From: an uncultured bacterium
GTDB lineage: Bacteria; Cyanobacteriota; Vampirovibrionia; Gastranaerophilales; Gastranaerophilaceae
Length of the DNA: 64,000 nt
Direction: 5' to 3'
Assembly (NCBI GenBank): GCA_949299935.1
Contig: CASGCE010000014.1
Location: 62,001-126,000, forward strand
The notes under the pieces were generated by a model. That model was not told the DNA's origin and searched no databases. It worked only from the letters and a program-made list of their open reading frames with translations. The stretch's first letter is position 1, and every line of letters starts with the position of its first letter. The translations under genes and the position numbers were made by a program. Below, one piece after another: positions 1-64,000 of this stretch.

Positions 1-301
1 TTTGTAGCAGACAATCGGTAAATCCACCCGTAGAGGCACCTGCATCAAGACATATTCTACCTGCTGTGTTTATAGGAAATGTATCAAGTGCTTTTTTAAG
101 TTTGAAACCTCCTCGGGATACATATGGCATTGATTTTACTATAATTTCATGATCTTCTTCGCTGTTTATTTGAAATCCTGATTTGGTAATATACCTGTTA
201 TCTATCTTTACCTGCCCGGCTATTATCGCAGCTGATGCTTTGCTTTTGGTCTCAAAATAACCTGTGTCCGTTAAATATTTATCAAGCCTTTCTTTTTTCA
301 T
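1..301 (-). CDS. tlyA: TlyA-family rRNA 2'-O-methyltransferase (5' part, runs off the window)
   Basis: This is the first 100 codons of a minus-strand gene that leaves the window at position 1. The start is MKKERLDKYLTDTGYF, an S4 RNA-binding domain. The sequence SRGGFKL followed by LDAGASTGGFTDCLL is the S-adenosylmethionine-binding motif I of FtsJ-like methyltransferases. S4 plus FtsJ is the TlyA/YqxC architecture, known to methylate cytidines of 16S/23S rRNA. The ATG overlaps the tatD stop codon by 4 nt (ATGA), so the two genes are probably co-translated. Confidence 0.85.
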   Translation of the reverse strand, partial: MKKERLDKYLTDTGYFETKSKASAAIIAGQVKIDNRYITKSGFQINSEEDHEIIVKSMPYVSRGGFKLKKALDTFPINTAGRICLDAGASTGGFTDCLLQ

Positions 302-1059
302 ATTTTGTATACCTTTTCTGCATTTCGACTGGTAATTTCGGCAACTTCTTCATATGATATGTTACGAATTTGTGCTATTTTTTCCGCTACATATTTGGTA
401 TATGCAGGTTGATTTTCTTGACCACGGTGCGGTTCCGGACTAAGGTATGGGCAATCAGTTTCCAAAAGCAATCTGTCTAATGGAATACTTGCTGCTACCT
501 CCTTTATTTTTACTGCATTTTTAAAGGTTACTACTCCGCCTATTGCCAAATACCATCCCTCTTTTACACATTCCTCAGCAAATTTTGTACTGCCTGAAAA
601 ACAATGCATTACTATTTCTGAATTCTTGTTATATAATTTCAGTATATCAAAGGTATCTTTGTGTGCGTCTCTATCGTGTATACATATTGGTAAATTTAAC
701 TCGTTTGCAAGTTTTATTTGTTTTATTAAAACTTCTTTTTGTATATCATTGAAGCTTCTATCCCAGTAGTAATCAAGCCCTATTTCACCTATTCCTACAA
801 TTTTGGGGCTCGTCGCATATTCTTTTATCTTATTAATTAATCCGTCGTTCCAATCCTTCGCTTCTGAAGGGTGTACACCCAATAGTCCGTATACGTTTTC
901 ATATTTTTGTGTTATCTCATATATTTTTTTTAAATCGTTTGGATATGCGCAGGGCAGGATTATTTTTTTTATATTATTATAAATCGCATTTTTTATGGCT
1001 TCTTCCATATTTGTCAGCATATCTATGTGGGCGTGTGTATCAATTAAATAATATTCCAT
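298..1059 (-). CDS. tatD: TatD-family metal-dependent hydrolase (DNase)
   Basis: The protein has 253 residues, the normal length of TatD/YcfH. The N-terminal IDTHAHIDML carries the HxH metal ligands. Further family motifs are GEIGLDYYWD, IHDRDA, VMHCFSG and LLETDCPYLSP (metal-binding Asp). The family consists of cytosolic TIM-barrel phosphodiesterases with 3'-5' exonuclease activity in DNA repair. It is upstream of and coupled to tlyA. No ribosome binding site is visible; a TATAAT box (1066-1071, minus strand) ends exactly 6 nt before the ATG, so the mRNA is probably leaderless. It is divergent from gatD. Confidence 0.93.
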   Translation of the reverse strand: MEYYLIDTHAHIDMLTNMEEAIKNAIYNNIKKIILPCAYPNDLKKIYEITQKYENVYGLLGVHPSEAKDWNDGLINKIKEYATSPKIVGIGEIGLDYYWDRSFNDIQKEVLIKQIKLANELNLPICIHDRDAHKDTFDILKLYNKNSEIVMHCFSGSTKFAEECVKEGWYLAIGGVVTFKNAVKIKEVAASIPLDRLLLETDCPYLSPEPHRGQENQPAYTKYVAEKIAQIRNISYEEVAEITSRNAEKVYKI

Positions 1060-1065
1060 TTCTTA

Positions 1066-1071
1066 ATTATA
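1066..1071 (-). promoter_or_regulatory. -10 box of tatD (leaderless)
   Basis: TATAAT on the minus strand with a 6-nt gap to the tatD ATG. Transcription would begin at or next to the A of the start codon. The -35 element is weak. Confidence 0.5.
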
Positions 1072-1202
1072 ACACGAATTGTTGGAATAAGTTTCTGTAT
1101 ATATATTTCTGTTATAAATTGTCTTAGTTGAATTTTTTAATTTTAATATTTGTTGTTACCGATTTATATAAATTTAAACAAAGTATTTTGTATATTTTGT
1201 TA

Positions 1203-1208
1203 TATAAT
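1203..1208 (+). promoter_or_regulatory. -10 box of gatD (leaderless)
   Basis: TATAAT followed by 6 nt and then the gatD ATG, with no Shine-Dalgarno sequence. No good -35 is visible at 17 nt. It forms a divergent pair with the tatD -10 box. Confidence 0.5.
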
Positions 1209-1214
1209 TAAACT

Positions 1215-1949
1215 ATGGAAGAAAAGAAACTGAAATTATCGATAGCACATCTTTATCCTAAACTGCTTAATTTGTACGGAGATATAGGTAATATAATTAC
1301 GCTAAAAAAAAGATGTGAGTGGCGAGGTATTACTGTTGATTTCGAAGAAATTAATATAGGTGATGCTATATTGGCGCATGATTTATATTTTATAGGCGGT
1401 GGTCAAGACAAACAGCAGGAAGATGTTGCTCAAGAACTTTACAGAAACAAAGAGAATCTACTTTCCCAAAGGGATGACGGTGCTGTTTTTTTGGGGATTT
1501 GTGGGGGGTATCAATTATTTGGTCATTATTATGAACCGCATAATAGTGAAAAACTTAGAGGTATTTCGCTTTTAGATGCTTATACCGTTGCCGGTGAAAA
1601 AAGATTTATCGGTAATGTTACTGCCAAGACTAATTTGGTAAAACCCGAAACATTGGTCGGGTTTGAAAATCACAGCGGTTTAACATATATACAAGGTGAA
1701 ACAAAGCCTCTCGCAGTTGTTACAATCGGTAATGGTAATAACGGTATAGATAAATTTGAAGGTGCATATTTCAAAAATGTTTTTGGCACATATCTTCACG
1801 GGTCGTTTTTGCCTAAAAATACTCATTTCGCTGATTTTTTGATAGAGCTCGCGCTTGAAAAACGTTATGGTGAAAAAATTAAATTGTCCAAACTTGATGA
1901 TGAAATTGAAAATAAGGCACATGCCAATCTTGTAGGTAAAGCTTATTGA
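1215..1949 (+). CDS. gatD: Lipid II isoglutaminyl synthase, glutaminase subunit GatD
   Basis: The protein has 244 residues and a class I glutamine amidotransferase (CobB/CobQ-like) fold. The nucleophile elbow is GICGGYQLFG, with FENHSG and a catalytic His in GTYLHGS. The N-terminus SIAHLYPKLLNLYGDIGNI is typical of GatD, which hydrolyses glutamine and hands ammonia to MurT to amidate D-Glu of lipid II. MurT is not adjacent or elsewhere in the window, so the partner would have to be elsewhere. The stop overlaps the start of the next gene (TGATG). A stand-alone CobQ-like amidotransferase of other specificity is less likely. Confidence 0.85.
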   Translation: MEEKKLKLSIAHLYPKLLNLYGDIGNIITLKKRCEWRGITVDFEEINIGDAILAHDLYFIGGGQDKQQEDVAQELYRNKENLLSQRDDGAVFLGICGGYQLFGHYYEPHNSEKLRGISLLDAYTVAGEKRFIGNVTAKTNLVKPETLVGFENHSGLTYIQGETKPLAVVTIGNGNNGIDKFEGAYFKNVFGTYLHGSFLPKNTHFADFLIELALEKRYGEKIKLSKLDDEIENKAHANLVGKAY

Positions 1950-2356
1950 TGAAAAATTTATTTTGTTTATGGTGGAAAATCGACGAAAAGATAAGATTTT
2001 TGATAATTGGTGTTTTTAATGCGGCCATTTCTTATGCAATTTTCGCGCTTGCATTTTATCTGCTTAAGGAAGTTCATTATCAGGCATGTGTTGCGCTTCA
2101 GTGGGCAATATCGTCAATTTTTTCGTATATTAATCAAAAGTTTTTTGTTTTTAGGACAGAAGGAAATTATGTTAAAGAATATCTGAAATGTTGCACAACT
2201 TGGCTTGTAAGCTATTTTGCCAATGTAGTGATACTTGAATTGTTGGTTAGATTTGTATTCAATAATGTTTATGTGGCGCAGTTCATATCAATATTTTTGG
2301 TGTCGGTTATTACTTACTTATTGTTTAAATACTTTGCATTTAAAAAACGGAATTAA
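1949..2356 (+). CDS. GtrA-like four-helix membrane protein
   Basis: About 135 residues with four predicted membrane helices, starting KIRFLIIGVFNAAISYAIF, the typical first helix of GtrA/DPMS family proteins. The motif NQKFFVFR between helices 2 and 3 is characteristic. The family is associated with lipid-linked sugar transfer or flipping in cell-wall and surface polysaccharide synthesis. I chose the ATG in the TGATG overlap with gatD over a TTG one codon upstream. Its coupling to gatD fits an envelope role, but no substrate can be named. Confidence 0.8.
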   Translation: MKNLFCLWWKIDEKIRFLIIGVFNAAISYAIFALAFYLLKEVHYQACVALQWAISSIFSYINQKFFVFRTEGNYVKEYLKCCTTWLVSYFANVVILELLVRFVFNNVYVAQFISIFLVSVITYLLFKYFAFKKRN

Positions 2357-2364
2357 TTTTATTA

Positions 2365-4101
2365 TTATTTTATGTTTTTGACCGCAGTTGTGATATATTC
2401 AACGGCTTTTTCAGGTGTGAGTTTTAAAGTTGTTCCCGTTTCACGTATTTTGCACTCAACAAGTCCTTCCGTAAGCGTTTTGCCTGTGGTAATTCTGTAT
2501 GGAAATCCGATTAAATCCGCATCTTTAAATTTAACTCCCGCTCTTTCGTCTCTATCATCAAGAACAACCTCTACACCTGATTTGAGTAAGTTTTCATAGA
2601 TTTTTGTGGCTGTTGACATTTGCATTTCATCATTTGTGCTTACAGGCACCACCACTGCATGATACGGTGCAATGGCAAGTGGCCATATTATACCATATTC
2701 ATCATGATGTGCTTCTACTGCTGCAGCCGCCGTTCTTGAGATGCCTATTCCGTAGCAGCCCATAACATAGGGCTTCATTTCACCATTAATATCCGTATAC
2801 ACTGCGTTCATCGGTTTTGAATATTTTGTACCCAGTTTAAATATATTGCCTACTTCTATTCCTTTTGTAACAAAAAGCGGCTTGCCGCATTCAGGACATA
2901 TATCGCCTTTTTCTACAAGTCTTATATCTTGATAGTCGATTTTGGCAATCCCCAGATCGCTAAGATTTGCACCAACCTGATGCCTATCGGTTTTGTTTAT
3001 CCCTACTACAAAATTTTTCATGTCTTTTACGGTTTCATCAGCGATTATTGTCAGACCATTCATACCTTTTGGGCCTATAAATCCCGCAACTGCATCATAA
3101 CCTTTATTATTCATTAATTCAGCTATTTCCGCTCCTGTTGCAATTCTGATTTCTACCCCGTTTACAGCATTCATTAACTTGGTTTCTTCAACGGTTTTAT
3201 CTGCTCGTATTAGTGCCAAGACCGGCTTCTTATCAATTATGTACACTAGTGTTTTTAAAATTAGTGTTGACGGAATATTTAAGAATTTGCTTAATTCTTC
3301 TATTGAATGTGTATTAGGCGTGTCAATGATTTCTGTTTTTGGAAAATATTGCTTGCCGTCAACAATTGCCTGCGGCAGTTTCGAAACGGCATGGTTAGAA
3401 TTTGCTGAATAATTACAGTTGTTGCAATAAAATACATCATTTTCACCGGCATCGGTGTCTGTTATGACCATAAACTCGTGTGAGACAGACCCCCCTATTG
3501 CACCTGAATCGGATTGAACCATTTTGGTATCGAGTCCACAGCGATCGAATATCTTTTTGTAGGTATTTGCCATATTTTCATATTCTTTGTCAAGACCTGC
3601 TTCGTCAGTATCAAAGCTGTATGCGTCTTTCATTATGAACTCACGTCCCCTTAATAATCCGTATCTTGGACGTACTTCATCACGAAATTTTGATTGTATT
3701 TGGTAGAGGTTAACGGGCAACTGTTTGTAGGATTTTAAACTGTCCCTTGCAATTGCTGTTATAACTTCTTCGTGTGTCGGACCTAAACACATAATTCTGT
3801 CGTGTCGATCTTTTAATCTCATAAGCTCTTTACCGTATGCATCCCACCTGCCTGATTCTTCCCAGAGTTCTTTTGGTTGTACAAACGGCATTAATAACTC
3901 TTGTGCACCGGCATTATCCATTTCTTCACGTACTATTTTTTCTATCTTCTTTAAAACTCGCCACATTAATGGTAAAAAATTATATATACCCGGTGTTAAT
4001 TTCCTTATATATCCCGCCCTTGCAAGCATTTTATGTGAAACAACTTCGGCATCTGACGGATATTCCCTTAATGTTTGCACAAATAATTTTGACATCTTCA
4101 T
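2365..4101 (-). CDS. proS: Prolyl-tRNA synthetase (bacterial type, with editing domain)
   Basis: 578 residues, the length of bacterial-type ProRS. Class II motif 1 and 2 regions are visible (GIYNFLPLMWRVLKK; FRDEVRPRYGLLRGREFIMKDAYSF). An inserted YbaK-like editing domain follows (about residues 230-390), then GCYGIGISR (motif 3) and the C-terminal anticodon-binding domain (VVVPVSTNDE onward). It charges tRNA-Pro in the cytosol. It converges tail-to-tail with gtrA, separated by only 8 bp. AGAGGG lies upstream of the start. Confidence 0.96.
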   Translation of the reverse strand: MKMSKLFVQTLREYPSDAEVVSHKMLARAGYIRKLTPGIYNFLPLMWRVLKKIEKIVREEMDNAGAQELLMPFVQPKELWEESGRWDAYGKELMRLKDRHDRIMCLGPTHEEVITAIARDSLKSYKQLPVNLYQIQSKFRDEVRPRYGLLRGREFIMKDAYSFDTDEAGLDKEYENMANTYKKIFDRCGLDTKMVQSDSGAIGGSVSHEFMVITDTDAGENDVFYCNNCNYSANSNHAVSKLPQAIVDGKQYFPKTEIIDTPNTHSIEELSKFLNIPSTLILKTLVYIIDKKPVLALIRADKTVEETKLMNAVNGVEIRIATGAEIAELMNNKGYDAVAGFIGPKGMNGLTIIADETVKDMKNFVVGINKTDRHQVGANLSDLGIAKIDYQDIRLVEKGDICPECGKPLFVTKGIEVGNIFKLGTKYSKPMNAVYTDINGEMKPYVMGCYGIGISRTAAAAVEAHHDEYGIIWPLAIAPYHAVVVPVSTNDEMQMSTATKIYENLLKSGVEVVLDDRDERAGVKFKDADLIGFPYRITTGKTLTEGLVECKIRETGTTLKLTPEKAVEYITTAVKNIK

Positions 4102-4141
4102 ATGTTTTTTCCCTCTTTATCCAATTTTACCATGCTAAAAA

Positions 4142-5071
4142 TTATTGTGCTAAAAATTTATCTATTTCAGCTTTTACAATCTTAGGTGCAACTGATAGAG
4201 TATCATTATTTTCTAAAGCTTTATTGAGATACTTTACGTAGGAGTCATTATCGTTCAAGAGTTTTTTTATTCTGGCGTATATATAAAATAAATCACCATT
4301 TGCACCGCAGTTTCGCAGTGCATTTTTTACCAAGTCACTTGCCCTTTTGTAATCGCCGTTTTTGGTGATAATTTTTATGTATATCTCGTAAGCTTCAATG
4401 TCCTTTGGATTTAGCTCAAGTGTTTTTTCAAGATTACTCAGGGCGCCGTCGATGTTACCTTCCTCAAAATCTATTACTCCTAAATTATAGTATGCCCAGC
4501 TGTAATCCGGTGATAGTTTAAGCACTTTTTGAAATTTTTCACGCGCTGAATCGTTGTCACCAAACTCTTTAAAGATATTTCCTATGTAAAAATGTGCATA
4601 TATATCTTCATCATTTAAGTCAACAGTATGTTGAAAATTATCCATTGCCTCGATTAAATCACCCTTTTTGAAGTTGGCTATACCTATATTAAAATAAGAG
4701 TTTGAATCATTTACATCAGCTTCCAGAACTTTATTAAAACACTGAACCGCTTTGCCGTATTCCTCTTTTTCAATATATAAAAGTCCCAAATTATACATAG
4801 CGTCTACTTCTTCCGGTGCATATTCAAAAGCTTTTAGATAAGCATTTTCAGCTTTATCCAAATCTTTCAGTTTTTCATAAGTTATTCCCAGATTATAAAA
4901 AATACCACTGTCTTTTTGAAAAATTTGCGACAAATATAAAAAATGTTGTAAAGCCTCTTTAGCATATCCGGAATCTAAAAGAATAACCGCTAATTCTCTT
5001 CTTACAGGGAAATTAGACGGATCTTCTTTTAATATATTTTGTAATTCTTCAATTCTATCTAACTTTGACAT
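4142..5071 (-). CDS. Tetratricopeptide repeat protein
   Basis: 309 residues made almost entirely of TPR units of 34 residues. Repeated signatures are YNLGITYEKL, YNLGLLYIEKEEYGKA, FNIGIANFKKGDLIEA and YYNLGVIDFEEGNIDGA, with roughly seven to eight repeats from residue 40 on. There is no signal peptide or membrane segment, so it is probably a cytosolic scaffold. It lies 3 bp downstream of the secreted beta-domain gene and probably shares its transcript. Its partner is unknown. Confidence 0.85.
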   Translation of the reverse strand: MSKLDRIEELQNILKEDPSNFPVRRELAVILLDSGYAKEALQHFLYLSQIFQKDSGIFYNLGITYEKLKDLDKAENAYLKAFEYAPEEVDAMYNLGLLYIEKEEYGKAVQCFNKVLEADVNDSNSYFNIGIANFKKGDLIEAMDNFQHTVDLNDEDIYAHFYIGNIFKEFGDNDSAREKFQKVLKLSPDYSWAYYNLGVIDFEEGNIDGALSNLEKTLELNPKDIEAYEIYIKIITKNGDYKRASDLVKNALRNCGANGDLFYIYARIKKLLNDNDSYVKYLNKALENNDTLSVAPKIVKAEIDKFLAQ

Positions 5072-5074
5072 ATA

Positions 5075-5761
5075 CTAAATTACCGGAACATCAATGGGAT
5101 CAGTTAAAATGACACTAAAAATTTCACCTTTATTAAGTTCCACATCTTTACCTTTTCTTATCATATCAGCAATACTGTCATAGACGAAATAACCAGCCGT
5201 GCCCAAACCTGCGCCGATAATTCCGACAGGAACCGTGATAATTTGCATATATCCGTTCCAGTAATCTTCGCCTACATCAAATCCCCATTGAGTAGATTCT
5301 CTTGCTATTTCGCCGGATTTTTGGCAAGTTTGTTTGAAAGCATCGCCATATCCTCGAGTTGTTGTGATTCCTCCGTCATAGGTCAGATCAGATCTGCCTG
5401 TGATATTTAATGAAAGCGGCAGTTGACGACCGTTTGGGGTTACCACATGGTCAAAATCCATGTAAATTATTGAACCTTTCGACATTCTTTTTGCGGGTAT
5501 AATTTTTTTAATCGTTCCTCTTACCACTGAACCCATCGGTAAAATTACGTCATTATCAGACGTTTGGTCGGTAATTAACATCGCTGAAAAACTCATGCCT
5601 TCAGCTCCGGCAGAGGTAGATAAAGGTGTAAGTAATTTCATTTCCAATTTTGTACCTGCCGGGATTCTTTTTGTTTTTGCATTTGCATTGAACGGACCCG
5701 CCAATGTTATTTGTAACGTTGCTATCAATATAACAAATAATGTTAATAATTTAATTCTCAT
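5075..5761 (-). CDS. Secreted protein with TrbI-like beta domain
   Basis: The start at 5761 was chosen because MRIKLLTLFVILIATLQITLA is a clear signal peptide preceded by GGGGAT; upstream in-frame ATGs have neither. The mature part (~205 residues) contains VILPMGSVVRGTIKKIIPA, then VTPNGRQLPLSLNI, then a glycine-rich hydrophobic segment (TVPVGIIGAGLGTAGYFVYD). The same arrangement occurs in the C-terminal half of the SLH protein at 52300-53586 (LFPANSVFTGKVLEIVP, CLPNGNTVDLN, glycine-rich helix), so the two share a domain. It resembles the TrbI/VirB10-type beta-barrel fold, but function is unknown. Confidence 0.7.
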   Translation of the reverse strand: MRIKLLTLFVILIATLQITLAGPFNANAKTKRIPAGTKLEMKLLTPLSTSAGAEGMSFSAMLITDQTSDNDVILPMGSVVRGTIKKIIPAKRMSKGSIIYMDFDHVVTPNGRQLPLSLNITGRSDLTYDGGITTTRGYGDAFKQTCQKSGEIARESTQWGFDVGEDYWNGYMQIITVPVGIIGAGLGTAGYFVYDSIADMIRKGKDVELNKGEIFSVILTDPIDVPVI

Positions 5762-5774
5762 AATAATATCCCCT

Positions 5775-7553
5775 TTATGTAACTTGATTTCTACCGTTAT
5801 GTTTTGATTGATACAGTCTTTTATCCGCCGCATCAATTATAGAAGCCGGTGTTTCTCCATCTTCCGGATAACTGGAGACCCCAAGACTTATTGTAACGTT
5901 GCTCTCCTGATAATTGTTCAATTTGAATCTTTTTGCGGCTACACGTTTGCAAATTTTTTCTGCTGTTGTTATTGAAACTTCTTTTGAGGTATTGGGAAGA
6001 AGTATGCTCATTTCCTCTCCACCATAGCGGCACACAATATCTGTAGATCTCACACTCTGTTTTAAAAGTTGAGCAACCTGCCTCAAAACCGCATCACCGG
6101 CTTGATGACCAAATGTATCATTAAATTTTTTGAAGTAATCTATGTCTATGATTATTAAAGAAAATGGTATATCATATCGTTTGGATTGTTCTACAAGTAT
6201 TTTCATCTGTTCTTGAAAATATCTGTGGTTATATAATTCTGTTAAACCGTCAGTTGTTGCAAGTAAATATTGCTGTTCAAAGTCCCTTGATTTAATAATA
6301 TATTTTACGACAAATGCGGACACAAAAACTATTAGACCAAGCATTAAAGGATAAACAATACCTATCCACAGATTGTGGTATTTCATAATAAAATATGCAA
6401 ATAAAATGTATAGTGAATATACCGATACAAAAGATAATGTAACAATCGCAGCAGAGTCTATATTGATTACAAGGTATCCTATAATTACTGCTAAAATAAT
6501 ACCAAGTGTTACTGTTACGGGTTTTGCGACTTTGGTGATGAAACTGTTATCTAAAAGATTATTAACATATGTCGCCTGAACTTCAACCCCAGGATAAATT
6601 TTAGATACGGGTATCGTCTTTATGTCAAATAAACTTGAGGCTGTTGTTCCGAAATATACAATTTTATTTGAAAAATTATAGGAGAATTTTTGTCCGGATT
6701 CTATAGCATCTATTAAACGATATAGCGGAATTTGAAGATACGTACCGGTCGGACCGTACCAGTTAAGAATTACGCCGCCGTCTTTATCAATATAAACTTT
6801 TCTGTTATTCAATAAAAGATTTGAACTTCTGTCTATTATATATTCTTGGGGATTATAGCCTTCTTCCTGCCTGATAAGCCCCATACCTAATCTGAATGCC
6901 AGTTGCGGGTAAAATTCACCTTGATACTTTACAAATATAGGCATTTTTCTTAATATCCCGTCATCCGCTCGTGAAACATTTATTATCCCTATGTTGCTTG
7001 TATTTGCTATAATTTCGGGTAATATTGACCTGCAGTTTAAAAATGATAATGCGTCAAAATCTATCTCTTGTGAATAATTTGTCAGATTTATGCTCAGTTT
7101 TTGGGGAAGTTCCACCGGTTTTCTTACGTCTACTGATTGGTTATCAAAATTCATTGCAGCATATATGTTGTCATATTTTTTAAAAGCATCTGCTAAAGCT
7201 TTATCCGCTCCGGGTTTACTTCTTAATGATTTTACAAACATCAGGTCAAAGGCAATGCTTTTTGGGTGTTGTGCTTCAATATAATCTATTATTCTTGCAT
7301 AGATGTCTCTCGGAAGTGGCCATTCTCCGTATTTTTCAAGTATATACTCATAACTGGCGTCATCTATTGCTACAATTACTATATTTTTATTTGCCTTTTT
7401 ATAGCCGGAATTAACTATTATACTTTGTCTTAAGTCAAAAGTTTTATTCTCTACTGCGTCCAAAAATGTATTAAAATTCGTACTTCTAGCCGTATAATAT
7501 ACGAATAATACAAACATTGCTATCCATAGTGTGTACATTATTTTTTTTAGCAT
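5775..7553 (-). CDS. CHASE2 sensor - diguanylate cyclase (GGDEF)
   Basis: 592 residues: an N-terminal membrane helix (~6-24), an extracytoplasmic CHASE2 domain (~30-340, with IVIVAIDDASYEY, WPLPRDIYARII and KSIAFDLMF), three membrane helices (~345-415), then a GGDEF domain (~430-592). The active-site loop reads RYGGEEM, with Met where Phe is usual. The inhibitory I-site RSTD lies five residues before it, so product-feedback control is likely retained. GHQAGDAVL and ISLGVSSYP are intact. It should make cyclic-di-GMP in response to an external signal. GGGAA precedes the start; a 55-codon ORF lies 17 bp upstream. Confidence 0.9.
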   Translation of the reverse strand: MLKKIMYTLWIAMFVLFVYYTARSTNFNTFLDAVENKTFDLRQSIIVNSGYKKANKNIVIVAIDDASYEYILEKYGEWPLPRDIYARIIDYIEAQHPKSIAFDLMFVKSLRSKPGADKALADAFKKYDNIYAAMNFDNQSVDVRKPVELPQKLSINLTNYSQEIDFDALSFLNCRSILPEIIANTSNIGIINVSRADDGILRKMPIFVKYQGEFYPQLAFRLGMGLIRQEEGYNPQEYIIDRSSNLLLNNRKVYIDKDGGVILNWYGPTGTYLQIPLYRLIDAIESGQKFSYNFSNKIVYFGTTASSLFDIKTIPVSKIYPGVEVQATYVNNLLDNSFITKVAKPVTVTLGIILAVIIGYLVINIDSAAIVTLSFVSVYSLYILFAYFIMKYHNLWIGIVYPLMLGLIVFVSAFVVKYIIKSRDFEQQYLLATTDGLTELYNHRYFQEQMKILVEQSKRYDIPFSLIIIDIDYFKKFNDTFGHQAGDAVLRQVAQLLKQSVRSTDIVCRYGGEEMSILLPNTSKEVSITTAEKICKRVAAKRFKLNNYQESNVTISLGVSSYPEDGETPASIIDAADKRLYQSKHNGRNQVT

Positions 7554-7570
7554 GACAACATTCCCAAAGC

Positions 7571-7738
7571 TTATCTTATTTCATCAGTATAGCTGATTGT
7601 GAATGATTTGGCAACAAAATTTTTCAGTAAAAATTGTTTTTCAAGTATAAAGTTATTGAGTTTTAATATATCGGTGGTATATGATAATTCATCCGGTAAT
7701 TTCAAATATCTTAATAAACAGTCTTCGTGCAAGTTCAT
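7571..7738 (-). CDS. Small hypothetical protein (55 aa) upstream of the cyclase
   Basis: A 55-codon ORF starting MNLHEDCLLRYLKLPDELSY, with AGGA 8-12 nt before the ATG, ending 17 bp before the CHASE2-GGDEF gene on the same strand. It is leucine-, lysine- and asparagine-rich with no signal peptide or membrane segment, and probably helical. A longer frame on the opposite strand (7599-7874) overlaps it but has no ribosome binding site. Position suggests co-transcription with the cyclase. No family recognised. Confidence 0.5.
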   Translation of the reverse strand: MNLHEDCLLRYLKLPDELSYTTDILKLNNFILEKQFLLKNFVAKSFTISYTDEIR

Positions 7739-7947
7739 TTGTTTTTCCTATAAAGCGGGTCACCTGTATATTATTTCAGACATATTTAAAAATTACATCA
7801 ACCTTTTATATTGTATTGTCATGGATTTCTCATGCGTTTGCATGAATATAAATAAAAAAAAACTTGCGTTTTAGTATTCAGCAGTTTAGAATGTAGTTAG
7901 TCGAAATATTCAAGTTTGGAATCTTGAAAAAAGAAATGAGGTAGAAA
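7739..7947. other. Intergenic region upstream of rpmE
   Basis: About 200 bp without a supported gene. It contains the rpmE promoter, a short palindrome TCATGC-GTTT-GCATGA at 7830-7845 without a terminator T-run, and a roughly 50-nt leader for rpmE. Confidence 0.5.
7864..7892 (+). promoter_or_regulatory. rpmE promoter
   Basis: TTGCGT (7864-7869), 17-bp spacer, TAGAAT (7887-7892). The predicted start near 7899 gives a leader of about 49 nt ending in GAGG before the rpmE ATG. Confidence 0.55.
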
Positions 7948-8154
7948 ATGAAACAAGGTATACATCCTGATTATAAAAAAACAACAATCAAGTGTGTATG
8001 CGGTAACGAAATTGAGACAGGTTCTGTGGTTGACAACATTACTGTTGAAATCTGCAACAAATGTCATCCGTTCTATACCGGTCAACAAAAAATTCTTGAC
8101 TCTGAGGGAAGAGTTGAGAGATTTAACAAACGTTACGGCAATAAGAAAGCATAG
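7948..8154 (+). CDS. rpmE: 50S ribosomal protein bL31
   Basis: 68 residues: [10 protein letters not shown] start and family motif [10 protein letters not shown]. The zinc-ligand cysteines are present (CVCG and CNKC), so this is the Zn-containing form. It belongs to the large ribosomal subunit. GAGG precedes the start. A strong terminator follows at 8176-8213, so it is probably monocistronic with partial read-through to thyX. Confidence 0.96.
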
Positions 8155-8175
8155 CAGGTTGTTATTAAAAATTTA

Positions 8176-8213
8176 CATTGTAGCCCCTTTGAGAAAAGTC
8201 GGCTACAATTTTT
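8176..8213 (+). terminator. Rho-independent terminator of rpmE
   Basis: Perfect inverted repeat TTGTAGCC / GGCTACAA with a 15-nt loop followed by TTTTTT. Confidence 0.85.
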
Positions 8214-8234
8214 TGTATATTAGGAGAAAGATTA

Positions 8235-8939
8235 ATGAGTGAAAATAATAAACCGGTTGTTAACTTGATTGCAAAACCAGATAATATGCTAAAAACAGTT
8301 TACACGGCGTGCAGGACATGTTACAGTGCCGATTATCCGATTAATATTTATAATAGCACTGATGATGAAGAAAAAATGTTAAAACTTATAAACAGGGTTA
8401 TATCATCCGGTCATTATTCTACCATAGAGCATATCCAGGTTACGTTTGCCATATCCAATGTGTCAAGAGCTTGCACTCATCAGCTTGTAAGACACAGGCA
8501 CATGTCATTTTCACAAAAATCTCAAAGATATGTTAAGGAAAAGGGTATGTTTGATTTTATAATTCCGCCTACAATCGAAAAAAATGATCTGCTGAAGAAA
8601 AAATATGTTAGTTTTATGAATAAAATTTCAGAGCAATATCATGAGTTTGTAGAGGCAGGAATTCCCGCTGAAGATGCGAGATTTATTTTACCGAATGCCG
8701 CAGCGAGTTCACTGGTTGCCAGTTTGAATTTACGTGAGTTAATTCATTTGGCAAATCTGAGACTTTGTACACGTGCACAGTACGAAATCAGAACAATGGT
8801 TAAGATGATGTGCGATGCACTTGTCGCAGAAGAAGCTTGGCTCAAGCCCTATTTGGTACCCAAATGTGAAAGATTTGGTTTTTGTGACGAGGACAAATCC
8901 TGCGGCAGAATGAAAACACGTGAACAGCTAGGATTTTAA
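8235..8939 (+). CDS. thyX: Flavin-dependent thymidylate synthase
   Basis: 234 residues. The ThyX signature is visible as RHRHMSFSQKSQRY (RHRx7S type), with STIEHIQVTFAI upstream and NLRELIHLANLRLC downstream. It makes dTMP from dUMP with FAD, NADPH and methylene-tetrahydrofolate, replacing ThyA. AGGAGAAAG lies 7 nt before the ATG. It follows rpmE on the same strand beyond the terminator. Confidence 0.95.
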   Translation: MSENNKPVVNLIAKPDNMLKTVYTACRTCYSADYPINIYNSTDDEEKMLKLINRVISSGHYSTIEHIQVTFAISNVSRACTHQLVRHRHMSFSQKSQRYVKEKGMFDFIIPPTIEKNDLLKKKYVSFMNKISEQYHEFVEAGIPAEDARFILPNAAASSLVASLNLRELIHLANLRLCTRAQYEIRTMVKMMCDALVAEEAWLKPYLVPKCERFGFCDEDKSCGRMKTREQLGF

Positions 8940-8973
8940 AAAAATGTTATTTGGCACATCAGTAGAGTTCTTT

Positions 8974-10437
8974 TCAGTGTTTTTTGAATTTATTTGCCGT
9001 AGCTTGTACAATCAATTTTAGAGCATCAAATGTCGGAATGGAATTTTGTTTTTGTTGTTTAACTATATTTTCCACAAGGCTGTTCATGTATATTTCCAAA
9101 TTAGTGTATCCGGATTCAGTCATACTTTTGCCATCGCCGCCATCATAAGGATTTAGGTTATGGCTAAACTCCCAGTCATCTGGTATCCCGTCCCCGTCTG
9201 AATCTATATTTGGCACATCGCTTTTATATTCTGGGTAACCACCGACATCTTCAGGAGATTTTATTAATCCTTTAACATCTTTAGCTCCGGTGATATATGT
9301 TTCAACTGCTTGGGCAATACGATTATCCACAAAATCACGCTTATCTGAGGCACCAGCAAAGGCTAACACTTTTTGGTAAGCCTGTTCAGCGGTATGTAGT
9401 GTTACTGGTTCATGATCAAACTCCAGACGTGTAAGTACCGGATTTTTGGAAGTTTTTATGTAATCCATGTTCGGATACACGCCCATCCAGTTGTCATTTG
9501 TTTGCAACGGGTTGGTATGTACATAGTTTCCGTTAACATATACAATTCCCTTGCGGTTAGCATTAGATATTTCAAGTATCTGACTCCTTGAAGATATTTG
9601 GGTGGCGGGACCAAATTTAAAGTAATTATTAACAATGTTATATATTCCGCTTTCTGCCCCGTTTATTGAGGAAGTTCCCCAGTTATACAAAACATTATTT
9701 CTAAAGTCTACTGTTTCTATATCCAATAGATGCGTATGTTTTGATTTGTAAAAAGTCGGATTATTGGATCTGTTGCTTGCGAATAAATTGTGGTGGTATG
9801 ACGCACTGTATCCTCCCAAAGTGGCGCCTAAACCGTTATGTACACCTTTATTCAGTGCTTCACTTAGTATACACCACTGCATTGTAAGTTTTCTATTGTT
9901 ATATAATGTCGCATTATCCACTGCTGCCCAACTCATTGAACAGTGATCTATAATTATGTCATGTCTGTTTTTTATAACAAGGGCGCTTTCATTAGACTTG
10001 TCACCCAACCTGAATCGTATAAATCTTATAATGATGTTGTCGGCATTTATTATCACCGGGTAATTTTTAATACAAATTCCGTCCCCGGGAGCGGTTTGAC
10101 CGGCAATTGTCAAGTCGCCGTTTTCAATTGTGAGCGGTGATTTTAATTCGATTATACCTGATACGTCAAATACAATAGTTCTTGGACCTTTTTGGTTAAC
10201 GGCGTAACGCAGCGAGCCCAATTCATTTTTATCTTCGAGCGTGCGTATATGGTAAACTAATCCGCTTCTGCCACCGGATGTGAAGGCTCCGTAACCTTCA
10301 GCAGAAGGGAATGCGTAGATTTGTCTGGGTGTTTGCCACACTGTTGCCAGAAATATCAATATTCCAAGCAGAGCTATTATACCCATAATACTTGTTAAAC
10401 CAATATTTTTTATTGCATTTAGAATCTTTAAAAACAT
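8974..10437 (-). CDS. Pectate-lyase-like parallel beta-helix protein
   Basis: 487 residues. An N-terminal hydrophobic segment (~12-33) acts as signal or anchor. Then come [15 protein letters not shown] and [20 protein letters not shown], the start of polysaccharide lyase family 1-like beta-helices, followed by [27 protein letters not shown] and repeated short strands to about residue 300. [12 protein letters not shown] near residue 405 is a calcium-binding EF/thrombospondin-3-like loop. It may cleave or bind pectic polysaccharide at the surface. AGGAG precedes the start. The tRNA-Arg pair lies directly upstream on the same strand. Confidence 0.8.
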
Positions 10438-10456
10438 AAGCTACTCCTATATAATC

Positions 10457-10530
10457 AGGGCCCGGCGGGAGTCGAACCCGCGATCTCCGGTTTAGGAAAC
10501 CGTTGCTCTATCCTACTGAGCTACGAACCC
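10457..10530 (-). tRNA. tRNA-Arg (anticodon CCT)
   Basis: Cloverleaf on the minus strand: acceptor GGGTTCG / CGGGCCC (two G-U pairs), D-arm GCTC...GAGC, anticodon loop TTCCTAA (CCT), T-arm GCGGG-TTCGACT-CCCGC. CCA is not encoded. The base at discriminator position 73 is T, whereas arginine tRNAs usually have A or G. It decodes AGG. Confidence 0.92.
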
Positions 10531-10531
10531 T

Positions 10532-10605
10532 TATGCCTGACGGGAGTCAAACCCGTGACCTTCGGCTTCGGAAACCGACGCTCTATTCAACTGAGCTACA
10601 GGCAC
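10532..10605 (-). tRNA. tRNA-Arg (anticodon CCG)
   Basis: Cloverleaf on the minus strand: acceptor GTGCCTG / CAGGCAT (G1-U72 wobble), D-arm GCTC...GAGC, anticodon loop TTCCGAA (CCG), T-arm ACGGG-TTTGACT-CCCGT, discriminator A. It decodes CGG. Only one base separates it from the downstream tRNA-Arg(CCT), so both must come from one precursor. Confidence 0.93.
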
Positions 10606-10612
10606 GTTTTGT

Positions 10613-11275
10613 TTACGAAAAAAATGCTTTCGCATCTATACTTTTCCGCTCTTTTTCATCTGAAATTTCAAAGTACGGCAGTTCTGATTTAATTCCCAAT
10701 TTTTCGGCAAACCACTTGCTAGGTACTGTTTCAACTGCATTATTTAAATCCATTACTGCACTATTATAAAATCTTCTTGCTGCCGCAATGTGCTCTTCAA
10801 CTTCATTATATGTTGACATTGCTTGCACCATAGTTTGATCTGATTTCAACTGAGGATAGTTTTCAACTGATAGCATTAACTGTCCCATTTTATTTTGAAT
10901 TTCTTTGTCAATTGAAATTTTTTCCTTAATATTTTCTAAATTTGCGGTCACTTTCAAGGCTTCAGTACGGAGTTTTGTGATGTCATCCATCAAATTTCTT
11001 TCGTGCTCCATAAATTTGTTAGCCATAAACAAAATATTAGGTATTAAATCATATCTTTTCTTCAACTGTACATCTATGCTGGCAAGTGATTCCCGGACTT
11101 TATTTTTTTTAGAAATCAATTGGACATAAGTGATATACAAAAGTATCAATATTGCAAAGATAACAAAACCAATTGTTTTAAAAATACCGTATAGCTGAGC
11201 TTGAGCCTGTGCTTCCGCTGCTTGTTGTACAAGCGTATTGATATCAATATTTGATATAGGTGATATTGGTTCCAT
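10613..11275 (-). CDS. lemA: LemA family membrane protein
   Basis: 220 residues: a single membrane helix near residues 30-50 ([19 protein letters not shown]), then the LemA helical domain with the characteristic [30 protein letters not shown]-like and [10 protein letters not shown] segments, and [13 protein letters not shown]. LemA proteins are inner-membrane four-helix proteins of unclear role, often linked to membrane stress. GAGGAT precedes the ATG. The tRNA genes begin 7 bp after its end. Confidence 0.93.
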
Positions 11276-11335
11276 ATTTCATCCTCTTAATGTGTAATTA
11301 TATATTAGCATGTTTTTGTATATTTGTCTAATAGA

Positions 11336-12673
11336 TTACTGTTCGGAAACAATTATTGTGAAATCCGTATCGGCACAGTAGTAATTAATGGGGTCATATA
11401 CGAATTGTCGTGATTTAATTTCCGGTACTTTTTTTCTTAACCATTTGTAGTATTCTGGTGTAACGTCTTTTGTATGTGCTATAAATTGTGCATGCGAGGC
11501 ATTTGATGTCCCTGTACATTTCACGCTTACGTTGTTATTTTCAAGAGATTCAATCAATATTTGCGCATTTTTTTCGTTATTATTGGAATACATGACACTT
11601 GCTACAAACTGAGTTTTATCGGTTTTTACACGTTCTCTGTATATGAGTCTGTTCACAACTTCTTGAGTTTTTTCGGGATCTAAAATCCAATAGCTTGTAT
11701 AGCCTTTTTTATTTGGAGCGCCGGGAAGTGTTGCTATTTCAATACTATCTATATCAAAATGTTTTGCAAGTGCCGCATATTGTGACATCTCGTATAAAGT
11801 CATGTCAGTTTTGACGTATTGTTTTGCTATAGATAAAATTTGCGGGATTTTAGCAATGGTTTCAGGCTTTTGCAAGTCATGCAACAACCCCCTTAAAAAC
11901 CACTGTTGTCTTTGGGTTCTCCCTATATCGCCCATAGCATCGTGTCTGAATCTTAAGTAACCTATCACTTCATCTGCGTCAAGATGGTTATCACCTTTGG
12001 TTAAATTTATGTATAAATGTCCGGAATAATCGTTATAGTGCATGTTTTTTTCTATGTATATATCAATTCCTCCTAAAGCTTCAACAATTTTTCTGACAGC
12101 CTCGTCGTGAACCATAATATAGCGGTCAATTTTTATACCGAGGGTATTTTCTATCGTTTTAATTGTCATGTCTATTCCGCCTATTGCGTGTGCTGCATTG
12201 ATTTTTTGTATGCCGGCATCTTTTGGCAAATAAACCTTACTGTCTCTTGGTATTGATATTGCATTAAGAGATTTGTTTTTGGGGTCTATATTCAAAACAA
12301 TTATCGTATCAGTTCTTGTTCCCTGCCACAAATCCGAACCTTCACCATTGGAATCTACCCCAAGAAGTAAAATATTTTGTTTTCTAGGGCCAAACGGAAG
12401 TGCAAATTCGGCTTTTTGTTTATTGTTATTGCTGTTTGATAGTTTAACGAACAACTTTGTGATAAAGGAATCAGTGCCAAATTCGTCCTCAAGGAATTTT
12501 TTGTTATCAGCGAACAAAAATATAGCAAATATCACTCCCGCAAATACAATTAACATAACTGTAAGTATTTTCCAAAAAGAAGATTGTTCTTGTTTTTCAT
12601 TTTCAGCCTGTTTCAAGTAAGCATCAATTATATTTTGCGGATTATTTTTATCTTCTTGTAAATTATTAGTCAT
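11336..12673 (-). CDS. LytR-CpsA-Psr (LCP) family glycopolymer transferase
   Basis: 445 residues: a cytosolic N-terminus, one membrane helix (~36-56), then an extracytoplasmic LCP domain with NILLLGVDSNGEG, RTDTIIVLNIDP, SIPRDSKVYLP, KINAAHAIGG and GYLRFRHDAMGDIGRTQRQQ, which hold the Arg/Asp residues that bind polyprenyl pyrophosphate. A LytR_C-like domain (~345-445) follows. The family attaches glycopolymers to peptidoglycan or other acceptors. AAGGTAAGG precedes the start. It lies 12 bp downstream of mgtE and is probably co-transcribed. Confidence 0.92.
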   Translation of the reverse strand: MTNNLQEDKNNPQNIIDAYLKQAENEKQEQSSFWKILTVMLIVFAGVIFAIFLFADNKKFLEDEFGTDSFITKLFVKLSNSNNNKQKAEFALPFGPRKQNILLLGVDSNGEGSDLWQGTRTDTIIVLNIDPKNKSLNAISIPRDSKVYLPKDAGIQKINAAHAIGGIDMTIKTIENTLGIKIDRYIMVHDEAVRKIVEALGGIDIYIEKNMHYNDYSGHLYINLTKGDNHLDADEVIGYLRFRHDAMGDIGRTQRQQWFLRGLLHDLQKPETIAKIPQILSIAKQYVKTDMTLYEMSQYAALAKHFDIDSIEIATLPGAPNKKGYTSYWILDPEKTQEVVNRLIYRERVKTDKTQFVASVMYSNNNEKNAQILIESLENNNVSVKCTGTSNASHAQFIAHTKDVTPEYYKWLRKKVPEIKSRQFVYDPINYYCADTDFTIIVSEQ

Positions 12674-12685
12674 TTTCCTTACCTT

Positions 12686-14053
12686 TTAAATAACGTGTAG
12701 CAAAAATGTAGAGACAAGAGTAAAATATACAGCAAGCCCGACAACGTCAATGGTAGTTGCGATAACCGGGCCTGATGCAACTGCCGGATCTACATTAACC
12801 GTTTTAAGTGCAAACGGGGTAAAAGTGCCTATAATAGTTGCCATTGTCATGTTAATTGCCATCGCAAGACCTACCACAATGCCTAAAGCCACATTATGTT
12901 GCCAACCCCATGTTACAAGAGTTGTCATGGTACCGAAAAACATTCCTATAAAAAGTCCTATAAACATTTCACGCATAATATGATATACAGCGGAACTTAA
13001 AGTTACCTGTCCGGTTGAAAGTCCTCGTACCATAAGGGTAATACTTTGGGTGCCTATATTACCGCCCAAACCTGCTAATAACGGCATAAATATTGCAATT
13101 ATCGGAAGTGCTGATAAAGTAGTGTCAAAATGGTGTGCGACATTTACCGCAATAAATTCACCGATCAATGTTATAAAAAGCCAAGGTGTTCTGGCTTTTA
13201 TTGCATTAAAAATATTACCGGAAAGTATTTCATCTTCATCGACGAGCTCTGTAGAAATACCTGAAGACTGGTATATTGTTTCTGTTGTTTCTTCTTCGAC
13301 AATATCTTGAACATCATCCCAAGTTATCATGCCTTTAAGTCTGTTGTACAAATCAACGACCGGCAAAGCATTGTACTGGTATTTCATAAAAACGTCTGCA
13401 ATGTAGTCTTGATAATCATCAACATGCAGTTTTACGATGTCAGAAATCATTATGTCCTCAATTTTTTTGTTTATTGGGGATGTGAGGAGGCTTCTGAGCG
13501 AAACTACACCCAGTAAATGATTTTGTTTATCCACGACGTAGACATAATACAATTCCATATTGTCTTGTTCGGCTTTAATTCTTATATGATTTAAAACATC
13601 AAGAACAGTCATCCCGCAGTTGACTGTCAGAACTGACGGGTTCATAATACCGCCTGCTGTATCCTCGTTATATGTTAACAGTTCTCTTACTTCGGCGGAA
13701 AATTTATGAGGGAGTTTATCGAGGTAGGTTTCGCTCTCATCATCCTCCATGTCGCCCAAAACATCCGCTGCTGCGTCATGCGGAAGTTTTGTGATAATTT
13801 TGGAAGCCAGTTCTTCGTCAATATCACCCAGTAATTCCACTTGTAATTGAGGGGATAAATATTCCATCAAATCTGCTTGTTTTTCCAAATCGAGCAGCTT
13901 GAAGCACTGAAGACGTTCTTCAGCTTTCATTTCCTGAAATATATCCGCTAAATCTGCACTGTGGTAGCTGTTTAATTCCTCTTTCAGTTGAGTTTGCGTT
14001 TCATCTTCCATGATTTCGCGGAGTCTGTCAATTATGTTTGTAATATTTATCAT
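12686..14053 (-). CDS. mgtE: Magnesium transporter MgtE
   Basis: 455 residues with the full MgtE order: N-domain superhelix (~1-125, with LADIFQEM and DAAADVLGDM), two CBS domains (~135-250, with YYVYVVDKQNHLLGVVSLR and YNALPVVD), a plug helix, and five membrane helices (~285-455) including GNIGTQSITLMVRGL. It is an inner-membrane Mg2+ channel gated by cytosolic Mg2+. TATAAT ends exactly 6 nt before the ATG and there is no SD, so the mRNA should be leaderless; no Mg2+ riboswitch can fit. Confidence 0.95.
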   Translation of the reverse strand: MINITNIIDRLREIMEDETQTQLKEELNSYHSADLADIFQEMKAEERLQCFKLLDLEKQADLMEYLSPQLQVELLGDIDEELASKIITKLPHDAAADVLGDMEDDESETYLDKLPHKFSAEVRELLTYNEDTAGGIMNPSVLTVNCGMTVLDVLNHIRIKAEQDNMELYYVYVVDKQNHLLGVVSLRSLLTSPINKKIEDIMISDIVKLHVDDYQDYIADVFMKYQYNALPVVDLYNRLKGMITWDDVQDIVEEETTETIYQSSGISTELVDEDEILSGNIFNAIKARTPWLFITLIGEFIAVNVAHHFDTTLSALPIIAIFMPLLAGLGGNIGTQSITLMVRGLSTGQVTLSSAVYHIMREMFIGLFIGMFFGTMTTLVTWGWQHNVALGIVVGLAMAINMTMATIIGTFTPFALKTVNVDPAVASGPVIATTIDVVGLAVYFTLVSTFLLHVI

Positions 14054-14059
14054 ACTGAT

Positions 14060-14065
14060 ATTATA
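14060..14065 (-). promoter_or_regulatory. -10 box of mgtE (leaderless)
   Basis: TATAAT on the minus strand, 6 nt before the mgtE ATG, with no Shine-Dalgarno sequence between them. Confidence 0.5.
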
Positions 14066-14113
14066 TTACAAACAAATTATTCTTTAAACTATGAAATATT
14101 TCTGACAACAAAT

Positions 14114-15910
14114 TTAGTTATAGATTTTTCTGTTAAGGTCGGTTTTTCTAATTCGCACATTTTGCGGAGTAACTTCAACCAGCTCATCATCACCTATATA
14201 TTCAAGGCATTCTTCGAGTGACAATTGTTTATGCGCTTGCAGTGTTACCATAACATCTGCGGTGGAGCTTCGCATGTTAGTTAATTTTTTTGTTTTGCAA
14301 ATATTTACGACAATATCCTGAGGCTTATTGCATTCTCCGATTATCATACCTCGATACACCTTTGTTTTGGGAGTTATAAAAAATATGCCTCTGTCTTCAT
14401 ATTGAGCAAGTGCATACGGAATTGCTTCACCCTGTTCGTGAGCTATTATAGAGCCCATTCTTTGTCTTGGAATGTCACCGGCATAAGGTCTGTATTCCAG
14501 AAATGTGTGGTACATAATCCCCTCTCCTCGTGTCATTCGTATAAATTCGTTTCTGAAACCTATCAAGCCCCTTGAGGGGATGTGAAAAATTATTTTTGTT
14601 CTGGACTTGGAGTTTTGCATTTCTTTCATTTCACCTTTTCTGCTTGAAAGTCTTTCAATACAGCTTCCGGCATGGCATTCCGGAACATCAACTGCCAGAT
14701 TCTCAAACGGTTCACATTGTTTCCCGTCAATTACCTTATATATAACCTCAGGTTTCGATACTGCAAATTCATAACCTTCCCGACGCATTGTTTCTATTAA
14801 TATCCCTAAATGAAGCTCGCCCCTTCCTGAAACTTTAAAAACATCTGTAGAATCAGTATCTTCAACCTTTAGACTTACGTTCTTTTCTAATTCATTATAC
14901 AGTCTTTTTCTTAATTGTCTGGAGGTTACAAATTTACCCTCTGTTCCTGCAAATGGACTGTCATTGACAGAAAAGTTCATCTGTAAAGTAGGTTCATCAA
15001 CATGAATTAATGGTAGTGCTTTCGGGTTATTTGTATCACAAATACTTTCGCCTATTTGAATATCGGAAAAACCTGCAATTCCGACGATATCGCCAGCATA
15101 TGCTTCATCAATTTCGACTTTACCAAGATCCTTGAAGCCGTAAAGTTTTGTTATTTTTCCGCGTTCTTGTCTGCCGTCTGCGTGTATTACGCAGACTTGT
15201 TCCTGAGATTTTATTTTCCCGTTTGCTATTCGCCCGATAACAATTCTGCCGACATATTCGTTGTAGTCCAAAGAAGCTGCCCTGAATTGCAGCGGAAGAT
15301 TTTCGTCACCCTCCGGTGCTTTAATATTTTCGATAATACAATCCAAAAGCGGTACCATATCCTTCCTCGGGTCATCTAAATCCTTTATTGCAAAACCTTG
15401 CAGGCTGCTTGAGAATATAAATGGAAAGTCTATAAGATCATCTCTGTCGGTAAGTTCCGTAAATAAATCAAAAACTTTATCCAAAGCTGTCAGAGGTTCT
15501 GCAGCGGGTTTATCAATTTTATTTATGACAACAATAATCTTTAATCCCAGTTCCAATGCTTTTGAAAGAACAAAACGTGTTTGCGGCATAGGTCCTTCCG
15601 CAGCATCGACAATCAAAAGTGCACCGTCAACCATACCTAAAACGCGTTCAACTTCACCGCCGAAATCTGCGTGACCGGGTGTGTCGACAACGTTTATCTT
15701 TGTGCCTTTGTAATTTATCGAAATGTTTTTTGAAAGGATTGTTATTCCTCTTTCTCGTTCCAAATCATTGCTGTCCAGTATACGTTCTTCAACGTGTTGG
15801 TTGCTCCTAAAAACTCCGGATTGTTTTAGCAGACAATCGACTAAAGTTGTTTTACCGTGATCAACATGGGCTATAATCGCTATATTCCTAATATTTTCAT
15901 TTGCCGTCAT
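14114..15910 (-). CDS. typA: Translational GTPase TypA/BipA
   Basis: 598 residues, normal for BipA. G-domain motifs: AHVDHGKTTLVD (G1), RGITI (G2), DTPGHADFGGEV (G3), NKIDKP (G4). The C-terminal TypA-specific block includes SRGLIGFRNEFIRMTRGEG and AYALAQYEDRG-like sequence. It binds the ribosome and aids 50S maturation, mainly under stress. AAGGGAA lies before the ATG. Confidence 0.96.
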   Translation of the reverse strand: MTANENIRNIAIIAHVDHGKTTLVDCLLKQSGVFRSNQHVEERILDSNDLERERGITILSKNISINYKGTKINVVDTPGHADFGGEVERVLGMVDGALLIVDAAEGPMPQTRFVLSKALELGLKIIVVINKIDKPAAEPLTALDKVFDLFTELTDRDDLIDFPFIFSSSLQGFAIKDLDDPRKDMVPLLDCIIENIKAPEGDENLPLQFRAASLDYNEYVGRIVIGRIANGKIKSQEQVCVIHADGRQERGKITKLYGFKDLGKVEIDEAYAGDIVGIAGFSDIQIGESICDTNNPKALPLIHVDEPTLQMNFSVNDSPFAGTEGKFVTSRQLRKRLYNELEKNVSLKVEDTDSTDVFKVSGRGELHLGILIETMRREGYEFAVSKPEVIYKVIDGKQCEPFENLAVDVPECHAGSCIERLSSRKGEMKEMQNSKSRTKIIFHIPSRGLIGFRNEFIRMTRGEGIMYHTFLEYRPYAGDIPRQRMGSIIAHEQGEAIPYALAQYEDRGIFFITPKTKVYRGMIIGECNKPQDIVVNICKTKKLTNMRSSTADVMVTLQAHKQLSLEECLEYIGDDELVEVTPQNVRIRKTDLNRKIYN

Positions 15911-15997
15911 TCGTAGTTATTCCCTTGGGTGTACATTTTACACTTTTATATTAAACCGCTGATAAAAATTTTTCAACAAAACAAGACTGAAATTATA

Positions 15998-17392
15998 CTA
16001 ATTTTTTCGCGGCTTATATGCAAAATAAGCAAAAGTAAGGCAAATTAAGCCGAAGATTATGCCAAAGCACATGGTTATGTGATATGAATTTAAAAATGCA
16101 GTTTCGTAGTTTTGTGAATGACTTAATAAAAATTTTCTTACTTCTTCAAACATGGTTATCGTGACTGCAACGCCTAAAATATTACCCAAATTTCTTGCGA
16201 GTGCTAAAATCCCGCCTGCTATACCCAAATCTTTTTTCTGAACGCTTGTCATAATAGCGTTATTAGATGGTGATTGAAAAAGTCCGTTGCCTATTCCCAT
16301 TATTCCGGAAGCAAATACTACTTGCCACATTTGTGTTGATTTATCAAATGTGGTAAAAATGATTAGCGCAATTATGTAAACAATAGGACCGGCCATCGTA
16401 AGATATCTGGAACCATATTTGCCTGCTAAAGTTCCGCTGATAGGTGCTGCTACCGATAATGTAACCGAATAGGGTAAAATTAACAAGCCTGCTTTAAAAG
16501 CATCCAGCTTCAAAATCTCCATCAGATAAAACGGTAAAAGTATGCTGTTTGTAAACATTGCCATATATGAAAACATTACTGCCAAATTACCGAAGGTAAA
16601 GGGTTTTATATTAAATATCGAAAAATCTATAAGCGGGTAATGTATTCTGTGGTCTCGCACGTAAAACATGCTACCGAAAATTAAGGCTATGATTCCGAGA
16701 ATTATTATTTTAAGTGAGGTCCAACCCCATTGGTAGCCTTCGGATATGGCTATTAAAAGTGCCAGCAGACTTACTGTGAAATAGATGAAACCTTTATAGT
16801 CAAATTTAAAAGCTTTAACTTTTGTAACGTGTGAAGGTAAAATTTTCCAAGCATAATATGCCCCGAATAGAGCTACAGGTATACAAGGAAGGAAAACGCT
16901 TTGCCAGCCGTACTTGTTTATTATGAACCCTCCTATTGCCGGACCTAGCATGCCTCCTATTGCTACTAAACATCCGTTAAGACCTAAAGCTTTTCCCCGG
17001 CGGGCATTTTTGAATATTGTGGCGATAATTGCCTGTGCATTCGATACCATTATTGATGTACCAAGTGCTTCAAAACATCGGGAAATTATCAATAATGCTA
17101 AGTTGGTTGACATGTAACTGGAAAATGCACCGAGTGCAAATACGGTGAAGCCTAACGAATAAAGCTTATTTCTTGGGAAAATATCTCCGAGTTTCCCGAA
17201 AAACGGCAGGAATATTGTTAGGGTTAGCATATATCCGACTACTACCCATTGAACCTGTGATAACGGTACATTCAAATCCTGCGACATCGGATAAAGTGCT
17301 AGGTTTACTGTGGTTGAATCCAGCATGCCGATAAAATTGCCTATTGCAGTTATTATAAAAATTTTCCATTTAAGTTCTTTTGTATTAGACAT
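15998..17392 (-). CDS. DHA2-type MFS multidrug exporter
   Basis: 464 residues with about 14 hydrophobic helices. LDSTTVNLALYPMSQDL is the DHA2 (EmrB/QacA) motif D1, followed by VQWVVVGYMLTLTIFLPFFGKLGD (motif A region, GKLGDIFPRNK) and motif C AIGGMLGPAIGGFI. It is probably a proton-driven exporter of drugs or other amphiphiles. No TetR/MarR regulator is adjacent. TATAAT is 6 nt before the ATG with a fair -35 (TTTACT), indicating a leaderless mRNA. Confidence 0.88.
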   Translation of the reverse strand: MSNTKELKWKIFIITAIGNFIGMLDSTTVNLALYPMSQDLNVPLSQVQWVVVGYMLTLTIFLPFFGKLGDIFPRNKLYSLGFTVFALGAFSSYMSTNLALLIISRCFEALGTSIMVSNAQAIIATIFKNARRGKALGLNGCLVAIGGMLGPAIGGFIINKYGWQSVFLPCIPVALFGAYYAWKILPSHVTKVKAFKFDYKGFIYFTVSLLALLIAISEGYQWGWTSLKIIILGIIALIFGSMFYVRDHRIHYPLIDFSIFNIKPFTFGNLAVMFSYMAMFTNSILLPFYLMEILKLDAFKAGLLILPYSVTLSVAAPISGTLAGKYGSRYLTMAGPIVYIIALIIFTTFDKSTQMWQVVFASGIMGIGNGLFQSPSNNAIMTSVQKKDLGIAGGILALARNLGNILGVAVTITMFEEVRKFLLSHSQNYETAFLNSYHITMCFGIIFGLICLTFAYFAYKPRKN

Positions 17393-17398
17393 ATTTCG

Positions 17399-17404
17399 AT
17401 TATA
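17399..17404 (-). promoter_or_regulatory. -10 box of the DHA2 exporter gene (leaderless)
   Basis: TATAAT on the minus strand, 6 nt before the ATG. TTTACT lies 17 nt further upstream. Confidence 0.5.
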
Positions 17405-17445
17405 TCCCCAGTGTTAAATTAAGTAAAGTAAATTGCTTTATGTTG

Positions 17446-17474
17446 TTGTCATTACCACAGGTATGGGGTATAAT
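17446..17474 (+). promoter_or_regulatory. Promoter of the pilin/S74 surface protein
   Basis: TTGTCA (17446-17451), 17-bp spacer, TATAAT (17469-17474). The predicted start near 17481 is followed by GGAGG (17486-17490) and ATG at 17499, which fixes the start codon and excludes in-frame starts upstream. Confidence 0.75.
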
Positions 17475-17498
17475 ATCTCCTATATGGAGGATAGCGAT

Positions 17499-19589
17499 AT
17501 GAAAAAACATAAGTGCAGATATGCTTTTACTTTGGCGGAAATGATGGTAGTAATGCTTATACTTACTATAGTGTTGGCTGCATTCGCTCCGTTGATGACG
17601 AAAAGAAAGGCTATAGATTTGTCAAGTCCGTGGCGTTATTCTGACAACAATGTAGATGCTTATTTTGGTTTAGTAACCGGACAGACTGCATTGATTGGTC
17701 AAAGTGATAAGGAATCTGGTGATCCCAGAACTAGACTTTTAATAAAAACTCCTGATGATACTTACCATCCCGTCGTATTCAAAATGGGTGATAAATTTAG
17801 AGTTTTCTCCTTCAGTGACGATAACTTTTTATTCGGTACGCCTAGAGTTAGCAGTTTATCAAGCGCTTTATTGAGCGGCAAACGTAATACATCTTTCGGA
17901 TTGGATACGTTGTACAAGTTCGTGTCCGGTAACGATAATACTGCATTCGGTTATCATGTCATGAGTGAAACTACATCTGGTTCCGGTAATGCTGCGGTGG
18001 GTGCGTCTTCTTTGACGTCAAATACAACCGGCTCTTATAATACTTCATTAGGTGCTTCCTCATTGACGTCAAATACAACCGGCTCTTATAATTCTTCATT
18101 AGGCGCATCCTCGTTAACGTCAAATATATCAGGTTTATACAATACTGCTATGGGTTCGCTTGCATTAAAAGTGTTAACGTCAGAATCTTATAATACAGCT
18201 GTCGGATATTCTGCTCTTCAAAATAATACTACCTCTGCTATTACGGCTGTTGGTTATAATTCATTGAAATCAAATACTGTAGGTAGGTATAACACTGCTG
18301 TTGGTGCTTATACACTTGAAAACAATGTTGGCGGCAGCACCGTTGCATCTACAGGTGAAGGTGCAGGTGCAAGCAATACAGCATTAGGTTCGGAGGCGTT
18401 GCGTTACAATGTGGGTGGTTATATGAATACAGCTGTTGGAAGGTATTCCCTCAGAACTAATATTGAGGGTTCAAATAATACTGCCATCGGTGCTAATTCA
18501 CTTATGGTTAATGTAAACTCAAGTAATACTGCTATAGGCACAAATTCATTGAAGGCAAATGAAGGTGGGCACGGAAATACTGCAATCGGTCATAATGCTC
18601 TTTTAAAGAATGTTGGTGATCTTTCAGGCTCAGTAGGAGGAGGTGGTAGTGTTGCTCCCGATAAAGGCGGTGGCGCGAGTATTCCTTCTATGGATGGTGG
18701 CTCAGGCAATACTGCAATAGGTTATAATACATTGAAGTCAAATTTATATGGCGCGGGTAATACTGCAATTGGTTATAACGCTTGTTCAAATGTAACCGGA
18801 AGTAACAAAATTTGTATTGGTGCTAATTCCGGACCTGCTTCGAGTGACTCTGCCGCATCCAATTTGACTGAATCAATATACATAGGCAGTTCAGACACAG
18901 GGTCGGTATATATTCCCGGTAATTTAATCATAAGCGGGGATCTGGTTGTTGCAAATACTCTTAGAGTTACAAAAGATCAAGCTGTGTCTTTGAAATTGTC
19001 TTCTACAGCGAATACCAAGTCGCTAAAGTGGGCTACTTGCGGTTCGGTGTCTTGTTTGTCAGGTAATATTACTGCTATAGATCCAGGTATCACACCAGGA
19101 CAAGGAACAGGTTCAGGCTCTTTTTCAAAATCTGGTGATGAATTTGGTGCAGTAAGAAATTTGGTAAGTTATGTCAGTTCTGATAAGCGGCTTAAAAATA
19201 TAAAAGGCGAAAATATATCTGGACTTGAAAAAATTCGTCAGTTACGTGTTTATGATTATACATTCAAAGACGATAAAGAAAATACACCAAGAGTTGGGGT
19301 TATTGCTCAGGATTTACAAAAGGTATTTCCTAATGCGGTATCAAAGGATTCTGATGGCTATTTAATGCTGCGTCAGGAGGATATCTTTTATGCAATGCTT
19401 AATTCCATAAAACAACTTGATAACTTTGTACAAAATATAATGAACGAGTTGAAAACTATTGTTGAGAAAATAGTTGGGATTGAGGATCGTGTCAAGGTTC
19501 TTGAGCAGGAAAATAAACTTTTGAAAGAGCAAATAGACAAAATTAACAAGCGTCTTGAAGTTCTGGAAAAAGATGTTCAAGATGACTAA
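17499..19589 (+). CDS. Surface protein: prepilin signal, beta-roll head repeats, S74 self-cleaving chaperone
   Basis: 696 residues. The N-terminus is a type IV prepilin/pseudopilin signal: a short basic leader, A|FTLAEMMVVML, then a hydrophobic helix. Residues ~125-450 are tandem 17-residue units of the type GYNSLKSNTxGxYNTAV, like the left-handed beta-rolls of YadA/Hia heads. The end (~560-640) is a peptidase S74 intramolecular chaperone: SDKRLKNIKG has the Ser and Lys (i, i+5) of the self-cleaving dyad, then VGVIAQDLQKVFP. A coiled coil closes the protein. Phage tail spikes use S74 to trimerise and then release it. The pilin signal suggests assembly at the cell surface. A terminator follows. 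Confidence 0.82.
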   Translation: MKKHKCRYAFTLAEMMVVMLILTIVLAAFAPLMTKRKAIDLSSPWRYSDNNVDAYFGLVTGQTALIGQSDKESGDPRTRLLIKTPDDTYHPVVFKMGDKFRVFSFSDDNFLFGTPRVSSLSSALLSGKRNTSFGLDTLYKFVSGNDNTAFGYHVMSETTSGSGNAAVGASSLTSNTTGSYNTSLGASSLTSNTTGSYNSSLGASSLTSNISGLYNTAMGSLALKVLTSESYNTAVGYSALQNNTTSAITAVGYNSLKSNTVGRYNTAVGAYTLENNVGGSTVASTGEGAGASNTALGSEALRYNVGGYMNTAVGRYSLRTNIEGSNNTAIGANSLMVNVNSSNTAIGTNSLKANEGGHGNTAIGHNALLKNVGDLSGSVGGGGSVAPDKGGGASIPSMDGGSGNTAIGYNTLKSNLYGAGNTAIGYNACSNVTGSNKICIGANSGPASSDSAASNLTESIYIGSSDTGSVYIPGNLIISGDLVVANTLRVTKDQAVSLKLSSTANTKSLKWATCGSVSCLSGNITAIDPGITPGQGTGSGSFSKSGDEFGAVRNLVSYVSSDKRLKNIKGENISGLEKIRQLRVYDYTFKDDKENTPRVGVIAQDLQKVFPNAVSKDSDGYLMLRQEDIFYAMLNSIKQLDNFVQNIMNELKTIVEKIVGIEDRVKVLEQENKLLKEQIDKINKRLEVLEKDVQDD
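18000..18152 (+). repeat. 51-bp tandem repeat in the beta-roll region
   Basis: Three consecutive 51-bp units (18000, 18051, 18102) encode GASSLTSNTTGSYNTSL-type 17-mers. The first two are nearly identical in DNA, indicating recent duplication. More diverged units continue to about 18850. Confidence 0.85.
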
Positions 19590-19604
19590 TATCAAAAACA
19601 TAAT

Positions 19605-19629
19605 AAAAAGCTCCTTTTTGGAGCTTTTT
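19605..19629. terminator. Bidirectional terminator between the S74 gene and glmU
   Basis: AAAAAGCTCC-TTTTT-GGAGCTTTTT, a symmetric hairpin serving the plus-strand gene and the end of glmU. Confidence 0.88.
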
Positions 19630-20905
19630 ATTTTGATACTTTTTTGACCCAGTTTTCAATTATTCTTATTGGAGCTCGAGTAATTGCAAGTGCCCAGGCT
19701 TTGATATCTTTTGTAATGATAGTTCCTGCTGCAACATTGGCACCTTCTTCTACAGTTACAGGTGCTACAAGAACGCTGTTAGAACCTATTTTTACATTGT
19801 CCTTTAATATTGTTTTACTTTTAACATTGTTGATTGGATTAAAATTGGCTGTAATTGTACCAGCTCCGATATTTATGTTTGAGCCAAGCTCGCTGTCGCC
19901 TATATATGAAAGATGCCCTGCATTTGTGTTTGGACCGATTTTAGATTTTTTTACCTCCACAAAATTGCCTATTTTAACATTATCTGCTACCTCTACCTCT
20001 CCTCTAAAATGTGTAAACGGACCTATTTTACAATTTTTTCCGATCTTGTTTTTGCCCTCAAGATATGTTGACGGATAAATTATGGTGTCTTGACCTATTT
20101 CTGTATCTTCACTTATCCAGGTACTTGTCGGATCAGTAATTGTTACGCCGTTTTCCATAAGTTCTCGAAGTTTTCGGTTATTCATTATTTTGGTTGCATT
20201 AGCTAAATTTTCTCTTGAATTTATGCCGTAAATTTCTTCGTTATTTTCTAATGTATATGCACTGACTTTGAGATTTCGGGATTTACCCCATTTAACTATG
20301 TCTGTTAAGTAGTATTCACCTTGTGCGTTGTTTGTTTTTAATTGCGAAAATGCGGGTTTTATTTTTTCCCAGTTGACGCAGTATATCCCTGCGTTAACCT
20401 CTTTTACGGATTTTTCTTCTGTGGTTGCGTCTTTTTCTTCAACAATATATTTGATACTATTGTCGTGGCCTCTTATAATCCTTCCATAGTTCGCTGGATT
20501 TTCAAATATCGCACTTAGAACGGTTATATCTGAATTCGTTTGATTGTGGTAATCTAGTAAGTTTTGCAAAGTTTTTTCCTTGATTAAAGGTGTGTCACCG
20601 CATAGGATAATCACCTGCCCGCTATAGTTTTCAAGGTATGGGCATACTACAGATACTGCATGACCCGTACCCAGCTGCGGAGTTTGAAGTACAGTTTTGT
20701 ATGCGGCATAATTTGACTTGACAAATTCTTCAACTTCTTCTGCCTGATGTCCGATAATTATAAAAGCTTCATCAGAGAAATTTTTTATGTTGTCCAAAAC
20801 GTACCCAAGTATACTTTTGCCCATGATTTTGTGCAAAACTTTGGGTGTCTCGGATTTCATTCTCGTACCTTTTCCTGCTGCTAAAATTATTGATTTAAGC
20901 TTCAT
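19628..20905 (-). CDS. glmU: Bifunctional GlmU (UDP-GlcNAc pyrophosphorylase / GlcN-1-P acetyltransferase)
   Basis: 425 residues. The N-terminal nucleotidyltransferase has LAAGKGTRMKSETPKVLHKI and GDTPLI. The C-terminal left-handed beta-helix (hexapeptide repeats from ~240) contains GPFTHFRGEVEVADNVKIGNF-type units and GAGTITANFNP, the acetyltransferase active-site region. It supplies UDP-GlcNAc for peptidoglycan and lipopolysaccharide. It is slightly shorter than the usual ~450 residues, ending soon after the last repeats. AAAGGAG precedes the start. Confidence 0.94.
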   Translation of the reverse strand: MKLKSIILAAGKGTRMKSETPKVLHKIMGKSILGYVLDNIKNFSDEAFIIIGHQAEEVEEFVKSNYAAYKTVLQTPQLGTGHAVSVVCPYLENYSGQVIILCGDTPLIKEKTLQNLLDYHNQTNSDITVLSAIFENPANYGRIIRGHDNSIKYIVEEKDATTEEKSVKEVNAGIYCVNWEKIKPAFSQLKTNNAQGEYYLTDIVKWGKSRNLKVSAYTLENNEEIYGINSRENLANATKIMNNRKLRELMENGVTITDPTSTWISEDTEIGQDTIIYPSTYLEGKNKIGKNCKIGPFTHFRGEVEVADNVKIGNFVEVKKSKIGPNTNAGHLSYIGDSELGSNINIGAGTITANFNPINNVKSKTILKDNVKIGSNSVLVAPVTVEEGANVAAGTIITKDIKAWALAITRAPIRIIENWVKKVSK

Positions 20906-20974
20906 AATTATTCTCCTTTAAATTAATTTTATCATAAGAATACTGCTTTATAAAATACATTAAGTTTTTTATTG

Positions 20975-20980
20975 TATAAT
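20975..20980 (+). promoter_or_regulatory. -10 box of mnmA (leaderless)
   Basis: TATAAT followed by 6 nt and the ATG at 20987. An in-frame TTG at 20972 lies inside the promoter and is rejected as start. Confidence 0.5.
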
Positions 20981-20986
20981 TGTTTT

Positions 20987-22036
20987 ATGCCATTACATAA
21001 GAAAAAAGCTGTAATTGCAATGAGTGGAGGTGTGGATAGTTCTGTCGCCGCTAAATTGTTGTTGCAAAGTGGTTATGAGGTTGTCGGGCTTACAGGAAAA
21101 ATGGTCAATACATCTTTTGCTGATAAGGTTTGCCAAAATGCTTTGGCTGCTGCTGAAAAATTAGATATAAAACTTCATGTGCTTGATGTTACTCAAGAAT
21201 TTCAAAAACGGGTTGTTGATTATTTCGAACAATCTTATGCTAATGGTGAAACTCCTAATCCTTGTATTAATTGTAACAGGTTTATTAAATGGGGAAAACT
21301 TTTTGATTATGCAGTTAATGTTTTAGGTGCTGAGGTTTTCGCTACGGGGCATTATGCCGATGTAAGATTTACCGGAGGTTTTTACAAACTTTATCCCGCA
21401 AAAGATCGCATTAAGGATCAATTATACTTCTTATACGGGCTGCAACAAAAACAGCTTTCTAAAACTGTTTTCCCTCTGTATAAATTCAATAAGCTTCAGA
21501 TAAAAAAGTTGGCAGATGAGTTTGGGCTTCCTTCTAAAGATTCAAAGGAAAGTCAGGATATTTGCTTTATTGTAAAGCCTGATACCACAAAAAAATACTT
21601 AATTCGTAAATTTGGAGTAAGACGAGGTGATTTTATAGAATTTGCCACCGGTAAAAAACTTGGTGAGCATGAGGGTGCTTACCTTTATACCATTGGACAG
21701 AGAAAAGGTATCGGTATTTCTGCGCCTTACCCGTTATATGTTATTGATATTGATGCTTCGAATAACATTGTTTATTTGGGAGGTGAAAATGACAATTTTA
21801 AAACGAAGCTTGTCCTTAAGAATATTAATTTCTCCTACCCGCTCTTACATGATGAATTTGATGCGTTGGTTAAAATAAGGTATAATATGCAGGCTCAAAA
21901 AGCAAAATGTAAAGTTATTGATAATTTAATTGAGGTTATATTTTATGAACATGTAAATTCTGTAACCTCAGGTCAGTCAGGTGTTTTGTATGATGTCAGT
22001 GACGGACATCTTTTAGGCGGCGGAATTGTTATATAA
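20987..22036 (+). CDS. mnmA: tRNA-uridine 2-sulfurtransferase MnmA
   Basis: 349 residues. The PP-loop AMSGGVDSSVAAKLL is near the N-terminus, the first catalytic Cys region is NPCINCNRFIKWG, the second is SQDICFI, and GQRKGIGI marks the central domain. It thiolates U34 of tRNA-Lys/Glu/Gln. The first methionine after the TATAAT box is used (MPLHKKK). It is divergent from glmU. Confidence 0.94.
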   Translation: MPLHKKKAVIAMSGGVDSSVAAKLLLQSGYEVVGLTGKMVNTSFADKVCQNALAAAEKLDIKLHVLDVTQEFQKRVVDYFEQSYANGETPNPCINCNRFIKWGKLFDYAVNVLGAEVFATGHYADVRFTGGFYKLYPAKDRIKDQLYFLYGLQQKQLSKTVFPLYKFNKLQIKKLADEFGLPSKDSKESQDICFIVKPDTTKKYLIRKFGVRRGDFIEFATGKKLGEHEGAYLYTIGQRKGIGISAPYPLYVIDIDASNNIVYLGGENDNFKTKLVLKNINFSYPLLHDEFDALVKIRYNMQAQKAKCKVIDNLIEVIFYEHVNSVTSGQSGVLYDVSDGHLLGGGIVI

Positions 22037-22089
22037 CTTGTAAAATAATTTTGCCGGATGTATTATGGACTTAATAGAGGAGAACGAAA

Positions 22090-23508
22090 ATGTATAACCC
22101 AAAGTCTATGGAAGCTGATGAGTTTATCTCTCATGAAGAAATTCTTGAAACTCTCGATTACGCTGAAAAAAATAAGCGTAATTTAAAACTTATAGATGAA
22201 ATTTTACAAAAAGCAAAACAAAAAAGAGGACTTTCTCACCGTGAAGCGTCTGTACTGTTGGCTTGTGATATAGAAGATAAAAATCAGGAGATTTATAAGC
22301 TTGCCGAACAAATTAAAAAAGACTTTTACGGCAACAGGATTGTTTTATTTGCACCTTTATATTTGTCAAATTATTGTGTGAATGGTTGTGTGTATTGTCC
22401 TTACCATTTTAAAAACAAGCATATACCACGTAAAAAGCTTACTCAAGAGGAAATCAGGAATGAAGTTATTGCGCTTCAGGATATGGGGCATAAACGTATC
22501 GCAATCGAAACCGGAGAAGACCCGGTTAATAATCCCATTGAATACGTTTTGGAATCTATTAAAACTATTTATGACGTAAAACATAAAAACGGTTCAATAC
22601 GGCGCGTAAACGTTAATATTGCAGCTACGACAATTGAAAATTATAAAAAACTTCGTGATATCGGTATCGGAACGTATATACTTTTTCAGGAAACGTATAA
22701 CAAAGAATCTTATGAATTGCTCCATCCTACAGGTCCAAAACATAATTATAAATGGCATACTGAAGCTATGGATCGTGCAATGGCCGGCGGAATCGATGAT
22801 GTGAGTTTGGGTGTTTTATTCGGTCTTGAATCTTATAAATATGAATTTGCAGGGCTTTTAATGCATGCTGAACACTTGGAGGCTGTACATGGTGTGGGCC
22901 CTCATGCAATAAGTGTTCCCAGAATTAAAAAAGCGGATGATATTAATCCGGATGATTTTGACAATGGTATTGATGACGATATATTCGCTAAAATAGTTGC
23001 TTGTATTAGAATCGCCGTACCCTATACCGGCATGATTATTTCTACCCGTGAAACCGAACAGTGCAGGAAACGTCTTTTACACCTTGGTGTATCTCAGATT
23101 AGCGGTGGTTCAAAAACAAGTGTCGGCGGATATTTTAATCCTATGCCCGATGACGAAAATTCCGCGCAGTTCGATGTGTCTGACAGACGTCCTTTGGATG
23201 ATGTTATTAAATGGCTTATGCAAATGGGATATATACCAAGTTTTTGTACTGCTTGCTATAGAAGCGGTAGAACTGGTGACAGATTCATGGAAATTTGTAA
23301 ACAACAACAAATCCACAATTTCTGCCAGCCAAATGCAATCTTAACTTTGAAAGAGTATCTGGAAGATTATGCATCAATCGAAACTAAACGCATCGGTCTT
23401 GAACTTATCCATAAAGAACTGCAATTGTTGCCTGAAGGTAAGGTTAAGTCCGAAGTTATCAGTGATTTGGTTAAAATTGAAAATGGTATAAGAGACTTGC
23501 GTTTTTAG
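22090..23508 (+). CDS. hydG: HydG, radical SAM tyrosine lyase for [FeFe]-hydrogenase maturation
   Basis: 472 residues. The radical SAM motif CX3CX2C is CVNGCVYC. The C-terminal CX2CX22C motif starts at CTACYRSGRTGDRFM and separates HydG from ThiH. HydG cleaves tyrosine to give CO and cyanide for the H-cluster. HydE, HydF and the hydrogenase are not in this window. The gene follows mnmA by 53 bp with AGAGGAG before the start, and converges with ruvB (2-bp gap). Implies fermentative hydrogen metabolism. Confidence 0.95.
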   Translation: MYNPKSMEADEFISHEEILETLDYAEKNKRNLKLIDEILQKAKQKRGLSHREASVLLACDIEDKNQEIYKLAEQIKKDFYGNRIVLFAPLYLSNYCVNGCVYCPYHFKNKHIPRKKLTQEEIRNEVIALQDMGHKRIAIETGEDPVNNPIEYVLESIKTIYDVKHKNGSIRRVNVNIAATTIENYKKLRDIGIGTYILFQETYNKESYELLHPTGPKHNYKWHTEAMDRAMAGGIDDVSLGVLFGLESYKYEFAGLLMHAEHLEAVHGVGPHAISVPRIKKADDINPDDFDNGIDDDIFAKIVACIRIAVPYTGMIISTRETEQCRKRLLHLGVSQISGGSKTSVGGYFNPMPDDENSAQFDVSDRRPLDDVIKWLMQMGYIPSFCTACYRSGRTGDRFMEICKQQQIHNFCQPNAILTLKEYLEDYASIETKRIGLELIHKELQLLPEGKVKSEVISDLVKIENGIRDLRF

Positions 23509-23510
23509 TT

Positions 23511-24578
23511 TCAAAACAGCCCTTTTTGCTCTACTGTTTGTATATTTTTGTAACCAAGATGTCTGTAAGCTTGCGGAGAAACTTTCCTGCCTCTTGAAGT
23601 TCGCTGTATAAGTCCCGCTTGTAGTAAAAACGGTTCGTATACATCTTCAATTGTCCTTACATCTTCACCTATTGCCGCTGCTATTGTTTCAATCCCGACA
23701 GGACCTCCGTCAAATTTCTCTATTATTAGCTTTAAAAGTGCTCTATCGGTTGTGTCTAAACCGAATTCATCTATTTTTAATATACCGAGTGCTTCATTCG
23801 CTATGTCTTCTGTTATTTTGCCATCATGTTTTACTATGGCGTAGTCACTTACGCGTTTTACAAGTCTGTTTGCTATACGCGGAGTGCCTCTTGAACATCT
23901 TGCGATTACTTGTGCACCTTCCTCGCTGATTTTTATACTCAGAATTTTGGCTGTTCTTTTTATCATCTGGGTTAACTCATCTTTTGTGTAAAATTCCAGT
24001 CGGTGTATTATACCAAAACGATCTCTTAACGGACCCGAAAGCTCCCCAGCTTTAGTGGTCGCACCTATTAGTGTAAATTTTGGCAACGGTATTCGCATGG
24101 TTTTTACGGTATTGTTTTTACCGGTGGTCATGTCTAAGATGTAATCCTCCATCGCCGGATATAAAATTTCCTCCGCTATTTTGTTAAGTCGGTGAATTTC
24201 ATCTATAAAAAGTATTTCACCGCTTTTTATTGACATCAAAACCCCTATGATATCGCGTGGACGCTCAAGTGCCGGTGCTGAGGTTATTTTTATTGCTACT
24301 CCCATCTGTTCCGCAATTACTCCGGCTATTGTAGTTTTGCCCAAACCTGGCGGCCCGTAAAATAGTAGATGATCAAGCGGTTGACCCCTTTTCTTCGCTG
24401 CTTCTATTGTTATTTTTAACGTGTCTTTAAGTGCATTTTGACCTATGTATTCTTCAAAGGTTTTAGGACGTATGCTGTTCTCAAAGTTTTTGTCAAATTC
24501 GTTCGTTTCCGTTTTTATTACCGGATTACGCTTGGCACTTTCGATTGTCAAGTTGTTATTATCTGCTATTATGCTCAT
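23511..24578 (-). CDS. ruvB: Holliday junction helicase RuvB
   Basis: 355 residues. Walker [15 protein letters not shown], Walker [10 protein letters not shown], sensor 1 [10 protein letters not shown], arginine finger GPLRDRFG, and a C-terminal winged helix ending LGYK. It is the hexameric motor of RuvAB branch migration. It has a ~30-residue N-terminal extension before [17 protein letters not shown] lies before the ATG. RuvA and RuvC are not adjacent. Confidence 0.96.
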
Positions 24579-24665
24579 AATTTACCTTCTTTTATTATTT
24601 TAGCACGATTGGTTCTTTTGGAAAAGTTTGTTAATTTAAGTTATTGTTTATTGCCCTAAATGTGT

Positions 24666-24671
24666 TATAAT
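24666..24671 (+). promoter_or_regulatory. -10 box of the zinc-ribbon/TPR gene (leaderless)
   Basis: TATAAT, then 6 nt, then ATG at 24678. An in-frame ATG at 24660 lies upstream of the box and is rejected. Confidence 0.5.
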
Positions 24672-24677
24672 CTTTTT

Positions 24678-27600
24678 ATGGAATGTCCAAAATGTGGTTT
24701 AGAAATTGATGACAAAACTATTGTATGCCCTAATTGTAAAAAGGTGCTAAAAGTTGTTTGTCCGATTTGTAAAACTGTTAATGACAGTAATATATGCAGA
24801 AAGTGCGGTTACGTTATCGTAACCAAATGTCACAATTGTGGCAAAATTAATCCTACGGCAAATAAAAAATGTTCTAAATGTAAGTTTCCATTGGAAAAAA
24901 GTGTTATTTTAAATGAGGCCAATACGGATGATTTTGTTATGCTTACCATTGACTTCCCTAATCTTTCGGACATGAAGGATTTGCTCGGGTCTGTTAAATT
25001 ATATAATAAGTTTAAGGTTAACCTTGATAAGATTATTCTTGATTATGTTAAATCAAAAAAGCTTAGAAGACAAATTATTGATAAAACTTATGTTATACGG
25101 TTTTATAAAGACTATACTTTTAACGGGTCCGTGAATACGGCAGTTAATTCCGCAGTGGAAATACTTAACCTTATTACAAAGCTTAATTGTAAGTTGACTA
25201 AAAGAAAAAATACCTCTGTACGTTGTAATATGTTTTTGTTAAAAAAATCTGTCGAGGATGATCCTAATGATTATAAATCAGGTCTTAATATAAGTATGAT
25301 TTATCAAAAATCATCAATTGATAAAAGAGTTTTAAATTCATTTCAGGTTATTACTGATGCGCCGTTGTTTGAAGTATTGGATAAAAATTACAAGTTGTCC
25401 CCTCTAAATTCAGTTTTGATTAATGGTGAAATGAAAATGTTTTACGAGCTGGATTTGAAGGATTTGATAGAAATTGATCCTTCGCTTTTAGCTGAGGATG
25501 AGGATGATGAAATTAAAATCCCTAATTTTGTTCAAAATATGCTCTACGAACAAGATAAGATGGATGGTGAGGCTTTACTGCGTGCCGAAACTAATGTTGA
25601 TTCCGATGCAATTTATGATATTGAAACAATCAACTTTAATGAGATTAATTGTGATTTTATAAGAACTGAAAATGTCGATGTGTTTTACCATATAGTCAAT
25701 AAATTGCAATCCGTGCCGAGAGGCATTTTGGCTATCAAAACAGCACCGATGTATGTGCCTTATTCACTGAAGATTATTAACGAAATTGAAGAGCTTGGTA
25801 TATACAACATTATTTCAATTACTTGTTATGAGGAAATGAAATATACACCGTATGCCTTTTTTAGGGATTTAGTTTCTGCAATTTTTGAGTATACCGTTTC
25901 TCAAAAATTGTTTGAACAAAACGATTTTTCAGCATTTTCAAATATTGATCCTGAAAATATGATTCGTGATTTGATTACTTTATCAGAAAGAGAAATTTCT
26001 GATGCTATTGATACCAGAAATCAATATTTTGATATTTTCTTAACCTTATTAAAGGTAATCCCTAATACACTTATATTCATTGAAAACTTTGATAAAGTTG
26101 ATTCAAGTTCGTATGATGTTTTGAAATACTTGTTTGATGCTTTTGATGAGTTGCAGATTAGTTATTTAATTTCTTATGATAAGGATTTTTCTCTGCACAA
26201 AAAATCACATTTCTTAATTACACGTCCTTATTATACTGAAATTACTCTTAAACCTACACCTTTTGAAAGAATTATAGAGGAGAACAAAAATTTCTACCGC
26301 AACATAATAAACGATTTTTATTTCCACAGAATCGCCAAATATTCCTGTGGAAGCATTTTGTTTTTGGACTTGGCAATTCAGTACCTGATAGAGTCAGGAA
26401 TATACCAGTATACGGACGACGGTATAGAGATGGTTAATCCCAAAACCATTATTATCCCGTCGAACCTGGATAGGCTTATGAAAAGAAGACTGAATTTGCT
26501 GAAAGACGATCCTCAAACTATGCGTTTTTTGGCTTCGGTTTTACTTTTAGGTACCAGAATTGACGTTGCAACCATTGATAGCTTGGGATACGAAAATGCC
26601 GAAGAAATTATAAACAAACTTTCTGATATGGGTTATGTTTATTTTTATAATAATTGCATGTATTTTCCCAATTATAACTTGTTAAGATCAAATCTTCTGG
26701 AGGTTATTAACAAAGTTGATTTGCAAAAAATTGCGAATGAATTATTTTCCAAGGTTTTTGTTGAAAATATGCCGAGTCCTGTAAAATCATACTTGTATAA
26801 CCTTTTATCTGATGACAGCAATGCGTTTTTGGAATGGGAAAAGCTTGCAAAGGTTAATTTATCTCTTGGTGATTTCAGCGCATATTTAAATTGTTCTATG
26901 GAGATTTTGAATCTTTTGGAAAAGAAAAGTGTTGCCAAAGAATTTAAAGAGGATGTGGAGGAATATAAACTCAAGCTTTATGAAAATATTTCAGATAACC
27001 TGTATGAATATGTTCCGGAGAAAACTCAGGATATTGCCGAATTAACGCTTAAAAACCTGGAAAAAACCACTGATATTGATAAGATTATAACGCTTTGTTC
27101 TAAAATGATAAATGGTGCCTTAGCTTCTGCCAGATATACTCATGCCTTATGCCTGACTCATAAAGTTTTATCACTAATTCCAAATGCTTCTATTGATCCG
27201 ACTGCTCCCAATTTCAATCTTTACTTTCTATTGATGTCTCTGGTTCATGTTGAAATTCTTTTCAACATCAGTGCTATGGAGGATTGTATTGCTGTCGGTT
27301 ATAAAGTTTTGAATGTTATAAGTGATGAGAATATGGCTTTAATCAAACCTGAACATATGTCTGATGAACAGTTTAAAGAATTGGTTACTGATTGTGTAGG
27401 CTATATAGCACTTGCTAATGTCATCCAACTCAAGGGTACAGTCAAAGAATTCTTAGAAATTGCATATTCTTCATTAAGTTTTGTTCCTAAATCGTATGAT
27501 ATTTTTGTTCAACTTCAAGAGCTTATTGCAGGTCGGGAGGTATCTGTTTCTGAGGATATGACTGCTGACGATAAATTCTCGAAAGTTGTTTATCATGTTA

Positions 27601-28190
27601 TAAATGCTTTTGTTAATATGAGTGAAAATTATGAACAATTCGCAGAAGAAATTTATCTTGCCAAGTTGCGTGCAAAATCTAACGGACTTACTCAAATAGA
27701 AACTTTCTGTGATTTGTTGATTGGTTATACTTATATTAATCTTAACTCCTATCAAAAAGCTTCTTCCATCATCTACAAAATTATCAGGTCTGTTAAAAAT
27801 CAAGGGATGTACTTGTTACAACATTTGGGCTGGTATTTTTTGAGTGAAATGAACATGCGAATGAAAAAATTTGATATTGCTTACGGTATGCTTAATAATT
27901 CTATTATTCAAATCGAAAAATATGGTAAGGCAAGCGATTTTGTTATGCTGCTGTTTAAATATAATATGTTCAAGATAATGATGTATATGGGGATGGTGGA
28001 TAAGGCGCAGATTTGTCTTAATCAGGCATATTATATAACCCAAAAATACAATTTAAAATTTGAGTTTGATGTAGAGCCCGAGCATTATATTTTGTCGGGT
28101 AATGATTTGATGCAAGGTAAAAAGTCTAAGTTAAATGCAGATGATGATAATTCAAGTAATGTTGCCGAAATTTCAGAAAGTGAGGAATAA
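24678..28190 (+). CDS. Zinc-ribbon protein with degenerate cyclase-like and AAA-like domains and TPR tail
   Basis: 1170 residues. The N-terminus holds zinc ribbons with CxxC pairs (CPKC, CPNC, CPIC, CRKC, CHNC, CSKC, ~residues 3-70). Residues ~85-290 start with DFVMLTIDFPNL and have the spacing of a class III nucleotide cyclase domain but not its metal or base-binding residues. Residues ~330-690 resemble an AAA_16 signalling ATPase: NTLIFIENFDKVDSSSYDVLKYL matches a Walker B region, but no Walker A is present. A long helical TPR-like region follows. Intact versions (ribbon-cyclase-AAA-TPR) are known signalling proteins; this looks like a pseudoenzyme scaffold. The stop overlaps glgA (TAATG). 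Confidence 0.6.
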   Translation: MECPKCGLEIDDKTIVCPNCKKVLKVVCPICKTVNDSNICRKCGYVIVTKCHNCGKINPTANKKCSKCKFPLEKSVILNEANTDDFVMLTIDFPNLSDMKDLLGSVKLYNKFKVNLDKIILDYVKSKKLRRQIIDKTYVIRFYKDYTFNGSVNTAVNSAVEILNLITKLNCKLTKRKNTSVRCNMFLLKKSVEDDPNDYKSGLNISMIYQKSSIDKRVLNSFQVITDAPLFEVLDKNYKLSPLNSVLINGEMKMFYELDLKDLIEIDPSLLAEDEDDEIKIPNFVQNMLYEQDKMDGEALLRAETNVDSDAIYDIETINFNEINCDFIRTENVDVFYHIVNKLQSVPRGILAIKTAPMYVPYSLKIINEIEELGIYNIISITCYEEMKYTPYAFFRDLVSAIFEYTVSQKLFEQNDFSAFSNIDPENMIRDLITLSEREISDAIDTRNQYFDIFLTLLKVIPNTLIFIENFDKVDSSSYDVLKYLFDAFDELQISYLISYDKDFSLHKKSHFLITRPYYTEITLKPTPFERIIEENKNFYRNIINDFYFHRIAKYSCGSILFLDLAIQYLIESGIYQYTDDGIEMVNPKTIIIPSNLDRLMKRRLNLLKDDPQTMRFLASVLLLGTRIDVATIDSLGYENAEEIINKLSDMGYVYFYNNCMYFPNYNLLRSNLLEVINKVDLQKIANELFSKVFVENMPSPVKSYLYNLLSDDSNAFLEWEKLAKVNLSLGDFSAYLNCSMEILNLLEKKSVAKEFKEDVEEYKLKLYENISDNLYEYVPEKTQDIAELTLKNLEKTTDIDKIITLCSKMINGALASARYTHALCLTHKVLSLIPNASIDPTAPNFNLYFLLMSLVHVEILFNISAMEDCIAVGYKVLNVISDENMALIKPEHMSDEQFKELVTDCVGYIALANVIQLKGTVKEFLEIAYSSLSFVPKSYDIFVQLQELIAGREVSVSEDMTADDKFSKVVYHVINAFVNMSENYEQFAEEIYLAKLRAKSNGLTQIETFCDLLIGYTYINLNSYQKASSIIYKIIRSVKNQGMYLLQHLGWYFLSEMNMRMKKFDIAYGMLNNSIIQIEKYGKASDFVMLLFKYNMFKIMMYMGMVDKAQICLNQAYYITQKYNLKFEFDVEPEHYILSGNDLMQGKKSKLNADDDNSSNVAEISESEE

Positions 28191-29632
28191 TGAAAATATT
28201 ATTTGCAGCAGCGGAAGTGGCACCGTTTTCTAAAGCCGGCGGACTGGCTGATGTGGTTGGAAGTTTGCCTAAATATCTTGAAGATGATGCTGAAATAGCT
28301 GTATTTACCCCGTTACACGGTCTTATTGATATTGATAAATACGGCATTAAGGAACTGGAAAATTCTGAAATGTGGCTTACTTTTGGTAATCAGGGACATA
28401 AATTCAGACTTTTTACGTGTAAAATGCCCGATACTAACATAAATGTATTTTTTATTCACAACGACTGGTATTTTACTTGTTTTAACGAGGTTTATCCCAA
28501 ATGGCTGGATACAAGATATGAGCACGAGCGCTATATTGCATTTTCGCTTGCTGTTTTAGAATATGCTAAGGCGTTAAATTTTAAGGCTGATATTGTTCAT
28601 GCCAATGACTGGCACACAGCCATGTTAGCAGTGTATTTGCATAGCAATTACAGATATGATAATTTTTGGAATAATACAAAAACCGTTTTTGAAATTCATA
28701 ACCTTGCATACCAAGGTGTGTATTTTGAAGATATTCTTGATTTTGCTAATATGCGTAAGGATATTGTCTTTAATGAATGGGGTGTGGAGCACTACGGCAA
28801 AGTCAATTGGATGAAAGGTGCCATAAATTATTCTGATAAAATTATAGCGGTTTCGCCTAATTATGCGCGTGAAATTTTGACCGGTGAATATGGTGAGGGT
28901 ATGGATTATACTCTTAGAATGAATCAAAATAAACTTGTAGGTATATTAAACGGTATTGATTACTCTGTCTTTAACCCGAAACTTGATAAATATATTGCTG
29001 CAAATTATACTTATAACTCGCTTAATAAAAAAGAATTGAATAAAAAAGCCGTATGTGATTTTTTCAGTTTGAAGTATAATCCGCAAAGACCCTTAATTGC
29101 ATTTATTTCAAGATTAGTCGAACAAAAAGGTATTGATCTTATCAGACAAGCCGAAAATGATTTGAAAAATGTTGCTGCTGATTTCGTATTTTTAGGCAGT
29201 GGTAAAGGTGATTATGAAAATCTTTTAATTTGGCTTTCAAATAATACATCTAATATTCGTTCTTACATCGGGTATAAGGCAGATCTTGCTAATTTAATCT
29301 ATGCCGGAAGTGATTTCTTTTTAATGCCTTCCAAGTTTGAACCGTGCGGCTTGAGCCAATTAATTGCAATGCATTATGGCTCGTTGCCTATTGTCAGGGC
29401 TACGGGTGGGCTTGAGGATACAATTACCGGATATCCTTTAAATGATTCTACCGGCTTTAAATTTTGGCGTTATGATGGTTGGGATATGATGCAAGCCATT
29501 GATTGTGCATTACATGTTTATCATGAAAAACCTACCCTTAATGCTATGCGTGTAACTGCTATGAAGGCTGATTTTTCCTGGCTGAAAAGTTCTAAAAAAT
29601 ATTTGGAGATTTATAATCAACTTGTTGGATAA
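28190..29632 (+). CDS. glgA: Glycogen synthase (GT5)
   Basis: 480 residues. ADP-glucose-binding motif SKAGGLADVVGSLPK at residues ~14-28, HANDWHTAM, and the C-terminal GT-B lobe with ISRLVEQKGIDLI, FLMPSKFEPCGLSQLIAM and RATGGLEDTI. It extends alpha-1,4-glucan from ADP-glucose. The start codon shares one base with the preceding stop, so the two are translationally coupled even though the upstream protein is not a glycogen enzyme. Confidence 0.95.
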   Translation: MKILFAAAEVAPFSKAGGLADVVGSLPKYLEDDAEIAVFTPLHGLIDIDKYGIKELENSEMWLTFGNQGHKFRLFTCKMPDTNINVFFIHNDWYFTCFNEVYPKWLDTRYEHERYIAFSLAVLEYAKALNFKADIVHANDWHTAMLAVYLHSNYRYDNFWNNTKTVFEIHNLAYQGVYFEDILDFANMRKDIVFNEWGVEHYGKVNWMKGAINYSDKIIAVSPNYAREILTGEYGEGMDYTLRMNQNKLVGILNGIDYSVFNPKLDKYIAANYTYNSLNKKELNKKAVCDFFSLKYNPQRPLIAFISRLVEQKGIDLIRQAENDLKNVAADFVFLGSGKGDYENLLIWLSNNTSNIRSYIGYKADLANLIYAGSDFFLMPSKFEPCGLSQLIAMHYGSLPIVRATGGLEDTITGYPLNDSTGFKFWRYDGWDMMQAIDCALHVYHEKPTLNAMRVTAMKADFSWLKSSKKYLEIYNQLVG

Positions 29633-29654
29633 TTTTTCATAATATGCATACCAT

Positions 29655-30632
29655 GTGAGTATGAAAGATTATATCAAGTTACATATATCTGTTTTACTCG
29701 CCGGATTTACCGGAATTTTCGGTAAGCTGATACAACTCAACGAAGGCCTGTTGGTTTTCTATAGATTATGGTTTGCTTTTATAATTTTAGTTGCATTGTT
29801 TTTTATTGTAAAAAAATTCCCTAAGGAAAATCTAAAATCAGTTATCATTCTTATGGCTGTCGGAGGGCTTTTAGGTTTGCATTTTTTATTATTTTACGGC
29901 AGTATAAAATATGCAAATGTATCGGTAGGAGTCGTTTGTTATTCTTTGGTCGGCTTTTTTACGGTAATTTTTGAACCCTTAATTGAAAGAGTTAAGTTTT
30001 CAATGAGCGATTTAATGTTCAGTCTGATAGCCGTATTGGGAATTATTTTGATTTTTAATTTTGATACTTCAAACAGATTTGGCATTATTCTTGGTATCTT
30101 ATCTGCTGCAGTATTTGCGCTGTACACACTATATAATAAGGTTATAAATAAATCTTCCAAGAGTATGCTTTTTTATGAATTAGCCGGTGGTGCACTGTTT
30201 GTTACACTTATTTTGCCGGTTTATTTGGCTTTTAACCCTGTAAAAACTTTTTTACCATCTTATTCTGATTTTGGGTATTTATTAGTGCTGGCATTTTTCT
30301 GTACGATTGGTCTATATATATTGCATATTCAAGTACTAAAAACAATTTCACCCTTTACTGTATCTTTATGCGGTAACCTGGAACCTTTATACGGAATAGC
30401 GATAGCGGTGATATTTTTAGGCGAGGCGAAAGAGCTTAATACTTCATTTTATATCGGTATGGTTTTGATTCTGTCATCTGTGTTTTTACAATCTTATGCG
30501 AAAAACAAGCTCTTGAGTAACTGTTGTAAATCAGCTAATCCACCTTCCGCAGCTCCGAAATTGCCGGATCCAAAAGTCGTCTGCCCACATTTTCAAAAGA
30601 TATTGAACAAAGTGTTTTGTTCCCGTATTTAA
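29655..30632 (+). CDS. EamA/DMT-family transporter
   Basis: 325 residues with about ten hydrophobic helices in two EamA repeats (ISVLLAGFTGIFGKLI...; second half from ~residue 150). It ends its membrane part near residue 285 with IAIAVIFLGEAKELNTSFYIG. The last ~37 residues (after SYAKNKLLS) are not EamA-like and lie antisense to the convergent gene at 30535, overlapping 98 bp. Start GTG 29655 or ATG 29661; neither has a good SD. The substrate is unknown (metabolite exporter family). Confidence 0.8.
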   Translation: MSMKDYIKLHISVLLAGFTGIFGKLIQLNEGLLVFYRLWFAFIILVALFFIVKKFPKENLKSVIILMAVGGLLGLHFLLFYGSIKYANVSVGVVCYSLVGFFTVIFEPLIERVKFSMSDLMFSLIAVLGIILIFNFDTSNRFGIILGILSAAVFALYTLYNKVINKSSKSMLFYELAGGALFVTLILPVYLAFNPVKTFLPSYSDFGYLLVLAFFCTIGLYILHIQVLKTISPFTVSLCGNLEPLYGIAIAVIFLGEAKELNTSFYIGMVLILSSVFLQSYAKNKLLSNCCKSANPPSAAPKLPDPKVVCPHFQKILNKVFCSRI

Positions 30633-32628
30633 TCAATTTTTCAATCACACCTTTGCCATATTTAGGATGTGTAACAACATCACCTTGTTCAAATGTTGAA
30701 CTGCCACTGTCTAAAACGGGTTCTTCCGAAGGATATATGGGTACAACCGGTGGTTGAGGTTCTTCTAAAAGTTCATCTTCCGTATCGGGTTCGCCAAATG
30801 TATTGTCAATTTCATATTCGGTTGGTATATCATCTAAAACAGGTTCTTCATCCATTATTACGGTTTCGTCCTGTTCGGATATGACTTCCGGCGTATCTTC
30901 CTGCATTATTTCTGGAATTTCTTCAAAGCTTGTTTCGTCTTTGGCTGAAAATTCATTTGTTGCTTCAAAATTATCATTCAAATCTATTTCTTCTTCCATT
31001 GGTTCTTCGACTGATAAGTCATCAATAAAATCCAAATCATCTTCTGTTATAGTATCTTGTGAGGTGATGTCCTCTATATTGGGAATTTCTTGCGGCTGTG
31101 TATATAATATTTCATCTACATCTTTTGCAACTTGGTTTACAAGCTCATCATGTGTTAAAAGTTTTTCATTGGCTTTCGGTTCAATCTTATTATCTTCGGA
31201 ATTTTCCTTTGTATATGTTTTTTCTTCTATGTCAGGCTTACTTTCTGCATCAAATTCCGCTTGACTATCAACATTGTCCGATTGGGTATTTTCTTGTTCA
31301 TCAGTTACATTTAACTCAGGTTCACTTATATTTTCTTGTTGCTTTTCAACATTCTCCGACTTTAATTCTGTAGGTTCCGGCATTAATGTCGGTTTTGTAT
31401 TATCGAATTGTTCATTTTCGCTCGTGTCCTGTGAAAATTCACTTAATTCAACTATAAAAGGTACATTTTGTGTCAGCGCACCATATATTACAAATTCATT
31501 AGCGTTTAACTTGTTCAATAAAGTATTGTAACTTGCAAAATCATGTTGGAGTGTTTGCGGTGCAAAGAAAATAAGATTTTCAGCGATTTGTTTCAGCTCA
31601 GGGAGGTATTTATAGTTGTGGCTGCATATTATTGTTGTGAAAATGTTTTCGCTGTCGAATATTTGCATCAACAATTTTTTATCTGCATTTTTATTTGTCA
31701 GTTTTACGAACAAGTAAATGTATGAATTAGCAGAATTAATTGTTGTGTATATGTACGAAATAAGCTCTTTCTGTAAACTGTCAGGTATATCCGCAATATC
31801 AATATAGCTTATTTGGTTTTCCGCGATTGCATTTATTAAACCGTCCAGTTCGGCTTTTGTTTGTGCAAATATATTTTCTTCCTGGTATTTCAGCAATTTA
31901 TGTTTTAAAAGCAGAAGTTCAGGAATATTGGACTGTTCATACTGTTTGGATACAACCTTTAAAAAATTATCAAACGGTATGAAGTTGCCTTCAACTGATT
32001 TTGTATACTGTTGGACTTCATAAAAAATATCCTGAATTACAGCCTTGCTGGACGCATCTACTCCTGTTAAATCATTTTCATAAATATAATCTATCATTTT
32101 TGAGTTTAATGGAAGTTTAAAATCACGCTTAAATCTTACCGGTTCAAATTCCCCAAACGTGTGGTTAATGTCTATTATGGCAATTTTTTCGCCGCTTTCT
32201 GCCAATTGTGTTGATGAATTTTTAACTATTGTGCTTATATCATCAAATTTCTCTGCGCAAATAATAAGATTTTTCTCAAATATTGTCTGGTCAGTTTTTA
32301 ACATTACGTTTTGCTGTGCAAGTTCACCAAAAAAAATCGGTTTCTCAATTGGCAAAAGGTTTAGTATGTCGGCTGAATCCAGTTGTTTAAGTTGAGCTTT
32401 TATAGAGGGAGCTGTACCGTCATAATTTTCTACAATACCTTCGTCGTTGAACGTGAAAATTAATTTTGCTATTGCATAATTCGTTCGGATATCCGCTTTA
32501 AGGTTTACTATTTGTCCGACGTAGGATTTGTTATTATCAACAAGTGCGATGAATTTTGCAAGTCCTATTTTATCATCATCACTATAGGATATTTTTATCA
32601 GATTATTCTTAATCTCCAAAAGTTTCAT
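30535..32628 (-). CDS. HerA-like protein without P-loop, acidic linker, C-terminal Tudor-like domain
   Basis: 697 residues. The N-terminal ~110 residues look like a HAS-barrel. Where HerA/DUF87 ATPases carry Walker A the sequence reads KNLIICAEKFDDIST; IAIIDINHTFGEF then matches the position of HerA Walker B (DPHGEY type), and ISYIDIADIPDSLQKELISYIY and FVIYGALTQNVPFIVEL match later HerA strands. Residues ~420-640 are Glu/Asp-rich and disordered. The end, FEQGDVVTHPKYGKGVIEKL, is the Tudor-like domain found at the C-terminus of PcrA/UvrD. Probably a non-hydrolysing DNA- or RNAP-associated protein. GAGAGGG precedes the ATG. Confidence 0.55.
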   Translation of the reverse strand: MKLLEIKNNLIKISYSDDDKIGLAKFIALVDNNKSYVGQIVNLKADIRTNYAIAKLIFTFNDEGIVENYDGTAPSIKAQLKQLDSADILNLLPIEKPIFFGELAQQNVMLKTDQTIFEKNLIICAEKFDDISTIVKNSSTQLAESGEKIAIIDINHTFGEFEPVRFKRDFKLPLNSKMIDYIYENDLTGVDASSKAVIQDIFYEVQQYTKSVEGNFIPFDNFLKVVSKQYEQSNIPELLLLKHKLLKYQEENIFAQTKAELDGLINAIAENQISYIDIADIPDSLQKELISYIYTTINSANSYIYLFVKLTNKNADKKLLMQIFDSENIFTTIICSHNYKYLPELKQIAENLIFFAPQTLQHDFASYNTLLNKLNANEFVIYGALTQNVPFIVELSEFSQDTSENEQFDNTKPTLMPEPTELKSENVEKQQENISEPELNVTDEQENTQSDNVDSQAEFDAESKPDIEEKTYTKENSEDNKIEPKANEKLLTHDELVNQVAKDVDEILYTQPQEIPNIEDITSQDTITEDDLDFIDDLSVEEPMEEEIDLNDNFEATNEFSAKDETSFEEIPEIMQEDTPEVISEQDETVIMDEEPVLDDIPTEYEIDNTFGEPDTEDELLEEPQPPVVPIYPSEEPVLDSGSSTFEQGDVVTHPKYGKGVIEKLIKYGNKTLCSISFENVGRRLLDPAISELRKVD

Positions 32629-32684
32629 GAGTTTTCCCTCTCTGTGAAATTATTTTATCACGAATATGCAACTTTTTTCCTAAT

Positions 32685-33287
32685 TTATTTACTTTCGTTA
32701 CTATTTGTTATATCAATCAGGTGATTATAAATATCAACCGTAATCGGACAAATCTTTAATTCACGTTTTACTAAGCTTTTTATGGTTTCTTTGTAGCATT
32801 TTAAAAGTGCTTTATTCAGTCCGTTGTTTTCTTTAAGTATTTTAAAAATTTCTTTACGATATTTTTTATCACGTGTATTGGGTTCAATTTTGTCTGCCAG
32901 AAAAATTATTTTTTCAAAAGTTGTCATATCTTTTTTCCCGAGTGTATGCCAGCGTATTGCCGATAAAATCTCGTTATCGCAGACTCCGAAATCTTTTTGC
33001 GCACAATATGCACTTACGGGTGCGTGCAATGTTTTATAATTTATTAGCTCATTTTCGTCAATATTTAAATTATCATGAATTATATTAAGCAGTTTTTTGT
33101 TGTCAAAACATTTTGCACAATCATGTAAAAGCCCGGCTATATAAGCTTTGTTTTCGTCTTGCAAAAATTTTTTTGCAAGTTCTTTTGCACATTTGGCTGT
33201 TCCGATACAATGTTCGTATCTTTCTGCTGTCAGATTTTCCCTTAACCAATCTTTAATTTCTTGTTTACTTACTTTTGTATAATCCAT
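32685..33287 (-). CDS. yqeK: YqeK-type HD-domain Ap4A hydrolase
   Basis: 200 residues. HD metal-site residues are in YEHCIGTAKCAKELA, IAGLLHDCAKCF and LHAPVSAYCA, followed by ILSAIRWHTLGKKDMT and FLADKIEPNTRD. YqeK enzymes split diadenosine tetraphosphate symmetrically to two ADP. The start overlaps the end of nadD by 23 nt, the standard nadD-yqeK order. Confidence 0.92.
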   Translation of the reverse strand: MDYTKVSKQEIKDWLRENLTAERYEHCIGTAKCAKELAKKFLQDENKAYIAGLLHDCAKCFDNKKLLNIIHDNLNIDENELINYKTLHAPVSAYCAQKDFGVCDNEILSAIRWHTLGKKDMTTFEKIIFLADKIEPNTRDKKYRKEIFKILKENNGLNKALLKCYKETIKSLVKRELKICPITVDIYNHLIDITNSNESK

Positions 33288-33858
33288 TTTGTTCTATATA
33301 ACCCCTTACTTTTTCGTTTACCAAACCTGTTATGTCTTTACCGCTTTTTACGTAGTTTCTTATATTGCTTGATGAAATGTCCTGATAATCCATTTGGGCA
33401 AATGTAAAATCATACCCTTTTGCTTTTAGTTCTGCATATTTTTTCTCATCAGGTTCGTTTTCCCGTATAAAAACAATAAAATGCACTAACTCCTTAAGTT
33501 TTTCTGTTTCATACCAAGTATCAATTCGCTTAAAGGCGTCTGTTCCTATTATAAAATTTATTTTTCCTTCAATTTTATATTTTTTATAGAGTTCCGTTAT
33601 GGTCAGATATGTGTAGGAATAGCTTTCTTTTTTGTATTCGAGGTCGGAGACTTTAAATTTTGGTTCCGTGAGTGTTGCAAGTTTTGCCATTTGTAATCTG
33701 TGCCCTGCAAGTGATTTGTCGTAGTCTTTGTGGGGTGGTTTGTATGCCGGAATAAATATTATCTTGTCAAACTCGTAATTTTTCAATACATAATCTGCCA
33801 TTTTTAAGTGGGCATTATGAATAGGATTAAAAGTTCCTTGAAAAACGCATAATTTCAT
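33265..33858 (-). CDS. nadD: Nicotinate-nucleotide adenylyltransferase
   Basis: 197 residues. GTFNPIHNAHLKMA holds the nucleotidyltransferase T/HxGH-type site, with IFIPAYKPPHK and the C-terminal ISSSNIRNYV. It adenylates NaMN in NAD synthesis. TAAAAT ends 6 nt before the ATG with no SD, so the nadD-yqeK transcript is probably leaderless. Confidence 0.94.
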   Translation of the reverse strand: MKLCVFQGTFNPIHNAHLKMADYVLKNYEFDKIIFIPAYKPPHKDYDKSLAGHRLQMAKLATLTEPKFKVSDLEYKKESYSYTYLTITELYKKYKIEGKINFIIGTDAFKRIDTWYETEKLKELVHFIVFIRENEPDEKKYAELKAKGYDFTFAQMDYQDISSSNIRNYVKSGKDITGLVNEKVRGYIEQNGLYKSK

Positions 33859-33864
33859 ATATCA

Positions 33865-33870
33865 ATTTTA
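33865..33870 (-). promoter_or_regulatory. -10 box of nadD-yqeK (leaderless)
   Basis: TAAAAT on the minus strand, 6 nt before the nadD ATG, no Shine-Dalgarno. Confidence 0.4.
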
Positions 33871-33895
33871 GCATGAAATTTTTTTAATTTTTAAT

Positions 33896-33928
33896 AAAAA
33901 AAAACCTGATTTTTTTTCAAAATCAGGT
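33896..33928 (-). terminator. Terminator of the small gene at 33986-34159
   Basis: Minus-strand hairpin ACCTGATTTT...AAAATCAGGT (with an A/T-rich loop) followed by eight T. It lies 58 bp after the small gene. Confidence 0.85.
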
Positions 33929-33985
33929 GAAAATTTGTAGGGGAAAAATTAATTGGAGTTAGTATTTTTAGTAGTGTATATTGTA

Positions 33986-34159
33986 TCAGGATAAATGTAA
34001 AACTTGCTTATTATACATTGCTATAAAATTCATTTGTTCAAATAACAAATCGGATTTGTCAACGAAGGGTTGAGCATTGTTCGCGGATGCATTAGTAACT
34101 TGTTCGTTGTATATATTTTTGAGTTTTTCATCTATTTTTTTTAAATTTGCTACTGCCAT
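33986..34159 (-). CDS. Small hypothetical protein (57 aa)
   Basis: A 57-codon ORF starting MAVANLKKIDEKLKNIYNEQ, with AGAGAGG 7 nt before the ATG, an upstream promoter motif (34188-34203) and a strong terminator, so it is a complete transcription unit. The protein is soluble and mostly helical. It is divergent from the large orphan gene at 34324. No family recognised. Confidence 0.7.
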   Translation of the reverse strand: MAVANLKKIDEKLKNIYNEQVTNASANNAQPFVDKSDLLFEQMNFIAMYNKQVLHLS

Positions 34160-34187
34160 TTTAAAGCCTCTCTGTTATCTCATCTCT

Positions 34188-34203
34188 TGTATATATAAAG
34201 TAT
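34188..34203 (-). promoter_or_regulatory. Promoter motif shared with 50621-50636 and 56794-56809
   Basis: On the minus strand: ATACTTTATATATACA followed by AGAG. The identical 16-mer, within a 22-bp match, precedes the candidate sRNA at 50641. TTGAAA lies 15 nt upstream of the 16-mer here and TTGAAT at the same distance there. Confidence 0.5.
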
Positions 34204-34259
34204 ATACTTAAGGCAAAATTTCAAAAATTATAAAAGTTGTTACATTTCGTAATATACTA

Positions 34260-34281
34260 TTATAAAAAGCAATTTTTATAA
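34260..34281. repeat. Perfect inverted repeat upstream of 34324
   Basis: TTATAAAAA-GCAA-TTTTTATAA. It overlaps the expected -35 position of the TATAAT box at 34294-34299, so it may be an operator or a simple A/T palindrome. Confidence 0.4.
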
Positions 34282-34323
34282 AGGAATATTTTTTATAATA
34301 CTGTAGGGAAAATTGTAGGTATT

Positions 34324-36303
34324 ATGGTTAGTAACAATATAGATTCAAAACTAAGTTTACCTCAACAGGTTATAAATCATTCAAGTTTTGGTGCTGTGAA
34401 CCCGAATATGCAGGCAGCAATTGATGCACAAACGGTTAAAGAATCAGTTGACAACTCATATTTGGCAAACCGTGTAAAGGCATCAGAAGAGGCTGATCAA
34501 AATACCAAATTATTATTTACACTAGCGACTTGGTATGTTATTGCTCAAGCAATGGATAAGTTTGGCATTAAATGTGGTGGTAAGTATGAAGATTCCGTGC
34601 TTGGAAAGATTGGTAATTGGGGTGATAGAGCCCACGAAAAATTCACACAAACTGCAATAGGCAGAGGTACCCGTAGGGTTTACAACGGTATTAGAAGTTC
34701 TTGGGATTGGTTGACCGGCAAAAGTAAATTAGCGTATGCATTTAAAAATACACCTACTCAAGCTGAATGGAAATTAGCTAAAAATACCGGTGCAGGTCTA
34801 AAAGGTTTCTTAGCAATGGATGCAGACCAATTGTTCGGGTATTTCATGAAGCCAATTGATAATGCACAAAAACTTGAACAATTTGGCTATAATCAAGCTC
34901 AAATTGATAATTTTGCAAGTTCTATAAAAAATTTGAGAGGTGCTGATAAGACTGTGGCGCTTGCAAAAGAGGAATTAAAAGCACTTGGTGTAAAAACCGA
35001 GAGTATAGAAAAGATTTTTAGTAAGAAAGGTATTACAGGTCTTAATAAATATGCTGAACATGTTAAAGCACGTAAACTCGGCTTTAGGAACTTAGCCGAA
35101 TTTCAAGAGGTGTCGAAAGATGCATTAAGTAATATTGATAAAGTGTATGATGCTTTACTGAAAGCAGATAATAAAATAGGTATTTCAGTTTATAGTGGAA
35201 CAGGGATGATTGGAAAGGTCAGATCTCACCTTTTCGGAAGAAAGGTTTCTATTCCTGAATTGAGAAACAAATTTACAGCCACTCTTGGTAAGGGTAATAA
35301 AACGAGGTTAGGTAAATTTTTACCAAAAGCGTTCGGGTACTTTTTAGAAGGTACTACGAACAGATTTGCGGGTGGTAAACTGGCAGTATTTATGCAGGCA
35401 TTTATCTTTGGTGATATGTTAGCGAACTCCGTTGCTGCTCCAAAAGGTGAGAAGTTCAAAACTCTTGCTGAAAGATTTGTCAATGACTTTGCATACTTTA
35501 TGGCATTACCTTTAGGTTATATAGTTATGCACAAAGTAGGCGGGATGAAATACGCCGGTCTTGATAAAAATGGTGTTGAAGCATACAGAACAGCATTAAA
35601 AGCATTTAATAAAAAAGCTGCAGCAGGTGGTTTTGCAACAAAAGCTGAATATAAAGCTGCAAAGAATGCATTATCAAAAATGTTAAAAGCGAACGTAAAA
35701 AATCCTATAACAAGATTATTCAAAGGTATAGGCAGAGTTATAAATGTGGGCAATGAAACCCGTTTACCATACAAATCTGCAAGTAAGATGAACTTGAATT
35801 TCTTGAGAAAAATTCCTAATGTTCTTAAGAATTTAGCGGGTATTCCTTTAAGGGTTGCAATACCTATGGCCTTAATTGTTCCTATGGTTGCAAAATTATG
35901 CACCAAAGCCGAACATAAAGTTTTTGGCAGACCTACAAAATCTGTGTTAGATGAAGAAAAAAAACCTGAAGAACAGCCTGAATCCAAAACGGCCAGCAAT
36001 CCTTTCAGCAGCCAACCTACTGTTATTCCTAATAATCCCACAAATCTGTTATATATGTATAAAAACGGACAAAAATATAACTCACCCAATTCAACTGTTA
36101 CGAATAACATAAATAATACTACAATTATTAATGGTGAACAGGAAAAAGATGATAATAAAGTATTAGAACCAGTAAGAACATATATACCGTCACCTGTGGG
36201 TGTTCAGTTGAAAGGCGAAGATCCCACCGCTGCGCAAGCAGCGCTTTCCCGAGCTGATATTGCTGAAAAAAAGGCAATGGAGACTTTGGCTATGAAATGG
36301 TAG
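34324..36303 (+). CDS. Large orphan protein with hydrophobic segments
   Basis: 659 residues, no family recognised. A hydrophilic N-terminus (~1-55) is followed by LLFTLATWYVIAQAM, a long Lys-rich helical region (~100-310), two or three hydrophobic stretches (FMQAFIFGDMLAN, FMALPLGYIVMHKVGG, IPMALIVPMVAKL at ~385-540), then a disordered Pro/Asn/Gln tail with a poly-Asn patch. The layout (basic helical region, membrane-active centre, polar tail) resembles the glycine-zipper proteins at 55274 and 56874. TATAAT at 34294 gives a short leader with AGGG. A divergent microprotein lies upstream. Confidence 0.65.
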   Translation: MVSNNIDSKLSLPQQVINHSSFGAVNPNMQAAIDAQTVKESVDNSYLANRVKASEEADQNTKLLFTLATWYVIAQAMDKFGIKCGGKYEDSVLGKIGNWGDRAHEKFTQTAIGRGTRRVYNGIRSSWDWLTGKSKLAYAFKNTPTQAEWKLAKNTGAGLKGFLAMDADQLFGYFMKPIDNAQKLEQFGYNQAQIDNFASSIKNLRGADKTVALAKEELKALGVKTESIEKIFSKKGITGLNKYAEHVKARKLGFRNLAEFQEVSKDALSNIDKVYDALLKADNKIGISVYSGTGMIGKVRSHLFGRKVSIPELRNKFTATLGKGNKTRLGKFLPKAFGYFLEGTTNRFAGGKLAVFMQAFIFGDMLANSVAAPKGEKFKTLAERFVNDFAYFMALPLGYIVMHKVGGMKYAGLDKNGVEAYRTALKAFNKKAAAGGFATKAEYKAAKNALSKMLKANVKNPITRLFKGIGRVINVGNETRLPYKSASKMNLNFLRKIPNVLKNLAGIPLRVAIPMALIVPMVAKLCTKAEHKVFGRPTKSVLDEEKKPEEQPESKTASNPFSSQPTVIPNNPTNLLYMYKNGQKYNSPNSTVTNNINNTTIINGEQEKDDNKVLEPVRTYIPSPVGVQLKGEDPTAAQAALSRADIAEKKAMETLAMKW

Positions 36304-36307
36304 CCTA

Positions 36308-36336
36308 TTGAAAAGATGCAATATATATGTTAATAT
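36308..36336 (+). promoter_or_regulatory. Promoter of the 6S-like RNA
   Basis: TTGAAA (36308-36313), 17-bp spacer, TAATAT (36331-36336). The predicted start is 36342-36344, exactly where the RNA's closing stem begins. Confidence 0.75.
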
Positions 36337-36341
36337 GTTAA

Positions 36342-36512
36342 TGCTCCGGACGGGTGTTAATTTTGTTCCTACATTTATTTAAAAGGGAGAGTTGACTCTG
36401 TCTGACATTGCAGTATACCCGCCGATTAGTGTCGCTAGCGGGAAACGGATTTGTCGAGGCGCTCACCCACCTGCGAGACCGGCAGGTAACAAAATCGCAC
36501 TTGGCCGGGGTT
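36342..36512 (+). ncRNA. ssrS: Structured RNA, probable 6S RNA (SsrS)
   Basis: About 170 nt, GC-rich compared with its surroundings. The ends pair: CUCCGGACGGGUG with CACUUGGCCGGGG (12 of 13 positions pair, including G-U), then AUUUUGUU with AACAAAAU. Inside, the 3' side carries a small hairpin ACCUGC-GAGACCG-GCAGGU (36469-36487), as in the 6S central bubble, and the apical half contains CCCGC/GCGGG. Length, rod shape and the 3' hairpin match 6S RNA, which binds RNA polymerase and mimics an open promoter. The closing stem plus TTTTATTTTT can act as terminator. It has its own sigma-70 promoter. tmRNA, SRP and RNase P motifs are absent. Confidence 0.65.
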
Positions 36513-36592
36513 TTATTTTTAATTTGTTTCCCTGATATTTTTAGTTGTTGATTAAATTAAGTTTTTTTATTGATTGATTTAAAAAAATATGT

Positions 36593-36598
36593 TAAAAT
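36593..36598 (+). promoter_or_regulatory. -10 box of the CpaE/MinD-like gene (leaderless)
   Basis: TAAAAT followed by 6 nt and the ATG at 36605, no Shine-Dalgarno. Confidence 0.4.
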
Positions 36599-36604
36599 CT
36601 GGGT

Positions 36605-37780
36605 ATGCAAAATAAGGTTTCGACAATAATTTTAACGGATAATGAACAAACTCGAAATATTTTGAAACTTTACCTGAAAGAGTTTGAACATTTTGAGGTG
36701 TTAGATGAATTTTTTGAATACGCAGAAATCTTCGATAATCTTGCATCGCTTGATAAATCAGTATTGATCGTTGATGTTTCGGATAATACGAGTGCAAAGT
36801 TAGATTTTATATCGGATGTCAGCCAAAATATTCACAACTGTAGGGTGCTTGTACTTTCTGATAATCCTTCGGTAGACTTGATTGTCAGGGTTATGCGTGC
36901 CGGGGCTAAAGAATTTCTTGCATTACCTTTGATTAAAACCGAATTTATAGATATTTTGTCTAAACTTAATGAATCTCTTTATTCTGCTCCTAAAAAATAT
37001 ACCAAATGCAAAATTATTTCGATTTTTTCAAATAAAGGCGGGATCGGTAAAACCTCTATTGCTTCTAATTTGGCATTGGAACTTGCAAAGATTACTAAGG
37101 AAAATGTTGCACTTTTGGATTTGAACTTTCAGCTCGGTGATATTACGACTTTTATGGATTTAAAGCCGTCATTTAATATTTCATACATGTTGGAAAATCT
37201 TGATAAAATGAACGAAGATTTTCTGTTAAGTACTATGGAAAAGTATAAAAATACGAGTCTGTATGTATTGGCTGATCCTCCGTTTTTTAAACAGGCAGCG
37301 GATATTTTGCCTGAGCATATTACAAGATTGTTTTCCATGCTTAAGAAAACTTTTTCTTATATAATTGTCGATGCTGAATCGAGTTTTGATGCTAAAAATA
37401 TTGCGGCACTCACAGAGTCTGATTTGATTTTTCTTGTTACTATCGCAAATCTTCCGGCACTTCGAAATGCTCAAAGATGTTTGGAGTTATTTGAAAGATT
37501 GGGGTTTGATAAAAATAAAACTCAAATACTTTTAAACAGATACATGGAAAATGATGAGATAAGTATTGAGGATATTGAAAGTGTTATGAGCAGAAAAGTT
37601 TACTGGAAAATTCCCAATAACTATTTCACAATGATGTCATCAATTAATAAAGGAATTCCTATAAGTGACATAAATCCCGATTCAAATGTTGCCAAAAGTT
37701 ATCGGGACTTGGCGTTGCATTTGACGGATAGTATATACAGAACAAATTTAATTAAAAAATACGAAAATATAGTAAATTAG
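36605..37780 (+). CDS. CpaE/TadZ-like protein: receiver-like domain plus MinD/ParA ATPase
   Basis: 391 residues. Residues 1-120 form a response-regulator-like domain (VSTIILTDNEQTRNILKLYL, VLIVDVSDN, MRAGAKEFLALPL). Residues ~133-391 form a MinD/ParA ATPase with the deviant Walker A FSNKGGIGKTSIASN, LDLNFQLGDITTFMDL and YIIVDAES. This is the CpaE/TadZ architecture used to place pilus secretion machines at the pole. No Tad pilus genes adjoin it. It is followed at 8 bp by a small gene that probably belongs with it. Confidence 0.85.
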   Translation: MQNKVSTIILTDNEQTRNILKLYLKEFEHFEVLDEFFEYAEIFDNLASLDKSVLIVDVSDNTSAKLDFISDVSQNIHNCRVLVLSDNPSVDLIVRVMRAGAKEFLALPLIKTEFIDILSKLNESLYSAPKKYTKCKIISIFSNKGGIGKTSIASNLALELAKITKENVALLDLNFQLGDITTFMDLKPSFNISYMLENLDKMNEDFLLSTMEKYKNTSLYVLADPPFFKQAADILPEHITRLFSMLKKTFSYIIVDAESSFDAKNIAALTESDLIFLVTIANLPALRNAQRCLELFERLGFDKNKTQILLNRYMENDEISIEDIESVMSRKVYWKIPNNYFTMMSSINKGIPISDINPDSNVAKSYRDLALHLTDSIYRTNLIKKYENIVN

Positions 37781-37788
37781 GAGGTATT

Positions 37789-38112
37789 TTGGGCTTAAGT
37801 GACAGGTTTAAGGACGAAAAAAAGAAATCTTCATCAAAAAAATCAGATAAGAAGCCTGAGAAGGTTGTTGAAAAAAAATCTGCTTATCCTTCCCATGTTC
37901 AGGCCGACTTAGAGATGCTTGAAGATATTGAATGTATGGTGTTAAATAAAATTGCATATACACCTGTTTGGTTTGAATTTTCCGAAAGTGAGCAGAAAAA
38001 GCTCATAAGAGATTATCTCAATGCAAGACTTGCTTTGCCGGAAAATGCGGCACTGATTTTGACAGAGGATGATAAAGACATTTTTGTGACAAGAATACTT
38101 GCTTCAATATAG
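37789..38112 (+). CDS. Small hypothetical protein with Lys-rich N-terminus
   Basis: 107 residues, TTG start with AGGAGG ideally spaced. Residues 1-32 are Lys/Ser-rich (KDEKKKSSSKKSDKK) and probably disordered. The rest is an acidic helical domain (ADLEMLEDIECMVLNKIAYTPVWFEFSESEQKKL). It is in the operon with the CpaE-like ATPase. No family recognised. Confidence 0.75.
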   Translation: MGLSDRFKDEKKKSSSKKSDKKPEKVVEKKSAYPSHVQADLEMLEDIECMVLNKIAYTPVWFEFSESEQKKLIRDYLNARLALPENAALILTEDDKDIFVTRILASI

Positions 38113-38146
38113 TGTATTTTGCGATTATTTGTTATAAACTTTTGAT

Positions 38147-40132
38147 ATGCAGTACAGAAAGTTTCAATTGGAATCGAAATACAAGCCCGCAGGTGATCAA
38201 CCAAAAGCAATTGATGCACTTGTTTCAGGGCTTAATGACGGAGCTGATGCCCAAACTCTTTTAGGAATAACGGGCTCCGGCAAAACCTTTACTATTGCAA
38301 ATGTTATTGCTCGTGTTCAAAAACCGACGTTAATTATTGCTCATAACAAAACTTTGGCTGCACAATTGTACAACGAATTTAAGGAGCTTTTCCCTCAAAA
38401 TGCGGTTGAATATTTTATAAGTTACTATGACTATTACCAGCCTGAAGCTTATATTCCGAGAACAGATACTTATATTGAGAAAACTGCCTCTATAAATGAT
38501 GAAATTGACAGATTGCGTCATAATGCAACAAGGTGTCTGAATGAGCGTAATGATGTTATAATTGTTGCTTCTGTCAGCTGTATTTACGGTTTGGGTTTGC
38601 CTGAAAATTATTTTAAGGGCTCTGTTGAACTAAAAGTCGGGGATGAAGTTGCCAGAGACGATTTATTAAGACACCTTGTAAATGTTCAATATAAGCGCAA
38701 TGACCTTGTACTTGAGCGTTCGACTTTTCGTGCGCGTGGTGATATCGTTGAAATTATGCCTGCTTATGAAAAAATTGTTACAAGAATTTATTTTTTCGGT
38801 GACGAAATTGAAAAAATTATAAGAATTGATAATGTTTCGGGTGAGATTCTGGATATGCCTGAAAGTGTTGTTATATATCCTGCTGTTCATTATCTTTCAT
38901 ATGACGAAAATGTAGAAGAAACCATGGATTTAATTAACGCCGAATTAACTCAGCGTTTGAGTGAATTAAATGCGGAAAATAAATTGGTAGAAGCACAAAG
39001 GCTTGAGCAGCGAGTTAAATATGATATGGAAATGATAAGAGAAATGGGTTATTGCTCCGGTATTGAAAACTATTCAAGAATAATTGAACGCCGACCTCCA
39101 GGCTCTGCCCCAGCTACGTTGTTAGATTATTTTAAAGGTGATTTTTTGACTGTTATTGATGAATCACATGTAACGCTGCCTCAATTGCGGGGGATGAGTC
39201 ATGGGGATGCCTCCAGAAAAGACGTTTTGATTGATTACGGTTTTAGATTGCCTTGTGCTAGGGATAACAGACCGCTTACTTCTAAAGAATTTTTTGATAA
39301 AGTTGGTCAAAAGATCTATATTTCTGCGACGCCCGGTGACTTTGAGCGTAAAACGTCCGTTCAATTGGTTGAACAAATTATTCGTCCGACCGGTCTTGTT
39401 GATCCCAAAATTTCCGTAAGACCAATTGATTCGCAGATTTATGACTTAAAATCCGAAATCCAAAAAAGAGCCGACAAAAGTGAAAGAGTTTTGATTACTA
39501 CTCTCACAAAAAAAATGGCGGAGGATCTCACGGATTACTTTATTCAGGAGGGTATTAAAGTAAGGTATCTTCACAGTGAAATTCAATCGCTGGAAAGAGT
39601 TGAAATTTTACGCGATTTAAGATTGGGTGAATTCGACGTGCTTGTCGGTGTGAATCTTTTGCGTGAGGGATTGGATATTCCTGAGGTTTCTCTGGTCGCG
39701 ATTATGGATGCTGATAAAGAAGGCTTTTTGCGTTCTGAAACAAGTTTGATCCAGACTATCGGTAGAGCCGCTCGTAATGCGTGTGGTGAGGTTATTATGT
39801 ATGCTGATAAAATTACTGATTCGATGCATAAGGCTATTGATGAAACTGAACGCAGACGTGATATTCAGATGGATTTTAATAAGAAATATGGTATTGTCCC
39901 AAAAACAATTAAAAAACCTATTGAAAATAATTTGTTATCTCTCGTTGCCAGCTATCGTGACTTTGAGGATGTTGTTGCTGAAGAGATGGTTGATTTGGGT
40001 ATTGAAACAAAGGATTTACCAAAACTTATCATGAAACTTGAAAAAGATATGCACAAAGCAGCTAAAATCCTAGATTTTGAACGTGCTGCCGAAATTAGAG
40101 ATAAACTTAAAAAATTACGCGAAATGCTTTAA
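38147..40132 (+). CDS. uvrB: Excinuclease ABC subunit B
   Basis: 661 residues. Walker [16 protein letters not shown], beta-hairpin [29 protein letters not shown] (DEAD-like box), [22 protein letters not shown], and a C-terminal UVR motif [24 protein letters not shown]. It verifies DNA damage in nucleotide excision repair. TATAAA lies 8 nt before the ATG without SD, so it is possibly leaderless. It overlaps the convergent 40129 gene by 4 nt. Confidence 0.97.
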
Positions 40133-40830
40133 TTATTGTTATCTCGCGGTACAATTTCATAGTCTATTTGTGCTAAATAGTTTCCTGTGATTGCTATATT
40201 TATTGCAAGTGCCATACAGCACAAAAATATATAAAAAGGATTATCCAGACTTAAAAATACTCCGAATAAATATGTGATTATACCTACAATTAATCCATTT
40301 ACCAATAATAGTTGAGGTATAAAAAATATTATCGCAACAAGTATGTCCATGCATGTATTCGATATCAATGTAATATTATATGCGTCTTTTATTCTTTGCG
40401 TTTTGGAGTAAAGAATTAAAGATGTTACGATAATGGAGCCAAGTATCAGCCATACAATAATCGCATAAATTAATTGTATATTTGGAACAGGTATAGGTAT
40501 GCTTATTGAGATCAGCAGGTTTCCAATCCATAAGGCAAGACCCAAAAGCGGACCAACAGCAAATAGTGCCTTGAACGCCGATACTATAAATGTCAATATA
40601 TTGAAAGTCGGTAATACATAATTTTTCCCGTTTCTTACGTTATATATGCATTGTATCAGTACTGTTATCAACATAAGTAAAGTAAAAAATCCGAAAACGT
40701 AAAACCAACCCATGTTCCCTTGACTGAACATTATGTAACAGATAAAGACAGGAATAGCGTATAAAAAGTATTTTACAAATGCTAAATTATCTGTAATTGC
40801 TTCTTCCACTGCATCTTTAATGGATGCCAT
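40129..40830 (-). CDS. Yip1-like integral membrane protein
   Basis: 233 residues with about five to six membrane helices. [45 protein letters not shown] and [17 protein letters not shown] fit the Yip1/YIP-like domain, common in small bacterial proteins of unknown role. GGAGGAT precedes the ATG. Confidence 0.65.
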
Positions 40831-40857
40831 AACTATCCTCCAAAAAACTACTTTTTT

Positions 40858-41946
40858 TTATTTTATCATATTTTTACAAAAATTACAACCCTTTGTGGGT
40901 AGTTTCAATATAAATTGCGAACCCTGACCGGGCTTACTTTCCAAAAATATTCTTCCTTTATGTAGTTTTGTAAGTTCTTTTGTTATTGTTAGTCCTAATC
41001 CGTTTGAATTGTTTTCCGAACCGATTTGTACAAATTTATCAAATATTTTTTTGTGATATTTTTTATCGATTCCTATTCCGTTGTCTTTTACTTTTAAAAT
41101 TGTAAATTCTCCTTCTCGATTTATAGATATATTTATTTCGCCATTTTTTTCGGTATATTTGATTGCATTTGTTATTAAATTAAAAAGTATCTGTTGGATT
41201 TTATTGTAATCTGCCATAATCATTGTATTTTTTGCATAGTGTTTTATGATGTTTATATTCTTTTTTTTAGCAAGAGGTTTTAGTATGTTGCACACCTCAT
41301 CTGATGTTTGTTTTAACTCGAAATTTGTAACATTAAGCTTCATGGAGTTTGATTCAAGTTTTGACATATCAAGAATGTCATTTATCATTCCTAACAGATG
41401 TAAGGCTGCAATTCTTATGTCATTTATGTATTCGGCCTGTTTTTCGTTGAGGTTACCAAATATTTTTTCAGCTAACAATTCTGAAGAACTTATTATTGCA
41501 TTAAGTGGTGTTCTCAGTTCGTGAGAGAAATTTGCAAAAAAATCATTTTGTATTTTTGCTGTTTTATAAGCTTTATTTGTCTCTAAAATACCCTCTTTAA
41601 GTGTCTTTACCTGTTGAGATATAATCTCGGATATTTCAGCATCTTTAATTAAATTTGATATTATCGCAGCGCAAGTTGTGAATATATTCTTTTCACCTTC
41701 TGTAAACTCTGTATTACGAGTTATTTTTATGTAACCGAATTTAGCATTTTTAATTTTCAAATCTTCAGTTATCTCAAATTTTTGTATATTTTCCGGATTG
41801 CAGCTATATTTTCTATTTCCGGATAGACAGATCTGCCCTGATTGAAAGTTGATAATTTCTTTTAAAACAGAAAAAACATATTCTGGAGATTTGCGAATGT
41901 CCAGCATGAAAAAATTGTTTATTTCTTTTAATGCCTTTTTATACAT
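40858..41946 (-). CDS. Soluble sensor histidine kinase
   Basis: 362 residues. The N-terminal ~120 residues look GAF-like. A helix leads to HisKA with the H-box FFANFSHELRTPLNAI. HATPase motifs are QQILFNLITNAIKYT (N), VKDNGIGI (G1) and NGLGLTITKEL (G2). No membrane helix, so it senses a cytosolic signal. No response regulator is adjacent. The start overlaps the end of hpt by 8 nt, an unusual pairing. It ends with a Cys-containing tail GCNFCKNMIK. Confidence 0.9.
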   Translation of the reverse strand: MYKKALKEINNFFMLDIRKSPEYVFSVLKEIINFQSGQICLSGNRKYSCNPENIQKFEITEDLKIKNAKFGYIKITRNTEFTEGEKNIFTTCAAIISNLIKDAEISEIISQQVKTLKEGILETNKAYKTAKIQNDFFANFSHELRTPLNAIISSSELLAEKIFGNLNEKQAEYINDIRIAALHLLGMINDILDMSKLESNSMKLNVTNFELKQTSDEVCNILKPLAKKKNINIIKHYAKNTMIMADYNKIQQILFNLITNAIKYTEKNGEINISINREGEFTILKVKDNGIGIDKKYHKKIFDKFVQIGSENNSNGLGLTITKELTKLHKGRIFLESKPGQGSQFILKLPTKGCNFCKNMIK

Positions 41947-42475
41947 TTGCTTTGTATCCGATGTACCTTAAATTTCTGAAATAACCGTCATAGTCAAGTC
42001 CGTATCCGACAACAAACTTGTCATCTATCGTAAATCCGTAATAATCGGGTTCTATATCAGTGATTCGTGAAATTTTCTTGTCCAATAGTGAACAAAATTT
42101 TGTGCTTTTTGTCTTGAAATTATTATTTATAAAATCCAGAAGAAACTTGGCTGTATGACCGGTATCAATAATATCTTCTATTATTAAAACATTCTTGTCA
42201 TTCAAATCAGGTAGTGAAATATCAACGGCGTGTACTTTCCCCGTTGAAACCATTCCTGTTCCATAGCTTGATAATCTTATAAATTCCATTTTAACTGGCA
42301 TTTTCATATGCTTTACCAGGTCTGCAGCAAACATCACGGCACCTTTTAGAACACAGATGGTTGTCACCTCTTCATTTTTATATAAACGATTCATCTCATC
42401 TGCAAGTTTTTTTATTCTATCTTGGATTTGTTCTTCTGTGAATAGAATTTTAAGATCTTCTTGTTTTATTTCCAT
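41939..42475 (-). CDS. hpt: Hypoxanthine phosphoribosyltransferase
   Basis: 178 residues. The PRPP motif is VLIIEDIIDTGHTAKFLL, preceded by VLKGAVMFAADLVKHM, with the C-terminal DDKFVVGYGLDYDGYFRNLRYIG. It salvages hypoxanthine/guanine. It follows tilS by 3 bp, the classic tilS-hpt order. Confidence 0.95.
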   Translation of the reverse strand: MEIKQEDLKILFTEEQIQDRIKKLADEMNRLYKNEEVTTICVLKGAVMFAADLVKHMKMPVKMEFIRLSSYGTGMVSTGKVHAVDISLPDLNDKNVLIIEDIIDTGHTAKFLLDFINNNFKTKSTKFCSLLDKKISRITDIEPDYYGFTIDDKFVVGYGLDYDGYFRNLRYIGYKANV

Positions 42476-42478
42476 AAC

Positions 42479-43783
42479 CTACCTCTTTTCCATTTTTATT
42501 AAGTGTGTTGGGTATGTTTCAACCTTTATTTTATCGCTAAGTCCTATACCGGGTGCCCATAAAATTTCTTTATTTTGGCATAAAAATACCAAGTTATCTC
42601 TATCGTGTTGCGGAATTTGTTTACCGATTAAATATTTTTTCAATTTCTGCTTACCTTTTGCACCCAGTGGATGTATAAAATCACCTGTTTGACGTTGTCG
42701 AAGTGTAAAATTTATTTTATCAATCTGTATATATGCAATAAATCTTTGATCAGGAGGGTATACAGCGGGTTTTTTGCTGCATTTTCTAATTGTAAAGATA
42801 TAATCTCCTATTTCATAGCAACCTGTTGATTCTATCCGGATCTGTGGTAACGACAGCCTCAATGACTTTTCAATGACTTCAATCTTTTTATTACTCACAA
42901 AAAGCCAGCTGTCATTTGTAAGTGAATATTTTTTCCCTGATTTTGAATTAATATTTTCATTAATAAATTTTGTTATATCTTCAATTTTTTTTCTGTCGTA
43001 ATCAAGTGCTCGGTCTCGTACAAATTTGTGTACAGCGCAGTTTTGTAAAAATTTATCTAAATTATGAAACTCACCAGGTGTGTATTTTTCTAATTTTTTT
43101 AGTTTTTTATCTAAAATGTTATTTGCGAATTTTGCATATTGAGCTATTTCATTGAGATGTTTTTCTACCTCCGGGGTTATTTTTCTTAGCGATGGGAAAA
43201 TTTCATAACGGATTTTGTTGCGTTGGTAATCCGTATTAAAATTAGAGCTGTCAACATTAGGGTTTAAATTATTTTTATTGCAATAATCTTCAATTTCTTG
43301 TCTATACACGCTCAGCAGCGGTCTGTAATAAATTCCGCGTTTTTCCTTTATCCCTTCAATTCCTGTAAGTCCTGTCCCCTTAACTATTCTGTAAAAAATC
43401 GTTTCTGCGTTGTCATTTGCGTTGTGGGCTGTCAAGATAACTTTTGAATTAAATTTGTTTGCACATTTTTGGAAAAAGTTATAGCGAGCTTCTCTTGCGG
43501 CAGTTTCGGTATGCGGGATATCTATAGCTAATTTTTCACTATAAAAATTCACATCTGTTGCAAACCGTTTGCAATTTGCCTCCTCCTGATCACTTTCCTT
43601 TCCCCGCCAATTGTGGTTTAGATGGATTGCGTAAAGATTCAGCTCATACTTTGAAGCAAGCTTTTTCATTATGTCCAAAAGGCACATTGAATCATAACCG
43701 CCGGAAAAAGCAACCAATATGTTGTTTTTAGGTTTTAGCAAATCATATTTTTCTAAAAATGACTTGACAATTTCAATTAACAT
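42479..43783 (-). CDS. tilS: tRNA(Ile)-lysidine synthetase
   Basis: 434 residues. PP-loop VAFSGGYDSMCLL, IHLNHNWRGKESDQEE, TAHNANDNAETIFYRIVKGTGLTGI, then a C-terminal TilS domain. It converts C34 of tRNA-Ile(CAU) to lysidine. It overlaps the upstream Clp_N gene by 7 nt. Confidence 0.95.
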   Translation of the reverse strand: MLIEIVKSFLEKYDLLKPKNNILVAFSGGYDSMCLLDIMKKLASKYELNLYAIHLNHNWRGKESDQEEANCKRFATDVNFYSEKLAIDIPHTETAAREARYNFFQKCANKFNSKVILTAHNANDNAETIFYRIVKGTGLTGIEGIKEKRGIYYRPLLSVYRQEIEDYCNKNNLNPNVDSSNFNTDYQRNKIRYEIFPSLRKITPEVEKHLNEIAQYAKFANNILDKKLKKLEKYTPGEFHNLDKFLQNCAVHKFVRDRALDYDRKKIEDITKFINENINSKSGKKYSLTNDSWLFVSNKKIEVIEKSLRLSLPQIRIESTGCYEIGDYIFTIRKCSKKPAVYPPDQRFIAYIQIDKINFTLRQRQTGDFIHPLGAKGKQKLKKYLIGKQIPQHDRDNLVFLCQNKEILWAPGIGLSDKIKVETYPTHLIKMEKR

Positions 43784-45135
43784 TTATGCTTTTTTATTCC
43801 CTCTTTTATTTCAACAGCGTCTACGCCAAGCTGTTCAAGAGCTTTCATTGCTAAAGATGTAGGTTCAGTTGTTATTGCCAAAAGCATGTGTTCGGATTCT
43901 ATGCGTTCCTTTTTATCATTTTGTGCAAATCCCCATGCTTTCTCAAGCACTCTTTTAGCCCTTTTAGTAAAGACTATTTCCTTATCAAAATACTCATTGC
44001 CAAATCCTATGAGTTTTTCCACAACATTGCGCGCATCTTTTATGTTTATTTCAAGCTCACTAAGCACTTTTGCACCTATACCTGTTGCCTCGCCTATAAT
44101 ACCTAATAAAAACATTTCCGTACCGACGACTGAGCGACCGAGTCTGCGTGACTCTTGTTTTGCTAATCGTAAAATGGTTAAGGTTTCGGGCATTTGTTTC
44201 TCTATAGGTTTTATAATACTGTGTGCCAATTCATCATCATTTATATGTAGTTCTTTTAAAATATCATATGCAACGCCTTTTTTAGTTTTTAACAGCCCCA
44301 AAACAATATGTTCAGGCAATACTACCGAAGATCCGAGCTCTTTTGCTGTTTGTAATGCAAGGCTCATTGCACGAAATGCATTTGGCGTAAAAATTATTTG
44401 TCTGCCGGCGTATTCTGATTGCCGTGATTGAGTATTAGCAAGCTTTTCCTCAAAATTTTCCGCGGTAATTCCGTATTGAGCAAATATCTTCGTAAGTCCC
44501 GTAGTTTTGTCTTCAAGAATCGATGATATAATTTGTTCAGTTCCTAATATTTCATAGTTTGATGCAGACAGCTTTGAAACTGCTCGTTCAAAAACTTTTG
44601 CCGATTCTTTGCTGTTAAATATTGCGTCAGTTTCCTGAGCAAGGTTTATTTCCGGTTCTTTTGCTTCGTCAATTTCCGGATGGTAAAGCCGTTTCGTCTT
44701 TCTTTGAACCAGTTTTTCCAATAGGGTCTTTGATTTTTGGATATCAAACCCGAGCCGTTGGAGTGTATTATAATTATTGGAATTTTTTTCGGTTAACACT
44801 GCCAGAAACAAATGCTCATATAAAACAGTTGTATTTCCGGAGCGTGCAGCTAAATCAAGGGTTTTTCTCAGCAGCACCTTCATTGCATCGCTGAATGCCA
44901 GTGCCGGCAGGTTTAATTCCGTTGTTTCCAGCTTTGATGATTTTGCAAGTTCTTTTTTCAAATCTTCAAAGTCTACATTGTATGATTTGAAAATTTTTAA
45001 AGATATACCTTTTGCCTCTTTAACAAGTGCCAATAATAAATGCTCAGGTAAAACACTTGTTGAATGCTCTTGTTTTGCTATGTTTTGGGCTTCTGTTACT
45101 ACATTTATTGCTTTTTCGGTAAATTTCTCAAACAA
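43777..45135 (-). CDS. Triple Clp_N-domain protein without ATPase
   Basis: 452 residues made of Clp N-terminal (R) repeats only. Domain 1 ~1-145 (FEKFTEKAINVVTEAQNIAK, LPEHLLLALVKE; VLYEHLFLAVL), domain 2 ~175-320 (SAKVFERAVSKLSASNYE; VVLPEHIVLGLLKTKKG) and domain 3 ~320-452 (LAKQESRRLGRSVVGTEMFLLGIIGE; SEHMLLAITTEP). No AAA+ module is present, so it is not ClpC. Comparable ATPase-free Clp_N proteins (for example plastid ClpT) modulate the Clp protease. It lies in an operon with an orphan ClpX zinc finger upstream. Confidence 0.85.
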   Translation of the reverse strand: MFEKFTEKAINVVTEAQNIAKQEHSTSVLPEHLLLALVKEAKGISLKIFKSYNVDFEDLKKELAKSSKLETTELNLPALAFSDAMKVLLRKTLDLAARSGNTTVLYEHLFLAVLTEKNSNNYNTLQRLGFDIQKSKTLLEKLVQRKTKRLYHPEIDEAKEPEINLAQETDAIFNSKESAKVFERAVSKLSASNYEILGTEQIISSILEDKTTGLTKIFAQYGITAENFEEKLANTQSRQSEYAGRQIIFTPNAFRAMSLALQTAKELGSSVVLPEHIVLGLLKTKKGVAYDILKELHINDDELAHSIIKPIEKQMPETLTILRLAKQESRRLGRSVVGTEMFLLGIIGEATGIGAKVLSELEINIKDARNVVEKLIGFGNEYFDKEIVFTKRAKRVLEKAWGFAQNDKKERIESEHMLLAITTEPTSLAMKALEQLGVDAVEIKEGIKKHKC

Positions 45136-45136
45136 A

Positions 45137-45400
45137 TTACTCTTCCTCGTCCATGCTCGTTATGTATTCTGCTACTTTATCAAATTCGGCTTCATCGTCT
45201 ATGCTTTCAAAGATGTAATCTTCGCCGTCTTGTGTCAGTTTCATTAATATGACTTCTTCTTCCTCTTTATTTTCTGTTTCTGCAGGAATTAACAGTGCAT
45301 ATTCTTGATTGTCTACTTCCACTATATCATGTAATTCAAAATTAATGACATTACCGTTTTCATCTATTGTTTCTATTAATTGTTTTTCGTCATTTAACAT
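45137..45400 (-). CDS. DUF1292 family acidic protein
   Basis: 87 residues from an ATG preceded by GAAAGGAG; a longer in-frame start inside ruvX lacks SD. Sequence: IDENGNVINFELHDIVEVDNQEYALLIPAE then an acidic EEEEVILMKL, the DUF1292 pattern (YrzB-like). In many genomes this family sits next to ruvX, as here. Function unknown. Confidence 0.85.
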   Translation of the reverse strand: MLNDEKQLIETIDENGNVINFELHDIVEVDNQEYALLIPAETENKEEEEVILMKLTQDGEDYIFESIDDEAEFDKVAEYITSMDEEE

Positions 45401-45401
45401 G

Positions 45402-45812
45402 TCAATACTCCTTTCTTCTTGAAAGATATTGTTCCAGTATGATACATGCACTTTCAATATCAACCAGTCCTTTATCTTTTTTGTAATCTATTTTTTTATT
45501 TCGTAAATTTTCTTCTGCCGCCTCGGAGGTTAATCTCTCGTCTTCAAATATTATCTCATAATCTTCAATTTTTTGTGCAAAATCGCGGCAATCTTTTGCC
45601 TGATTGCCTTCAGTGTTATCCATGTTTAAAGGTAAGCCTATTACAATTTTTTTTACATTGTTTTCTTTGGCTATTTTCTGTATGTTTTCAAGTGCTTTTG
45701 ACTCGGGATACCTTTCGATATAGGAATGTCCTGCGGCAAGCATTAACGTGTAATCGCTTAAAGCAATTCCTATCCGTTTTGTTCCTATGTCAAGTGCCAT
45801 TACTTTGTACAT
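45402..45812 (-). CDS. ruvX: RuvX/YqgF, putative Holliday junction resolvase (pre-16S rRNA nuclease)
   Basis: 136 residues. RNase H fold motifs MALDIGTKRIGIALSD, IVIGLPLNMDNTEG, FEDERLTSEAAEENL. Known to process the 5' end of 16S rRNA. I chose the ATG at 45812 with GGAG 8 nt upstream over a GTG two codons earlier. It overlaps the end of the upstream gene by 13 nt. Confidence 0.92.
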   Translation of the reverse strand: MYKVMALDIGTKRIGIALSDYTLMLAAGHSYIERYPESKALENIQKIAKENNVKKIVIGLPLNMDNTEGNQAKDCRDFAQKIEDYEIIFEDERLTSEAAEENLRNKKIDYKKDKGLVDIESACIILEQYLSRRKEY

Positions 45813-47386
45813 ACCCACATCTCCTCTATTGCGGAAATTATTTCGTCCAGCTCCTTCAGTGTATAACGCCCGTTGTTTAGTTCCGTATTAAATTTCAGGC
45901 TTACGTAATATTCATATATGCTCTTTTTCAGTATATTTTTTAAAAATTCTTGTTTACCGGCTTCATCAAAGTACAAACTATACAAAAGTTCTGCATCATG
46001 TCGCTCGTTTTCGCAAAATTTTAAATATGATGTTGAAATAAGTCTTTCTGTCCATATCCTTTGTTCTTCTGGGTAAAAAACTTTATAAATGTTATCGTTT
46101 ACGAGTTTGTTTAAATCGGCAGTATCTTGTTGTAGTAAGTAATCAAATTCATCACTGTATCCGGCATTCATAAACCATTTTGCCGTAAAATCCATATTGA
46201 ATAGTTTGTCGATGTCAGAATGTGTGACAGATTTTTTTTTCAGTTCTGCTGAAAGTATATCCTCGAATGTTCGAATATCTGCTTCCACATCATTTAAAAG
46301 ATTTTTCCAACAAATGTATTCATATGGCAAAAGCCAATTATTAGCTGATTTTTGAGAGATTTTTTCCGCATTTAGAAGTATTGTTTTCAAATTCTTCGGA
46401 GTGACATAGACTTCTTTTTCATTTTGATAAAATCTTTCAATGATTTTATCACATTCAAACTGTGAAATTTCGTTAAATCCAAAACAATCCCTTATTCCGT
46501 GGTAATCGTCAATTACTACTGCTGCAAATCTTATTTTATCATTATGTGTTTTCCGAGTAAATATAAGTGCCTGATTGCCGTGTCCGTCGGGATATGTTAT
46601 GCAAAATTTGTAGGGCACGGATTCTGAAAGGATTTTTTTATAAAACTCACGTGTATTATCTTCTCTTATTCCGGCTATTTTCAGAGTGGAAAGACTTTTT
46701 TTGATTAACGGTTTGAGATTATCGGCAGCTGTCTCAAGTGCGTTATTCAGCGCGTGAAATGCAAGCTGTGATTTGCTCTCACCTAAAAGCTTTAAGGCTT
46801 CAAGACCGACTTCGCTGTCAGGTTGTGACAGAAATACAGGTATAAGCATGTTACTTAACACATCTTCGTTGTAGTCTTTTGCCAGTGAATTTATAAGGGT
46901 GATTTTGTCATTGGTACTTAGTGATGTCAAAAAGTCTAAAAAATCTATCTGAACTTCAGGATTAACTATTGCACTGTTCAATAATTTTTCTGTTTCATTG
47001 TCTATAATTTCTGTATTCAAAAGCTCATCGCCTGTATCTAGCTCCCAATCTGTATCAAGTCCCCTTAGAAAATTTACAGCCACTATTTTTACGTTATTTG
47101 GTGCTATCGGATTTTTTAAAAGCTCCCATAGTCGTTTAGTTAATTCTTCTTTTTCTGCGTATTTTTCCAGCAAAAAGCATATAATCGTTCCGTCTTCGGT
47201 TTTTAAATTGTACAGTTCTTTAAAAAGAATTTTTACGATTGTTTTTTGGTCATTTTGTGCATCAAGGAGTTTTATGCTGTCAATATATCTTGATATATCG
47301 TCAACATCTTTATAATTAGAAATAAGATTGATTATTTCTGCTTTTATCTCAAACGGATTTAGTTGTCTAATATTTTCATTAGCCAT
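45800..47386 (-). CDS. Hypothetical helical-repeat protein
   Basis: 528 residues, no family recognised. The first ~240 residues are helix pairs of HEAT-like type (ISNYKDVDDISRYID, IVKILFKELYNL, NNVKIVAVNFLRGL, GLEALKLLGESKSQLAFHALNNAL). The second half contains KFCITYPDGHGNQALIFTRK and VVIDDYHGIRDCFGFNEIS, which look like a globular domain. It is soluble. It abuts the zinc-finger gene (1-nt overlap) and overlaps ruvX, so it is part of the operon. Confidence 0.75.
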   Translation of the reverse strand: MANENIRQLNPFEIKAEIINLISNYKDVDDISRYIDSIKLLDAQNDQKTIVKILFKELYNLKTEDGTIICFLLEKYAEKEELTKRLWELLKNPIAPNNVKIVAVNFLRGLDTDWELDTGDELLNTEIIDNETEKLLNSAIVNPEVQIDFLDFLTSLSTNDKITLINSLAKDYNEDVLSNMLIPVFLSQPDSEVGLEALKLLGESKSQLAFHALNNALETAADNLKPLIKKSLSTLKIAGIREDNTREFYKKILSESVPYKFCITYPDGHGNQALIFTRKTHNDKIRFAAVVIDDYHGIRDCFGFNEISQFECDKIIERFYQNEKEVYVTPKNLKTILLNAEKISQKSANNWLLPYEYICWKNLLNDVEADIRTFEDILSAELKKKSVTHSDIDKLFNMDFTAKWFMNAGYSDEFDYLLQQDTADLNKLVNDNIYKVFYPEEQRIWTERLISTSYLKFCENERHDAELLYSLYFDEAGKQEFLKNILKKSIYEYYVSLKFNTELNNGRYTLKELDEIISAIEEMWVCTK

Positions 47387-47640
47387 TATTTTTTAGCTTT
47401 CCCCCAAAAAGCATCCAAAATCTGCTGAGCTTCGGCAGAGGGCATTCGGTCGTTAAGTATAAGATATTGAACAGCAATCATGGCACATTCGGAACAGATG
47501 TTTACTCCCGGTCCTTGAACCATTTTTAGTACTTGTGTGTTTGGTCTGCCGCAAAAACTGCAGTAGACCAGTTCGTTATCCTCGTTGTGTTCTTTACCCT
47601 GGTGCCCTTTTTTTGCTCCTAATTTTACCACTTTTGCCAT
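47386..47640 (-). CDS. Stand-alone ClpX-type C4 zinc finger protein
   Basis: 84 residues. CSFCGRPNTQVLKMVQGPG followed by ICSECAMIA is the four-cysteine zinc-binding domain of ClpX, but no AAA+ domain follows. Full-length ClpX is about 420 residues, so this is a separate protein, not a truncation by frameshift (clean start, stop and RBS AGGAG). In ClpX this domain binds adaptors and substrates. It heads the operon that contains the triple Clp_N protein. Confidence 0.88.
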   Translation of the reverse strand: MAKVVKLGAKKGHQGKEHNEDNELVYCSFCGRPNTQVLKMVQGPGVNICSECAMIAVQYLILNDRMPSAEAQQILDAFWGKAKK

Positions 47641-47751
47641 TAAAGTATTCTCCTTTTGTTCTAATTGTAACTTAAATTAATAAAATTTGCCATATTTTTA
47701 TTTTTCGCTTATAATTACTTTACAGATGTTTGTTTGGTAAGAGGAGATGTG

Positions 47752-48330
47752 ATGAAGAAAGCTCTTTTACTGGTCAGTATATTATTTGTTTCAGTAATTT
47801 CAACTGCCTGCATTAACAATTTTGCTGTACAAGAACTTAATTCTAAGGCCAAAGTTTACATGGAGGAGGGCGATTATAAGGCTGCTATTGAACGTTTAAA
47901 ATCGAGCATTGACTTGGACGACAGTATTTTTGAATCTCATTACAACCTTGCGGTAGCATATACTCATGCTGAGGATTATGCTAATGCTATTGAAGCTTAT
48001 AAAGATGCTATAAAGCTGAACCCTGACATGCCGGATTCTTATTACTCACTGGCTGTGGCTGAAGAAGATTTGATGATTGATTTGAAAAACGGTACTGTAA
48101 GAGTTAACGAGGAAGGAGTTATTTATACTCCCGACAATTTGCTTGAAGATGAAGAAGTTTATACTCCTGACGAAAATGTTTTAAAGATGGTGGAATCTTT
48201 GAAGGGTGAAGCTTTGAAAAATTATCAGATTTATCTGGAAAAAGCCCCCCAATCGCCTGATGCGGATGAGGTTAAGCAAAAAATTCAATCTTTGAATACA
48301 TCTTTTGAAAATGCTGCGGTTAAAAATTGA
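47752..48330 (+). CDS. TPR lipoprotein
   Basis: 192 residues. MKKALLLVSILFVSVISTAC is a lipoprotein signal with Cys20 as the lipidated residue. Then TPR units: AKVYMEEGDYKAAIERLKSS, SHYNLAVAYTHAEDYANAI, PDSYYSLAVAEEDL. AGAGGAG precedes this ATG; an in-frame TTG 18 bp upstream is rejected. Envelope-anchored scaffold. It is followed immediately by lgt, the enzyme that would lipidate it (TGATG overlap). Confidence 0.85.
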   Translation: MKKALLLVSILFVSVISTACINNFAVQELNSKAKVYMEEGDYKAAIERLKSSIDLDDSIFESHYNLAVAYTHAEDYANAIEAYKDAIKLNPDMPDSYYSLAVAEEDLMIDLKNGTVRVNEEGVIYTPDNLLEDEEVYTPDENVLKMVESLKGEALKNYQIYLEKAPQSPDADEVKQKIQSLNTSFENAAVKN

Positions 48331-49109
48331 TGGTTATTGCATCTCCTGGTGAAGTAGCGTTTTTCATATTTAATTTCCCGATTTATTGGTACGGAATTAT
48401 CTTGGCATTTGCTGTTTTTGTGGGGGTGGCTTGTGCTGAAATTCTTGCCAGAAAATTTTCCGTTTTGCCTCATAACTTTTTTATTGACAATTCACCTTTA
48501 GTTATAATTTGCGGAATTGTTGGTGCCAGAATTTATTATTGTTTTGTAAATTTTAATTATTATATCAAGCATCCGTTTGAAATTATTGATATAAGACAGG
48601 GTGGGCTTTCCGTACACGGAATGATTTTTGCCGGAGTTATTGCTGTGTATTTTCTCGCTAAAAAATATAGGGTTAGTATTTTAGCCATTCTTGATGTGCT
48701 GGTTTGTCCGGTAATTCTTGCTCAAGCTATAGGCAGATGGGGTAATTTTTTTAATTCTGAAGCTTTTGGCTATCCTACTAATGCTGATTGGGGGGTGTAT
48801 ATTCCTGTTTCACACCGACCTTTGGCTTACATTAATTATGATCTTTTTCATCCTGCTTTTATTTATGAATCTTTTTTGGATTTTGCTGCATTTTTCATTC
48901 TGTTTTTTATATTCCGGAAAATGCCTGAAGGCGTTACATTCTTTAGTTATTTAATTTTGTATTCTATTATCAGAATTATTGTTGAAAATTTCCGAATTGA
49001 TAGTGTACTTAACATTGCAAGTATCCCTGTTGCACAATGGGTTTCGTGCTTTTTTATTTTAGTATCTGTTTGTGGATTAATCGCTTTAGCTTGTAGCAAA
49101 AATTCCTAA
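48330..49109 (+). CDS. lgt: Prolipoprotein diacylglyceryl transferase
   Basis: 259 residues, about seven membrane helices. IYWYGIILAFAVFVG start, GGLSVHGMIFAG (catalytic His region) and the Lgt signature GRWGNFFNSEAFG; the C-terminus has RIIVENFR. It attaches diacylglycerol to lipobox cysteines. The ATG overlaps the preceding lipoprotein stop. Confidence 0.95.
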   Translation: MVIASPGEVAFFIFNFPIYWYGIILAFAVFVGVACAEILARKFSVLPHNFFIDNSPLVIICGIVGARIYYCFVNFNYYIKHPFEIIDIRQGGLSVHGMIFAGVIAVYFLAKKYRVSILAILDVLVCPVILAQAIGRWGNFFNSEAFGYPTNADWGVYIPVSHRPLAYINYDLFHPAFIYESFLDFAAFFILFFIFRKMPEGVTFFSYLILYSIIRIIVENFRIDSVLNIASIPVAQWVSCFFILVSVCGLIALACSKNS

Positions 49110-49163
49110 TCCTTCTCCAAAATTTTAATTGATTTTTTTACTTGTTTTTTAAATAATACTCGT

Positions 49164-50330
49164 ATGAAAGTAAATTGTGAAAAATTACCCCGTATTTGGC
49201 TTGGTGGTGCGCATTTTGTTAATGATATATATACGGGATTCTTGAATCCTATTATGCCTTTTATTGCAGCTAAAATCGGTATTTCCATGGCTGTTGCAAC
49301 TGTTGTGTTAAGCTTGTCACATATTTTTTCTTCACTTTTACAGCCTATATTCGGTTTTTGGGCTGATAATATGTTTAAACGCTGTTTTATATTTTGGGGA
49401 TTAATTTTAACCTCTTGTTTTATTCCCTTGGCACCCGCAGCAAAAACTTTAAACCTTATGATTCTATTCATTATTCTTGGGAGCTTGGGTTCAAGTTTAT
49501 TCCATCCACAGGCATTAGGTCTTGCAAATAGATTCGCTGGTGCTGATAAAGCAAAATTCATGGGTATTTTTCTTGGCATGGGAACTTTGGGATATTCACT
49601 AGGCCCTCTTTTGTCTGCCTATGTGGCTCAGTTCTGGGGGTTGAATAAAATGCCCGTTCTTTCAGTTATTGGAATCGTTTGGGCTGGTCTGATGTTTAAA
49701 TTCCTCCCAAAAATGTCTGATCTTAAATTGCTTAATTCTCGTTACCCACTTAAATCTGCTTTTATGGCAATATTATGTAATCGAAAATTAAATATTTTAA
49801 ACATTATTTCTATGTTAAAGTCGCTTATTTCTACCTCGTGTTTTATTTTACTCCCGTTCTTATGGAAAAATATGGGCTATTCCCCGTTTCTTATCGGTGC
49901 ATTACTCTTTGTTTTTATTTTTGTTGGTGCCATTGGCTCTATTGTAAGCAGTAAATTTGAGAAGTTGGTTGGCACTGCTAATGTATTTTACTTTTCCATG
50001 ATTTCAACTTTGCCTTTAATGTTCATTTTTGTTTTAACTTATAAAACTTTTCCTGTTTTTTCTTTCGCAATTTATTTTCTTATGGGATTTGTTACGATGC
50101 TTGCCGTACCTGTTACCATGAACTTGGCGCAAAGTATTATGCCGCAATATAAGAGTATTATAGGTGGATTTATAAATGGTTTTTCCTGGGGTATTGTTGC
50201 ATTAATTATGTCCTTGAACGGCTATGTAGCTCAAACTTTTGGCATAACTAAGGTCCTGCTTGGCGTATCCGTTATCCCGGCGCTGTTTTCTGTGTTTGTT
50301 AAATATTTATTCGACGAAAAATTATGCTAA
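49164..50330 (+). CDS. MFS transporter, fosmidomycin-resistance-like
   Basis: 388 residues, 12 helices. FVNDIYTGFLNPIMPFIAAKIG and GSLGSSLFHPQALGLANRFAG are characteristic of the Fsr (fosmidomycin resistance) branch. Probably a drug or small-molecule exporter. AATAAT ends 6 nt before the ATG and no SD is visible, so it may be leaderless. The end overlaps a small convergent ORF by 9 bp. Confidence 0.82.
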   Translation: MKVNCEKLPRIWLGGAHFVNDIYTGFLNPIMPFIAAKIGISMAVATVVLSLSHIFSSLLQPIFGFWADNMFKRCFIFWGLILTSCFIPLAPAAKTLNLMILFIILGSLGSSLFHPQALGLANRFAGADKAKFMGIFLGMGTLGYSLGPLLSAYVAQFWGLNKMPVLSVIGIVWAGLMFKFLPKMSDLKLLNSRYPLKSAFMAILCNRKLNILNIISMLKSLISTSCFILLPFLWKNMGYSPFLIGALLFVFIFVGAIGSIVSSKFEKLVGTANVFYFSMISTLPLMFIFVLTYKTFPVFSFAIYFLMGFVTMLAVPVTMNLAQSIMPQYKSIIGGFINGFSWGIVALIMSLNGYVAQTFGITKVLLGVSVIPALFSVFVKYLFDEKLC

Positions 50331-50510
50331 ATGCATCAGATTATATTTTTTCCCTGAAGCTCCGTTTATTTTTGTATTTAATCTTACATTGCGGTGCGGT
50401 TTACATTTGCCTGTTGTTGTTGCACCGTTATTTCCTTTTGAAATGTTTTCATTTTTATTTTGGTGATTTGTTTTAATACCGTTCAGTTTTGCTATTGATG
50501 ATACAAGCAT
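50322..50510 (-). CDS. Small hypothetical protein (62 aa)
   Basis: A 62-codon ORF starting MLVSSIAKLNGIKTNHQNKN with GGGG ~7 nt before the ATG. Asn/Lys-rich, hydrophilic, with isolated Cys and His. It converges with the MFS gene. There is no similarity I recognise and it could be spurious; codon use is compatible with coding. Confidence 0.4.
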   Translation of the reverse strand: MLVSSIAKLNGIKTNHQNKNENISKGNNGATTTGKCKPHRNVRLNTKINGASGKKYNLMHLA

Positions 50511-50605
50511 TTTTTAACCCCATGATTTTTGATTGTATTATGAATATGCAATGTTTACAATTTCTTACGTGTTAAGTTTTGTAACAATAATATGATTATT
50601 TGAAT

Positions 50606-50634
50606 TTGTATACAATTTATATACTTTATATATA
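50606..50634 (+). promoter_or_regulatory. Promoter of candidate sRNA (contains the shared 16-bp motif)
   Basis: TTGTAT (50606-50611), 17-bp spacer, TATATA (50629-50634). The 16-mer ATACTTTATATATACA at 50621-50636 recurs at two other promoters in the window. Predicted start about 50641. Confidence 0.55.
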
Positions 50635-50640
50635 CAAGAA

Positions 50641-50756
50641 CGTTAAATTAACACGAGAGATTTTAAGAGAGAGCGCATTCACGTTCAAAAGAACACTACT
50701 TCCTATTCCTATTTCCTAGAAAGAATTTAAGCCCTTTAACCGGGGCTTTTTTTTTA
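50641..50756 (+). ncRNA. Candidate small regulatory RNA (~115 nt)
   Basis: Between a credible promoter and a strong terminator there is no ORF with a ribosome binding site. The RNA has a small GUUC-AAAA-GAAC hairpin (50682-50693) and then an unpaired C/U-rich stretch with three UUCCUA-type repeats (50700-50718), complementary to Shine-Dalgarno AGGA sequences, before the terminator hairpin. This layout fits a trans-acting antisense sRNA. It converges on pyk; an antisense effect on the pyk 3' end is possible. No match to a named RNA family. Confidence 0.5.
50729..50755 (+). terminator. Terminator of the candidate sRNA
   Basis: AGCCC-(loop)-GGGGCT followed by nine T. The opposite strand has no comparable T-run directly after the stem, so it mainly serves the plus strand. 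Confidence 0.8.
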
Positions 50757-52190
50757 AGCAGTTTCATTAATTCTATGAATTTTAATAAAATTTGTGCCGC
50801 CTATAAGAACATTTGGAACAGAACCGGTTATAATTACCGTATCATTTGGTTTGAAATTAAGTTTGTTTATTAAGAAGTTGTCCATTCTAACCAGTGATGA
50901 ACGGTCAATTTTTCTTTCAAACTTAAATGTTATAGGAAAGACAGCTCTATATAATTTAATAGCCTTGCATATATTCAAATCCGGACAGCATGCCAAAATT
51001 GGGACGGAAGGTTTGCTTTCGGACAAAAACACAGGTGTAAAGCCGCTGCCAGTAAGTGCGACGATTGCCTTTATATCAGGGACTTTTTTAATCATATCAG
51101 AAAGTGCCATGCCAATAGCCATTGCCTGAGTGTTATTTTGGTCAATCATTTTTTTAGGAAAGCAATCGTGATGAAAGAACATGCTATTTTCTACATTTTG
51201 CGTTATTAATTTCATCATGGTAACTGCTTCTACGGGATATTTGCCGGCGGCGGTTTCACCTGACAGCATAATCGCATCAGTGCCGTCTAAGATTGCATTA
51301 GCCACGTCAGAAGCCTCCGCGCGGGTCGGAATCGGGTTTTCTATCATACTTTCAAGCATTTGTGTTGCAACAATTACTGCTTTACTCTTTAAATTGGCTT
51401 TTTTGATTATTGTTTTTTGGACAATCGGAACTTTCTCGGTAGAAATTTCTATACCGAGATCTCCTCTTGCTACCATTATACCGTCTGAAATTTCAATAAT
51501 TTCGTCAATATTATCTACTGCCTGAGGCTTTTCTATTTTTGAAATTATTCTTATGCTGCTATTTTTAAGGTTTAAAATACTGCGTAATTTTGCAACATCA
51601 TCAGCATTTCTTACGAACGATAAACCGATATAGTCAATATTATTTTCTATGGCAAAATCGATGAAAGCCTTATCTCTTTCGGTCAAAACTTCGATGCTTC
51701 CTGTAGTTCCCGGGATATTTATTCCTTTACGCTCTTTTATTATTCCACCGGTCAAAACTTCTGCATAAACGGTATTATTTTCAACTTTTTGAACATTCAG
51801 CTGAATTTTACCGTCATCAATGAGAATTTTCTCATTTTCTTTGGCATCTTCTGCAATCCCGGCGTAATCAACTGGAATAATTTCGGTTGTTTGTTTGTTT
51901 TGGTGTTTGAACTTTACAATTTCTCCTTTTTTTACCTCTATCGGATTATCTAAATTACCTATTCTTATCTTGGGTCCTTGAAGGTCTAATAATATCGGGA
52001 TTAATTCATTTTCTTCTTTTTCTATTTGTCTTATTAAACTCAAAGTTTTCTTATGAACTTCGGTTGTTCCGTGTGATGAGTTCAACCTAAACATAGTCAC
52101 GCCGGCTTTAAAAAGTGCTCTTACAGTTTCCTTGGTATTGCTGGAAGGACCTAATGTCGCCACGATTTTTGTCATTGTGTGATCTTCCAT
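50754..52190 (-). CDS. pyk: Pyruvate kinase
   Basis: 478 residues. KIVATLGPSS start, MFRLNSSHG, ILLDLQGPKIRIG, IISKIEKPQAVDNIDEI (catalytic Lys/Glu), GIMVARGDLGIEI and MLSGETAAGKYPVEAV. The C-terminal domain is standard; there is no extra PEP-utiliser domain. Last ATP-yielding step of glycolysis. AGGAG lies 8 nt before the first ATG. Confidence 0.97.
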   Translation of the reverse strand: MEDHTMTKIVATLGPSSNTKETVRALFKAGVTMFRLNSSHGTTEVHKKTLSLIRQIEKEENELIPILLDLQGPKIRIGNLDNPIEVKKGEIVKFKHQNKQTTEIIPVDYAGIAEDAKENEKILIDDGKIQLNVQKVENNTVYAEVLTGGIIKERKGINIPGTTGSIEVLTERDKAFIDFAIENNIDYIGLSFVRNADDVAKLRSILNLKNSSIRIISKIEKPQAVDNIDEIIEISDGIMVARGDLGIEISTEKVPIVQKTIIKKANLKSKAVIVATQMLESMIENPIPTRAEASDVANAILDGTDAIMLSGETAAGKYPVEAVTMMKLITQNVENSMFFHHDCFPKKMIDQNNTQAMAIGMALSDMIKKVPDIKAIVALTGSGFTPVFLSESKPSVPILACCPDLNICKAIKLYRAVFPITFKFERKIDRSSLVRMDNFLINKLNFKPNDTVIITGSVPNVLIGGTNFIKIHRINETA

Positions 52191-52226
52191 GATATTCTCC
52201 TATGTATATTTATATAACAACTACAC

Positions 52227-52255
52227 TTTACAAATCACTACAACTAAGTTATACT
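52227..52255 (+). promoter_or_regulatory. Promoter of the SLH gene
   Basis: TTTACA (52227-52232), 17-bp spacer, TATACT (52250-52255). It places the transcript start near 52262, upstream of the GAGGGAAT ribosome binding site and the ATG at 52300. Confidence 0.6.
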
Positions 52256-52299
52256 ATAAAAAAATGTTGTTTACTAGTGGTATGAGAGGGAATATTATT

Positions 52300-53586
52300 A
52301 TGAAGAAGTTGTTAGCAAATTTAATGGTGCTGAGCTTGATTGTGTGGAATACAATTCCTGCTTTTGCAGTCGACTCGGTTAAAATTTTGGATGTGAACAA
52401 GGATTATTGGGCAAGAGCTGAGATTGTTGAAGTGGTTTCGGACAATATTATGACACTTGACAGTGCGGGTAATTTTTATCCTGAAGATACTGTGCAAAGA
52501 GTTGAATTTGTAAAATCATTGTTGAAGTTACTCTCTAACGATAATCTGGACGTTAACATCAAAAATATATTTTCTGATGTTTCAAGCTCAAATCCAAATT
52601 ATTCAGACATTTTGCGTTCTCAGCAGTTAGGATTGGTTTATGGATATCCTGACAGAACTTTTAAGCCACAAAGGGTTATGACCAGGGCAGAGGTTCAATC
52701 TGTCATAAGCCACATTACTAAAGACGGAGTTGCCGATGTTTCTGTTTTGAATTATTTTGATGATGCAAATCAGGTTCCATCATGGGCTGAAAGACCTTAC
52801 GCAAAATCTTTAGCTTACGGTATATACGTAAACTATCCAAATGCCAAGGAATTACGACCTAATGATGATTTGACCAGAGCAGAAGCTGCAGTACTTTTAG
52901 CAAGATTAAAAGACAAAATCGGTTTTGTTAAAGATGAATATATTGGACCTGAGTTGGAAAGAGTAATTGCTATAGAACATTTGAATATGAAAAAAAATGC
53001 TCCGAGTCACGTTGTTAAAATTACCAATAAAAGAAGTATTGTTTTAAGCGGTAACGTTTTAGAGGTTGCTTTTACCGATAAATTCAGATCGGAGAATGCG
53101 TCTGCCGGGCAAACCGTTAAATTTATTGCACCACAAGACATTTGTACAGAAGAAGGAACGGTTTTATTCCCTGCTAATTCGGTATTCACCGGAAAAGTTT
53201 TAGAGATTGTTCCTCAAAAGTGGTTCAACAAAAATGCGCGTGTATATATTCAGTTGAATGAGGTATGCTTGCCAAATGGTAATACTGTAGATTTAAACGC
53301 CAAGCCGTTTTACAAGGATTACGCACTGAAAGAAGGTCCTTGGATGACTGCCGGTAAGGTTGCATTATGGACGGTAGGTTTGGGTGCAGTCGGTACCGGA
53401 GCCGGTGTAGGTTTTGCATTTATACCTGATCCTACAAAGATTGGCACAGGTATTGCCATAGGTACTCCTGTTGGCGCCGGCGTGGGGCTTATTACCGGTT
53501 TGGTAACTCCTGGGCTTAAGTATCATGCAAAAGAAGGTGAACAAATTTATGTTATTCTTTGTGATGACGCGAGTATAACGAAATAA
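52300..53586 (+). CDS. SLH-domain surface protein with TrbI-like C-terminal domain
   Basis: 428 residues. The signal peptide MKKLLANLMVLSLIVWNTIPAFA fixes the start, preceded by AGAGGG. Three SLH motifs follow (~residues 35-210): FYPEDTVQRVEFVKSLL, LVYGYPDRTFKPQRVMTRAE and LRPNDDLTRAEAAVLLARL; these bind secondary cell-wall polymer or peptidoglycan. Residues ~225-428 carry the domain also found in the secreted protein at 5075-5761: LFPANSVFTGKVLEIVP, CLPNGNTVDLN, and a glycine-rich segment GAVGTGAGVGFAF. Likely an abundant envelope protein tethering the outer layer to the wall. Confidence 0.88.
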   Translation: MKKLLANLMVLSLIVWNTIPAFAVDSVKILDVNKDYWARAEIVEVVSDNIMTLDSAGNFYPEDTVQRVEFVKSLLKLLSNDNLDVNIKNIFSDVSSSNPNYSDILRSQQLGLVYGYPDRTFKPQRVMTRAEVQSVISHITKDGVADVSVLNYFDDANQVPSWAERPYAKSLAYGIYVNYPNAKELRPNDDLTRAEAAVLLARLKDKIGFVKDEYIGPELERVIAIEHLNMKKNAPSHVVKITNKRSIVLSGNVLEVAFTDKFRSENASAGQTVKFIAPQDICTEEGTVLFPANSVFTGKVLEIVPQKWFNKNARVYIQLNEVCLPNGNTVDLNAKPFYKDYALKEGPWMTAGKVALWTVGLGAVGTGAGVGFAFIPDPTKIGTGIAIGTPVGAGVGLITGLVTPGLKYHAKEGEQIYVILCDDASITK

Positions 53587-53606
53587 ATTTGTTTATTCAG
53601 ACTATT

Positions 53607-53638
53607 AAAGGGCGGACTGTACGGTTCGCCCTTTTATT
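53607..53638 (+). terminator. Terminator of the SLH gene
   Basis: GGGCG-(12 nt)-CGCCC followed by TTTTATTAT. Confidence 0.75.
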
Positions 53639-53762
53639 ATACTTTTTGTTAACTCCTTTTGATTAAACTTTATTACCCGTTTTGCTCTGTAAATATTAAT
53701 TATAAATTTTAAAATGGTAATGTGGCTGATATAACTCGGCTATTTATAAAAAGGAGTAAATT

Positions 53763-54014
53763 ATGAAAAAAACTATTGCGTCATTAGCTTTATTCGCATT
53801 TTTCTTCTTACCTGCACAAGTAGCGTTCGCTTGGACTTACGATGGTATTAACAGTTTGAATCCTTTTACGGGATTTAGAAACTGCAATAAGTGTGAAAAA
53901 GTAAAATGTCACAAAGTTAAAAAATCAAAATGTGACCCTTGCAGGAAGGTTACAATTTTCCCAAGATGCCAAAATTGTACAAAAGCCTTCAACACTCAAG
54001 AAACGTATCCTTAA
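53763..54014 (+). CDS. Small secreted Cys/Lys-rich protein
   Basis: 83 residues. The signal peptide MKKTIASLALFAFFFLPAQVAFA gives a mature protein of ~60 residues. The mature part has eight cysteines, including CNKC, CDPC and CQNC, with Lys between them (CHKVKKSKC), suggesting metal binding or disulphides. GGAG precedes the ATG and a strong terminator follows, so it is a complete unit. No family recognised. Confidence 0.75.
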   Translation: MKKTIASLALFAFFFLPAQVAFAWTYDGINSLNPFTGFRNCNKCEKVKCHKVKKSKCDPCRKVTIFPRCQNCTKAFNTQETYP

Positions 54015-54030
54015 CTAAGGATATGTTACT

Positions 54031-54057
54031 AAAAAAGGCGCTTAATGCGCCTTTTTT
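54031..54057. terminator. Bidirectional terminator between the Cys-rich gene and the udk-like gene
   Basis: AAAAAAGGCGC-TTAAT-GCGCCTTTTTT, symmetric hairpin between two convergent genes. Confidence 0.9.
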
Positions 54058-54889
54058 AATATTCAATATCGTGCAAACACTTAAATATTTTATCAGTAAT
54101 TTGTTGAATATACTCTTGGCTGACCATCCCGTTAATAACGGCATCGGCAATTTGATAGTTGGGCCGGATAAATTCCTGCGCAGTTTTGTTTACGTCTTTA
54201 AATTGCATATCAGCGGCATTACCCGTTTTGCCCCGCAAGGCGGCACGTTTATACCAACGTTCTTTTATAGTTTCCAATGGTGTGAATACGTAAACTTTTA
54301 CATCCATAATGTCGGCAAGCCCGTTATTTAAAACGTAAAGTCCTTCGGTTAAAACTACTTTAGCTGGTTTTTTGTAGTCACCGTTCGGATCAGAAACGCA
54401 GGTTACAAAATCATATTTTGGAGAAGTTACACTTCTGCCGGCTTTCAGCTCAAGCAGATGCCGCTTCATAAGTTCTAAATCTATTGCTTTTGGAGTATCA
54501 AAACTGAAGCCCGTTTTAAAAAGTGCTTCATAACTTCCCGCTGCTTGTAATTCTTTAGAGGTGTCTTTGTAGTAATCATCACATCTTATGACTGTATATA
54601 TTCCCTCTTTTTTTTCTTTAACACAGGCTTTTATGGTATTGTCAACAAATACTGTTTTTCCGGAGGCACTTTCGCCCGTAATACCAATTAAAAATGTTTT
54701 CTTTTTTTCCTGAACAACTTTTCTGGCTATATTAAGAATAAGATTTTCTGATGTTTTCAAAAACAAAGGTTGTTCTGCGTGTCTGTCCTCTTCCAAAATT
54801 TTTTTCAATGCTTCGACGATTTGCGAGATTACTTCCATATCACGTCTGCTTGAATAATAATCATAGCTGGTTAATTGAAACTGTTTCAT
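54056..54889 (-). CDS. Uridine kinase / phosphoribulokinase-family P-loop kinase
   Basis: 277 residues. P-loop GITGESASGKTVFVD at residues ~72-86, IRCDDYYKD, FDTPKAIDLELMKRHL, KVVLTEGLYVL and ERWYKRAALRGKTG are the PRK/uridine kinase motifs. The N-terminal ~65-residue extension is unlike Udk. It probably phosphorylates a nucleoside or sugar; substrate uncertain. AAGGGGA precedes the ATG. Confidence 0.85.
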   Translation of the reverse strand: MKQFQLTSYDYYSSRRDMEVISQIVEALKKILEEDRHAEQPLFLKTSENLILNIARKVVQEKKKTFLIGITGESASGKTVFVDNTIKACVKEKKEGIYTVIRCDDYYKDTSKELQAAGSYEALFKTGFSFDTPKAIDLELMKRHLLELKAGRSVTSPKYDFVTCVSDPNGDYKKPAKVVLTEGLYVLNNGLADIMDVKVYVFTPLETIKERWYKRAALRGKTGNAADMQFKDVNKTAQEFIRPNYQIADAVINGMVSQEYIQQITDKIFKCLHDIEY

Positions 54890-55038
54890 CTAAACTTCCC
54901 CTTACATAATAATTATTTTACTTTAAAGTTTAAAAATTTTCCCATAATTATAAATTTTGTAACAATATTGTTTAAAAATTTAAAGATTTCGGAATAAGTA
55001 GACGTATATATATACTGTGAAGATAGATAGGAGTAAAA

Positions 55039-55215
55039 ATGATGTATCAGGAAGAAATTTTTTCAAATGCAATTACGGATGCAAAAAAAGAGAGTTATGG
55101 TACTTTAACCAACGAAATCAAAGGAATGGAAGCTGCTATTGAGAAATTTTTCAATAAAATTTTTAACACTTCATCATGTATTTCGGAAAGAGATTTCAAA
55201 GTAACTTCAATGTAA
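55039..55215 (+). CDS. Small hypothetical protein (58 aa)
   Basis: A 58-codon ORF starting MMYQEEIFSNAITDAKKESY, with ATAGGAG before the ATG and a perfect terminator overlapping its stop codon. A TATACT box at 55011-55016 is within the palindrome GTATATATATAC. Acidic-amphipathic helices, one Cys. It converges with the glycine-zipper gene at 55274; a similar-sized microprotein flanks the orphan gene at 34324. Confidence 0.7.
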   Translation: MMYQEEIFSNAITDAKKESYGTLTNEIKGMEAAIEKFFNKIFNTSSCISERDFKVTSM

Positions 55216-55238
55216 GACCGGGTAATACCCGGTCTTTT
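55214..55238 (+). terminator. Terminator of the 58-aa microprotein gene
   Basis: AAGACCGGGT-AAT-ACCCGGTCTT followed by TT; a 10-bp perfect stem that includes the stop codon. Confidence 0.9.
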
Positions 55239-55273
55239 GACATATATATTGTGAGGTTGCATTAAATAATACT

Positions 55274-56782
55274 TTAAACAGGATTATAATAGTTTCTGAA
55301 GGGATTATAATTGCCTGTAAAGGGATTGTAATTGCCAATAAAAGGATTATAATTACTTATGAAAGGATTGTAGTTCATATTGCCTGCATCAAGAAACGAA
55401 TTAGAGTTAGAGTAAGTATTATAGCTTCCCAGACTATTGGTAAATTTGCCGTTAGCCATTGAGAAAAGTGCACTTAAACCGGGATCGGAGCTATAATCAG
55501 TCTTTTTTGCAGTAATTTTCGGCTGTTCATTCTTATTTGTTATTATATCATTTTCTTGTGAAGTAGCAGTTTTAGGTAAATAGTTTTCATCTTGCGATGC
55601 TAAAGCAGTAACAACGTTGCTAACACTTTGAGCAATAGCTTTTGCATCCTGTTCACATGTAACGTCTCCGTTTTCCAGTGCTTCTTGTCCTTTCATAGCC
55701 AGTTGCATTTGAAGCTCAGGATTAGATTTTGCCTCTTGTGTTAATTTTATAATATTTTCTTTTTCCGCAATTTCCAGCTCATCATTTCCTGTTACTTTTC
55801 TTGCAGCTTTTCCGAACAGCCAACCGCCCAAAATTCCGCCGGCTAATCCGACAATTGCTCCGACTGCGCCTCCGACTAATGTGCCTACCGGCCCGCCTAT
55901 AGCTGTGCCTATTAATGCACCCGCTTTGGCACCGGCTATGCCTGCAAGTTTTGTCCCTATTGCAAAGCCTGCAGTTTCTGCTGTTACTTTAACTAATGAT
56001 TTTCCTAATTGTTTTGTGCCTTTTTTCCATCCGAGTTGTTTATAAGTTTTAATAATTGTAGGTGCTTCAAATAAGGCGGACATAGCTGCCATGCCCCCAC
56101 CGGATTTTAATCCTTTACATAATACCCGGGTAAATTTATTTGCGCTTATTGTACCTTTAAGTATTTTTGTCTGTAGGCCTCTTACGCCGCTTTTTGTTTT
56201 TATCCGTGAAAGCATCTTGCCGATTTTTGTTTCCCGAGTAATTTCTCCTGCGGCTATTGCTTTATTTGTTTCTATTTTGGCTTTTGCTTCTGCAATTTTT
56301 ATCTCTTTAATTTTTGCTGACAGCTCTTTACCTTCTAAATTTCTGGCTTCATTTATCATATTTTTTACTTCGCTGTATTTTTCAGCTTTTTTGATATCCA
56401 TTGGTTTGCTTGTGTCAAAATTCGGAATTACAATATTGTTTAATTCCTTCTGCAAGTAGCTATTATTTACGGTATTCCAGAATTTACCATTTAATTTTGC
56501 TCTGTTTGCCGCAAATATATTTGTCTGTCCGAGGGTGTTATTGTATGTATTTTTCAGTGCCGGACCGTAATTACCGTAGTTTTTGTAAACCCATTTGGGC
56601 ATATCCCAAATTACTGATTTACCAGCTTTAACTGCAACTGGTAGTGCCATGAAAGCGCCGCCGAACAGCAAATAACTTTTTAATTCATCTATATCATTTG
56701 CACGGTTTACTGCTGCACCTGTTGCCGCCGCACTCAATACGTATAGATCCCTCGTTGTAATTTTGTTAATGTTATTACTCAT
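55274..56782 (-). CDS. Glycine-zipper orphan protein with NYNPF repeats
   Basis: 502 residues from the ATG with GGGGA upstream (MSNNINKITTRDLYV). Contents: N-terminal helices with a hydrophobic stretch (LLFGGAFMALPVAV), a Lys-rich region (~130-215), MAAMSALFEAPTIIKTYKQLG, then a long glycine zipper (AGALIGTAIGGPVGTLVGGA and continuing GAIVGLAGGILGGWLFG, ~285-340), an Asn/Gln tail and five copies of a 7-residue NYNPF repeat. Glycine zippers insert in or span membranes. Paralogous to the 56874 gene: FExPxIxKxxK is followed by KSxV and an AIGTxL motif in both. Function unknown; a secreted or envelope membrane-active protein is plausible. Confidence 0.7.
   Translation of the reverse strand: MSNNINKITTRDLYVLSAAATGAAVNRANDIDELKSYLLFGGAFMALPVAVKAGKSVIWDMPKWVYKNYGNYGPALKNTYNNTLGQTNIFAANRAKLNGKFWNTVNNSYLQKELNNIVIPNFDTSKPMDIKKAEKYSEVKNMINEARNLEGKELSAKIKEIKIAEAKAKIETNKAIAAGEITRETKIGKMLSRIKTKSGVRGLQTKILKGTISANKFTRVLCKGLKSGGGMAAMSALFEAPTIIKTYKQLGWKKGTKQLGKSLVKVTAETAGFAIGTKLAGIAGAKAGALIGTAIGGPVGTLVGGAVGAIVGLAGGILGGWLFGKAARKVTGNDELEIAEKENIIKLTQEAKSNPELQMQLAMKGQEALENGDVTCEQDAKAIAQSVSNVVTALASQDENYLPKTATSQENDIITNKNEQPKITAKKTDYSSDPGLSALFSMANGKFTNSLGSYNTYSNSNSFLDAGNMNYNPFISNYNPFIGNYNPFTGNYNPFRNYYNPV
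55281..55385 (-). repeat. 21-bp tandem repeat (five copies)
   Basis: GGATTRTARTT recurs at 55281, 55302, 55323, 55344 and 55365. On the minus strand it encodes the heptad NYNPF(I/T)(S/G) at the C-terminus of the glycine-zipper protein. Confidence 0.9.
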
Positions 56783-56793
56783 ATTTTTCCCCG

Positions 56794-56809
56794 TGTTTAT
56801 ATAAAGTAT
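56794..56809 (-). promoter_or_regulatory. Shared promoter motif upstream of the glycine-zipper gene
   Basis: Minus strand ATACTTTATATAAACA, 15 of 16 positions identical to the motif at 50621 and 34188. TTGACA lies 6 nt upstream of it. Confidence 0.45.
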
Positions 56810-56843
56810 TTCTATTGTCAAAAATTGTTCTTTAAGTTAAGAA

Positions 56844-56879
56844 ATGTAAAGCCCGATTATTTTTTATCGGGCTTTACAT
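56844..56879. terminator. 14-bp perfect inverted repeat / terminator between the two glycine-zipper genes
   Basis: ATGTAAAGCCCGAT-(8 nt)-ATCGGGCTTTACAT. It includes the last codons of the 56874 gene. The T-run after the stem is short, so termination may be partial. Confidence 0.65.
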
Positions 56880-57671
56880 TGTTAAATCTAATTTATTTTG
56901 TGAATTTTTCATAGTGTTATATAAGAAATCATTGTTATTATAAAGCATTTGCTGAAGCATAAGCAGCTGTTGCGGAGTTAGTGTCGGTTGTAATGTCATG
57001 TTTTGCGGCACAAAATTGTTAGCCGGCGAGAATTCATTAACTACTTTTTTAATTTCTTCTTGTTCTGCTGCTTTTTTTTCGGAGTAGCTTTTCCCTACGA
57101 CAAATTTAGCAAGCATATCGCCTACGATAAAGCCTAGTATGCCTCCTATTGGTCCGATTAGTGCTGTTCCTATTGCTCCGCATGCAACACCTGATGCAAT
57201 TCTTACACCGCTTTTAGCAATTTCTGCAGCACCCTTAATCAGACCACCGTCTTTTGTTGCTTTTACTATATTGGGTATTTCAAACGCAACCATCAACGCT
57301 GTACCTATTAACGGAGCACGTTTTGCTAACCCTTTCAACGTTCCGCCTATTTTTGAAAAGAAACTTTTGTTACTTCCCCAAAGTTTTGTAACGTCTTTAC
57401 CATAGCTTCTGAGTGAATTTTTCAGACCATCAAACACTCCGATTTTTTTGCCGGTAACAGGATTTTTTTCGGTTAATTTGTATGCTCTTTCAAAAGCGGA
57501 TCCGACTTGTTTATGAAACTTATAAAAACGTCCTTTACCGCTTTTTTTGTAAATTCTGCCTTGTGCTTTTAATCTGCTTGCAACTTTTGATGAGAATTTG
57601 TCATCAAAAATAAGTCTACCGGAATAATTTACGCCTTTTTGGATGATATTTGCAATACCGGATATTCCCAT
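56874..57671 (-). CDS. Glycine-zipper orphan protein (paralogue of 55274-56782)
   Basis: 265 residues. The basic N-terminal half (RLKAQGRIYKKSGKGRFYKF) is followed by LIGTALMVAFEIPNIVKATK, then a glycine zipper CGAIGTALIGPIGGILGFIV (~170-190) and a Gln/Leu-rich tail (TPQQLLMLQQMLYNNN). AGGTAGG precedes the ATG. It lacks the heptad repeats of its neighbour. It lies directly upstream of it on the same strand, separated by the 14-bp inverted repeat. Unknown function. Confidence 0.7.
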   Translation of the reverse strand: MGISGIANIIQKGVNYSGRLIFDDKFSSKVASRLKAQGRIYKKSGKGRFYKFHKQVGSAFERAYKLTEKNPVTGKKIGVFDGLKNSLRSYGKDVTKLWGSNKSFFSKIGGTLKGLAKRAPLIGTALMVAFEIPNIVKATKDGGLIKGAAEIAKSGVRIASGVACGAIGTALIGPIGGILGFIVGDMLAKFVVGKSYSEKKAAEQEEIKKVVNEFSPANNFVPQNMTLQPTLTPQQLLMLQQMLYNNNDFLYNTMKNSQNKLDLTM

Positions 57672-57801
57672 AATTAACCTACCTTTTTTAACCTAACCTA
57701 CCTTTATAAAAAAAAATCAGATTGCTCAATTTACATATTTTCAGTAAATGTTAACATTTTGTAATAATTTTTGTTATAAAATATTATTACGGAGGTTTTG
57801 C

Positions 57802-58794
57802 ATGCGAACAGTAACTTTGATAAAAGGTGACGGAATAGGTCCTGAAATATCGGATTCTGTGGTAAAAATAATTGAAGCAAGCGGGCTTAAAATAGATTGG
57901 GATATTCAAACTGCCGGTGCGGATGTTGCTATATCGGAGGGGACACCTCTGCCTCAAAGAGTTTTCGAGTCCGTAAAACGTAACAAAGTGGCTTTAAAGG
58001 CACCGGTTACTACACCTATTGCTAAGGGTTTTCGTTCCGTTAATGTTCAATTAAGAAAGGAATTAGATTTGTATGCAAATATAAGACCTTGTAAAAATAT
58101 TCCGGGAATTGAAACGTGTTTTAATAATGTAGATTTAGTCGTTGTGCGTGAGAATACTGAAGATTTATATGCAGGTATAGAACGGATGATTGATTCGGAT
58201 ACTGCCGAAAGTATAAAGCTCATTACGCGAAAAGCTTCCGAAAAAATATGTAAATTTGCGTTTGATTATGCGGTGGAAAATGGCAGATGTGAGGTTTGTG
58301 CGGTTACAAAGGCAAATATTATGAAAATGTCAGACGGTTTGTTTCTGGAAAGTTACAGAAGTGTCGCTGAAAATTATCCGCAAATTAGTAAACGTGAGAT
58401 TTTAGTGGACAACTTGTGTATGCAGCTTGTGCAAAATCCTTCAAAATTCGATGTGTTAGTTTTACCAAACTTGTATGGCGATATTGTGTCTGACCTCACT
58501 GCAGGTTTGATTGGAGGTTTGGGTGTGGCTCAAGGTGCTAATATCGGCGAAAATTATGCGGTATTTGAACCTGTACACGGTTCTGCTTTGGATTTAAAAG
58601 GCTTAAATAAAGCTAATCCTACGGCATTGTTATTGTCTGCTGTTGAAATGCTTAAGTATATCGGCGAAAATTCTTATGCTGATAAAATTAAACATGCTTT
58701 ATTCAAAACTTTTTCACAAAGCATCAAAACAGTCGATTTAGGAGGAAGTGCTACAACTACGGAGTTTACTGAAAAGGTTATTGATAACCTATAA
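57802..58794 (+). CDS. NAD-type isocitrate dehydrogenase (IDH/IMDH family)
   Basis: 330 residues from the ATG preceded by GGAGG (an upstream in-frame ATG lacks SD). LIKGDGIGPEISDSV, substrate loop FRSVNVQLRKELDLYANIRP, VVRENTEDLYAGIE, DIVSDLTAGLIGGLG (metal Asp) and EPVHGSALDLKGLNKANP. The Ser/Asn in the substrate loop and the length fit homodimeric NAD-IDH rather than LeuB; homoisocitrate dehydrogenase cannot be excluded. Makes 2-oxoglutarate. It overlaps the convergent next gene by 6 nt. Confidence 0.85.
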   Translation: MRTVTLIKGDGIGPEISDSVVKIIEASGLKIDWDIQTAGADVAISEGTPLPQRVFESVKRNKVALKAPVTTPIAKGFRSVNVQLRKELDLYANIRPCKNIPGIETCFNNVDLVVVRENTEDLYAGIERMIDSDTAESIKLITRKASEKICKFAFDYAVENGRCEVCAVTKANIMKMSDGLFLESYRSVAENYPQISKREILVDNLCMQLVQNPSKFDVLVLPNLYGDIVSDLTAGLIGGLGVAQGANIGENYAVFEPVHGSALDLKGLNKANPTALLLSAVEMLKYIGENSYADKIKHALFKTFSQSIKTVDLGGSATTTEFTEKVIDNL

Positions 58795-59112
58795 CAACCC
58801 TAAATCACGCAAAAACTTCTGATTATCGGCCAGATCTGCAAGCTTTTCATCCACAAAAGGATCTGCCACACCTTCATTAAAAAGCCTTTCGACCATTTTG
58901 TTGTGGGATTTGTTTTCGGGGTTTGAAAGTACAAGTTTTGAAAAGTTATTTATTTCAGTTTGTCTTTCATAAAGCTCTACGGCTTTTTTACTCATATCTT
59001 TTAAATATTCATTTTTGGGGGTTATGAATACATCTTTAAACGGCAAAGTAGCCGGTGCCGTATTGCTTTTGTAGTCTTTTAACTTTTCTGCAAGTTTTTT
59101 AAACATATACAT
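58789..59112 (-). CDS. Hypothetical helical protein (107 aa)
   Basis: 105-107 residues depending on start (ATG 59112 or ATG 59106; AGGGAT is better spaced for the second). FKKLAEKLKDYKSN start, then helices such as NEYLKDMSKKAVELYERQTEI. Soluble, charged. No family recognised. It has its own RBS and is divergent from serS. Confidence 0.65.
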   Translation of the reverse strand: MYMFKKLAEKLKDYKSNTAPATLPFKDVFITPKNEYLKDMSKKAVELYERQTEINNFSKLVLSNPENKSHNKMVERLFNEGVADPFVDEKLADLADNQKFLRDLGLL

Positions 59113-59246
59113 ATCCCTACATGTTACATTATATATTCTTTTTTGTAAATGTCTATCAATCTTTAGAGTGAATTTTAAATAATTTTCTCTTGATTATAAC
59201 TTTTATTTAAATTAGAATAATCTCGTAGTAAGAAAGAGGTTTTCAG

Positions 59247-60515
59247 ATGCTTGATATTAAATTAATAAGAGAGAATCCAGATAAGATAAATGAGCTTTTA
59301 AAGAGGAGAAATCCGGAATTATCAATAGATGAAGTCATAGAAATAGATGTTGAGCGTCGAAGAATACAAACGCTGGCGGACGAATTGCGTGCAAAACGTA
59401 AATCTGAATCTTTAAAGATAGGTGAGTTAAAGAAAAAAGGTGAAAACACTGATGAAATTCAGGAGGATGTTCGTAGAATTGCAGATGACATAAAAATTCT
59501 GGAAGACAAACAATCCGCATTGGATGAAAGACAAAAGAATTTACTTCTTCATATCCCTAATATTCCCGACGAAACTACACCTATTGGTGTTTGTGAAGAT
59601 GATAACGTGGAAGTTTATAAATGGGGCGAACCAAGAAAGTTTGATTTTGAATATAAAGCACATTGGGATATTTGTGAAGAAAAAAAGCTGGTGGATTTTG
59701 AACGCGGTGTAAAGCTTTCTCAAAGCAGATTTACTTTGTATCGCGGATTAGGCGCAAAGCTTGAGCGTGCAATAATAAACTTCTTTCTTGATTATCATAC
59801 AAAAGAAAACGGTTATGAAGAAATATTACCGCCGTTTATGGCAAATGCGGCAACCATGACGGGAACCGGTCAGCTGCCAAAATTTGCAGAGGATATGTAC
59901 AAATGTGTTGACGAAGATTTATATTTAATCCCTACAGCAGAAGTTCCGGTTACAAATATATATGCCGGCGAAATATTGTCGCAGGAGCAGTTACCTATGT
60001 ATATGACGGCTTACACTCCGTGCTTTAGACGCGAAGCCGGTTCTGCTGGAAAAGATACAAGAGGCTTAATCAGAGTCCATCAGTTCAATAAGGTAGAACT
60101 GGTTAAACTTTGTACACCTCAGACAAGTAAAGATGAGCATGAAAAATTAACCGAAGATGCTGAAAAAATGCTTCAATTATTGGAGCTTCCTTACCGCCGA
60201 GAAGCTTTATGTACGGCTGATATCGGTTTCAGTGCCAATAAATGCTGGGATTTGGAAGTTTGGATGCCGTCTTACGGAACTTATAAAGAAATTTCAAGCT
60301 GTTCAAATTACGGTGATTATCAGGCAAGACGCGCGAATATCAGATACCGCGATAAAGCAACCGGCAAAACCCAGTTTGTTCATACAATTAACGGTTCCGG
60401 ACTTGCGGTCGGCAGAACTTTTGCCGCAATTGTTGAAAATTACCAGCAGGCGGACGGTTCAATTGTCATTCCGGAAGTCTTGCGCAAATATACAGGCTTT
60501 GATATAATCAAGTAG
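59247..60515 (+). CDS. serS: Seryl-tRNA synthetase
   Basis: 422 residues. N-terminal long coiled coil (~30-105), motif 2 [20 protein letters not shown], motif 3 [18 protein letters not shown], and the TAEVPVTN serine-site segment. Charges tRNA-Ser (and tRNA-Sec if present). AGAGG precedes the ATG. A micro-ORF with a G10 tract follows 19 bp after the stop. Confidence 0.97.
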
Positions 60516-60534
60516 TTGAGAGGAGGAAGTATAT

Positions 60535-60585
60535 ATGAAAAGATGTCTTAAGAATCTCGGGGGGGGGGACGACTCTCCTAGATAG
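60535..60585 (+). CDS. Micro-ORF with G10 tract (16 aa; possible phase-variable start of the prepilin)
   Basis: ATG at 60535 with an excellent RBS (AGGAGG, 8-nt spacing) directly after serS. It reads MKRCLKNLGGGDDSPR and stops. Codons 9-11 lie in ten consecutive G (60559-60568). With nine (or twelve) G the frame has no stop for 57 codons and joins the prepilin at 60737 in frame. So this may be a short peptide, a leader, or the phase-OFF state of a longer prepilin. An assembly error in the G-run is the main alternative. Confidence 0.45.
   Translation: MKRCLKNLGGGDDSPR
60559..60568 (+). repeat. Homopolymeric G10 tract
   Basis: Ten G in a row in an AT-rich genome, inside a translated micro-ORF. 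Such tracts are classic slipped-strand mispairing sites. Confidence 0.85.
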
Positions 60586-60701
60586 ACAGAACAAGGGTTT
60601 TGGCGGTATTGGTTTAGTAAAGTTACTAAGATACTATGGCACTAAGGCACTAAGCGGCAACAGTCGGATTAGTAAACCCGACCTACAAGTTACAAAAAGA
60701 A

Positions 60702-60730
60702 TTGACACAACCCCCGAAACAAATTATAAT
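60702..60730 (+). promoter_or_regulatory. Perfect consensus sigma-70 promoter of the prepilin
   Basis: TTGACA (60702-60707), 17-bp spacer, TATAAT (60725-60730), then 6 nt to ATG at 60737. All twelve consensus bases match. It predicts a strongly expressed leaderless mRNA. Confidence 0.8.
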
Positions 60731-60736
60731 TCTAAT

Positions 60737-61507
60737 ATGATGAATTATAAATCAGAGATGCTGAAACGAGTTCAGCATGACAGATCAGGGAGCGAAGCTC
60801 ACAGTAAACACAACCCTCACGCTACTAACGCAAAACGTGCCGCCTTCACTCTGGCCGAGGTGCTTATCACCCTTGCCATAATCGGCATTGTGGCAGCTTT
60901 GACAATACCCACTCTTATTTCAAACTACAGAAAAAATGTTGTTGTTACTCAGTTAAAAAAGGTTAATTCGACTTTGGCTCAGGCATTTATGACATCGCAA
61001 GCTGAAAACGGCACCGCAGGCTTTGAGCCGACTGCTCAGAATGTAAATAAATTCTATGAAACCTATTGGAAGCCTTATTTCAGAGTTGCGAAAGAATGCG
61101 ATACTTATGCAGATTGCGGATACAGTAAAAGTGTTCCTTTTACAAGACCAAACGGCGGATATGATTCTCTTCTCGTTGCAGGTACAGGCAGAAAAGCATT
61201 TTTGACTAATGACGGTATACTATATACTGTAGCCTTGTATACCATTAACGACGCCGATTTGTCAATTAATCCGAATTCTTCCACAATAATAGTTGATTTA
61301 AACGGTTCAAATGGCCCAAACAGATACGGACAAGACGTATTTATATTTAATTATAAATACGGTAAATCTGTATTTCCGAAAGGTTTTGATCTTACTGATG
61401 AAGAAGTTCGTGAAGATTGTTCAATGTCGGGCAGGGGACATACCTGTGCTGAAGCTGTCAAGCGTAACAACTGGGAAATTCCTGATTGGTACCCGATAAA
61501 ATTTTAA
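60737..61507 (+). CDS. Prepilin-like / type II secretion pseudopilin-like protein
   Basis: 256 residues. Prepilin signal RA|AFTLAEVLITLAIIGIVAA (about residues 35-55) with the Glu at +5 after Phe, then a globular C-terminal domain with cysteines (ECDTYADCGYS, EDCSMSGRGHTCAE). The leader before the cleavage site is unusually long (~35 residues) and includes a REP-like palindrome translated as MLKRVQHD. It is processed by prepilin peptidase and assembled in a pilus or secretion pseudopilus. Several such proteins without pilus operons are typical of this lineage (inference). Leaderless from a perfect promoter. Confidence 0.85.
   Translation: MMNYKSEMLKRVQHDRSGSEAHSKHNPHATNAKRAAFTLAEVLITLAIIGIVAALTIPTLISNYRKNVVVTQLKKVNSTLAQAFMTSQAENGTAGFEPTAQNVNKFYETYWKPYFRVAKECDTYADCGYSKSVPFTRPNGGYDSLLVAGTGRKAFLTNDGILYTVALYTINDADLSINPNSSTIIVDLNGSNGPNRYGQDVFIFNYKYGKSVFPKGFDLTDEEVREDCSMSGRGHTCAEAVKRNNWEIPDWYPIKF
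60758..60778. repeat. REP-like palindrome inside the prepilin leader
   Basis: ATGCTGAA-ACGAG-TTCAGCAT. Similar palindromes translated as MLxxVQHD are scattered in many bacterial genomes. Here it lies within codons 8-14. Confidence 0.6.
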
Positions 61508-61565
61508 TGTTAAATATTTTACAAAGCGTTGAATTCATGGCATAATAGCGGTAAGGATAGTTTTT

Positions 61566-63854
61566 ATGTACGAATTTCCGTTCGAGCTGGATGATTTTCA
61601 AAAAGAAGCCTGTAATATCATAGATGAGGGCAAAAGTGTTGTGGTTTGCGCACCCACTGGTGCGGGTAAAACTGTTATCGCCGAACACGCTGTTCATCGT
61701 GCTTTGGAACTTGGTAAGAGGATTTTTTATACTACACCTTTAAAGGCACTTTCCAACCAAAAATACTATGATTTTGGCGTAAAATACGGACAGGAAAATG
61801 TAGGGCTTTTAACGGGGGATACTTCAATTAATAGGAATGCCAAAATTGTTGTTATGACTACCGAAGTATTTCGTAATATGCTTTATGGTACAAATTTCGG
61901 TGCTGTTGCGGATAATTTGTCGGAGGTTAAATATGTTGTTCTCGATGAAGTCCATTATATGAATGATGAACAGCGCGGTACGGTGTGGGAGGAAAGCATA
62001 ATTTATTGTCCCACTAATATCCAATTAATTGCTTTGTCGGCTACTGTCGCCAATGCGGATGATTTAACTAATTGGATTAATACGGTTCATTCTAAAACTG
62101 AACTTGTAAATACGGATTTCCGTCCTGTACCTTTAAGGTTTTATTATTTTGACAGTTCTCAGCCGGATAAACTATTGCAGTTGTTTACCCCCAGCGGTCA
62201 GTTGAATAAGAAGATTAAGCCTGAAAAACACGCTCGGGGAAAACATGGTAAAAACAGACAAAAGTCTTTCTTAAAAGAGGTTATCAGAAATCTCGCAAAT
62301 CAGGATATGTTACCTGCAATTTATTTCACGTTTTCACGTAAAAAATGTGATGAACAAATGGAAAAATGTGCTTCTTTAGAGCTGATTACACCAGCTGAAC
62401 AGGCACAAATAAGACAATTTATCGATGAATATATAGCTGAAAATCCCCACTTATATGGCAATAAACATCTTGAATATTTGCTCAGGGGCATTGCTTCTCA
62501 TCATGCCGGCCTTTTACCGGCTTGGAAAAATTTGGTCGAAAAGTTGTTCCAAAAAGGTTTGATAAAAGTTGTTTTTGCTACGGAAACACTTGCTGCAGGC
62601 ATAAATATGCCTGCAAGGTCTACTGTTATAAGTTCTATCAGTAAAAGAACGGATAGCGGTCATAGAATGCTTACTGCAAGTGAATTTTTACAAATGTCCG
62701 GTCGCGCAGGTCGCCGGGGTATGGATGAGATTGGTTACGTTACTATTATCGGTACGCCTTTTCAATCTCCGGAAGAAGTTGCAGAGCTGGTTTTAAGCGA
62801 GGCTAATCCGTTGGAAAGCCGTTTTTCTCCCGGCTATTCCATGGTTTTAAATCTGCTTCAACGTTTTAGTTTGCAAGAAGCAAAGGAGCTTATTTTAAAG
62901 AGTTTTGGTTATTATTCTGTCGGTTCCAGAATGCAGCCTTTATTAAAACAATTTGAACTCAATGAACGTGATATTGAGCAAAGGTTTTTTGTTTGTCCTA
63001 ATAGAATTTCTGATGAGAAGTTTCTTGAATATGATAAATTGCGTCATCTGTATGTTCAAAACAGAACTACCTATAAAAAAATCTGCAGGCAAGAGCAATC
63101 CAAAAAAAGACCGTTATCTGATGAGGTTGTTGCTTTTCGTGAAAATAATCGTCTGCTTTGTCAAAAATTGCATGCTTTCCCTTGCGATTGTTGTAATCAA
63201 TATAAGAAACATGCTAAAAATCTTGAAGTTCTAGCCAGAATTGATGCAAGACAGGCTAAATTGAAAAGAGAAATTGAACGACAAAGAGATATTTATTGGA
63301 ATAAATTTTTGGCGCATAGAAGTGTGTTAACGGAGTTTGGTTATCTTAGTGCTGACTTTCCAACTTCAACGGGTATCACAACTTCACAAATCAGATCTGA
63401 AAATGAGTTATATATTGCCGAAATAATTTTTTTCAATGTTTTAGAAGGACTGACCCCTTCTCAGCTGGCTGCCGTAGTTTGTGCCATTACTACCGAGGAT
63501 TTAAGGATTGATATACCTTATTTGCCTTTTTCCCAGCCGGTAAGAAAAACCTTGAACCTCATCAGGAACATTAGACGTAAAATTGACAAAATTCAAAATC
63601 GTTATATGGTTGATTCTCCCTTGTTTATTAATCCCTACTTTAGTTCTCTCATTGAATTGTGGGTTGAAGGTGCTGAATGGGAAACTATTACTGAACAAAT
63701 TGACATGGGCGAGGGCGATATCGTAAGAGCATTTAAACGTACTGTTGATGTTTTGCGACAGTTTACTACTATTGATAATATACCCGAAAGCCTCGTTTTT
63801 ACTTCTCGTGAGGCTATGGAAAAGATTCTTCGTGAACCGGTTGATGTTGATTAA
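61566..63854 (+). CDS. Ski2/Mtr4-like DEVH-box helicase
   Basis: 762 residues. Q-motif region FELDDFQKEACNII, Walker A APTGAGKTVIAEHA, Ia TTPLKALSNQKY, DEVH box VVLDEVHYMND, motif III LSATVAN, and motif VI QMSGRAGRRGMDEIG. The C-terminal part includes DSH-like sequence (WVEGAEWETITEQIDMGEGDIVRAFKR, shown in part), as in Ski2/Mtr4 RNA helicases and their cyanobacterial relatives. Probably acts in RNA turnover or ribosome maturation. AAGGA precedes the ATG. Confidence 0.9.
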   Translation: MYEFPFELDDFQKEACNIIDEGKSVVVCAPTGAGKTVIAEHAVHRALELGKRIFYTTPLKALSNQKYYDFGVKYGQENVGLLTGDTSINRNAKIVVMTTEVFRNMLYGTNFGAVADNLSEVKYVVLDEVHYMNDEQRGTVWEESIIYCPTNIQLIALSATVANADDLTNWINTVHSKTELVNTDFRPVPLRFYYFDSSQPDKLLQLFTPSGQLNKKIKPEKHARGKHGKNRQKSFLKEVIRNLANQDMLPAIYFTFSRKKCDEQMEKCASLELITPAEQAQIRQFIDEYIAENPHLYGNKHLEYLLRGIASHHAGLLPAWKNLVEKLFQKGLIKVVFATETLAAGINMPARSTVISSISKRTDSGHRMLTASEFLQMSGRAGRRGMDEIGYVTIIGTPFQSPEEVAELVLSEANPLESRFSPGYSMVLNLLQRFSLQEAKELILKSFGYYSVGSRMQPLLKQFELNERDIEQRFFVCPNRISDEKFLEYDKLRHLYVQNRTTYKKICRQEQSKKRPLSDEVVAFRENNRLLCQKLHAFPCDCCNQYKKHAKNLEVLARIDARQAKLKREIERQRDIYWNKFLAHRSVLTEFGYLSADFPTSTGITTSQIRSENELYIAEIIFFNVLEGLTPSQLAAVVCAITTEDLRIDIPYLPFSQPVRKTLNLIRNIRRKIDKIQNRYMVDSPLFINPYFSSLIELWVEGAEWETITEQIDMGEGDIVRAFKRTVDVLRQFTTIDNIPESLVFTSREAMEKILREPVDVD

Positions 63855-63891
63855 TTTTAATTTTTTTCAACGTCATAGGGTTTTAAAGCAC

Positions 63892-63920
63892 TTGTAATAG
63901 TTATATGTTCCTGTTAAAAT
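63892..63920 (+). promoter_or_regulatory. gpmI promoter
   Basis: TTGTAA (63892-63897), 17-bp spacer, TAAAAT (63915-63920), leader of about 24 nt with AGAGGG before the ATG at 63951. Confidence 0.6.
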
Positions 63921-63950
63921 CTTTTTAAGTAATATAAGAGGGATAATATA

Positions 63951-64000
63951 ATGTCTAAAAGAGTATTGTTATGTATTATGGACGGTTGGGGCATAAGTGT
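63951..64000 (+). CDS. gpmI: Cofactor-independent phosphoglycerate mutase (start only)
   Basis: Only 16 codons are inside the window: MSKRVLLCIMDGWGIS. The Asp of MDGWG is a metal ligand of alkaline-phosphatase-superfamily iPGM. It interconverts 3- and 2-phosphoglycerate. AGAGGG lies before the ATG. Confidence 0.8.
   Translation, partial: MSKRVLLCIMDGWGIS

Follow-up and report, generated by a model that had tools for sequence, protein, structure and literature searches.

A poly-G tract ahead of a type IV prepilin gene as a probable slipped-strand phase switch, with about 47 such tracts in a Gastranaerophilales genome

The G10 tract ahead of a type IV prepilin gene in the window (the whole stretch of 64,000 nucleotides that was analysed) is probably a slipped-strand phase switch. 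The genome has about 47 such tracts, which together would control a large default-off pilin repertoire. This reading is based on the sequence of the window and on the architecture, reading frames, number, differences in length and naturally in-frame copies of the related loci, all of which are seen directly in the assemblies.

In the window, serS ends at 60515, just upstream of a micro-ORF whose ATG at 60535 is directly preceded by GAGAGGAGGAAG. The SD and ATG span 60521-60537 and form an excellent initiation signal. The initial annotation had pointed to a strong ribosome binding site at this ATG and to a frame that ends after 16 codons, and both are seen in the sequence, the last sense codon being followed by a stop codon at 60583-60585. 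The G10 tract begins 24 nt inside the micro-ORF and is the sole run of at least 8 G or C on either strand of the window; as many such runs were reached in 3 of 100 shuffles. The frame of the prepilin at this locus (L001) is, as had been claimed and as frame reading confirmed, stop-free back through the tract to 60539 (−20 from the tract start), and a tract of G9 or G12 does fuse ATG 60535 to the prepilin frame in one reading of about 323 aa, which at G9 is the protein MKRCLKNLGGGTTLLDRQNKGFGG...FTLAEVLITL. The further claim that about 57 open codons are improbable was too strong, since we estimate the chance at a few per cent at this base composition; the open leader is considered non-random because the same architecture is repeated at other loci of the genome. 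The RNA fold of 60515-60870 is unexceptional (z −1.38).

Table 1. Features of the window locus (positions in the window)
Feature	Position	Strand	Remarks
SD AGGAGG of the micro-ORF	60521..60526	+	Read from sequence
Micro-ORF MKRCLKNLGGGDDSPR, then stop; predicted OFF product at G10	60535..60585	+	Read from sequence
G10 tract, followed by A	60559..60568	+	Syntenic counterpart has G9 and no A
Start-less open leader in the pilin frame, opening with the genome-wide block GGG-[AT]-T-x-L-x-R...KGF	60569..60736	+	Sequence
Internal promoter TTGACA-17-TATAAT, ATG 60737 at about +1	60702..60730	+	12/12 consensus match
Type IV prepilin-like protein, class III motif KRAA-FTLAEVLITLAIIGIVAALTIPTL	60737..61507	+	PF07963 3.1e-06; TIGR02532 over cut-off
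21-nt palindromic REP-like insert ATGCTGAAACGAGTTCAGCAT in the pilin leader	60758..60778	+	Short sequences like it occur at other places in the genome

The same design recurs throughout the host genome, a Candidatus Gastranaerophilales-like MAG of the gut 'Melainabacteria' (1.68 Mb in 37 contigs), which contains 51 G or C runs of at least 9, 48 of them exactly 9. About 46-47 tracts, that of the window included, are the same device ahead of different prepilins. A chance homopolymer is ruled out by the 51 copies in one genome and one context, and an isolated assembly error is unlikely because the frame design is common to dozens of loci and to independent MAGs. In the aligned flanks, the G class has the layout of SD, ATG, 6-9 variable codons, usually AAC, G9, CGACTCCTCTAAGTAGAAATAGCAAGGGTTTTGAC... 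and then RKGFTLAEV, and the second class has C9 after ATGAAAACGATT...GATAGTCG. A script that accepted an SD of at least 4 linked start, tract and prepilin at 46 loci, a few of which may be misassigned by its start-codon and motif heuristics. Exactly one additional base is needed at 43 of these loci; the window and L015 are joined by +2 bases or −1, and L002 (C1, G10) is the sole locus in frame. The tract length is uniform at 44 of the 46, and at every counted locus the pilin frame runs on through the tract without a stop. The distance from start to tract in the G class is 18, 21, 24 or 27 nt, always a multiple of 3, with different codons in between, so the reading phase is kept though the sequence is not. 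The tract at these loci is a hypermutable-type repeat (G10, G9 or C9) that lies within a reading frame from start to pilin; by the frame arithmetic of the 46 loci and the in-frame copies, a change in the number of repeat units would switch an intact ORF on or off, and variation in tract length is seen between paralogs and between species in the assemblies.

The initial annotation had suggested that a change in the tract would vary the leader of a pilin-like protein. The frame switch itself is supported by about 46 paralogous loci and by homologous loci with lengths of 7-11, a few of them naturally in frame, but the effect goes beyond the N-terminal leader. No ATG, GTG or TTG lies between the tract and the pilin motif at 15 of the 46 loci, most of which have intact pilins of 210-256 aa, so the pilin at these loci must be reached via the tract. 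With at least one-third of the loci having no other start codon, the switch would be an ON/OFF switch for the whole pilin and not merely for an N-terminal extension. One further copy, L464 (C30:15000-16200), has G7 and is naturally in frame, giving one uninterrupted protein from the SD-ATG; it is perhaps locked ON. At another locus, L395, the start codon is mutated and the pilin also contains a stop. The genome has 66 class III prepilin-type motifs, and its ordinary prepilins mostly have a plain SD-ATG directly ahead of MKKGFTLAEV and no tract. The pilins share 64% of the N-terminal 40 aa and a median of 21% beyond, the pattern that a variable set of surface proteins would be predicted to show.

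Related genomes carry the device with other lengths. The totals for 16 genomes of the genus are 51 G8, 530 G9 and 141 G10, which run opposite to the length-dependent fall expected by chance. Among 30 loci of G011, 23 need +1, 2 need +2 and 5 are in frame, with lengths of 9-11; in G005, 6 of 26 loci are in frame, with lengths of 8-11. G001 was dropped by the SD filter and read by hand, and in G014, G134 and G027 part of the tracts was read. The in-frame loci among those read number 2 of 17 in G134 (genus g41) and 3 of 8 in G027 (genus g13). In genus g41 the design is SD-ATG-x6-[YH]-G9-TAG-pilin and lacks internal starts, the ON length is 8 or 11, and a G8 copy is naturally in frame; G9 (63) and G10 or longer (56) are both common. 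In genus g13 the tracts are C8 or C9, and several C8 loci are in frame. The device is therefore present in related species and in two other genera with lengths of 7-11, differing ON lengths, and either G or C. At L206, the syntenic counterpart of the window locus in G011, which also has this serS upstream, the tract reads G9-CGAC; the window reads G10-ACGAC, and the tract is thus different in the two sister species. MutL was found in all 16 genomes of the genus, and missing mismatch repair is thereby ruled out as the cause. Two genomes of g41 (G090 and G192) also have many runs of G10 or longer away from prepilins, which may reflect other phase-variable families or another cause. L383, a family member, has a run of 24 G near a prepilin-like motif, possibly an assembly artefact.

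We propose the following mechanism for the switch. The strong SD-ATG would initiate a peptide of 6-9 codons that runs into G9 or C9. At the common tract length the frame would stop just past the tract, giving an OFF state with a peptide of 11-20 aa, and one added base would bring the ribosome into the pilin frame; in other lineages the change would be a loss or a gain. The ON product would be the whole prepilin with a leader of about 40 aa or more, and this long leader would presumably be cut off by prepilin peptidase. As most loci are one base from ON, each cell would display a small, shifting subset of a large divergent pilin set; as the common length is nearly always an OFF length, the repertoire appears to be off by default and a single step from ON. 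That slippage takes place in living populations, that the ON form is exported and that it serves surface variation are inferences from the sequences.

The product of the window gene itself has the basic leader, the [GA]F-x3-E cleavage/methylation motif and the hydrophobic helix of a type IV prepilin (PF07963 and TIGR02532), and its predicted ON lengths are G9 and G12. However, an internal promoter, which the initial annotation had omitted, ends 6 nt 5′ of ATG 60737, and its hexamers are identical in the counterpart L206. The leader at 60569-60736, which had been taken for an in-frame leader, is indeed open but shows no codon-level conservation: its substitutions relative to L206 are 2/6/4 by codon position, with no third-position excess, as compared with 6/2/23 in the pilin body. 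No amino-acid selection was seen on the window leader. The conserved promoter at ATG 60737 together with the absence of codon conservation in the leader suggests that tract-independent expression is likely possible there, and the prepilin of the window may be made without the tract from the promoter that abuts its ATG. As at about half of the loci, internal promoter and ATG could yield a short-leader form, and the window pilin may thus exist in two forms, short-leader from the internal promoter and long-leader with the tract in frame. Alternatively, the tract may be of little importance for this gene, and its effect here is less certain than the genome-wide switch. The sigma-70 consensus whose −10 is followed about 7 nt later by an in-frame ATG, found at 60702-60742 of the window and after the tract (as TTGA-17-TATAAT-ATG, in frame in all cases) at 22 of the 46 loci, suggests leaderless pilin mRNAs. 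Prepilin leaders contain inserted palindromes of REP-like type as well as short repeats (CTAAGGCACTAAG, VQHD-type), namely at 60758-60778 of the window and in the long leaders of L212 and L202 (G011); the repeat-bearing leaders keep the pilin frame open and reach up to about 190 aa.

Several observations count against a phase switch. The equal length of 44 of the 46 tracts in the host genome is tighter than fast unselected switching predicts, MutL is present, the leader codons between tract and pilin have no third-position signal, a promoter and an ATG follow the tract at about half of the loci, and g41 and G001 have loci with an intact, unfusable G9 micro-ORF ahead of a prepilin with its own start. 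The near-uniform length of 9 in the host genome is also the strongest point for programmed slippage, in which the DNA tract would be fixed at 9 and RNA polymerase slippage or −1 ribosomal frameshifting would yield a constant fraction of fused pilin from each gene. The +1 offset at 43 loci is the same in the G and C classes, some loci with other offsets have matching lengths (G8 in L132; G10 in L129, L200 and L223), all of these being one base short, and MutL is present. Within the host genome, tract and offset are indeed nearly invariant. However, over all genomes the lengths run from 7 to 11 and the offsets differ among loci and genera; lengths of 8-11 occur at the same design together with natural in-frame copies, and G9 and G10 or longer are about equally common in G134. 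In g41 and G001, moreover, G9 needs −1 or +2, and a single directed mechanism cannot suit all of these cases. We therefore consider programmed slippage rather unlikely. A programmed frameshift, which would have a fixed direction, appears to fit less well than replication slippage because the lengths vary at a fixed design, natural in-frame copies exist, both G and C tracts are used and the ON lengths are lineage specific.

It could also be proposed that the micro-ORF is regulatory, with its GGG-ending peptide, or pairing of the SD with the sequence after the tract, controlling transcription or translation downstream while the pilins start internally. The SD AGGAGG of the window is partly complementary to CTCCT at 60575-60579, just 3′ of G10, a feature shared by most G-tract loci, and the complementarity of 5.25 exceeds the 3.80 of a letter-shuffle control. 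The internal promoters at 22 of the 46 loci, the leader without a codon signature and the unfusable micro-ORFs that are kept ahead of prepilins with their own start point in the same direction. Yet the 15 loci that offer no start codon from the tract to the pilin, whose pilins are mostly intact, are difficult to reconcile with internal starts, the pilin frame is open across the tract in all counted loci, and such regulation does not require the exact multiple-of-3 spacing from start to tract, which makes this explanation quite improbable. Pairing specific to each locus was rejected, since the complementarity, though real, is 5.25 against 5.03 with the partners shuffled and is confounded by relatedness. 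Unfusable G9 micro-ORFs ending in GGG-stop before prepilins with their own start were seen at L385, L389, L394 and L397 in G134, where a terminator-like hairpin (judged by eye) comes next, and at L231, L233-L235 and others in G001; they may be recombination relics, or else the micro-ORF could have an independent function. It is very unlikely that the tract block has no role in switching and simply marks the edge of a pilin cassette that has been duplicated or recombines. Although homology between paralogs begins sharply at the tract and the preceding codons differ, SD, start and reading phase are retained 5′ of this boundary in nearly all copies, and the same design occurs with different flanks in other genera.

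If slipped-strand switching operates at these loci, homopolymer phase variation would extend to type IV pilin-like subunits, and existing metagenome reads would allow a direct test of surface variation by pilins in this uncultured gut lineage. The switch would also explain why annotation would meet start-less or truncated prepilins there. This non-photosynthetic gut cyanobacterial lineage could well have one of the largest single-family contingency repertoires, in which dozens of divergent prepilins per genome, each off by default and a single G or C away from ON, would give clonal cells different pilin combinations, and part of the loci would add a second, short-leader form from an internal leaderless promoter. 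In the literature library searched, no paper linked phase variation with Gastranaerophilales.

Among known systems, Neisseria pilC, which encodes the pilus tip adhesin and is present in one or two copies, has a poly-G frame switch near its 5′ end. The present device resembles it in the near-5′ position of the switch and in belonging to a type IV pilus gene, but here the pilin-like subunits themselves carry it, in dozens of copies. The poly-G and poly-C loci of Campylobacter jejuni are mostly in glycan-modifying and other surface genes, whereas nearly all tracts here serve a single gene family, the prepilins. In scale, the 51 tracts of at least 9 in 1.68 Mb are above the 29 polyG/polyC loci of C. 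jejuni NCTC11168 (PMC4965091). The two genomes are alike in having many homopolymers of at least 7 in reading frames, ON/OFF frame switching and lengths mostly of 8-11 (PMC4965091). The closest mechanism appears to be the replication-slippage switch of sortase-dependent pili at the G tracts of bbr_0113 and bbr_1889 in Bifidobacterium breve UCC2003, in which a short upstream ORF and a pilin ORF that lacks initiation of its own are separated by the tract and have been shown to be joined by a change in its length (PMC9187656). Like the Gastranaerophilales device, it combines a well-initiated short ORF, a G tract and an initiation-less pilin ORF in a gut commensal. However, B. breve has two such loci per genome, with the tract between the Sec signal and a sortase-type pilin (PMC9187656), whereas the Gastranaerophilales device concerns type IV prepilins, comprises about 47 loci with G or C tracts, and often includes an internal promoter.
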